This document shows positions 1 through 34,940 of a stretch of 34,940 nt of DNA, in pieces; within the stretch, counting starts at the first letter, position 1, and each line of letters begins with the position of its first letter. Source of the stretch: Hydrogenispora sp. (GTDB taxonomy: Bacteria; Bacillota; UBA4882; UBA10575); contig DUQQ01000092.1 of assembly GCA_012837705.1 (NCBI GenBank), positions 1-34,940 of the forward strand, written 5' to 3'. The notes beneath the pieces are model-generated. The model was given only the letters and a program-made list of their open reading frames with translations. It made no database searches and was not told where the DNA came from. The translations under genes and the position numbers were made by a program.

Positions 1-894
1 GAAAATGATTTCGATTTTATTGCCGCTTCCTTTGTGCGCACACCTGCTGATGTTATTAATATCCGAAAGGTCCTCGAGGAACACGGTGGGGCTGATCTTA
101 AGATCATCGCGAAAATCGAAAACCGGCAGGGGATCGAGAATTTTGATCAGATCTTAAAAGTCGCGGATGGGATTATGGTTGCCCGTGGTGACCTTGGCGT
201 TGAAATTCCCGTTGAAGAAGTACCGATTGTACAAAAAGCCTTGATCGAAAAATGCTACCGCTACGGTAAACCGGTGATTACAGCGACGCAAATGTTAGAC
301 TCGATGATTAGAAATCCCCGCCCAACCCGGGCGGAAGCCAGCGATACAGCAAATGCAATCTTTGATCGAACAAGCGCCATTATGCTTTCGGGCGAAACGG
401 CGATGGGGCAGTATCCGCTCGAAAGTTTAATCGTGATGAGCAAGATCGCCGAGAAGGCCGAGAAGGCGATTGATTATTGGGCGGCGATTTCACAGTCCAA
501 GTACGACACAATGGGTAGTATAACTGATGCGATCAGCCATGCCACTTGTACGACGGCGATGGATCTAAATGCTGCTGCCATCGTAGCCTTCACGCAGTCG
601 GGTCATACGGCGAAGATGATTTCGCGCTTTCGGCCTGCCTGTAATATCATCGCGATTACACCGGTGAAAAAGGTCTGGCGTCAACTTGCTTTATCTTGGG
701 GTGTTACTCCTTTCCTGATCGATGAGGTATTTACGGCCGACGCCCTGTTTGAAATTGGCGAGAAGAAAGCTTTAGAGTCGGGTTATGTCCATAACGGCGA
801 TTTGATTGTGATCACTGGTGGCGTGCCGATTGGGGTCAGTGGGACAACCAATACAATGAAGGTAAATGTAGTGGGGAATCTTGCGGGAAAGTAA
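1..894 (+). CDS. pyk: Pyruvate kinase, 3' part (5' end outside window)
   Basis: Pyruvate kinase makes pyruvate and ATP from phosphoenolpyruvate and ADP in glycolysis. The frame is open from base 1, so the N-terminus lies upstream of the window. The visible 297 codons cover the second half of the catalytic barrel and the C-terminal allosteric domain. Seen in the sequence are the KIENRQG and MVARGDLGVE blocks that bind metal and phosphate, the signature ATQMLDSM followed by PTRAE, and MLSGETA. The protein ends soon after the C-terminal domain, so it lacks the extra PEP-utiliser-like domain that many Bacillus and clostridial pyruvate kinases carry. The next gene has its own promoter, so pyk is probably the end of an upstream glycolytic unit. 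No clear terminator is seen in the 33 bases before that promoter. Confidence 0.97.
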   Translation, partial: ENDFDFIAASFVRTPADVINIRKVLEEHGGADLKIIAKIENRQGIENFDQILKVADGIMVARGDLGVEIPVEEVPIVQKALIEKCYRYGKPVITATQMLDSMIRNPRPTRAEASDTANAIFDRTSAIMLSGETAMGQYPLESLIVMSKIAEKAEKAIDYWAAISQSKYDTMGSITDAISHATCTTAMDLNAAAIVAFTQSGHTAKMISRFRPACNIIAITPVKKVWRQLALSWGVTPFLIDEVFTADALFEIGEKKALESGYVHNGDLIVITGGVPIGVSGTTNTMKVNVVGNLAGK

Positions 895-927
895 ACTGAT
901 GACATCAGACTCCAACCCTGATCAAGA

Positions 928-956
928 TTGACTTTCCCCGTGGTCAATGGTATACT
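928..956 (+). promoter_or_regulatory. Promoter of the T-box/hom transcript
   Basis: TTGACT at 928-933 and TATACT at 951-956 are separated by 17 bp, a near-consensus housekeeping sigma promoter. It lies just upstream of the T-box leader, which would start near 963. Confidence 0.8.
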
Positions 957-962
957 GTTTTC

Positions 963-1208
963 AGTATTATCCGGTCTAACGTGAGGATGGGAAGAGTACC
1001 CCGGATCACCTTTGCCAGAGACAGGGGGTTGTAGCTGGAAGCCACCTGAGAGGAACCGTGGGGAAGACCACCCCGGAGCGGCTGTGATGAGCAGCCCGGT
1101 GGAACCGTTATCGCCAAAGAAGTGCACCGGTGTGCCGTTGTCGGATGCCGGTGAAAAAAGGTGGAACCGCGGAACCCTCCGTCCTTTATTGGGATGGAGG
1201 GTTTTTTG
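963..1208 (+). promoter_or_regulatory. T-box riboswitch (probable tRNA-Thr) controlling hom
   Basis: This 5' leader senses uncharged tRNA and lets transcription continue when the cognate amino acid is scarce. The T-box sequence GGTGGAACCGCGG lies at 1160-1172. It is followed by an intrinsic terminator whose stem pairs 1175-1184 with 1191-1201 and ends in six T. The 5' part has the Stem I hallmarks: AAGAGTA at 992-998, CCAGAGA at 1015-1021, and the distal-loop block GCTGGAAGCC at 1034-1043. The element GAAG-ACC-ACCCCGGAG at 1063-1076 fits the specifier loop, with ACC (1067-1069) as the specifier codon, hence threonine. That matches the downstream gene, which leads to threonine and methionine. 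The T-box identity is secure; the specifier reading was made by eye. Confidence 0.9.
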
Positions 1209-1238
1209 TACGAAATAAATGGGTAGAGGTGAGCGGAA

Positions 1239-2534
1239 ATGGAGAAAGCAATTAACGTCGGCATTGTGGGTATGGGTGTGGTTGGCACCGGCGTTGCCAA
1301 AATAATTCTGAACCAAGGCCATTTACTTAGTGAACGCACGGGTAAACGCTTTGTGTTGAAGACCGCTGTTGATCTCGATTGGGAACAGGAGCGGGGGGTG
1401 GACCTGGCGGGTGTGCAGACCACCACCGATTTTGAAGCGCTCGTGACCGATCCGGAGATCGATGTTGTTGTGGAGACGGTTGGTGGAATCGAACCGGCTT
1501 TTACTATGGTCCGGCGGGCGCTGGCCACCGGGAAACATGTGGTGACCGCCAATAAAGCCCTGCTCGCCATGAAAGGAAGAACCCTCTTTCAGGAAGCGGA
1601 AGATCATGGGGTTGAGCTGCGATTTGAAGCCAGTGTCGGTGGGGGAATTCCGATTATCAAAAGTTTGAGGGAAGGCTTGGTTGCCAACAAGATTATGAAT
1701 ATGTATGGGATTATTAACGGAACCTCCAACTATATTTTGACCCGCATGCACCGGGAAGGACTAGATTTTGACGCTGCCCTCCGGGAGGCACAGATCCAGG
1801 GCTTTGCCGAAGCCGATCCCACCCTGGATGTGGGCGGGGGTGATGCCGCGCACAAACTGACGATTCTCGCCTCATTAGCTGCGGGCGGTTTCGTTGATTT
1901 TAACGCCATTCCGGTGGAAGGGATTACCGAGTTGACGACGTTGGACATCGATTTCGCCAAGAACTTTGGCTATGTCGTAAAACTACTGGCGATCTACCGT
2001 TTTAACGAAGAAAAACTGGATTTACGGGTTCATCCCACTTTGGTCCCGGGTGATCACCTGTTGGCGGCGGTCAATAATGAGTTGAATGCGGTCTTTATCA
2101 CCGGGGATTATGTGGGCGACACGATGTTTTACGGCCCGGGTGCGGGTCAAACACCGACCGCCAGCGCCATCGTCAGCGATTTGGTGGATCTAGCCTCGAT
2201 CCTGCAGGCGGAGAAAGTGGCTTCCATCCCGACGATCAACCCGGAGAAGACGGTCAATCTTTTCTCCCTTGAAGAGATTACAAACCGTTTTTACCTACGC
2301 TTGTTCACTCTAGACCAACCGGGAATCCTGGCGCAAATTGCTGGTGTTTTCGGAAAATACGGCATCTCCATCTCTTCGGTCGTGCAGTTAGAGACCCATG
2401 GTGATGAAAATTACGTACCGATTGTCCTCTTGACCCATGAGGCGTCGGAAAAAGCTATGTTCAAGGCGATGATGGCGATTAAGGAGTTTCCGTTCGTCCG
2501 GCCGGATATCTTAAGATTACGACTTTTTAAATAA
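1239..2534 (+). CDS. hom: Homoserine dehydrogenase with C-terminal ACT domain
   Basis: Homoserine dehydrogenase reduces aspartate semialdehyde to homoserine with NAD(P)H, the branch point to threonine and methionine. The 431-aa protein opens with a Rossmann motif, GIVGMGVVGTGV (about residues 8-19). The catalytic-domain blocks TANKALLA, EASVGGGIPI, NGTSNYIL and FAEADPTLDVGG follow. The last ~80 residues hold an ACT domain (beginning near YLRLFTLDQPGILAQI), which usually mediates feedback inhibition by threonine. The ATG at 1239 follows GAGGTGAG at 1226-1233. The gene stands alone: thrC and thrB are not in the window. Control is by the T-box leader directly upstream, so it is probably regulated both by attenuation and allosterically. 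Confidence 0.97.
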   Translation: MEKAINVGIVGMGVVGTGVAKIILNQGHLLSERTGKRFVLKTAVDLDWEQERGVDLAGVQTTTDFEALVTDPEIDVVVETVGGIEPAFTMVRRALATGKHVVTANKALLAMKGRTLFQEAEDHGVELRFEASVGGGIPIIKSLREGLVANKIMNMYGIINGTSNYILTRMHREGLDFDAALREAQIQGFAEADPTLDVGGGDAAHKLTILASLAAGGFVDFNAIPVEGITELTTLDIDFAKNFGYVVKLLAIYRFNEEKLDLRVHPTLVPGDHLLAAVNNELNAVFITGDYVGDTMFYGPGAGQTPTASAIVSDLVDLASILQAEKVASIPTINPEKTVNLFSLEEITNRFYLRLFTLDQPGILAQIAGVFGKYGISISSVVQLETHGDENYVPIVLLTHEASEKAMFKAMMAIKEFPFVRPDILRLRLFK

Positions 2535-2541
2535 GGTTTTC

Positions 2542-2570
2542 ATGACAAGGGCCGCTTTTCGGGTTATAAT
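2542..2570 (+). promoter_or_regulatory. Promoter of the NifU-like gene
   Basis: ATGACA at 2542-2547, a 17-bp spacer and a perfect TATAAT at 2565-2570. It begins 8 bases after the hom stop codon and separates the small Fe-S gene from hom. Confidence 0.7.
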
Positions 2571-2636
2571 AAGAACAAGATTATGATCTCGGTAGTCACC
2601 CGCGCTGGTAGGCGGGTAGCGAGAGGAGGAGAATAA

Positions 2637-2861
2637 ATGAATAAAGAACGGGTACAGGAAGTGCTGGATAAAGTCCGTCCTTCCTTACAAGCAGACGGCG
2701 GCGATGTGGAACTGGTTGCGGTGACGGAGGACGGTGTGGTCCAGGTGCGGTTGCAAGGTCGTTGTGCCGGTTGTCCCATGTCGATGATGACTTTGAAAAA
2801 CGGAATTGAAAGATATTTAAAAGAGGAGATTCCAGAAGTGAAAGAGGTTCAACAGGTCTAG
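2637..2861 (+). CDS. NifU C-terminal-domain Fe-S scaffold/carrier protein
   Basis: A 74-aa protein consisting only of the NifU C-terminal (Nfu) domain, which holds a transient [4Fe-4S] cluster between two subunits and passes it to target apoproteins in the cytoplasm. The motif CAGCP (Cys41 and Cys44 by my count) is the cluster-binding CxxC. The N-terminal [19 protein letters not shown] block is typical of the family. The ATG at 2637 follows AGAGGAGGAG. The gene has its own promoter and terminator and no other Fe-S assembly genes beside it. Likely clients within this window are the ferredoxin-type subunit of the 2-oxoacid oxidoreductase and similar proteins, which is inference. Confidence 0.93.
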
Positions 2862-2891
2862 CCTTCTTTCCGCCATATACAGATAGCTTTG

Positions 2892-2928
2892 AAAAAGCCG
2901 TTTAGCTTTCATGCTGAGCGGTTTTTTT
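2892..2928 (+). terminator. Intrinsic terminator after the NifU-like gene
   Basis: GCCGTTTAGC (2897-2906) pairs, with G-T wobbles, with GCTGAGCGGT (2913-2922), and a run of seven T follows. Confidence 0.8.
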
Positions 2929-2957
2929 ATATTTATGAACTGTTTTCAATTCTGTAA

Positions 2958-2985
2958 TTTACTTTTTGGGTAAAAGCGGTATAAT
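2958..2985 (+). promoter_or_regulatory. Promoter of adhE
   Basis: TTTACT at 2958-2963, a 16-bp spacer and a perfect TATAAT at 2980-2985. Transcription should start near 2992, immediately before the Rex-like sites. Confidence 0.65.
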
Positions 2986-2998
2986 AAGAGCCAAGGAA

Positions 2999-3058
2999 TC
3001 GTTATTTTTTTAACATAGATTGTTACCAAAATAACGATCTTAGTTAAAATTAGAACAA
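2999..3058 (+). promoter_or_regulatory. Three phased Rex-like operator sites upstream of adhE
   Basis: Three copies of GTTA-N6-TAAC or a close match lie at 3001-3014 (TTTTTT core), 3022-3035 (CCAAAA core, flanked as TTGTTA...TAACGA) and 3043-3056 (second half GAAC). Their centres are exactly 21 bp apart, two turns of the helix. The clostridial Rex box is close to TTGTTAANNNNTTAACAA, and adhE is a classic Rex target. The sites sit downstream of the predicted start of transcription, where a bound repressor would block elongation or initiation. No rex gene is in the window. Confidence 0.6.
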
Positions 3059-3096
3059 AATATTTAGGAAAATTGAAGAATAGGGGGGGTTTAAAG

Positions 3097-5784
3097 GTGA
3101 AAAAGGTAGAATTAAAGGTAATCGAGAAGGAAAAAGGAAAAATGAGCGCAGAACAAAAACAGAATAAAGAGATCTTGAAGCCCGCGGATGCTTCTCCATC
3201 TACGGTTACCGAGGAAGTCAACGCTCTAGTGGCGAAAGCGGTGGAAGCCGGGGAGAAAATGCGCGGATTTGCTCAAGAACAGCTTGATGCGATCGTCAAA
3301 GCCATGACCCTAGCCGGTGTGGATAACCACGTCGAACTTGCGAAATTAGCCTGGACCGAAACGGGAAAAGGGGTATATGAAGATAAGATCACGAAAAACC
3401 TCTTTGCTACCGAGTACATCTACAATAGCATTAAAGATGCCAAGACCATTGGTGTGGTTGAGGAGAACCACGAAGAGGGTTACATGAAGATTGCCGAACC
3501 GATCGGGGTGATTGCCGCCCTCACCCCGGTGACCAATCCGACCTCAACGACGATGTTTAAATGCTTGATTGCCTTAAAGAGCGGTAACCCGATTATCTTT
3601 AGTTTCCATCCGCAGGCCCTGAAAGCGAGCGTTGCGGCGGCCCGAGTGATGTTGGATGCGGCGGTGGCCGCTGGCGCACCGGAGGGCTGCATCGGGTGGA
3701 TTTCCAACCCTTCTGTTGAGGGCACAAATTGTCTGATGAAGCACGATGATGTCAGTTTGATTCTGGCTACCGGTGGTGCGGGGATGGTCAAAGCCGCCTA
3801 TTCCAGTGGAAAACCGGCCTTGGGCGTTGGCCCGGGGAACGTTCCGTGTTACATTGAGAAAACCGCCGATTTACGGCAGGCCGTTACGGATTTAATTCTA
3901 AGTAAGACCTTTGATAACGGTATGATCTGTGCTTCGGAGCAGGCGGTAATTATCGACCAGGAGGTAGCGGCGGAGGTTAAGGCGTTAATGGCCGCCAACG
4001 GTTGCTATTTCTTGAAACCGGCGGAGATTGAAGCTTTATCCAAAGTCGCGATTGACGAAAAAAGAGGGGGAATGAGTCCGGCGGTGGTTGGACAGCCGGC
4101 GGTGAAAATTGCCGAACTGGCCGGGTTTAAGGTCCCAGCCGAGACCAAAATCCTCGTGGCGGAATTAGAAGGAGTTGGCCCCGAATACCCCCTATCTCGC
4201 GAAAAGCTAAGTCCCATTTTGGCTTTGTATGTGGTGAACAATGCCCAGGAAGGGATTAAACGTTGTATCGAGATGACCGAGTTTGGTGGTCTGGGGCACT
4301 CGGCGGTGATCCATTCCACTGACCAAGCAGTGATCAATGAGTTTGCCCGGCAGGTCCGGACGGGACGTTTACTGGTGAATTCGCCATCGAGCCACGGGGG
4401 GATTGGCGATCTTTACAACTCACTTACACCTTCCTTAACGCTGGGCTGTGGTTCAATGGGGAAAAACGCAACCACCGATAACGTGAGTGTGGGCAACTTA
4501 ATTAATATCAAACGGGTGGCGTTACGGCGGCCCCGGATGAAATGGTTTAAAGTACCTCCGAAAGTATACTTTGAGTACGGTTCTCTCCAGTATCTAGCCA
4601 AACTAAAGGGGAAACGGGCGATCATTATCACCGATCCGTTCATGGTTAAACTGAAGTATGTTGATAAAGTGCTCTACCACCTTAAAAAGACGGGGATGGA
4701 TTATGAGATCTTCTCCGAGGTGGAGCCCGATCCATCGGTGGAGACGGTGAAAAAGGGCTGCCAGGTCATGAACGAATTTCAGCCGGACGTAATCATTGCT
4801 CTGGGTGGTGGTTCGGCGATGGACGCCGCCAAAGGGATGTGGCTTTTCTACGAAAATCCGGATGCGAACTTTGGGGATCTGCGTCTCAAGTTTGCCGATA
4901 TCCGTAAGCGGGCGTTCCGTTTCCCGCATCTAGGCAAAAAAGCAACCTTTGTGGCGATTCCGACCACTTCGGGGACGGGGTCGGAAGTGACGGCCTTTGC
5001 CGTTATTACCGACAAAACCAAGGATATCAAATACCCCTTGGCGGATTACGAATTAACACCTGATATCGCTATTCTCGATCCGGAGCTGGTTCGGACGGTT
5101 CCGAAATCGGTGACGGCTGATACGGGGATGGATGTGCTGACTCACGCGATTGAAGCCTATGTTTCCGTAATGGCTTCCGACTACACTGATGCTCTGGCAG
5201 AAAAGGCCATTAAGCTTGTGTTCAAATATCTACCCCTCGCCTATCAGGATGGTAATAACAAAGAAGCGCGGGAGAAGATGCATAATGCCTCTTGTCTGGC
5301 GGGGATGGCCTTTACCAACGCCTTTTTGGGCCTAAACCATAGTATGGCCCACATCCTGGGCGGGAAGTTCCATGTGCCCCATGGCCGGGCGAATGCGATT
5401 TTGCTGCCGTATGTGATTAAATACAATGCGGAAAAACCCAGTAAGTTTGCGGCTTTTCCCCAGTATGAATCCTATAAGGCTCCAGAACGCTATGCCGAAA
5501 TCGCCCGTTTCTTAGGGCTCCCGGCCGCGACTACCGAAGAAGGCGTTGCGAGCTTAATTCAGGCCATCCAAGACTTGGCGCGCGAATTGAATATCCCATT
5601 ATCCTTGAAAGAGGCCGGGATCGATAAAACCGAATTTAAGCGTGAAGTCGCGGCGATGGCGGATATCGCCTTCAATGACCAGTGCACAGGGGCAAATCCC
5701 CGGATGCCTTTGGTCCACGAGATTGAGGCTCTCTACATGGAGGCCTACGAAGGGAAGGCCGTTGCAGTAAAACGGGTTAGCTAA
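3097..5784 (+). CDS. adhE: Bifunctional acetaldehyde-CoA/alcohol dehydrogenase
   Basis: AdhE reduces acetyl-CoA to acetaldehyde and then to ethanol, using two NADH, and usually assembles into spirosomes in the cytoplasm. The N-terminal half is the aldehyde dehydrogenase, with the catalytic Cys near residue 278 in DNGMICASEQ and the GVGPGNVP block before it. The C-terminal half is the iron-dependent alcohol dehydrogenase, with GGGSAMDAAK, PTTSGTGSEVTAFAV and the metal-binding HAIEAY and HSMAHILGG...HGRAN histidines. At 895 aa it has the usual full length. I chose GTG 3097, behind AGGGGGGG, over a TTG at 3073. ATG 3142, which would remove 15 lysine/glutamate-rich residues, is also possible. Three Rex-like sites precede it, and a terminator follows. 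Confidence 0.97.
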   Translation: MKKVELKVIEKEKGKMSAEQKQNKEILKPADASPSTVTEEVNALVAKAVEAGEKMRGFAQEQLDAIVKAMTLAGVDNHVELAKLAWTETGKGVYEDKITKNLFATEYIYNSIKDAKTIGVVEENHEEGYMKIAEPIGVIAALTPVTNPTSTTMFKCLIALKSGNPIIFSFHPQALKASVAAARVMLDAAVAAGAPEGCIGWISNPSVEGTNCLMKHDDVSLILATGGAGMVKAAYSSGKPALGVGPGNVPCYIEKTADLRQAVTDLILSKTFDNGMICASEQAVIIDQEVAAEVKALMAANGCYFLKPAEIEALSKVAIDEKRGGMSPAVVGQPAVKIAELAGFKVPAETKILVAELEGVGPEYPLSREKLSPILALYVVNNAQEGIKRCIEMTEFGGLGHSAVIHSTDQAVINEFARQVRTGRLLVNSPSSHGGIGDLYNSLTPSLTLGCGSMGKNATTDNVSVGNLINIKRVALRRPRMKWFKVPPKVYFEYGSLQYLAKLKGKRAIIITDPFMVKLKYVDKVLYHLKKTGMDYEIFSEVEPDPSVETVKKGCQVMNEFQPDVIIALGGGSAMDAAKGMWLFYENPDANFGDLRLKFADIRKRAFRFPHLGKKATFVAIPTTSGTGSEVTAFAVITDKTKDIKYPLADYELTPDIAILDPELVRTVPKSVTADTGMDVLTHAIEAYVSVMASDYTDALAEKAIKLVFKYLPLAYQDGNNKEAREKMHNASCLAGMAFTNAFLGLNHSMAHILGGKFHVPHGRANAILLPYVIKYNAEKPSKFAAFPQYESYKAPERYAEIARFLGLPAATTEEGVASLIQAIQDLARELNIPLSLKEAGIDKTEFKREVAAMADIAFNDQCTGANPRMPLVHEIEALYMEAYEGKAVAVKRVS

Positions 5785-5821
5785 CCGTCTTCGTTTGGCC
5801 ATGGAATAAATGGTTTTGGAT

Positions 5822-5869
5822 AACCGGGTTGACCGTATCATGGTTTTCGGCAACCCGGTTTCTTGTTTT
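5822..5869 (+). terminator. Intrinsic terminator after adhE
   Basis: AACCGGGTTG (5822-5831) is perfectly complementary to CAACCCGGTT (5851-5860). The loop is 19 bases, and the downstream tract is T-rich (TCTTGTTTTT). Confidence 0.8.
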
Positions 5870-5962
5870 TGCTTGTTTTTTCGGATAAAGAATATTATGA
5901 TAGTAATATTAGCAACGAAGCATTACATGGCCAACAGACGAAGAAGGTTACGGGGTGATACA

Positions 5963-6898
5963 ATGAAAGTTAAAGTCATTATGAATCCGGTTGCCGGTCG
6001 CGGACGTGCTTTAAAGGCGAAACCCCAGATCTTAAAGGCGTTATTAGAGTATAATGCCGAGCTTCACCTGGAAGAGACGAAAGGACCTCAGCATGCTACG
6101 GAGCTCGCCCGTCAAACGGTACGCGACGGCTTTGATCTGATTATTATTGCGGGCGGTGACGGTACGATCAATCAAGTTGTCAATGGCATGGGTGACGAGC
6201 GGATTCCGCTGGGGGTAATTGGTTGCGGTACGGGTAATGATTTTGCTAGGGCTTTAGGGATGCCGACCGACCCGGTGGCAGCAGTTCGCCAGATTATGGC
6301 CGGTGAAACCCAGCAGATTGATCTTTGTCGTGTCAACCAGAGCTATTTTGTATCTTCGGTGGGTGTTGGTTTCGATGGCGAAGTAGCCTTCCATGCTAAC
6401 CAAGGTTTCCGTCGGGTCCGGGGAAAAACGGCCTATTTGTGCAGTGTTTTCAAAACCCTTTTTTCCTACCGGTCCCAACGGATCAAGTTAACCGTGGATG
6501 GTTTGGTGATGGAATTCAACAGCTTACTGGTGGCGGTTACCAACTCACCCACCTACGGTGGGGGTTATAAAATAAATCCCGAAGCCCGGATCAACGATGG
6601 GTTATTTGATGTCTGTGCTGTACAGTATATGAGTAGGCCGGAGATTTTAGCCTATCTTCCCTTGTTGCTCCCCGGCTGGCACCAAAATTTAAATAAGGTG
6701 CGGATGATGAAAGGGCGTAGTATTACGTTGGAAAGCAATGAGCCCTTTTACTATCAGGTAGATGGCGAAATTTTAACCGATAAAACCCTTCGTTTTACTA
6801 TTGTCCCCCGGGTATTAGCGATCAAAGGGGCACAAGTGGAACCCGTTCGCGAGTTTGATTTGGCCGTAGAAAAACCGGCGCGGGCGCAGGAAGCTTGA
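5963..6898 (+). CDS. Diacylglycerol kinase-family lipid kinase (YegS/DgkB type)
   Basis: A 311-aa member of the DAGK/YegS/BmrU lipid-kinase family. These enzymes phosphorylate lipids such as diacylglycerol at the membrane; DgkB recycles diacylglycerol left from lipoteichoic acid synthesis. The catalytic-domain motifs are NPVAGRGRALK near the N-terminus, the nucleotide-binding AGGDGTINQVVNG (about residues 63-75) and GCGTGNDFAR. The second half carries the family's beta-rich domain, with NSPTYGGGY and the metal-linked NDGLFDV. ATG 5963 is preferred. The open frame extends to 5810, but that extension would run through the adhE terminator and has no ribosome site. A weak promoter (TTGTTT 5873, TATGAT 5895) lies upstream. 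The exact substrate cannot be told from the sequence. It converges on trmL with only 3 bases between the stops. Confidence 0.9.
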   Translation: MKVKVIMNPVAGRGRALKAKPQILKALLEYNAELHLEETKGPQHATELARQTVRDGFDLIIIAGGDGTINQVVNGMGDERIPLGVIGCGTGNDFARALGMPTDPVAAVRQIMAGETQQIDLCRVNQSYFVSSVGVGFDGEVAFHANQGFRRVRGKTAYLCSVFKTLFSYRSQRIKLTVDGLVMEFNSLLVAVTNSPTYGGGYKINPEARINDGLFDVCAVQYMSRPEILAYLPLLLPGWHQNLNKVRMMKGRSITLESNEPFYYQVDGEILTDKTLRFTIVPRVLAIKGAQVEPVREFDLAVEKPARAQEA

Positions 6899-6901
6899 AG
6901 C

Positions 6902-7369
6902 TTAGTTCTCCACGCCCAGACTGGCAAATCCTTGCTGCCGGAGGGCTTCATAGAGTACGATCGCCACGGAGTTGGACAGGTTGAGGGAACGGGCGGCGGC
7001 CCGCATGGGAATGCGCAGGTTATGATGGGGATTTATCGCGAGAATCTCCGGCGGAAGGCCGCGGGTTTCCGGACCGAAGATGATATAGTCGTTGGGTTGA
7101 AAGGGGACTTCCGTATAGAGCCGCGGAGCTTTGGTGGTCAGGTAATAGTGGTTGCCTTCCGGGTTTGCTTGGACGAACGCTTCAAAATCCAGGTACCTTT
7201 GAATATCGGCCAGCGCCCAGTAATCGAGGCCCGCCCGTCGTAAGTGGCGGTCATCCCAAATAAAGCCGAACGGTTCAATTAGATGGAGGCGGCAGCCCGC
7301 CGCGGCGCATAAACGGGCGATGTTACCGGTGTTTTGTGGAATTTCGGGTTGAAATAGAACGACATTCAT
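6902..7369 (-). CDS. trmL: tRNA (cytidine/uridine-34 2'-O)-methyltransferase TrmL
   Basis: TrmL is a SPOUT-class methyltransferase that methylates the ribose of the wobble base in certain leucine tRNAs, using SAM. The 155-aa length is normal. The three family motifs are present: NVVLFQPEIPQNTGNIAR at the N-terminus, IFGPETRGLP in the middle, and IPM...SLNLSNSVAIVLYE at the C-terminus. The last two build the trefoil knot that binds SAM. The ATG at 7369 follows AAAGGAG, read on the minus strand. Its promoter must lie in 7370-7533, the gap shared with the divergent folC. I see no terminator in the 3-base gap to the convergent lipid kinase, so the two transcripts probably overlap. Confidence 0.95.
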   Translation of the reverse strand: MNVVLFQPEIPQNTGNIARLCAAAGCRLHLIEPFGFIWDDRHLRRAGLDYWALADIQRYLDFEAFVQANPEGNHYYLTTKAPRLYTEVPFQPNDYIIFGPETRGLPPEILAINPHHNLRIPMRAAARSLNLSNSVAIVLYEALRQQGFASLGVEN

Positions 7370-7511
7370 AGCTTAAACTCCTTTTTTTTATATTTTCTTC
7401 AATTTTAACCCTCCCGTTACCCTTTGGCAATCTTTCTATGTTAGTTTTTGGTAAAGAAGCGGTGGAACAAAAGCGGCACAAGATTTACCGGGTCCTGGTC
7501 CGGTCTTAAAA

Positions 7512-7520
7512 TGTTATAAT
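7512..7520 (+). promoter_or_regulatory. Extended -10 promoter of the folC operon
   Basis: TGTTATAAT at 7512-7520 is a TGn-TATAAT extended -10 element. No good -35 is seen at the right distance, as is common for this promoter class. The folC start is 23 bases downstream of the TATAAT. Confidence 0.55.
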
Positions 7521-7542
7521 AGTAATCCGAGAGGTGCTAGTC

Positions 7543-8886
7543 TTGAACTACGAGCAAGCATTGGCGTATATTCATAGTCGTAATCGGTTTGGGATCAAGT
7601 TGGGGCTGGACCGGATGCGGGCACTCCTGGACATCTTAGGAGCGCCCCAACGCCAATACCCGGTTATTCATATTGCTGGAACTAATGGTAAAGGCTCAAC
7701 AACCGCGCTGGTGGGTGCGGTGTTGAAGGCGGCCGGTTATCGGGTGGGGGCTTTTACCTCGCCACACCTGAGTTCCTATTGTGAGCGTCTGGCGATTAAC
7801 GGGCACCCGATCCCACCAGAAAGGTTGGCGGCACTGGTCGGTACGGTCCGGCCAGTTGTCGAGGAAGCCGCTTTGGATCCACTCGTCGGACATCCGACCG
7901 AGTTTGAGTTTGGGACCCTTTTGGCCTTAAAATATTTTGCCGAAGAACAAGTTGATCTGGCTTTGATTGAAGTAGGGATGGGCGGTCGTTTGGACGCGAC
8001 CAATGTTTTGACCCCTTTGGTCGCTGGGATCACCCATATTGCCCTCGATCACCAGGAGTTTCTCGGGGCCGATCTGGTTTCAATTGCCCGCGAGAAAGCC
8101 GGGATCATCAAACCCGGAATTCCGGTGGTGTTTGGGCGACAAGCAACGGAAGCTAGCACTGTTTTGGAAGAAACAGCCCGGTCGGTGGCGGCACCCTATT
8201 TTCGGGTGGGGAAGGAGATTGGTTATGAGCTCACCCGGATGGATTTATCCGGGACCCATCTGAAACTCCAGTGGCAGGACGAACCGCCATTTGCGGTACG
8301 GGTTAACCTTTTGGGCACCCACCAAGCCGCCAATGCAGCATTGGCCTTTGGCCTGCTTCAACTGGTGAAAACGCAGGGTTTTCCCTGGAGTCAAGACCAC
8401 TTGGTGGCAGGTTATAACAGGGTAACATGGCCCGGCCGGATGGAGTTTTTACCAGGGCCGCCTCCTTTAATGCTTGATGGGGCTCATAATCCGGACGGAG
8501 TCATGAATCTTGCCCATGGACTGGTGAAACTCTTTCCTAACCATCGGATCCGTCTGGTTTTGGGAATTCTAAATAACCGGCCGGTGGAGATGATGGGAAC
8601 ACTCCTCACTTCGATTGTGGGGGAGAATTTGCACCAAGTTTATGCCACAACGGTACCAGATGCAAAAACCGCCCCCAGCGTGCGGCTGGTCCGTTGTTTT
8701 CAGGATTTGGGCGTAAACACCATTGCAATCGACGATCCACTAGCGGCGCTCCAAACCGCCCTGGCCGAGGTGGAGCAGGACGAGTTGTTGGTGGTAAGTG
8801 GCTCTTTATATCTAGTAGGTTATTTACGCCCCTTTATTCTTGACTTTTTTGCGGAGACGCCGAGGGGGAAGCAGCGTGGAAGCTAA
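7543..8886 (+). CDS. folC: Folylpolyglutamate synthase/dihydrofolate synthase
   Basis: FolC, an ATP-dependent ligase of the Mur family, adds glutamate to dihydropteroate or to folates, making and retaining folate cofactors. The P-loop is HIAGTNGKGSTTA, near residues 46-58. The Mur-ligase folate signature GMGGRLDATN, the lysine-loop block REKAGIIKPG and the C-terminal-domain motif LDGAHNPDG all appear. I chose TTG 7543, seven bases after GAGAGGTG; GTG 7534 overlaps that ribosome site. The protein is about 447 aa, normal for the family. Its 3' end overlaps the next gene by 11 bases, which implies translational coupling with the P-loop ATPase. Confidence 0.95.
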   Translation: MNYEQALAYIHSRNRFGIKLGLDRMRALLDILGAPQRQYPVIHIAGTNGKGSTTALVGAVLKAAGYRVGAFTSPHLSSYCERLAINGHPIPPERLAALVGTVRPVVEEAALDPLVGHPTEFEFGTLLALKYFAEEQVDLALIEVGMGGRLDATNVLTPLVAGITHIALDHQEFLGADLVSIAREKAGIIKPGIPVVFGRQATEASTVLEETARSVAAPYFRVGKEIGYELTRMDLSGTHLKLQWQDEPPFAVRVNLLGTHQAANAALAFGLLQLVKTQGFPWSQDHLVAGYNRVTWPGRMEFLPGPPPLMLDGAHNPDGVMNLAHGLVKLFPNHRIRLVLGILNNRPVEMMGTLLTSIVGENLHQVYATTVPDAKTAPSVRLVRCFQDLGVNTIAIDDPLAALQTALAEVEQDELLVVSGSLYLVGYLRPFILDFFAETPRGKQRGS

Positions 8887-9553
8887 ACGCATCACCATCT
8901 TTACCGGTCCCTTCGGGAGCGGGAAAACGGAAATAGCGGTTAATTATGCCCTACATCTTAACCGGCACGGAGAAAAGGTCGGGCTGGTCGATTTGGATAT
9001 CGTCAATCCCTACTTCCGTTCCCGTGCTTTATCCCAGTGGTTAAAGGAAGCGGGGATCGATTTGGTCTCTACCCAACCGGGCTTGGAGATGGCGGATCTA
9101 CCTGCCCTTTCTCCCCGGATTTTCAGTTTTTTGCAAAGCCCGGATCACCAAGTGATCTTTGACGTTGGTGGGGATCCGGTCGGCGCCCGGGTCTTAGGTC
9201 GCTTTCAACCCTATTTTCAGACCAACCCGTACCGGCTATGGTTGGTGGTCAACCCGTACCGGCCGGGTTATGAGGATCCGGAACGCATTGTCGACCTGGC
9301 CCGGGAAGTGGAGGCCGCTTCCCGCCTCGAGATTGCCGGTCTGATCGACAACAGTAATTTGGGGAAATTGACCGACCAGAAGGTGCGGACGGAAGGCGCC
9401 GCGCTGGTGCAGGCGGCGGCTACACGGTTGGAAGTACCGGTGGTGTTCCGTACCTATACGGATCAAGCCTTCCTTACCGAGCTTGAACAGGCCGGGGCGG
9501 AGCGGATATTTCCGCTTAATTTGTATATGCTCCCGCCTTGGGAAGTTGATTAA
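8876..9553 (+). CDS. P-loop ATP-binding protein of unknown role (ParA/CobQ-like)
   Basis: A 225-aa protein with a Walker A motif GPFGSGKTE close to the N-terminus, followed by VGLVDLDIVNPYFRSR, which resembles the switch region of SIMIBI-class NTPases such as ParA, Mrp and ArsA. A second acidic stretch, VIFDVGGDPVGARV, fits Walker B. The upstream signature lysine of true MinD/ParA Walker A motifs (KGGxGKT) is absent. There are no cysteines for an Fe-S cluster and no membrane segments. GTG 8876 follows GAGGGGGAAG and overlaps folC by 11 bases. The next genes encode a 2-oxoacid:ferredoxin oxidoreductase, so a role in its assembly, cofactor loading or control is possible but is inference. The family is recognisable; its function is not. 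Confidence 0.8.
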   Translation: MEAKRITIFTGPFGSGKTEIAVNYALHLNRHGEKVGLVDLDIVNPYFRSRALSQWLKEAGIDLVSTQPGLEMADLPALSPRIFSFLQSPDHQVIFDVGGDPVGARVLGRFQPYFQTNPYRLWLVVNPYRPGYEDPERIVDLAREVEAASRLEIAGLIDNSNLGKLTDQKVRTEGAALVQAAATRLEVPVVFRTYTDQAFLTELEQAGAERIFPLNLYMLPPWEVD

Positions 9554-9555
9554 AA

Positions 9556-9623
9556 CTTTTGCGTGTAAATGAGGGACAACGCAAAAGGCTTGTATAAATG
9601 GTCAGTCGGCTTTGGGAACTGAC
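9556..9623 (+). promoter_or_regulatory. Two successive inverted repeats in the leader of the oxidoreductase genes
   Basis: CTTTTGCGT (9556-9564) is perfectly complementary to ACGCAAAAG (9579-9587), with a 14-base loop. GTCAGT (9601-9606) pairs with ACTGAC (9618-9623), with an 11-base loop. Neither is followed by a T run, so they are not ordinary terminators. They fill the 98-base gap between the P-loop ATPase and the ferredoxin subunit. They may be an operator, an mRNA-processing or stability element, or chance. Confidence 0.4.
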
Positions 9624-9651
9624 AATAACAAGTTGGAGAGGAGATGGAGTT

Positions 9652-9852
9652 TTGGCGCGGATTACAATTGATGAAGAACGTTGCAAAGGTTGTGAATTAT
9701 GTGTTTCGGTTTGCCCCAAGAAGATCCTGGGGATGTCGGAGCGCATCAATAGTCAAGGGTATCATTTTGTCGAAACAATTGGCACCGATTGTATCGGCTG
9801 TACTTTTTGTGCACGAATCTGCCCGGATGTGGTGATTGAAGTCTACAAATAA
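9652..9852 (+). CDS. 2-oxoacid:ferredoxin oxidoreductase, delta (2[4Fe-4S] ferredoxin) subunit
   Basis: A 66-aa protein with two classical [4Fe-4S] motifs, CKGCELCVSVCP and CIGCTFCARICP. It is the electron-transfer subunit that passes electrons from the thiamine-diphosphate centre to soluble ferredoxin. It heads a D-A-B-C gene order that is standard for KorDABC and VorDABC enzymes. I chose TTG 9652, behind GGAGAGGAGATGGAG. A longer frame from GTG 9598 would add 18 residues but would start between the two leader hairpins, without a ribosome site. Confidence 0.92.
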   Translation: MARITIDEERCKGCELCVSVCPKKILGMSERINSQGYHFVETIGTDCIGCTFCARICPDVVIEVYK

Positions 9853-9894
9853 GGGCTTAACATTAAACGGTAAAGAATAGGAGGTAGGGTCTTT

Positions 9895-10959
9895 TTGGAA
9901 CGAGTGATGATGAAAGGGAATGAAGCGTTGGCCGAAGGGGCGATTCGGGCCGGCTGTCGGTTCTTTTTTGGCTACCCAATCACTCCTCAGAATGAAATCC
10001 CAGAATACATGGCCCGGCGGATGCCGGAAGTGGGCGGTGTTTTTCTGCAGGCAGAGAGTGAAGTCAGCGCTATTAATATGGTCTACGGCGCCGGCGGTGC
10101 CGGCGGGCGGGTTTTAACTTCCTCCTCGAGTCCGGGGATCAGTCTGAAGCAGGAGGGCGTCTCTTATATGGCTGGGGCGCAAGTTCCTTGTGTGATTGTG
10201 AACGTTGCCCGTGGGGGTCCGGGTTTGGGTGGTCTGACTCCATCCCAATCCGACTATTTCCAAGCGACCAAAGGAGGCGGCCACGGTGATTACCGCTTAT
10301 TAGTTTATGCCCCTGGTAACGCCCAGGAGATGGTGGATTTGATTGGGTTAGCCTTTGATAAGGCGGAAGCATACCGGAATCCGGTCATGATCTTGTCCGA
10401 CGCCATCATGGGCCAGATGATGGAGCCGGTTGTTCTGCCCCCGTTACGGGAAGTAGCGCCGGATAAACCGTGGGCAACCACGGGAAAACACGGACGAAGC
10501 ACACCCAATGTCATTAATAGCCTGGGGATCGTTGGCGAAGACTTGGAGCGGATCAACATTGAGCTCCAGGAGAAATATGCCCGGATGGCGGCGGATGAAG
10601 TACGCTATGAGGCCGATGGCGTGGAGGACGCGGATCTAGTAGTGGTTGCTTACGGAACCAGTTCCCGGGTGGTGCGTTCGGCGATCTCCCGTTTGCGCCA
10701 GGAAAAGATGAAAGTTGGCCTGTTGCGTCCCATTACTTTATGGCCTTTTCCACAGCAAGTATTGGCGGAGCTCGCGGCGGCGGGAAAGCGGTTTTTAGTT
10801 GTTGAAATGAGCACCGGTCAGATGGTGGAGGATGTCATCCTCAGTGTTAACGACCGTTCGAAGGTGACGTTTTTCGGTAAATTGAACGGAACGGTGCCGA
10901 CGGTCAAAGAAGTTTATGACCGGATCCGGTCATTGCTGTCGGAAGGAGGAGAAGGATGA
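9895..10959 (+). CDS. 2-oxoacid:ferredoxin oxidoreductase, alpha subunit (KorA/VorB-like)
   Basis: The 354-aa alpha subunit carries the pyrimidine-binding half-site for thiamine diphosphate ([16 protein letters not shown], about residues 23-38) and the transketolase C-terminal-like domain II (about residues 240-345). With its partners it oxidatively decarboxylates a 2-oxoacid to the acyl-CoA while reducing ferredoxin, or runs in reverse. The block [21 protein letters not shown] is shared by the 2-oxoglutarate and branched-chain 2-oxoacid enzymes. The split four-subunit form separates it from single-chain pyruvate:ferredoxin oxidoreductase. The TTG at 9895 follows TAGGAGGTAG. It overlaps the beta gene by 4 bases. 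Substrate (2-oxoglutarate or 2-oxoisovalerate) cannot be fixed from the sequence alone. Confidence 0.92.
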
Positions 10960-11714
10960 AGAAGATCTTTGCGTACCCCTGCGCACTAGCTAAAAAGCGC
11001 ACCCATTACTGTCCCGGCTGTACCCACGGGATTATCCACCGTTTGGTGGCTGAAGCCATTGATGATTTAGAGATTCAGGAACGGACCATCGGGATCGCTC
11101 CGGTGGGTTGCGCAGTTTTGGCCTATGAATATTTTGATGTTGATTTTCAAGAAGCCGCCCACGGTCGGGCCCCAGCGGTGGCGACCGGAGTTAAGCGGGT
11201 CCATCCCGAAGCCATCGTCTTTTCCTATCAGGGCGATGGGGACCTGGCCTCGATCGGGATGGCTGAGATCATCCATGCGGCGACCCGGGGTGAGAATATC
11301 ACGGTGATTTTCGTCAATAACACCGTTTATGGGATGACCGGAGGTCAGATGGCACCGACGACCCTTCCGGGACAGAAGACAACAACCTCTCCTTACGGGC
11401 GGGATACGGCGACCGTTGGTTACCCGATCCGCGTCTGTGAGCTTTTAGCAACTTTGGATGGACCGGCCTATTTAGAACGGGTTAGCGTCCACGATCCGCA
11501 GCATATTATTAAGGCGGGACGGGCAATCCGCAAGGCCTTTGCCACGCAGGTCGCGGGGAAAGGCTTCTCTCTGGTGGAAGTCTTGTCCTCCTGCCCGACG
11601 AACTGGGGAATGACACCAACGCAGTCGCTTAATCATATCAAAGAAACACTTGTCCCTTATTATCCATTAGGCGTCTACCGCGCCCCTGAGGAGGTGACTG
11701 GTGATGACGAATGA
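10956..11714 (+). CDS. 2-oxoacid:ferredoxin oxidoreductase, beta (TPP-binding) subunit
   Basis: A 252-aa beta subunit that binds the diphosphate of thiamine diphosphate. Seen are [14 protein letters not shown] near the N-terminus, which in this family contributes cysteines or a catalytic contact, GIAPVGCAV, and the metal/TPP motif [11 protein letters not shown]...[14 protein letters not shown]. It starts with ATG 10956 behind GGAAGGAGGAGAAGG and overlaps alpha by 4 bases and gamma by 14. This tight overlap implies coupled translation in fixed stoichiometry. The length fits the KorB/VorA class. Confidence 0.93.
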
Positions 11715-12243
11715 GATCGTCTGTGCCGGATTCGGCGGACAAGGGGTAATGTTGATCGGGCAATTGCTGGCATACGGAGGGATGCTGGAAGGGAAAGAGG
11801 TGACCTGGTTTCCGTCCTACGGGCCAGAGATGCGCGGCGGTACAGCCAATTGTTCAGTGGTCATCTCCGACCAGCCGGTCGGCTCACCGATCGTCGCCGA
11901 ACCCGATGGCTTAATTGCAATGAATGGTCCTTCGCTGGCCCGGTTTAAAGCAGCCGTGAAACCCGGGGGAGTAATTGTTTACAACTCGTCGTTGGTCACC
12001 GAGACTCCGGAGCTTCCTGGTGTCAAGATCTGTGCCGTGCCGGCCAATGAGTTAGCCCGGGAGCTGGGGAACGATAAAATCGGTAATATGGTAGTTTTGG
12101 GGGCTTTTTTGGGGCTCACCAAAGCGGTCGCGGTGTCCAGTATCGAAACCGCCCTCCAACAGGTCTTACCAGCCCGGCGCCACCATTTAATCCCCTTAAA
12201 CAGCGCGGCTTTGCAGAAAGGGTTCAGCATAGCCGAAGCTTAA
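11704..12243 (+). CDS. 2-oxoacid:ferredoxin oxidoreductase, gamma subunit
   Basis: A 179-aa gamma subunit with the glycine-rich motif [15 protein letters not shown] near the N-terminus and [13 protein letters not shown] in the middle, both diagnostic of the family (KorC/VorC/PorG). It helps bind CoA and hold the complex together. ATG 11704 lies nine bases after AGGAGG; GTG 11701 is a near-equal alternative giving one more residue. The first codons overlap the end of the beta gene. A terminator 30 bases downstream closes the operon that began at folC. Confidence 0.93.
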
Positions 12244-12270
12244 AAAGCTGAAGATTAGAAGACTATATGA

Positions 12271-12303
12271 AAGGCAGTTGTGCACGCACCACTGCCTTTT
12301 TTT
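12271..12303 (+). terminator. Terminator of the folC-oxidoreductase operon
   Basis: AAGGCAGT (12271-12278) pairs with ACTGCCTT (12291-12298). The pairing extends inward through GTGC/GCAC past one mismatch, and seven T follow. Confidence 0.85.
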
Positions 12304-12368
12304 AATGGCACATAAACTTTGTCCGGATTAGGAATAATATGTCTAATATTCCTAAAGGAGGACAAGGG

Positions 12369-12908
12369 GTGAAAAAGAGACAAAGCGCCAAAACCGAAAC
12401 AAAAAAGAGCAGTTTTTGGTCCGGGCTCTGCCTTGGGGTATTTTGTTCCCTCTTTCTGGCCACGGTTCTGGTTTATACTTATTTGAGCGTGGGTGGATTC
12501 CAGATCCAATTGGACCGGGACCGGCCGGCCCGGTTGATCCGTGACCAAATCAAAGCAGAGGCTTTTGCCGAATTTAATCTGTTCGTGGAGAAATTAAAGC
12601 GGGAGTTACCGGTCGCAATTAAACGGGCCTTTCAGGTTCCGGAAAGTTTATTCATTCCCTATGAGGATGGTGCGGTTAGTCTTCCGCGGGAAATTGGTAC
12701 GGCCGCACGGGAACAATTTCAGAATTTGGCCGTGGAAACCGTGCTTGAATTTTTGCAGCGGGTTGATTTAGCCCCCTATGTGGAAGAAATAGGCCAGGAA
12801 GCGCTGGCGAAAGCGCGGCAGGTTTTCAATCAAGAGGTAGCCGGGAAAACCTTTTACTACGATGCCCATCCCTTGCTGGCCATTCCGGTGCAGGTTGCAT
12901 CGGAGTAA
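12369..12908 (+). CDS. Membrane-anchored protein of unknown function
   Basis: I do not recognise this 179-aa protein. It begins with a lysine-rich segment (about 15 residues), then one hydrophobic segment (about residues 17-40, GLCLGVFCSLFLATVLVYTY), and continues as a ~135-residue amphipathic, mostly helical region. This fits a type II single-pass protein with its C-terminus outside. The outer part is rich in Glu, Arg and Ala with long predicted helices (FNLFVEKLKRELP, VETVLEFLQRVDL), and has no cysteines or enzyme motif. The start is GTG 12369, seven bases behind AAAGGAGG; an upstream ATG at 12339 overlaps that site. It stands alone between a terminator and the pyrR promoter. No operon partner hints at its job. 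Confidence 0.8.
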   Translation: MKKRQSAKTETKKSSFWSGLCLGVFCSLFLATVLVYTYLSVGGFQIQLDRDRPARLIRDQIKAEAFAEFNLFVEKLKRELPVAIKRAFQVPESLFIPYEDGAVSLPREIGTAAREQFQNLAVETVLEFLQRVDLAPYVEEIGQEALAKARQVFNQEVAGKTFYYDAHPLLAIPVQVASE

Positions 12909-12954
12909 ATAGGGGGTTAGGCGGTGCTGGAGATGCATGTAACGAAAAAATGTG

Positions 12955-12983
12955 TTGACATGGGTTATTTCTTCTGCTATTCT
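12955..12983 (+). promoter_or_regulatory. Promoter of the pyrR transcript
   Basis: A perfect -35 TTGACA at 12955-12960 and TATTCT at 12978-12983 with a 17-bp spacer, strengthened by an extended TGC at 12975-12977. Confidence 0.85.
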
Positions 12984-12989
12984 AACTTA

Positions 12990-13667
<678 letters not shown>

Positions 13668-13679
13668 AGCAATAACCGA

Positions 13680-13758
13680 CTTTAAATTGATCCTGTGAGG
13701 TCAATAAGGCGGAAAGGTTAAACTTACCCCTGATTGGCCTTGAATCAGGGGTTTTTTG
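13680..13758 (+). promoter_or_regulatory. Second PyrR attenuator, between pyrR and the uracil permease gene
   Basis: The PyrR-binding hairpin at 13686-13705 has ATTGA / TCAAT arms around TCCTGTGAGG, again preceded by TTTAAA. The terminator pairs CCCCTGATT (13727-13735) with AATCAGGGG (13743-13751) and ends in six T. No promoter is seen in the gap, so the permease is probably transcribed by read-through from pyrR and filtered a second time here. Confidence 0.9.
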
Positions 13759-13836
13759 TGTAATACTAAGAAAAAGGTCTGGGGTAATCCGGCGGGAGCT
13801 GAAGAAGATAGATTCTGAAAAAATGGAGGGATTAGT

Positions 13837-15180
13837 TTGGAACGATTAATCGGTGTAACAGAAAAGCCAAAGCTCAGTAAATGGATTCCGCTCAGTCTAC
13901 AACATGTTTTTGCGATGTTTGGCGCGACGGTTTTGGTTCCGTTCCTGGTTACGATTAACACTCCGGAACATACCGTAATGTTGACTTCAACCGCGCTTTT
14001 TACTTCCGGAATCGGAACCTTGCTTTACATCCTGATTACACAAGGGAAAGTCCCTGCTTATCTCGGGTCATCCTTTGCTTTCATTGCGCCATTAATCTCG
14101 GTTTCGACGGTTTATGGTTTTCCTTACGCCATGGGTGGCGCCTTTTTTGTGGGTCTAATCTATGTGGGTTTTGCTTTAATCATCAAGTTTTTTGGTCTGC
14201 AATGGTTGGACAAGCTTTTACCACCAGTTGTAATCGGGTCAATTATCGTCACAATCGGTTTAAACTTGGCACCTACCGCCATGGACATGGCGATGAATGG
14301 GTCAGGGGACACTTACAATCTTTACTATGTCCTGGTCGCGACGGTAACCTTGGCCATCGCCATCTTTGCCTCGGTGGTGTTAAAGGGCTTTTTTACGGTG
14401 ATTCCGGTCTTGATCGGCATCATTGGCGGCTACTTGTTCGCCCTGATTACCGGGTGGATCTTTCCGGAATACGCTTTAATCGACTTTTCGGCAGTGGTAG
14501 CGGAGCCGTGGTTTGGCTTTCCGAGGCTGGTTAAGCCGCAGTTTGGGTTTGTGCCAATTGCGACCTTTTCCTTAGTTTCCTTGGCAACCATTGCCGAGCA
14601 TTTGGGTGATACCTTGGTCATTAGTAAAGTGGTTGGCAAAGACTTTTACAAAAATCCAGGACTTCACCGGACGTTGGCTGGCGATGGTCTTGCTACCACC
14701 TTAGCAGCCTTTTTTGGCGGTCCTCCTAACACCACCTACGGCGAAAACATCGGCGTTATGGCCATTACTCGTGTTTATAGTGTTTGGGTAATCGGTGGTG
14801 CCGCCGTTATTGCTATTCTCCTCTCCTTTGTAACCAAGTTCGGTGCTTTGATTCAGACCATTCCCGTCCCGGTGATGGGGGGGATTAGTATGATGCTCTT
14901 TGGAATCATTGCCAGTAGTGGAATTCGGACCTTGGTGGAGAGCGGGATTGACTACAGTGACAAAAGAAACCTTATTATCTCTTCCGTTATTCTCGTAATC
15001 GGGATCGGCGGTGGCAAGCTCTTCTTTCCTCTGAATGACGAGCTAAACTTTAACTTAGAAGGGATCGCTTTAGCGGCTTTGGTGGGGATAATCCTTAATC
15101 TCATTCTGCCGAAATCCTTGGACCAAGGAGAAGAAGATGCTTCCATGGAGGCAAAGCGCGAGGTCAAAGCTGGTAGCTAA
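13837..15180 (+). CDS. Uracil permease (NCS2 family)
   Basis: A 447-aa integral membrane protein of the nucleobase:cation symporter-2 family, which brings uracil in with protons. It has about 12-14 hydrophobic segments. Family motifs seen are SLQHVFAMFGATVLVP at the N-terminus, LGSSFAFIAP, the substrate-site ATIAEHLGDT and FFGGPPNTTYGENIGVMA. TTG 13837 follows ATGGAGGG. Its position behind pyrR and a PyrR attenuator supports uracil rather than xanthine or urate as substrate (pyrP/uraA role). Transcription ends at the bidirectional terminator near 15241. Confidence 0.95.
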   Translation: MERLIGVTEKPKLSKWIPLSLQHVFAMFGATVLVPFLVTINTPEHTVMLTSTALFTSGIGTLLYILITQGKVPAYLGSSFAFIAPLISVSTVYGFPYAMGGAFFVGLIYVGFALIIKFFGLQWLDKLLPPVVIGSIIVTIGLNLAPTAMDMAMNGSGDTYNLYYVLVATVTLAIAIFASVVLKGFFTVIPVLIGIIGGYLFALITGWIFPEYALIDFSAVVAEPWFGFPRLVKPQFGFVPIATFSLVSLATIAEHLGDTLVISKVVGKDFYKNPGLHRTLAGDGLATTLAAFFGGPPNTTYGENIGVMAITRVYSVWVIGGAAVIAILLSFVTKFGALIQTIPVPVMGGISMMLFGIIASSGIRTLVESGIDYSDKRNLIISSVILVIGIGGGKLFFPLNDELNFNLEGIALAALVGIILNLILPKSLDQGEEDASMEAKREVKAGS

Positions 15181-15199
15181 CAAGCAGCCGGTCATTTTT

Positions 15200-15238
15200 A
15201 ACTTAAATAAATAACTTAAGTATATAACTTAAGTAAAT
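15200..15238. repeat. Three 13-bp tandem repeats
   Basis: Three consecutive 13-bp units, AACTTAAATAAAT, AACTTAAGTATAT and AACTTAAGTAAAT, start at 15200, 15213 and 15226. They lie between the permease stop and its terminator. Two units contain the palindrome ACTTAAGT. Confidence 0.85.
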
Positions 15239-15240
15239 AA

Positions 15241-15271
15241 AAAAAGCGGCCGTGGAAAAGCCGCTTTTTTC
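15241..15271. terminator. Bidirectional terminator between the uracil permease and cheB
   Basis: AAAAAGCGGC pairs with GCCGCTTTTTT across a loop of about 9 bases. A T run lies on the + side and an A run on the other, so it can end both convergent operons. Confidence 0.85.
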
Positions 15272-15288
15272 ATTGCTCATTTTTGTAT

Positions 15289-16353
15289 TTATTTTTTAAT
15301 CCCGGCCCAGCGGTGGATTTCATCGGCAATGTTAGGCAAAGGTACTTGTTTAACAGCTGCTTTGTACTCCCAGGCTTTCTGGGGCATGCCGTAAATAACC
15401 GAAGTCTTTTCGTCTTGGCAGATGGTGTAAGCTCCTTTATCCCGCATCGCTTTTAGTCCGGCCGCTCCATCGTCACCCATTCCGGTAAGAATGATCCCCA
15501 TGGCGTTAACTTGGGCCACTTCCGCGACGGAGAAGAGCGTGTGGTCGATGGAGGGGTTGTAAATCGAGTCTTTTAGTTTGGGCCCCACCTTGGTTACGTA
15601 TTTGGCTCCGCTTTTTTGAATGGTGAGGGAGCGGTCTCCCGGAACGATCAGGGCTAAGCCGGAGGTGATTTGTTCGCCGTCTTCAGCTTCTTTTACGCGG
15701 ATCCGGGCAACTTGGTTGAGGGAACTGGCAAACGACGGCGTAAACATAGCGGGTAGATGTTGGATAATCAGCAAGCCGGGGACATCCGGGTGTAATTGCT
15801 TACAGATCTCAGTTAAAGCGACCGTTCCTCCCGTTGATGCGCCGATGGCGATGATTTTATCGGTTGTAATCTTTAGCCCCTCGCTTTTTGGCAGGAGGGT
15901 GGGGGAGTCCGGCGGTTCCGCCGCCAAAGGGGTACGGGCCACGCTGGCTTGAGCTGCCATGCGGATTTTGGTGATGATTTCGGTTTTGATCTTCTCCATT
16001 CCGCTAAGCAAACCTAAGGTGGGTTTGGCGACAACGTCAACCGCCCCCAAAGTAAGAGCTTGGACCGCAATGTCACTGTTTTCTTGCGTCCAGGAGCTGA
16101 TCATAACCACCGGTAAGGGACGGAACTTCATCAGATACCGGAGGAAATCCAGCCCGTCCATGTTGGGCATCTCCACATCCAGGGTAATAACATCCACTTC
16201 CGTTTTTTTCAGGATCTGGATGGCTTTTAAAGGATCTGCTGCCGTCGCAACGACTTCCAGATCCTCCGTTTGGTTTAGAATTTCCTTAAGATACTGACGG
16301 ATAAAGGCCGAATCATCAACCACAAGAACTCGGCGAGGTGTTTTTAGCTTCAT
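15289..16353 (-). CDS. cheB: Chemotaxis response regulator / protein-glutamate methylesterase CheB
   Basis: CheB removes methyl groups from chemoreceptor glutamates, and deamidates glutamines, when phosphorylated by CheA. The 354-aa protein has an N-terminal receiver domain with the acidic pair Asp13/Asp14 and the phospho-acceptor Asp59 in VITLDVEMPNMDG. The linker at about 135-160 is followed by the methylesterase domain. The catalytic triad is visible: Ser173 in IGASTGG, His199 in IIQHLP and Asp295 in GMGDDGA. It starts with ATG overlapping the cheR stop by 4 bases and is the last gene of the MCP-cheW-cheA-cheR-cheB operon. Confidence 0.97.
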   Translation of the reverse strand: MKLKTPRRVLVVDDSAFIRQYLKEILNQTEDLEVVATAADPLKAIQILKKTEVDVITLDVEMPNMDGLDFLRYLMKFRPLPVVMISSWTQENSDIAVQALTLGAVDVVAKPTLGLLSGMEKIKTEIITKIRMAAQASVARTPLAAEPPDSPTLLPKSEGLKITTDKIIAIGASTGGTVALTEICKQLHPDVPGLLIIQHLPAMFTPSFASSLNQVARIRVKEAEDGEQITSGLALIVPGDRSLTIQKSGAKYVTKVGPKLKDSIYNPSIDHTLFSVAEVAQVNAMGIILTGMGDDGAAGLKAMRDKGAYTICQDEKTSVIYGMPQKAWEYKAAVKQVPLPNIADEIHRWAGIKK

Positions 16354-17192
16354 GAGAATACCTCCCTTTTTTGGTAAATTGATTTTCCCAGCGAAAGCCA
16401 GCGGTGGTCGGAAGTTGTATCGATGGATTCAGAATGGCCGAGAAAAAGATACCCTTCGGTGTGTAAACGGTGATAAAAGTAGTCGAGGATTTGCGTACGG
16501 GCCTCTTTTGAAAGATAAATAAAGACATTCCGACAGAAAATGATATCCAACCGGATCCGGGACGGAAGAGAATCATTGTCCAATAAATTGGCTACGCGAA
16601 AGAGCACATCGTTTCGGAGTTCGGGAATGACTTGGAAGTGGTCGGGATTGGCTTGATCGGGACGGAAGTACTTTGCCCGCCACTGGGGGGGCACGGAAGC
16701 CAACTTTTCCCGAGGGAAACTGCCAACACTACCGATCTTTAATTGCTCGACACTGATGTCCGTGGCTAAAACTTTTACATCCCAGTTATTACCGAGAGTT
16801 TCGCGGCAGGTGATGGCAATACTATAAGCTTCTTCCCCGGAAGAACTCCCGGCCGACCAGCACCGAAGCTTTTTCGGGCCTTTTTTTTCGGTGGCAAAAC
16901 GAGGCAGCAGAGTATCGGCTAAATATTCGAACTGGACCGGTTCACGGAAGAAAGAAGTTACGTTCGTGGTCAGGAGTTCGAAGAGGTTATGTCGTTCATT
17001 CCTATCCTGTTTTAGGAGGTCAAGATAGGATTGGTAATTGTCGATCTCCAGTTGGAGAAGGCGTTTGTTTAGACGGCTCTCAATTAAATACTTCTTTTGA
17101 GAAGTGTAATTAAAGCCTAATGTTTCATTGATAATACGGCAAATTTCTTCAATTTCTTGGTCCGTAGGTGGTAAAACAGGTTTGATCAGCAT
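16350..17192 (-). CDS. cheR: Chemotaxis protein methyltransferase CheR
   Basis: CheR methylates conserved glutamates in chemoreceptors with SAM and so, with CheB, sets adaptation. The 280-aa protein has the small N-terminal helical domain (about 10-80, containing TTNVTSFFREPVQFEYL). The SAM-binding domain follows, with RCWSAGSSSGEEAYSIA (about 110-126), the acidic LATDIS and IIFCRNVFIYL. The receptor-docking beta-subdomain lies between. The usual AAS(S/C)TGEEPYS sequence is here SAGSSSGEEAYS, a mild change. It starts at ATG 17192, 24 bases after cheA, and overlaps cheB by 4 bases. Confidence 0.97.
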   Translation of the reverse strand: MLIKPVLPPTDQEIEEICRIINETLGFNYTSQKKYLIESRLNKRLLQLEIDNYQSYLDLLKQDRNERHNLFELLTTNVTSFFREPVQFEYLADTLLPRFATEKKGPKKLRCWSAGSSSGEEAYSIAITCRETLGNNWDVKVLATDISVEQLKIGSVGSFPREKLASVPPQWRAKYFRPDQANPDHFQVIPELRNDVLFRVANLLDNDSLPSRIRLDIIFCRNVFIYLSKEARTQILDYFYHRLHTEGYLFLGHSESIDTTSDHRWLSLGKSIYQKREVFS

Positions 17193-17216
17193 CGTGTTCC
17201 CCCCGTGTAAAGATGT

Positions 17217-19205
17217 TTATTCGATGTTCAGTATTTGCTGGGCAATTAACTGGTGATTAAGGATGAGTCCAATCTGCCCGCTACCAAGAAGGGCAGCGCC
17301 GGCAATTTGGTGGAGTTCACCCATGGCTTTGTTGATTGGCTTAATCATAATATCTTCTAGTCCAATCAGGTCTTCAACGATGAAACCGACATGACCACGC
17401 CCGCTGTTTATGATGACGACGGGAATGCGGTTTTTATCCTGCGCAAAGGGGAAGCGGAAATGTTTCCCTAAATCAACCAAAGGAATCGTCTCGGGATAGC
17501 GGTAATAGATCAATTGGTCGCCGACCGTATGAATCTCCTTTTCTTTGATGACAATACTTTGTACCACGTCGGTCACAGGAATGCCAAAGATTTGGCCACC
17601 GACTTTAACCATAAACGATTGGATGATAGCCAAGGTTAAAGGCACGCGGAGTAAAAAGGTCGTCCCGCGGCCCGGTTCAGTCTGCACATCGATATCGCCT
17701 TGCAGTTTCTTCAGGTTGGTCTTGACCACGTCCATCCCAACGCCCCGTCCGGAAATCTCACTCACTTGCGCAGTAGTGGAAAACCCGGGCGCAAAGATGA
17801 GCCGGATGACTTCTTCGTCGCTTAGATTATTATCTTCGTCGATTAAGCCGGAGGCGAGGGCTTTTTCTTTAATCTTTTCCAAGTTAAGTCCCCGTCCATC
17901 ATCGGTGACACTGATGACGATATGGCTGCCTTCTTGACGGGCACCGAGGGTGATATGGCCGGTCGGATCTTTACCAAGCTTTTTCCTGGTCTCCATATCT
18001 TCGAGCCCGTGGTCGGCCGCGTTGCGGAGGAGATGGGTTAAGGCATCGATTAGCTCTTCGGCGATATGTTTATCGATCTCCGTATCTTCCCCCACAAAAT
18101 GCAGTTCAACCTTTTTCCCCAGTTGTTTTGTGATGTCCCGAACAATTTTGGGAAAACGGGAAAAAAGCTGCCGCACAGGGACCATCCGTAAATCCATGGC
18201 GCCAATTTGGAGGGTGGAAACGGTTTGGTCAAGCTCCTGGACGATTTTGGAAAACTGTTCCCAGGTTGGTTTCCCTTGATACCCGTTTTGATAAAGGTGG
18301 GAGAGGCTGGTTTTTATGGTCAGCAGTTTCCCCAACTGATTGATGACCGTATCAATGCGTTCTGCTTTTACGCGGATTGTCTGGCTGGTGGCTAAGCTGT
18401 CGCCAGCGCTCAGGTCGATTCCCTTCTGGTCGTCCTTTCGATAATATTGCCATTTGCGAATGTTAATCTCTTCAACCCCGTTATTGAGGGGGTAATTAAG
18501 GATTGATTCTTCCACTTCCGGGGTTAAATCTTCTTCGGTGAACAGGACCACCCGAAAGGAGGCATAGTTCTCTTCCGGAATTAAATCTTCAGTTGGCGCT
18601 GTGGTAAGAACATTACCGAGGGTGCGCACAAAACGGAGAAAGATGACCGCGGAGACACTGCGCATCTTCGCTTCCGGTGAAAAATGAACGTTGATCTCAT
18701 AAACGCTCTTGCCCTCTTCTTGCCACGAATTGACCTTGCTTTTATCTTCTTCACTAAGGATCAGAGTAGGTACCGGTAGCTGGTTTGTTTCGTGCTTAGG
18801 GGATTCTTTGTTGGCGATTGCCCTAATCTTTTCCAACCATTTTTCGCCAGCAAAAGAGGTGGCCATTATGTTTTTGGACATATAGTCGCTGAAATCGTCG
18901 GTGAAGGAGATCAACAGATCAACCGCTTCATTGTCTAAAGCATACTGTCCGTTTCGAACGGCGGAGAAAAGGTTCTCGATTTCGTGCATAACCTCTGTTA
19001 CTTCTGTTAGTCCAATTAAGCCGGAGGACCCTTTTATATTATGGGCAAGACGAAACATCTCGTCAATAAACTCCGACTGACGAGCGGTATTATCCTCAAT
19101 TTGCAGTAAGATCAGGACCAATCGTTCAATTTGTTCGCTGGTTTCTGCGATAAATGTAGCCAAAAGATCACTATCAATTAAATTACTATCTTTGCGGTCT
19201 GTCAT
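17217..19205 (-). CDS. cheA: Chemotaxis sensor histidine kinase CheA
   Basis: CheA is the kinase of the chemoreceptor array; it passes phosphate to CheY and CheB. The 662-aa protein shows all five domains. P1 has phospho-acceptor His55 in RLAHNIKGSSG. P2 (about 168-252) has the HFSPEAKMRSVSA response-regulator-docking pattern. P3 dimerisation starts near residue 277. P4 has the N-box HLLRNAADHGLE (391-402), DDGRGL (435-440) and GRGVGMDVV (486-494). P5 is CheW-like, at about 530-655. It starts at ATG 19205. The gap to cheW is 92 bases, and I see no promoter there. No cheY lies next to it, so its main phosphate acceptor is either CheB or a CheY encoded elsewhere. Confidence 0.97.
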   Translation of the reverse strand: MTDRKDSNLIDSDLLATFIAETSEQIERLVLILLQIEDNTARQSEFIDEMFRLAHNIKGSSGLIGLTEVTEVMHEIENLFSAVRNGQYALDNEAVDLLISFTDDFSDYMSKNIMATSFAGEKWLEKIRAIANKESPKHETNQLPVPTLILSEEDKSKVNSWQEEGKSVYEINVHFSPEAKMRSVSAVIFLRFVRTLGNVLTTAPTEDLIPEENYASFRVVLFTEEDLTPEVEESILNYPLNNGVEEINIRKWQYYRKDDQKGIDLSAGDSLATSQTIRVKAERIDTVINQLGKLLTIKTSLSHLYQNGYQGKPTWEQFSKIVQELDQTVSTLQIGAMDLRMVPVRQLFSRFPKIVRDITKQLGKKVELHFVGEDTEIDKHIAEELIDALTHLLRNAADHGLEDMETRKKLGKDPTGHITLGARQEGSHIVISVTDDGRGLNLEKIKEKALASGLIDEDNNLSDEEVIRLIFAPGFSTTAQVSEISGRGVGMDVVKTNLKKLQGDIDVQTEPGRGTTFLLRVPLTLAIIQSFMVKVGGQIFGIPVTDVVQSIVIKEKEIHTVGDQLIYYRYPETIPLVDLGKHFRFPFAQDKNRIPVVIINSGRGHVGFIVEDLIGLEDIMIKPINKAMGELHQIAGAALLGSGQIGLILNHQLIAQQILNIE

Positions 19206-19297
19206 CTTTACTCAACCCCTTAAAATAACCCTTTCTTCCGGAATTTAGAACGGCCAGACTGGGTAACCAATCGGCCGTTCAGCTATTGTTTACAGTA

Positions 19298-19831
19298 TTA
19301 TTCAGTAACAGGCGGGTTTGTTTCGGCAATGATCTGCTCCAACTGCTCTTGACTACTAATAGACATGATTTTGTCGAGATCAAGAATCATGATCAGACGG
19401 TCACCCAGTTTCCCCATCGCCTTGAGGTATTGTGTTTCGGGGCGGGCAGAGAGCTCCGGGGTGACTTGGATCCGATCACCGGGGATATTAAGAATATCAG
19501 AAACCTGATCAACAGTAAGCCCGATGATCTTCCCGTTCATCTCAATAACGATAATCACGCTAAATTCGTTGTCAGGACGGGCGGGGAGGCCAAACCTTTT
19601 CCTCAGGCAAATGGTGGGGATCACATCACCACGGAAATTGATCACACCTTCCACAAAATCTGGAACATGGGGGATTTTGGTTGGCGCAACATGCCGGATG
19701 ATTTCTTGAACCCGGAGCACGTTCAGACCATACTCCTCATTACCAACGGAAAAGATAATAAGCTGTTCCTCCGCTTCGGAGCCGGTGAGTTGTAGATTTA
19801 AGATATCCATGGTGTTATCTGTTTTGGCCAT
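19298..19831 (-). CDS. cheW: Chemotaxis coupling protein CheW
   Basis: CheW links chemoreceptors to CheA in the signalling array at the inner face of the membrane. The 177-aa protein is one CheW (SH3-like) domain preceded by about 20 extra residues. Typical sequence includes EEYGLNVLRVQEIIR, VEGVINFRGDVIPTICLRKRFGL and GKIIGLTVDQVSDIL. I chose ATG 19831, nine bases from GGAGG. The upstream GTG at 19840 directly abuts that ribosome site. The ribosome site overlaps the end of the MCP gene, and the intergenic gap is 15 bases, so translation is probably coupled. Confidence 0.95.
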   Translation of the reverse strand: MAKTDNTMDILNLQLTGSEAEEQLIIFSVGNEEYGLNVLRVQEIIRHVAPTKIPHVPDFVEGVINFRGDVIPTICLRKRFGLPARPDNEFSVIIVIEMNGKIIGLTVDQVSDILNIPGDRIQVTPELSARPETQYLKAMGKLGDRLIMILDLDKIMSISSQEQLEQIIAETNPPVTE

Positions 19832-19846
19832 GGTGCACACCTCCGC

Positions 19847-21862
19847 TTAAAATTGGTCAATATTATCTTCCTTGAAATACTGCTGTTTTTGTGCTGTGTT
19901 AAACGATGATAACCGTTTGCTGGATTTACGGGAATCTGTTTGCGAATCTGCTTCGGACTGCTCCTTTTCGAGTTTAAAGAAGTCAACTTGCTTGTTTAGG
20001 GTTTCCGCTTCGGCATAAAGTGCTTCACAGGAGGAGGTTAACTCTTCGACCATCGCCGCATTTTCTTGGGTCACCTGGTTCAATTGTTCAATCGAAGCCT
20101 GAATTTGATGGGAAGAACTGGACTGTTCCCGCATTGCGGCGGCGACTTCCATGATAACGTCGGAAGTCCGCTTGCTATTGATCACGATCTGTTCGAGCAT
20201 TTCTGAAGAGCTATTGACTAATTCATTTCCGATCTCAACCCGGTTGACGCTTTCGTTAATGAGTTGCTCAATTTCTTTGGCCGATTCGGCGGTCCGGCCG
20301 GCCAAATTTCTGACTTCGGCGGCGACAACCGCAAACCCCCGGCCTTGCTCTCCAGCGCGGGCGGCTTCGACCGCGGCGTTTAGCGCCAACAGGTTGGTTT
20401 GGAAGGCGATATCATTGACGACTTTGATGATCTCGGCAATCTGTTTGCTACTGTTGGTGATGTCGGCCATCGCATTGATGGTATCTTGGATCTTTTGTTT
20501 TCCATTATTCACTGCCTCTAAAGAGCTTTGCGAAAGTTCATCGGCCCGCTCCGAGTTGGCAGCCACCTCTTGAATGGAGGAGTTCATCGCTTCAATGGTG
20601 GAGGAGATCTCTTCTAAAGTAGAAGCCTGTTCCTGAGTGCGATGGGATAGTTCCTGAGTCCCGGCGGCGATTTGTTGCGAAGACCGATTGATCCGTCCAG
20701 AGGACTCGGCGATCTGTGTAATTAATTGGGCGGTTTGCTGCACCATATTGTTCTGCTCGGTGGCTAAAATCCCTAGTTCATCGTGGCGGTTTACATCGAT
20801 CTGGATGGTCAGATCGCCTTGGCTAATATGTCTTATGCCCTCGTTGATAAGTAGAATTGGTTTTGCTAACGAATTAGCGAGGAAAAACCCGAGGACCAAA
20901 ACGGCGACGTTAATCAAAGAGAGAAATGCCCGTAAGATCCTTCGGAAGTTGTTGACGGCGGCAAAGACCTCGTCATAATCGATGGCGGTGACAATTCCGA
21001 CCGGAAAAGCTCCCAGGTGAAAAATTTTTAGGCTTCCGAGGACTTTCTTTCCTAAGTGATTTTGGAAGACTAAGGTCTCGTCATAACCAAGATCCCCCCG
21101 GCGCAGAGCCGCCGTCAGGTTGTTAATTGCCACGTTATCAATCCGGGTATTCAGGACTTCCATCCCGCGCGCATCTTTGGGCAACGTTAAAATGAGGCCG
21201 TTGCCATTAATCAGAAAACTATCCGCGCTTTTTCCGATGTTGTCCAACCCGTCCAGGGTCATCTCGGTAATCTGGTTACTATCGTAAAAACCGCAGATTA
21301 CCCCGATAATATCCCGGTTCGTGTAGTCTCTGTAAATTGGTGCGCTGATCACGATGACATTGCTCTCGACCAAATCCGAATAGTAGATTTCGGAAGTCGT
21401 CACCTGTCCACTTAAACTCCGTTGAATGTAGTCGCGGTGGGCGACGTTCTGATCTAGGAGGGCTTCATTGGTGGTACTGATGATTACACCGTCTAGATTG
21501 GTGATAAACAGATCGCGAAAGTTGCTTTTGTTCTTGATCCGTTCAAGTAGGGTGAGGACAACGGTTTCATTCTGGTATAGCCATTCGCCAGTGCCACGGA
21601 AAATATAGTACAGATTTAGGTTTTCATATATATCTTGAACTGAAGCTACAATGCTGATGGTTTTTTGCTGATTTTCAAACCAGGTCTCCAGGAGATTTTC
21701 TTTTTCGGCAGTAAAGATGTTGAATTTGGTCTCAATTTCTGCATGGAGTACATTGTTGGAGGCGACAAACGCAATTGCCGCTAAGATTGTGACCGGAATA
21801 AGGCCGATCAACAGGAAAATAAGGATAAATTTTGACCGGAGATTTAATTTGTTAAAGATCAT
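19847..21862 (-). CDS. Methyl-accepting chemotaxis protein with dCache-like sensor
   Basis: A 671-aa chemoreceptor and the first gene of the che operon. It has TM1 at about 12-34, a ~275-residue extracellular region that looks like a double-Cache sensor ([28 protein letters not shown] and [19 protein letters not shown] are typical of that fold), and TM2 at about 311-332. A HAMP domain follows, then a long coiled-coil signalling domain with the conserved hairpin tip around 478-525 ([23 protein letters not shown]). Double-Cache sensors commonly bind amino acids or other small organic ligands; the ligand here cannot be told. The last ~50 residues are polar and lack the classical NWETF-type tether for CheR. 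ATG 21862 follows GGAGGT. A SigD-type promoter lies about 100 bases upstream. Confidence 0.95.
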
Positions 21863-21962
21863 TGCCGGCTACCTCCTGGTTTTTTAAAAAGGTTAAAGCC
21901 CTCCTGAACTGGGCTAATAATAACAGGGGAAATATAGATAATAATCAACATCTTACAACATA

Positions 21963-21989
21963 ATATCGGTCTTTACAGAACATACTTTA
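21963..21989 (-). promoter_or_regulatory. SigD/FliA-type promoter of the chemotaxis operon
   Basis: Read on the minus strand, TAAA (21989-21986), exactly 15 bases, then ACCGATAT (21970-21963). The motility-sigma consensus is TAAA-N15-GCCGATAT, so only one base differs. The leader would be about 90-100 bases long before the MCP start and includes a small AGCCC/GGGCT hairpin at about 21897-21915. This predicts that the receptor-CheW-CheA-CheR-CheB operon is co-expressed with flagellar late genes located elsewhere. Confidence 0.75.
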
Positions 21990-22060
21990 TACTAGTTCGA
22001 TAAATTTAACGTACTTTCGAAAAAAAACACCAAAATTTACTCGTACTTTTGTTCTCGCAA
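21981..22060 (-). repeat. Repeated AAAGTACG motif upstream of the SigD promoter
   Basis: AAAGTA(T/C)G occurs three times on the minus strand (21981-21988, 22010-22017, 22042-22049), 29 and 32 bases apart. The two upstream copies share a longer match, continuing to TAAATTT. The nearest copy overlaps the -35 TAAA. Apart from these repeats, 21990-22311 shows nothing I recognise: it is A-rich, with no credible ORF, known riboswitch or terminator. A possible TATAAT at 22258-22263 may serve the following gene. Confidence 0.45.
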
Positions 22061-22311
22061 CAAAGGAGCATAAAAAATAAGAGTCGGGAAAAGTGAAAAG
22101 CATGGGGGCGAGAAGGCAGAGCAATTTTCTCCAAAAGCCGTGTCATCCAAGGCGTTATTAAAAAAGCTTGCGGAGAAACGACTGCGGATGTAAAGATGGG
22201 ATAAAAATTTCGGAGAAAATAGAGGAATTAGGACCAGGTATCAAGAACTAGTACCAATATAATTGAACGAGAGGTCTAGTTGGGAAAAGATTAGCAAAGG
22301 GGGAGAATGAT

Positions 22312-22758
22312 TTGCTGGATACGACAGAAATCAAAAAAGTTTTACCACATCGTTTTCCATTTTTGCTCATTGACCGTGTGATCGAGATTGAGCCGGGGAA
22401 AAGAGTGGTCGCGATTAAAAATATTACCGTCAATGAAGTTTTTTCGCAGGAGTATTACGGTGGACTCTATCCAATGCAGGGTGTTCTTCAGGTGGAAGCC
22501 ATGGCGCAGACGGCTGCCTTTTTAATTCTCAACTCCGAAGAGAATAAAGGACAGCTCGCTTACTTCTCCAATATTGAACATGTCCGTTTCCGCACACCCG
22601 CCCTTGCCGGAGATCAACTCCGGATCGAGGTAGAATTGGTGCGCTTACGCGCGCGCGCCGGCAAGTTTAAAGGCTGTTGTTATATTGGTGACAAGAAAAC
22701 CTGTGAAGCAGTCTTCAGTTGCATGTTGGCGGCGGATCAGAAATCTTCATTTCTTTGA
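22312..22758 (+). CDS. FabZ-like hotdog-fold protein lacking the catalytic histidine
   Basis: A 148-aa hotdog-fold protein most like (3R)-hydroxyacyl-ACP dehydratase FabZ, which dehydrates 3-hydroxyacyl-ACP in fatty acid synthesis. Family landmarks are LPHRFPFLLIDRV at the N-terminus and VEAMAQ, whose Glu62 is one of the two catalytic residues. The other, the His of the GHFPG motif 14 residues before it, is replaced: the stretch reads SQEYYGGLYP, so Tyr48 sits in the histidine position. Alignment needs no gap. The enzyme may therefore be inactive as a dehydratase or do something else. The start is TTG 22312, behind AAGGGGGAG. It is not in a fab operon. Its 3' end overlaps the convergent PHP gene by 22 bases. 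Confidence 0.85.
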   Translation: MLDTTEIKKVLPHRFPFLLIDRVIEIEPGKRVVAIKNITVNEVFSQEYYGGLYPMQGVLQVEAMAQTAAFLILNSEENKGQLAYFSNIEHVRFRTPALAGDQLRIEVELVRLRARAGKFKGCCYIGDKKTCEAVFSCMLAADQKSSFL

Positions 22759-23516
22759 TGAACCAACTTTTTCACCAGGTTGCCGGCGCAGGTGACCAGC
22801 CGTAAAATGGAGAAGGGGACATGATCGTCCGTGATCAGGGTGATTCCTTCGTTTTGCTTTAGGACCCGGACCAACGCACGGGTGTCAGCAACAGCTTCGG
22901 GGAGGATCAGCCCACCGCGGGCCAAGTCGGGGAGACGATGGAAATCAGAACCGGAGATCATGCGCAGCTTATTCTGCTGGGCAAAAGCGAGTGCCATCTG
23001 ATTGTTGGAATTTTGTCGCGGATTACCATTATAGACTTCAATGCCGTCGATTAGATCCAAGGGGGCAGGTGAGATCCCCGGTCGAAAAGGATGGGCTTGG
23101 TAGATCAGGATTTCCTTACCGGAGGGAAACTGCGTACTAAATTTCCGGAATTCGGCGAGACCCATCTGGTATAGTTCGGGGTTTTGTTTGAGAAAAGTTT
23201 CGTCGATACCGTACACTAAAAACTCCCGGGGCGAGTCGACAAACTTAAGTTCAATTCCTAAGAGAACGGTTAACCCGATTTCTTCCCCTTCTTTCCGAGC
23301 GGCGCGGTAGCCCCGCAAAAAGTGGTCAATCCGGGCGGACCATGGTACGGACTTGGGGAATTTGCGGAAATAACTCCGGTTATAATGGTCGGTGATGACG
23401 ATTCCGTCATAACCGGCTTTTTTGTATAATTGGGCGACTAAACGCCCTTCGGTACGTCCACAAATACTAGATTCCCGGGTGTGGACGTGGAGATCAATCC
23501 GAAAAGACTTCATCAT
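22737..23516 (-). CDS. PHP-domain metal-dependent phosphoesterase
   Basis: A 259-aa protein with the polymerase-and-histidinol-phosphatase (PHP) fold, a trinuclear metal hydrolase. The metal-ligand motifs are present in order: HVHTRES near the N-terminus, VITDHYN (about 39-45), GIELK (about 88-92), YQAHPFR (about 139-145) and GSDFHR near residue 196. Relatives hydrolyse 3',5'-nucleotide bisphosphates (RNase AM/YciV) or other phosphoesters, so the substrate is open. ATG 23516 is chosen, just upstream of a second in-frame ATG. A TATAAT-like element lies at about 23536-23541 on the minus strand. It converges on the FabZ-like gene with a 22-base overlap and lies downstream of the candidate RNA gene, with which it shares a strand. 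Confidence 0.88.
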   Translation of the reverse strand: MMKSFRIDLHVHTRESSICGRTEGRLVAQLYKKAGYDGIVITDHYNRSYFRKFPKSVPWSARIDHFLRGYRAARKEGEEIGLTVLLGIELKFVDSPREFLVYGIDETFLKQNPELYQMGLAEFRKFSTQFPSGKEILIYQAHPFRPGISPAPLDLIDGIEVYNGNPRQNSNNQMALAFAQQNKLRMISGSDFHRLPDLARGGLILPEAVADTRALVRVLKQNEGITLITDDHVPFSILRLVTCAGNLVKKLVHQRNEDF

Positions 23517-23617
23517 TTCGCTCCTGAGTCAATGAGGTTTATTTTATTATAGGCCATTAGGGGTAAAATATGAGGGCGTATGCCCTGTGGTTTAATGGTT
23601 TTGGTTGTTAGGAGGGG

Positions 23618-23807
23618 AAAAGAAAAGAGCCACCCGAAACGGTGGCAAAAACTAAAGTGTATCTTAACGATTTGGGATAATAATTGGTTTCACTCTCTCT
23701 GACTGCCGGCGTGGTCAAGAGGGAGGCGAGCTGCTCCAGTACGTAGGGCCCTTACGCCTGAGGCGCTCTCCATTCTTTCATGTTGAAGACTCAACACTGA
23801 AGAATGT
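23618..23807 (-). ncRNA. Candidate structured RNA of unknown family
   Basis: On the minus strand a TATAAT (23816-23811) is followed, beginning at about 23806, by a strong hairpin: CATTCTT (23806-23800) pairs with AAGAATG (23777-23771), and TGTTGA pairs with TCAACA inside it. A GC-rich middle (about 23700-23770) can pair in several ways, for example AGGCG with CGCCT and GAGC with GCTC. An intrinsic terminator closes it: GCCACC (23646-23641) with GGTGGC (23634-23629), then UCUUUUCUUUU. The unit is about 190 nt with no sensible ORF. It could be a free small RNA or a regulatory leader of the PHP gene 100 bases downstream. I tried to match it to 6S, SRP, c-di-GMP, c-di-AMP, M-box and cobalamin RNAs and it fits none. 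Confidence 0.45.
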
Positions 23808-23891
23808 ACCATTATATTACCACAGAAAATATCCAAATGCAATAGGATTTGGCAAAAAAATTATAAAAAATTTTCGCGTCGTGATGGTTAG

Positions 23892-23920
23892 TTGCTAAAT
23901 AAGTCTGTTTTTGTTATCAT
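23892..23920 (+). promoter_or_regulatory. Promoter of ychF
   Basis: TTGCTA at 23892-23897, a 17-bp spacer, and TATCAT at 23915-23920 with an extended TGT at 23912-23914. Upstream, at 23834-23852, is an AT-rich inverted repeat, CCAAAT/ATTTGG. Confidence 0.7.
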
Positions 23921-23984
23921 AAAAAAATGTTTAAGCTGTCTTTTTTCTTTAATTACCAGGATAATACAAGAAGGGAAGACCGGA

Positions 23985-25082
23985 ATGAAGATCGGAATTG
24001 TTGGATTACCAAATGTCGGAAAAAGTACGTTGTTTAATGCGATTACGAAAGCGGGGGCCGAATGTGCCAACTACCCTTTTTGCACGATTGAACCGAATAT
24101 AGGGGTGGTTGCGGTTCCCGATGAACGGTTGATGGGCCTTGCGGCGATGCACCAGCCGCAGAAGGTGACCCCGGCGACGGTTGAGTTTGTGGATATTGCC
24201 GGGTTAGTTAAGGGGGCTAGTCAAGGGGAAGGGTTAGGCAATAAGTTTCTCGCCCATATCCGGGAGGTGGATGCCATTCTCCATGTCGTCCGTTGCTTTA
24301 CCGAAGATAATATTGTTCATGTGGAAGGTTCCCTTGATCCCCGCCGTGATGTGGAGATAATTAATTTGGAGTTAATCTTGGCTGATCTGGAGACACTGGG
24401 TAAAAGGATCGAAAAGACTCGGAATATGGCGAAATCCGGGGATAAGAAGCTCCTGGCCGAATTAGAATTATATCTGAAAATCCAGAAGGGGTTAGAAGAC
24501 GGGCTGCCCGTCCGTGCGCTGTCTTTCAGTAAGGAGGAGCAAGAAATAGTTCGCGACCTCTTTTTACTGACGGATAAACCAGTGATTTATGCCGCTAATA
24601 TCTCGGAACAGGAACTAACCACGGCAGCGGACGAAAATCCCTCGGTTGCCGCCCTCCGCGAATTTGCCGCCCAGGAAGGTTCAGAAGTTCTTCTGATCTG
24701 TGCGGCGTTGGAAGAAGAGATTGCCCAGTTGGACGAGGAAGATAAAAAGGTTTTTCTGGCCGATTTAGGACTCAAAGAATCGGGATTGGACCGGTTGATT
24801 AAGGCCGGTTACGATCTCCTCGGTTTAATTAGTTTTCTCACTGCTGGCCCCCAAGAAGTGCGGGCTTGGACCATCAAAAAAGGGACAAGGGCCCCGCAAG
24901 CAGCCGGTAAGATCCATAGTGATATTGAACGCGGTTTTATCCGGGCTGAGATTATTGCCTACGAGCAGTTAATGGCTTGCGGTTCCTATGCCGCCGCGAA
25001 GGAAAAAGGGCTGGTGCGGTTGGAAGGGAAAGATTACGTGATGAAAGACGGGGATGTGACGCTTTTTCGGTTTAATGTTTGA
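23985..25082 (+). CDS. ychF: Redox-regulated ribosome-binding ATPase YchF/OLA1
   Basis: YchF is a universally conserved Obg-related P-loop protein that prefers ATP over GTP, binds ribosomes, and modulates translation initiation and stress responses. The 365-aa protein has GLPNVGKST (G1), [12 protein letters not shown] (switch I), [20 protein letters not shown] (G3 and switch II) and NISEQE in place of the NKxD motif, the change that explains ATP preference. A helical insert (about 130-200) and a C-terminal TGS domain ([21 protein letters not shown]) follow. ATG 23985 comes after AAGGGAAGACC. It is monocistronic, with its own promoter and a bidirectional terminator. Confidence 0.97.
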
Positions 25083-25145
25083 GGGCATTCTGCGCCCGCT
25101 CGAACCTTCCTAGGGCAAAATCAACGCAACACACCGAAACCCAAA

Positions 25146-25179
25146 AAAAGTCCGGTCGGGCAGGGCCCGCCGGACTTTT
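25146..25179. terminator. Bidirectional terminator between ychF and the MscS gene
   Basis: AAAAGTCCGG pairs with CCGGACTTTT, and an inner stem CGGGC/GCCCG stacks past one bulged T. A and T runs flank the hairpin on the two sides. Confidence 0.9.
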
Positions 25180-25183
25180 CTGA

Positions 25184-26245
25184 TCAGCCGTTTCGCAGGT
25201 AAAGCGTTTGGGTGGGATACGAAAATTCAATCCCGCGCTTGCTGAATTCCTCAATGATCTTCAGATTAATCTCCTGTTGGATGTCCATATACCTAATATA
25301 GTCGCGGGTGAGGACATAATAGACCACGTCGAAGCGGAGACTGTACTCGCCGAAACCACTAAAGTGGGAACGGTTAAGTTCGGTATCGGGAAGGCTATTG
25401 ACAATATCGGCGAGAATTTGGGGAATCTCTTTGACAAGCGCGGCATCGGTTTGATAGCTCACGCCTATGGTAAAGGAGATACGCCGTCGTTTCATTGTTT
25501 TGTAATTACGCAGGCGGGAGCTTGTTAAGTCCGTATTCGAAAACACCACTTCTTCCCCGGTTAGGCTGCGCAGACGGGTGGTTTTTAACCCGATATTCTC
25601 GACGGTTCCAGAGAAGCTATCAATGATGATAAAGTCACCAACTTCGAAAGGGCGGTCAAAATAGATGGTAAAGTAACTGAATAAATCACCGAGGAGGACT
25701 TGGGCAGCAAGGGCGACCGCAATACCACCGATCCCAAGCCCAGCGACTAGAGCGGAGATCTCGACTCCTAAGTTGTCAAGGAAAACGATAAAAGCTAATA
25801 GCCACACCAATACGGTGAAAAATTTGGTGACGATCTGGAAAGCGTATCGTTTAGTTGCATCGGTTTCGTGCTTGAGGAAATAGTAATCCAGGCCGCGATT
25901 GAGCAAAGAGAGCAGAAAACGGACCCCGAAAAACACCAATAAAGAGAGGCAAAGACTATTAATGATTCTATTCCAGAGCGGCGAAAGGGTTAGGCGATTA
26001 ACGCTCAGGTAGAAAACGCCCAAGTAGATCAGGGGCAAAAGGTTCTGTTCTCCGCAGTTAACTAGGAAAGAAATCAACTCTTTTTTTCTCCGCGCTGCCC
26101 AGCGGCCCAATCTCGACAGTAAGAATTTCTTGATCAATCGCAGGACCCAGGAGCCAACCACAAAGATGATTAGCGAAAGTAAATAATCTAAGATACTATT
26201 ATGGAAGAAGGTGTGCTCGGCAAGGAAAGTCCACAAAAAAATCAC
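25184..26245 (-). CDS. MscS-family mechanosensitive ion channel
   Basis: A 353-aa small-conductance mechanosensitive channel-family protein, which opens under membrane tension to release solutes during osmotic downshock. About five hydrophobic segments precede the pore-lining helix, which shows the family's Gly/Ala pattern (SALVAGLGIGGIAVALAAQVLLGDLFS, about 167-193). The beta domain (FDRPFEVGDFIIIDSFSGTVENIGLKTTRLRS) and a C-terminal alpha/beta domain follow. The start is uncertain. GTG 26245 lies only two bases from a GGAG. A TTG three codons in is better spaced. It is followed by the shared terminator; the gap to the CsgG-like gene upstream is 87 bases. Confidence 0.93.
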   Translation of the reverse strand: MIFLWTFLAEHTFFHNSILDYLLSLIIFVVGSWVLRLIKKFLLSRLGRWAARRKKELISFLVNCGEQNLLPLIYLGVFYLSVNRLTLSPLWNRIINSLCLSLLVFFGVRFLLSLLNRGLDYYFLKHETDATKRYAFQIVTKFFTVLVWLLAFIVFLDNLGVEISALVAGLGIGGIAVALAAQVLLGDLFSYFTIYFDRPFEVGDFIIIDSFSGTVENIGLKTTRLRSLTGEEVVFSNTDLTSSRLRNYKTMKRRRISFTIGVSYQTDAALVKEIPQILADIVNSLPDTELNRSHFSGFGEYSLRFDVVYYVLTRDYIRYMDIQQEINLKIIEEFSKRGIEFSYPTQTLYLRNG

Positions 26246-26332
26246 TTCTCCGTTTCGGTTAGAATTTGCAATGTTTAGCTCTATATTATCATACTTGGTC
26301 TGCTTTGCGCAGCCGAAAGTTGGTGGAAAGGG

Positions 26333-27250
26333 TTACCGTTCTACTTCTACCACATCGCCAACTTGGACCGTTAAACCACTCACACTCGTTAGAACCTGCG
26401 TAACAGCGGCCTTTTCATCGACACTTACCACCTGCAAAGTGCCATTCGGGAGCCGGACCGGTTCTTGTAACCCGGCAATTTTTTCTAGACGAAAGACAGA
26501 AAACTTTGTTGTTGGGGTGATTCCGTCTTGCGAACCCAAGTTGACAATTATGTAATTGCCGGTGATCGCAATAACTTCTCCTTTTAAATCCCCGCCCGTT
26601 ACCAGCCGCGCTTTGGCCTTGTTTAACGACTTTTCAAATTGGGTGGTGAAGTCCTCGATTGCTGCTGATAAAGCTTTGCCGATAATCGATTCTTCAAATT
26701 GTTTACTCCCAAAAGTAAGGCCTTTTAAACGATCAATAGTAATATCAAAGCCGGTTTCTTTCCCTTCGGCCTCGATTGAGCCTAAAATTTGTCCTTTTTC
26801 CACCCCAACCAGGCGCGCGGACAAAACAGTTCGCGCTGTGGTTCCACTTAATTGTAACGGTCCAAACCCCACTCCGCTTCTGCCTGTGAGCGAAAACTCA
26901 TTCAGGCTCCCTAACAGCAAGATATCAACGCCCAATAACCTTCCTATTTGCACGGCCGAACTAAGATCGACCGCTCCGGAATGTTGAAAACGTTGTTCGG
27001 TGATTATATCCTTGACGCGGTTTCTTTCAATCAAAACCAAATCAGGGTAGTTGGCTAAACGATCGGTGATCATTTGGGTAATACCATCAAGGAGTTCCTC
27101 GCGCTGACCCCAACTTAACTGCAGATTGCCAGCAGCTTCAAAAGGGAGGATGGCGACGGAAAATGTCTTTTGGGCATAAGTCGGAAGCGATAAGGCAAAA
27201 ACGAAGCAGAGTAGGGTAAGGATCATTGAAAGGAGACGTTTTTGTTGCAC
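26333..27250 (-). CDS. Secreted CsgG-like protein
   Basis: A 305-aa exported protein related to the CsgG/curli-assembly family. It opens with a clear type I signal peptide (about residues 1-24, ending TYA before QKTFSVAILPFE). VAILPFE, the regularly spaced LIERNRVKDIITEQ and IGRLLGVDILLLGSL are hallmarks of the CsgG alpha/beta domain. The last ~95 residues form a separate beta-rich domain (GEVIAITGNYIIVNLGSQDGI...VQVGDVVEVER), seen in related envelope proteins. True CsgG is an outer-membrane lipoprotein; this one has no lipobox cysteine, so it is either soluble outside the cell or periplasmic. GTG 27250 lies nine bases behind AAGGAGG. Longer frames to 27364 lack a ribosome site and would bury the signal peptide. 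Confidence 0.82.
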   Translation of the reverse strand: MQQKRLLSMILTLLCFVFALSLPTYAQKTFSVAILPFEAAGNLQLSWGQREELLDGITQMITDRLANYPDLVLIERNRVKDIITEQRFQHSGAVDLSSAVQIGRLLGVDILLLGSLNEFSLTGRSGVGFGPLQLSGTTARTVLSARLVGVEKGQILGSIEAEGKETGFDITIDRLKGLTFGSKQFEESIIGKALSAAIEDFTTQFEKSLNKAKARLVTGGDLKGEVIAITGNYIIVNLGSQDGITPTTKFSVFRLEKIAGLQEPVRLPNGTLQVVSVDEKAAVTQVLTSVSGLTVQVGDVVEVER

Positions 27251-27480
27251 TGTAATCTTCCTCCTTGGCTTGTTCACTTTTAGACTGAGGGTCCTCTTTA
27301 CTTTAAACCCCTCATCCGTGTTGCTTACTTTTGATAAGGGAATTAATCTGGATAACCAGACCAAATATGTTTTATTTATTGTTACAACTAATTAGGAAAT
27401 ATTCAACAATTAACCATTAATTCCTCTAATTAACTAAAAACCTTAACCATAATGTGTCATTATTTTAAGGCGAACTATAC

Positions 27481-27503
27481 AAAAAAACCCTGCTTCTGCA
27501 GGG
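27481..27503 (-). terminator. Terminator after tRNA-Ala
   Basis: On the minus strand CCCTGC-AGAA-GCAGGG is followed by seven T. It ends the tRNA transcript 16 bases beyond the CCA end. Confidence 0.9.
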
Positions 27504-27518
27504 CTTTGTTTTAAAATT

Positions 27519-27594
<76 letters not shown>

Positions 27595-27614
27595 ACGTCT
27601 TGGTGACAATCATT

Positions 27615-27643
27615 AGGATACCTCGAAATTAAGCTTTTGTCAA
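27615..27643 (-). promoter_or_regulatory. Promoter of tRNA-Ala
   Basis: On the minus strand TTGACA (27643-27638), a 17-bp spacer and TATCCT (27620-27615). The -35 lies 17 bases after the rtcB stop codon. Confidence 0.8.
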
Positions 27644-27659
27644 GGGGTTTTTCCAAAAA

Positions 27660-28778
27660 TCATTCTTTACCAGCCTTGAAATTGTATATCGGTTTTACGA
27701 AGTCATTAATCTCCACCGTTTCTCTGATGTTCTGGATGATCAGCTCTTTATCTTTATACGCCCCAGGTGCTTCGTCGAGGGTATCCCGGTTGGCGGTGGT
27801 GGTGTAGACCCCGGCTTTTTTCATGCCCTGCGCAAAGTCGCTTGCGGAAAGCACCTGCTTGGCCTTGGTCCGGGATAGGATCCGCCCTGCACCGTGGGGG
27901 GCAGAAAAATTGTACTGGGCTGAACCTTTACCGGTACAGAGGGCGAGACCGTCGCGCATATTGAAGGGGATAATGACCCTCTCACCTTTCCGGGCGGGTG
28001 TTGCTCCTTTACGGATAATGTTGTCGTCACCGATGAAATTGTGAACCGATTCGATGGTTTCGACGGGTGCACGACCAAAAAAGCGGGTGATCTCCTTGAG
28101 CATAACTTGGCGATTTAACGAAGCATAGTTTTGGGCGAACCGGGCGGCGCGGAGATAATCCTGGCCGTCCGGGCTCTCGACCACGAGGAATTCCAGGTCT
28201 TTCTCCTGGTTGCCGGTGGTTTTTCGCGCCATGTTTTGCCGGGCTTTGCGTTGAAAATAGTTGGCAATACGGAGACCGAAATTGCGACTTCCCGAATGGA
28301 TCGTCACCCAGGTGTTTCCCTTTGTATCTTTTCCGGCTTCAATGAAATGGTTTCCTCCGCCCAGTGTGCCAATACTCCGGAGCGCTTTGGCGTAATCCAT
28401 ACCGATCACCTCTGTCCAGTGGCGAAGGCTCGGATCGTCTTTAACTTTGGCTTCGCGGTGGATGGAAAACCCGGCGGGAATATTTTTCTTGATAAACCTG
28501 TCGAAAGCGGGTAGATCAAGATCATCGACCCCAAAACGGGCGGCCAAAACCCCGCACCCGATATCGACACCGACGATGTTGGGGATGATATAGTCGTTCA
28601 TCTTCATCGTAAAACCGATGACGGCACCTTTCCCCGCGTGACAGTCGGGCATAATCGCAATATAGGTATTGGCGAAGGCAGGGTGATCCAACATTCTCTG
28701 AATCTGCTGACGGGTAGTATCATCGATCTCGTCGATCATAATGTTTGCTGAATTGTACTGCCCTTTCAGGGTAATCAA
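27660..28778 (-). CDS. rtcB: RtcB-family RNA-splicing ligase
   Basis: RtcB joins RNA ends carrying 2',3'-cyclic phosphate or 3'-phosphate to 5'-OH ends, using GTP and Mn2+, in RNA repair or tRNA healing. The 372-aa protein belongs to the short bacterial class. Active-site motifs are present: MPDCHAGKG (about 43-51), VDIGCGV with metal-binding Cys75, GGGNHFIE (140-147), HSGSRNFG (161-168) and SAPHGAGR, whose His295 should carry the GMP. The TTG start at 28778 follows AAGGAGAG. No archease or RtcR/RtcA gene is nearby. It lies between an MFS gene 109 bases upstream and tRNA-Ala, all on one strand. The link with the tRNA may be coincidental. Confidence 0.95.
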   Translation of the reverse strand: MITLKGQYNSANIMIDEIDDTTRQQIQRMLDHPAFANTYIAIMPDCHAGKGAVIGFTMKMNDYIIPNIVGVDIGCGVLAARFGVDDLDLPAFDRFIKKNIPAGFSIHREAKVKDDPSLRHWTEVIGMDYAKALRSIGTLGGGNHFIEAGKDTKGNTWVTIHSGSRNFGLRIANYFQRKARQNMARKTTGNQEKDLEFLVVESPDGQDYLRAARFAQNYASLNRQVMLKEITRFFGRAPVETIESVHNFIGDDNIIRKGATPARKGERVIIPFNMRDGLALCTGKGSAQYNFSAPHGAGRILSRTKAKQVLSASDFAQGMKKAGVYTTTANRDTLDEAPGAYKDKELIIQNIRETVEINDFVKPIYNFKAGKE

Positions 28779-28820
28779 TCTTTACTCTCTCCTTTTGAAT
28801 GCCCATATCTAACCCGGAAA

Positions 28821-28838
28821 TTCCGTACCAACACGGAA
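28821..28838 (-). repeat. Small inverted repeat between the MFS gene and rtcB
   Basis: TTCCGT (28821-28826) and ACGGAA (28833-28838) form a 6-bp stem with a 6-base loop. On the minus strand a short T-rich stretch follows. It may be a weak terminator for the MFS gene, but the stem is short. Confidence 0.35.
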
Positions 28839-28887
28839 AATCCTTTCTTCCTCCCTCTACGCCGGGGATACCGTGCAAGGGAAAGGC

Positions 28888-30072
28888 TTAACGAATAGCT
28901 GTTCGCTTTGCGCGGACAAGGCCGCTGAGCAAGAGGAGGGGAAAGAGAATGGCTGCAAACAGTCCAGTTTTAAGGTTGTCACCAGCGGCACCGGCTACCA
29001 GACCAACCAGTGTTGGTCCCGCGACGCAACCCACATCACCTGCCAGAGCAAGCAAGGCAAACATGGCGCTGCCGCCCCGTGGACAGTTTTGGGCGGCGAG
29101 GCTTAACGTCCCAGGCCAAAAGATGCCAACCGCCAGACCGCACAGGGCACATCCGAGTAGACTGAGGAGGGGGAAGGGTGAATAGGCGGCCAGCAGGTAG
29201 CTGACCAGGCAAAGTAGACCGCTGCCGATCATGAAGTTGGTCAGGGTAATATTTTCACTCTTTTTCGCGTAGAAGACACGGGATAAGCCCATTAACACCG
29301 CAAAGAAGCAAGGACCAGCCAGGTCCCCCACGGCTTTCGAGACACCTAACCCGCTTTCGGCGAAGGCAGAGGCCCACTGGCTCATCGCCTGTTCCGACGC
29401 GCCCGCGCAGACCATCAGTAAGAGAAAGAGCCAGAACATTCGCAAGCTAAACAAATTACCAAGGGACAAGCTGTTTTCCTGATCGACCAGACGATTAATG
29501 GGCACTTGGGTAAAGTAAAGGGCATTTAAAAGCGGGATAATAGCCCAAAGGACGGCCAGGACCCGCCAGTTTTCGATGCCGCTCAAGAAGAAGAATAATG
29601 TGGAAGCAAGAACAACAAAGACCGAGCCCCAACAGTAGAACGAATGGAGGAGACTCATATTTGCCGACTTCTTTTCCGTGGGACAAGCTTCGACAATCGG
29701 GCTGACTAAGACTTCAATTAAACCACCGCCAATGGCATAGCAGGCGACAGCGGCCAATAAACCGTAATAGGGTTGGGAAAACCATTGGGGAAAGACGCCG
29801 AGGCCAACCAGTCCAACGGCGGAGAAAATGTGGGCGGCCACAATCGAGATCCGGTAGCCAATCCGGTCCACAAACAGGGCTGAAAGCATGTCCACGACAA
29901 GCTGAACCCCAAAATTAGCGGTGACCAAAAACGTGATTTTTTCTAATGGAATTTGGTAGAGCCTTTGAAAAGTTAAAAACAGAAGGGGTGCAAAGTTATT
30001 AATGATGGCTTGGGTGACAAAACCCGTATAACTTGCTAGCAACGTATGGTTATAGTTGTGGCGAATGTTCAT
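28888..30072 (-). CDS. Major facilitator superfamily transporter
   Basis: A 394-aa polytopic protein with about 12 hydrophobic segments arranged in two halves around a polar loop near residue 190 (PINRLVDQENSLSLGN). Short MFS signatures are seen in the loop after TM2 (DMLSALFVDRIGYRISI) and in SHGKEVG-free, alanine-rich helices of the second half. Overall it resembles the FucP-like sugar or small-molecule MFS groups, but the substrate cannot be assigned. I chose ATG 30072, behind GGAGGATCTTA, over an ATG six codons earlier that precedes the ribosome site. A promoter at 30150-30158 serves it. It lies 109 bases upstream of rtcB on the same strand. Confidence 0.88.
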   Translation of the reverse strand: MNIRHNYNHTLLASYTGFVTQAIINNFAPLLFLTFQRLYQIPLEKITFLVTANFGVQLVVDMLSALFVDRIGYRISIVAAHIFSAVGLVGLGVFPQWFSQPYYGLLAAVACYAIGGGLIEVLVSPIVEACPTEKKSANMSLLHSFYCWGSVFVVLASTLFFFLSGIENWRVLAVLWAIIPLLNALYFTQVPINRLVDQENSLSLGNLFSLRMFWLFLLLMVCAGASEQAMSQWASAFAESGLGVSKAVGDLAGPCFFAVLMGLSRVFYAKKSENITLTNFMIGSGLLCLVSYLLAAYSPFPLLSLLGCALCGLAVGIFWPGTLSLAAQNCPRGGSAMFALLALAGDVGCVAGPTLVGLVAGAAGDNLKTGLFAAILFPLLLLSGLVRAKRTAIR

Positions 30073-30149
30073 TAAGATCCTCCGTTTCAAATCAATTGTT
30101 TTGATCGTGATAGGGCCATTGGCTTTTGTATTTATGGCATAACATTGCT

Positions 30150-30158
30150 ATTATATCA
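30150..30158 (-). promoter_or_regulatory. Extended -10 promoter of the MFS gene
   Basis: On the minus strand TGATATAAT (30158-30150) is a TGn-TATAAT element. No convincing -35 is seen. The leader to the ATG would be about 70 bases. Confidence 0.5.
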
Positions 30159-30202
30159 TGTTCTATGGAAAAGATGGTTATGGAAGAAACGATTGGTAAA
30201 AC

Positions 30203-30235
30203 GACCCGGTTTCTAAGCCGGGTTCTGTTATTAGC
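30203..30235. terminator. Orphan terminator-like hairpin in a divergent intergenic region
   Basis: ACCCGG (30204-30209) pairs with CCGGGT (30218-30223), with an 8-base loop, followed on the + strand by a weak TCTGTTATT tract. Both flanking genes read away from it, so no visible gene needs it. Confidence 0.4.
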
Positions 30236-30258
30236 AATTTATGCTTTATAAAGGAATA

Positions 30259-30288
30259 TTTGTAATATTACAAAGAAAGTATTATAAT
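30259..30288 (+). promoter_or_regulatory. Promoter with overlapping 16-bp palindrome, lipoprotein gene
   Basis: TTGTAA (30260-30265), 17 bp, TATAAT (30283-30288) make a good promoter. The -35 lies inside a perfect palindrome, TTTGTAATATTACAAA (30259-30274), a likely operator for an unidentified repressor. Confidence 0.65.
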
Positions 30289-30325
30289 TATAGCAAATAA
30301 TTAAATATGGAGGAGTGAGAAGAGG

Positions 30326-30987
30326 TTGAACAGGTTGAAAAGAATGCTAATGGGTCTCCTTGTCTTTCTAATGTTGGTTTCCTTGTTGGGCGGTTGTGGT
30401 AAAAAGAAATCGCAGCCGTATGTTTATAAGGGAGTGAATATATTGGTGAATGGGGATATGGAAATAGGAGACCCAGATGGCGAATTTCCCCTGGGCTGGA
30501 CAAGATGGGGGCAATATTTTGAAATAATAGATAATAAAATGGAATATGGTAATGTATTCAAAGAAGGCGCGCTAATTGAAGATATAAGTTGGGTACCTGT
30601 CGATGGGAATGACGGGAATAAATGCATAAAGATACAGACAGAAACGGGAGACGTTTTCCTCTGTATACACCAGGTGGTAAAGAAAAATATTCCGGTCGGG
30701 AAAAAATCAAGTTAACGGTTAATATTAAGACGGAGAATTTGGAGGGCCCCGGAGTGGCAATTGCTTTACGGTGTGATGGCCCTGAGGTTAATGGACAAAT
30801 TCAATTTAGTCAATTTGTGACATCACAAGGTACGATTCCGATAAAAGGGACAAAAGACTGGACCAAATATACCGTTGAATTGGATCAAAAGGTGCGGCCG
30901 GGTATTGAAACTATAAACGTGTACTTTCTTTACTTAGAAGATACTAGTGGTACCGTGTATTTCGATGATGCTTCCTTAATATACTAA
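30326..30987 (+). pseudogene. Secreted lipoprotein, split by a frameshift near 30690
   Basis: Two overlapping frames read as one protein of about 220 aa. The first (30326-30715) begins with a lipoprotein signal peptide ending LLGGC, the lipobox cysteine, followed by a CBM-like start (ILVNGDMEIGD...LGWTRWG). The second frame carries on with KIKLTVNIKTENLEG, the strand pattern YTVELDQKV and a final TVYFDDASLIY, typical of galactose-binding-like (CBM4/9) beta-sandwich modules. The switch is a -1 (or +2) shift within the A-rich stretch AAAGAAAAATATT (about 30686-30698). It is either a real inactivating mutation or an error in a short A run. Starts are TTG 30326 or 30335, or ATG 30344; none has an ideally spaced ribosome site after GGAGGAG (30309-30315). 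Its role may be glycan binding at the cell surface. Confidence 0.7.
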
Positions 30988-31057
30988 AAAAATATATGTA
31001 AAAATCTACTGGCTAACGGATCTACTTAATCGAGATAGAAATAGAAATATTAAAATT

Positions 31058-31092
31058 AAAACCCGGTTTCTCTTCTGAGGAACCGGGTTTTA
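31058..31092. terminator. Bidirectional terminator between the lipoprotein gene and serC
   Basis: AAAACCCGGTT and AACCGGGTTTT form an 11-bp stem around a roughly 13-base loop, with A and T runs outside. Confidence 0.85.
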
Positions 31093-31119
31093 TACCTTCT
31101 TAATCTTTTATGGGATTGT

Positions 31120-32208
31120 TTATCCGTTCTTGGCCAGAAAATCCTTCATGAAGTCGGCCAGGGCTTTACAGCCTTCGTAGCTCATGGCGTTATAGATGGA
31201 AGCGCGGAGACCGCCGACGGAACGGTGGCCTTTAAGGCCGACCAGACCTTGGTCGGTGGCTTCGCGGACGAATTTCTCTTCCAACTCGGTACTGGGGAGA
31301 CGGAAGGTGACATTCATCAGCGACCGGCTGTTCTTTTCGGCGTGGCCTTGGTAGAATCCGCTGCTTTGGTCAATAGCGTCGTAGATTAAAGCGGCTTTTT
31401 CTTGGTTGTGTTTATAAATGGCCTCAACGCCGCCCTGGTCCTCCAGCCATTTCAGTACGAGCGAGACCATATAAATGGAGAAGGTGGGCGGGGTGTTATA
31501 GAGCGAGTTGTTTTTGGCAAAGGTTTCATAGCGGTACATCACCGGCAGGTTCGGATTGGCCTTGGCCAGCAGATCCTCGCGGATAATGACGATGGTTACT
31601 CCGGCTGGACCAAGGTTCTTCTGGGCGCCGGCATAGATCAGACCGAAGGGTTTAGCGTCGAAGGGACGGGAAAGAATATCACTGGACATATCGGCTACCA
31701 GGGGAACATCTCCGCAGTCGGGGAAGGTTTGCCACTGGGTACCGTAGATCGTATTATTGCTGGTGATGTGGACATAAACCGGGTTGGGGGAGAATTTAAG
31801 CTCCGCCGGGTCCGGAATACGCCGGAAATTTTCTTCTTTAGTATCAACCGCCGTATGTACCTGTCCGAAGTACTTCCCTTCGGCCGCCGCCTTTTGGGCA
31901 AAACTACCGGTTACCAGGTAGTCAGCGGTTTTTTCCGGGGTAAGAAAGTTCATGGGGACCATGTCAAACTGCATGCTCGCCCCGCCTTGTAAAAAGAGGA
32001 CTTTATAGTTGTCGCCGATCTTGAGAAGGCGTTTCAGGCGGTCGGCCGTTTCGTTCTGCAGCCCTTCATACTGTTTCGAACGATGGCTGATCTCCATAAC
32101 CGACATCCCGGAGGATTGAAAAGCAAGTAACTCTTCCCGTGCTGCCTCTAGAACCGGGAGCGGAAGAGTAGCCGGGCCGGGATAGAAATTGTAAACCCGT
32201 TCATTCAT
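31120..32208 (-). CDS. serC: Phosphoserine aminotransferase
   Basis: SerC transfers an amino group from glutamate to 3-phosphohydroxypyruvate in serine synthesis and can act in pyridoxal phosphate synthesis. The 362-aa protein is a fold-type I PLP enzyme. The N-terminal VYNFYPGPATLP, ISHRSKQYEGL, FLQGGASMQFDMVPMN and the Schiff-base lysine in YAGAQKNLGPAGVTIVI are all diagnostic, and the C-terminal GLKGHRSVGGLRASIYNA matches SerC rather than other class V aminotransferases. ATG 32208 is chosen. The TTG at 32217 lies only two bases from the GAGGT. It is monocistronic, and serA is not in the window. A promoter lies at 32250-32278. Confidence 0.97.
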   Translation of the reverse strand: MNERVYNFYPGPATLPLPVLEAAREELLAFQSSGMSVMEISHRSKQYEGLQNETADRLKRLLKIGDNYKVLFLQGGASMQFDMVPMNFLTPEKTADYLVTGSFAQKAAAEGKYFGQVHTAVDTKEENFRRIPDPAELKFSPNPVYVHITSNNTIYGTQWQTFPDCGDVPLVADMSSDILSRPFDAKPFGLIYAGAQKNLGPAGVTIVIIREDLLAKANPNLPVMYRYETFAKNNSLYNTPPTFSIYMVSLVLKWLEDQGGVEAIYKHNQEKAALIYDAIDQSSGFYQGHAEKNSRSLMNVTFRLPSTELEEKFVREATDQGLVGLKGHRSVGGLRASIYNAMSYEGCKALADFMKDFLAKNG

Positions 32209-32249
32209 TGTATACAAGACCTCGCTTCCGATGAAGATTTATTAGAGCA

Positions 32250-32278
32250 ATTATACTACCAATTTTCTGAAAGGACAA
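32250..32278 (-). promoter_or_regulatory. Promoter of serC
   Basis: On the minus strand TTGTCC (32278-32273), 17 bp, then TATAAT (32255-32250). Upstream in the gap is a short palindrome, CCTTTATTAAAGG (32337-32349), which may be an operator. Confidence 0.75.
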
Positions 32279-32381
32279 GGGGAAAACCGGTTCTGAGTAG
32301 CGCCAAACCATATTTTGGCACAATGCTGTCATCGATCCTTTATTAAAGGAAACAAATGTAGAGGGCAAATCAACATAAAAT

Positions 32382-32410
32382 GAACCCGGCGTTGAAATGA
32401 CGCCGGGTTC
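32382..32410 (-). terminator. Terminator after the deoR-family gene
   Basis: A perfect 11-bp stem, GAACCCGGCGT with ACGCCGGGTTC, around a 7-base loop. On the minus strand a short T-rich tract (ATTTTATG) follows. Confidence 0.75.
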
Positions 32411-32469
32411 TTTAATTGGTTTTAAATAGCAAATTTCTAATCATGGTTTCTAATCGTGGCTTGAATGTT

Positions 32470-33267
32470 TTATTCATCATGCTGTAGGGGTGGGACTTGA
32501 ATAATCTTGACGCCACGCCGCGCTAATGAGTCTAAGACTGTCTTGTTCGCTTCGGTGTCCGTGATCACACAGGAGATCTGTTCAGGGGAACCGGAAACAA
32601 AGCTATGTTTCTTGCCGATTTTGGTGTGATCGGCCAGGATAAAACGTTCACCAGTGACACGACTTAGCATTAATTGATTGATGGCAACTTCGTGCATATT
32701 AGCTGTGGTAAAACCTTCTTCTGCGGTAAGACCACTACAACCCAAAAAGGCTTTGGTCGCATTTACCCGCGATAAATTATTCAAGGCAAATTCGCCAACC
32801 ATGGATTTTTTAGAAATTTGTAGTTCGCCGCCAAGTAAAACTATTGAAACGTCTTTTTTAGCATCGCTGAGAATTGTTCTTCCGTTGTTGGTAATGATCG
32901 TGACGTTTTTAGCGGTGATATAATTGAGCATCAATAGCGCAGTGGAGCTACTATTGATAAAAACGGTATCACCGTCAACGATAAACTCAACGGCGCGCTT
33001 GGCAATGGCCTGTTTGTAGCGGATAACATCGTCGTCCAGATCCAGACCCAAAGAATTTGTTTGGATCGGATTCTCGCGTAAAGTTGCCCCTCCATAAAAA
33101 CGCTCGATGAGACCTTGCTCTTCTAAATGTTCTAAATCACGTCTAATTGTTAAAGGGGAGGTGTTTAATTGCTCGGCTAGGTCCTTAACCTTGATCGAGC
33201 CGTGTTGCTTTAGGAGTTTATAGATCTTATTACGGCGGGTTTTAATAAAAGCATAACTGTTTTTCAT
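32470..33267 (-). CDS. DeoR/GlpR-family transcriptional repressor
   Basis: A 265-aa sugar-responsive regulator. The N-terminal DeoR helix-turn-helix is clear (IKVKDLAEQLNTSPLTIRRDLEHLEEQGLIERFYGGA, about 25-61). The C-terminal ribose-5-phosphate-isomerase-like sensor domain (about 75-255) binds sugar phosphates in this family; DGDTVFINSSSTAL and TNNGRTIL are the effector-pocket landmarks. ATG 33267 follows AAGGAGAC. It faces away from a PTS IIA gene and a HAD sugar-phosphatase. Its own promoter holds a palindromic operator, so it is probably autoregulated and controls the divergent operon. The inducer is likely a phosphosugar related to the PTS substrate, which is not identified. Confidence 0.93.
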   Translation of the reverse strand: MKNSYAFIKTRRNKIYKLLKQHGSIKVKDLAEQLNTSPLTIRRDLEHLEEQGLIERFYGGATLRENPIQTNSLGLDLDDDVIRYKQAIAKRAVEFIVDGDTVFINSSSTALLMLNYITAKNVTIITNNGRTILSDAKKDVSIVLLGGELQISKKSMVGEFALNNLSRVNATKAFLGCSGLTAEEGFTTANMHEVAINQLMLSRVTGERFILADHTKIGKKHSFVSGSPEQISCVITDTEANKTVLDSLARRGVKIIQVPPLQHDE

Positions 33268-33356
33268 CGCAAGTCTCCTTAAAAAAATATATATAATTTG
33301 CTTATTCTCGCTTATTATATAGAACTGAGTTACGAAAACTGAATATTGTCACCTTA

Positions 33357-33385
33357 ATTATACGTTCATATTGAACGTTTGTCAA
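33357..33385 (-). promoter_or_regulatory. Promoter of the deoR-family gene with a palindromic operator as its spacer
   Basis: On the minus strand TTGACA (33385-33380), 17 bp, TATAAT (33362-33357): a full consensus promoter. The palindrome ACGTTCA-TAT-TGAACGT (33362-33378) fills the spacer between the two elements. Confidence 0.85.
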
Positions 33386-33422
33386 GCAATTAAGAGAGAA
33401 AGATTAAAAAGAAGATCAAAAC

Positions 33423-33542
33423 ATGAGCGTTTCGACACAAAAAGACTTGTATTCATATAAAAAGAGTGCTATAATGAACCCGAGCCCGCTAAGATGTGAT
33501 AAATCGTTCACTATTACGTACATAAAAGCGTTAAAACGTTCA
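33423..33542 (+). promoter_or_regulatory. Promoter of the PTS-HAD operon with CGTTCA-type half-sites
   Basis: TTGTAT (33447-33452), 17 bp, TATAAT (33470-33475) with an extended TGC. Half-sites like those of the deoR palindrome flank it: TGAGCGTT at 33423-33430, TCGTTCA at 33504-33510 and ACGTTCA at 33536-33542. The last two are 32 bp apart. The leader is about 195 bases; apart from these sites I see no riboswitch in it. Confidence 0.65.
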
Positions 33543-33677
33543 ACAATCATGAAAAGTATCAAAAAGAGTCACCATTATTAAGATAAGTTTGTTGGAGGAC
33601 TCATTTCTAATAAATGATATATTGTGAATAAGTGAGATTTTAAGAGAAAAATGAAGATCATAGAGGGAGGGTTAAAA

Positions 33678-34145
33678 ATGTTGCAAGAGCTAGTGCAGAT
33701 GGATCGGTATCAATTTTGCGATCGCATGGAAAACTGGCAAGAAGCACTGCGGATTAGCTGCCGACCACTAATAAAGGATGGCATCGTTGATGAAACGTAT
33801 GGGGAAGAGCTAATTCAGAATGTGAACAAATATGGTCCTTATATTGTCCTTGCGCCTGGAGTGGCAATTCCTCATGCCATGGAAGGAGCAAAGGGGGCGA
33901 AAGGCACCGGTGTTTCTTTTATGAAAGTTAATGAACCCGTTCAATTTGATCCGGAAGATCCGGAAAAGTATGCTGTTATTTTTTTCACGTTAGCTGCTAC
34001 TGATTTTGAAGCCCATTTAAAAAACATGGGACGTCTATGCAAAATACTTTCTAATGAAGAACTGCTTGGTGAATTAATGAATGCGACTTCTCCCGAGGAC
34101 CTTATCCTCCTTCACAATAAATATTGCGTGGAGTTGGGTGAATAG
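33678..34145 (+). CDS. PTS sugar transporter EIIA component (mannitol/fructose/ascorbate type)
   Basis: A 155-aa PTS EIIA domain of the mannitol-fructose-ascorbate superfamily. It takes phosphate from HPr and passes it to an EIIB. The active-site histidine is His66 in APGVAIPHAM, and the rest (IVDETYGEELIQNV, GVSFMKVNEPVQFD, DFEAHLKNMGRLCKIL) follows the UlaC/FruA-IIA pattern. EIIB and EIIC are not in the window and may lie beyond its right edge. ATG 33678 follows GGGAGGG. The gene is first in an operon with a HAD phosphatase 39 bases downstream, divergent from the DeoR repressor. Confidence 0.93.
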   Translation: MLQELVQMDRYQFCDRMENWQEALRISCRPLIKDGIVDETYGEELIQNVNKYGPYIVLAPGVAIPHAMEGAKGAKGTGVSFMKVNEPVQFDPEDPEKYAVIFFTLAATDFEAHLKNMGRLCKILSNEELLGELMNATSPEDLILLHNKYCVELGE

Positions 34146-34184
34146 CAGGAAAAGAGGATTATTATTTCATTTTCGAGGAGCGTT

Positions 34185-34940
34185 ATGTTGGTTAATGAGA
34201 GCAAAGGACGAGAGTTTCGGAAGAAAATAAAGTTGGTGGTTTGTGATCTGGATGGAACCTTGCTAAATGAACGGCATGAAATCTCTGAGGAAAATATTGA
34301 AGCGATTGAACAAGCCCGTCGGCAAGGGGTCTATATCACTGTTTGTTCCGGACGGATTGTGTCAATGTTGGAACATTACATAAAACCGATTGGGATTCGT
34401 GGCCCATTGATTGCTGCGAACGGAGGACACATTATTGACACGGTTTCCCAAGAGACGCTTTGGGAGAAGACGTTAAAAGGTGAAGAAGTTATACCAATAC
34501 TAGATTATTGCCGTTATGCCGGTCTGGACTACGGTGTCCTGGCGCGGGAAGCTTGTTTCTTTTCGGACAATAGTATCCGGGTGCAACGTTTTTACCGTTA
34601 CAACCAGCTTGCGCGCGAAAAAGGTGAACGGGAGATCCCGATCGAGTTTTTTGAGAAAGACCATGATTGTGTTCGGAAGATGAAAATCGATAAGGTTTTA
34701 ATACAGCAACTGCGTCCAGGCCAGTTTGAGCAGGCTAAACGGTTTATTACTACCCATACTAAATTAGGGTACACCTCATCGGAGCACGGTTTATTAGAAG
34801 TTTCCGCACCTGGTATTAGTAAAGGAGAAGGAGTACGCCGCTTAGCGCAGATGATGAAGATTCCGCTTGAACAAACCTGTGCCTTTGGCAACTATGAGAA
34901 TGACATATCAATGTTTTCTGTGGTCGGGTTGGCCATTGCC
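34185..34940 (+). CDS. HAD-superfamily (Cof-type) phosphatase, 3' end outside window
   Basis: The frame is open from ATG 34185, behind CGAGGAG, to the last base: 252 codons without a stop. It is a Cof/class IIB HAD hydrolase. Motif I is VVCDLDGTLLN (about residues 19-29), motif II is the S in TVCSGR, the lysine of motif III lies in GISKGEGV, and motif IV reads FGNYENDISM. The first Asp of motif IV is Asn here, a variant known in this subgroup. A cap domain of about 100 residues sits between motifs II and III. Such enzymes dephosphorylate sugar phosphates or FMN. In an operon with a PTS IIA it may limit the build-up of a phosphosugar, which is inference. Confidence 0.92.
   Translation, partial: MLVNESKGREFRKKIKLVVCDLDGTLLNERHEISEENIEAIEQARRQGVYITVCSGRIVSMLEHYIKPIGIRGPLIAANGGHIIDTVSQETLWEKTLKGEEVIPILDYCRYAGLDYGVLAREACFFSDNSIRVQRFYRYNQLAREKGEREIPIEFFEKDHDCVRKMKIDKVLIQQLRPGQFEQAKRFITTHTKLGYTSSEHGLLEVSAPGISKGEGVRRLAQMMKIPLEQTCAFGNYENDISMFSVVGLAIA

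Follow-up and report, generated by a model that had tools for sequence, protein, structure and literature searches.

A predicted transcription unit lies between ychF and a PHP-domain gene

The window, by which we mean the whole stretch of 34,940 nt analyzed here, carries ychF and a gene for a PHP-domain protein in divergent orientation, and between their start codons it holds only short, unpersuasive open reading frames, in agreement with the first-pass annotation of this DNA, which had found none. In this gap lies a predicted unit of about 190 nt on the minus strand (Table 1). The annotation had given the unit its own promoter and terminator; both are present and both are conserved in relatives, and from them we infer transcription, which probably begins near 23807-23809 judging by the position of the promoter. 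The -35 and -10 elements are separated by a 17-nt spacer. The TATAAT reported earlier does occur, at 23817-23812 (minus strand), but we assign the -10 element to the overlapping TAATAT. Likewise, the stable 5' hairpin described as 7 + 6 bp was recovered, though with 7 + 7 bp in the minimum-energy fold of the window copy (P1). Between P1 and the linker is a structured core that is GC-rich as claimed, in which the 8-bp stem of P4 has one mismatch, and the unit ends, again as claimed, in a clean terminator consisting of a stem and a T-run. Elsewhere in the window are a PyrR binding site at 12996-13104 (plus strand; RF00515, 63.8 bits), which is an ordinary pyr attenuator element, and a tRNA-Ala gene at 27519-27594 (minus strand).

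Table 1. Features of the unit and of the downstream PHP-domain gene, in window coordinates
Feature	Position	Strand	Basis or remark
RNA, about 190 nt	23618..23807	-	ends inferred from promoter and terminator
-35 element TTGCAT	23837..23842	-	TTGCAT or TTGCnn in the corresponding position of other f1 copies
-10 element TAATAT, extended by TGG	23814..23819	-	sequence; relatives
P1, 5' hairpin at the presumed transcription start	23771..23806	-	minimum-energy fold
P2/P3 hairpin, closed by conserved GAGC/GCUC	23728..23768	-	covariation and model matches
P3 loop hexamer GGGCCC, self-complementary, proposed symmetric kissing loop	23746..23751	-	
P4 hairpin: 8-bp stem, bulged U, short GAC/GUC stem, loop CACGCCGGCA	23693..23725	-	
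P4 loop hexamer GCCGGC, palindromic	23705..23710	-	
Linker, A/U-rich, U-rich, poorly conserved	23647..23692	-	
Intrinsic terminator GCCACC..GGTGGC plus T-run	23618..23646	-	stem at 23646-23629
TATAAT, probable separate PHP promoter	23546..23551	-	ATAAT-type box recurs in relatives
PHP-domain protein gene, downstream neighbour, outside the unit	22737..23516	-	

The RNA occurs throughout one order and in most of a class

A DNA search recovered the unit in seven other genomes of the window's genus at 74-91% identity, and matches faded but persisted through the window's family. All copies found in the order have GACCACGCCGGCAGTC in common. A second, diverged copy turned up unexpectedly in almost all genomes of this order of uncultured Firmicutes; in the window's own genome it lies at G000:C34:36416-36495. 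We refer to the ychF-side copy as copy A and to the other as copy B. A covariance model (R1) was built from an alignment of 16 sequences, mostly copy B (alignment A1). Although the training set contained no copy A from the window's genus, R1 found the one in the window with 64.2 bits (E = 2.3e-12). R1 matched 17 of 17 genomes of the order and 24 of 29 genomes of the class, and a class-level model (R2) matched 26 of the 29. For G028, the lack of a match may reflect the end of a contig.

In a sample of 398 genomes of the phylum, 16 matching genomes fell within the class. Among the roughly 380 sampled genomes outside it, R2 gave two marginal matches (G289:C2:5692-5762 and G365:C46:38127-38206; E about 0.085), which are probably due to chance. 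Exact-motif matches in other phyla scored weakly with R1 (best 27.6 bits, E about 0.001, gained mostly on the motif used to select them), and we took them as chance. A phage origin was also considered and rejected: phages gave no match to the RNA, and of at least 80 viral-contig loci listed with a looser pattern, 50 were scored with R1 and none matched. Where a record with the RNA bears a name, it is a metagenome assembly under the label Bacillota or Firmicutes bacterium; anaerobic digesters are the habitat of several of the assemblies.

The first-pass annotation could not place the RNA in a known family, and an Rfam covariance search upheld this. With Rfam 15, no family reached its gathering score at the window RNA, at the second-copy loci or at the class-level loci. 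The best sub-threshold match in the gap was MicA (25.4 bits, with 41 needed), mainly on the terminator, and the sub-threshold matches at the RNA were at chance level only. A limited literature search, in which absence is not proof, found no papers describing the RNA.

The helices covary and assign the RNA to the minus strand

Folded alone, the minus strand was modestly more stable than shuffled sequence (z = -1.95 for 190 nt and -2.26 for 198 nt), so that folding by itself was unconvincing and comparison with relatives carried the case. In A1, 92.7% of cells were paired and 11 pairs had changed on both sides, against a shuffle mean of 5.8. The covariation score was 0.313, compared with 0.198 for shuffled alignments and at most 0.114 for slid controls. 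At the class level, P2 covariation was 0.297 versus 0.169. P1 varies in sequence among relatives and keeps its stem, which measured 7-12 bp in the copies tested (a few were misplaced by the automatic search), and of 40 copies, 35 have a -10-like hexamer immediately before P1. By eye, copy B and the f5 copies show a recurring GA...GA internal loop at the P2/P3 junction that could form tandem G-A pairs.

The plus strand folded better than the minus strand (z = -4.89), and we therefore considered a plus-strand RNA. Read as minus-strand RNA, A1 contains 53 G-U cells and 5 A-C cells, the latter being those that would be G-U if the opposite strand were the RNA. In addition, terminators follow all 40 copies on the minus-equivalent strand. 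The excess of G-U over A-C and the orientation of the terminators identify the minus strand as the RNA. One copy, L017 in genome G016, has a long linker after the core with repeats such as AGGTATCTC, and its first terminator comes about 300 nt after the core begins.

The earlier suggestions that this might be a new small RNA, and that relatives should be compared for compensatory changes, were thus both borne out: the relatives keep the RNA, its promoter and its terminator, and the helices covary. On this comparative evidence it is a real RNA family, conserved across the order and most of the class, and we consider it very likely to be a new family of stand-alone RNAs.

Genomic context argues against a leader of the PHP gene

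The first-pass annotation had alternatively proposed a riboswitch-like leader acting on the PHP gene. A cis-acting leader or riboswitch would be compatible with an arrangement in which PHP lies downstream of the RNA on the same strand, as it does in G008, G011, G012, G013 and the genus of the window. However, the terminator of the RNA lies some 100 nt short of PHP, and a further TATAAT, about 30 nt ahead of the start of PHP, gives that gene a probable -10 element of its own. Inspection by eye revealed no antiterminator and no alternative structure that would sequester a Shine-Dalgarno sequence. The interval between the terminator and PHP also contains a small hairpin, AGGGCATACGCCCT, at 23573-23586 (minus strand), which has a similar counterpart in L002 and is not obviously kept elsewhere.

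The neighbours of the other copies weigh further against a leader. The second copy in the window's genome lies between mtaD-like and flavoprotein/nrdR genes, and f1 copies B in general lie downstream of an mtaD/SAH-deaminase-like amidohydrolase gene and upstream of an HI0933-type flavoprotein gene, nrdR or both. In the window's genus, copy A adjoins ychF and PHP; elsewhere its neighbours differ and include three genes that we named by reading their protein sequences as pheS-like, peroxiredoxin-like and convergent hydrogenase-like; in g3 and g4 the gene after the RNA is of this hydrogenase type, on the opposite strand and convergent. In f5 a single copy follows sigK at about 0.2-0.8 kb, and in one f5 genome (G025) the RNA precedes nrdR; no such RNA was present before nrdR in the stretch examined in G017 and G023. 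After the RNA in L141, at 1792-1909 (plus strand), is a partial match to the T-box leader, cut by the contig end (RF00230, 53.8 bits, below the gathering score). The RNA thus holds no fixed position upstream of one gene or function. Given these varied neighbours, the terminators after every copy and the frequent -10-like box, we conclude that the RNA is, as far as genome comparison can tell, a stand-alone gene independent of its neighbours, and we regard a PHP leader as highly improbable.

The P3 loop changes its letters and keeps its self-complementarity

In an alignment-based reading, the P3 loop hexamer was self-complementary in 39 of 40 copies. The hexamers were GGCGCC (26 copies), GGGCCC (9), GACGUC (3), GGUGCC (1) and GACGCC (1), the last being the sole exception, in L136 1550-1628 (plus strand) of genome G018. 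The same genome also carries a GGCGCC copy. When the 3' letters were shuffled, a mean of 23.2 of 40 copies were self-complementary, and none of 20,000 trials reached 39. With each genus and copy contributing one count, the figure was 20 of 21 against 14.3 expected from shuffling (P = 5e-5); like the other shuffle statistics for P3, this value ignores shared ancestry. In alignment A4, 11 P3 cells had changed on both sides compared with 2.0 after shuffling, and the covariation score was 0.321 compared with 0.092. The changes amount to few events: CG to GC once or twice, CG to UG once, and GC to AU once or twice. A SigK tree splits the GACGUC genera into two separate groups (forks 83/86, moderate support), suggesting at least two exchanges.

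Hexamer positions 3 and 4 adjoin each other and 2 and 5 lie too close together, which prevents either couple from pairing inside a single loop. The simplest reading suggested by the loop changes is therefore that P3 pairs between two molecules. Two other partners for the loop were considered and set aside. Kissing between P3 and P4 of one molecule (GGCG with CGCC) is possible in some copies, and we dropped it since P4 stays GCCGGC where P3 has become GGGCCC or GACGUC. For the P3 loop and the linker that follows GCUC, inspection showed no covariation across copies.

Calculated as plain duplexes rather than kissing loops, the P3 self-duplexes came to -11.7 kcal/mol for GGCGCC, -12.5 for GGGCCC, -7.5 for GACGUC and -7.2 for GGUGCC. 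Two known HIV-type kissing hexamers gave similar values on this scale (GCGCGC, -10.9; GUGCAC, -7.9). The cross-duplex between the P3 hexamers of copy A and copy B was -6.4 kcal/mol. Taken together, the loop changes point to a homodimer formed through a symmetric P3 kissing loop, and we judge such a dimer somewhat more probable than its absence.

The same loop changes bear on a different function, in which the RNA would be a trans-acting, Hfq-assisted regulator whose P3 and P4 loops pair with target mRNAs. U-rich linkers and terminator tails are typical Hfq contacts. Both are present here, the unit stands alone, and all 29 class genomes encode Hfq. Yet the conserved bases lie mostly in tight hairpins, and pairing with targets does not predict a loop that changes its letters and keeps its self-complementarity. 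We consider this regulator unlikely.

The P4 loop is an invariant palindrome

The P4 loop reads GCCGGC in 40 of 40 copies, and its self-duplex is calculated at -11.7 kcal/mol. A palindrome that never varies provides no covariation evidence, and a second self-contact through P4 is accordingly a tentative proposal, drawn from the palindrome itself; alternatively, a protein or a different RNA may recognize the hexamer. One alternative for the whole RNA takes this further: as a scaffold or sponge, it would present GCCGGC with the bulged U, and perhaps P3, to a protein that is possibly a dimer, and the loops would not kiss. Invariance of the P4 hexamer while its flanks vary speaks for such recognition, and a two-fold symmetric protein partner could also account for the conserved palindromes. 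Against it, a sequence-specific protein is unlikely to accept GGCGCC, GGGCCC and GACGUC in P3, where the changes preserve complementarity and not sequence. We rate a purely protein-recognized RNA as improbable, slightly more so than the Hfq-assisted regulator.

A model for self-association

Our preferred model is a stand-alone small RNA that forms a homodimer through P3, with a possible oligomer through P4; we favour it with some reservation. A sigma-70-type promoter would start the RNA at P1, the transcript would fold into P1, P2/P3 and P4, and synthesis would stop at the intrinsic terminator past the U-rich linker. The P3 palindrome would then pair with the identical loop of a second molecule, and P4 might add a further contact, giving chains or closed rings. 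Whether in such a form the RNA acts as a scaffold or within an RNA-protein particle is a guess at its cellular role.

A stronger form of the model, which we hold to be possible but doubtful, is that this compact RNA of about 190 nt with two palindromic loops assembles itself without protein into dimers, rings or chains. Under protein-free assembly, each of the two g1 paralogues would form complexes of its own, since one carries GGGCCC in P3 and the other GGCGCC and cross-pairing is much weaker, and the shared P4 could still link these complexes. Two paralogues with different palindromes therefore offer a built-in test of specificity. Apart from this model, the RNA family itself is new to Rfam, and it occurs in a class of Bacillota that is represented here mostly by metagenome assemblies.

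Comparison with known RNAs

6S RNA (RF00013) resembles the window RNA in standing alone, in its similar length and in often having two copies in Firmicutes. It differs in structure, and we rejected it as an identity for the RNA, which has no RF00013 match; a separate 6S gene is present in 27 of the 29 class genomes.

The dimerisation initiation site (DIS) of HIV-1 is a hairpin loop with a 6-nt palindrome and a flanking purine. P3 likewise has a 6-nt loop palindrome, a flanking purine and a comparable hexamer energy, whereas the DIS is an element of a viral genomic RNA and is unrelated to the window RNA by descent.

Few natural RNAs form homo-oligomers, and those known from bacteria are very large. 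OLE, GOLLD and ROOL are bacterial non-coding RNAs that form homo-oligomers with symmetric kissing loops (PMC12286853). The window RNA has no Rfam match that would make it their homolog. It does have in P3 a trait of this group, a symmetric loop that switches between palindromes. Kretsch et al. applied the argument from neighbouring loop bases to palindrome switching in OLE L9.3 and GOLLD L21a (PMC12286853), and the switching in P3 is evidence of the same kind. OLE, GOLLD and ROOL are much larger than the window RNA, whose oligomerization is predicted; if the prediction is true, a kissing-loop RNA of 190 nt would be a small and tractable case for RNA-only assembly.
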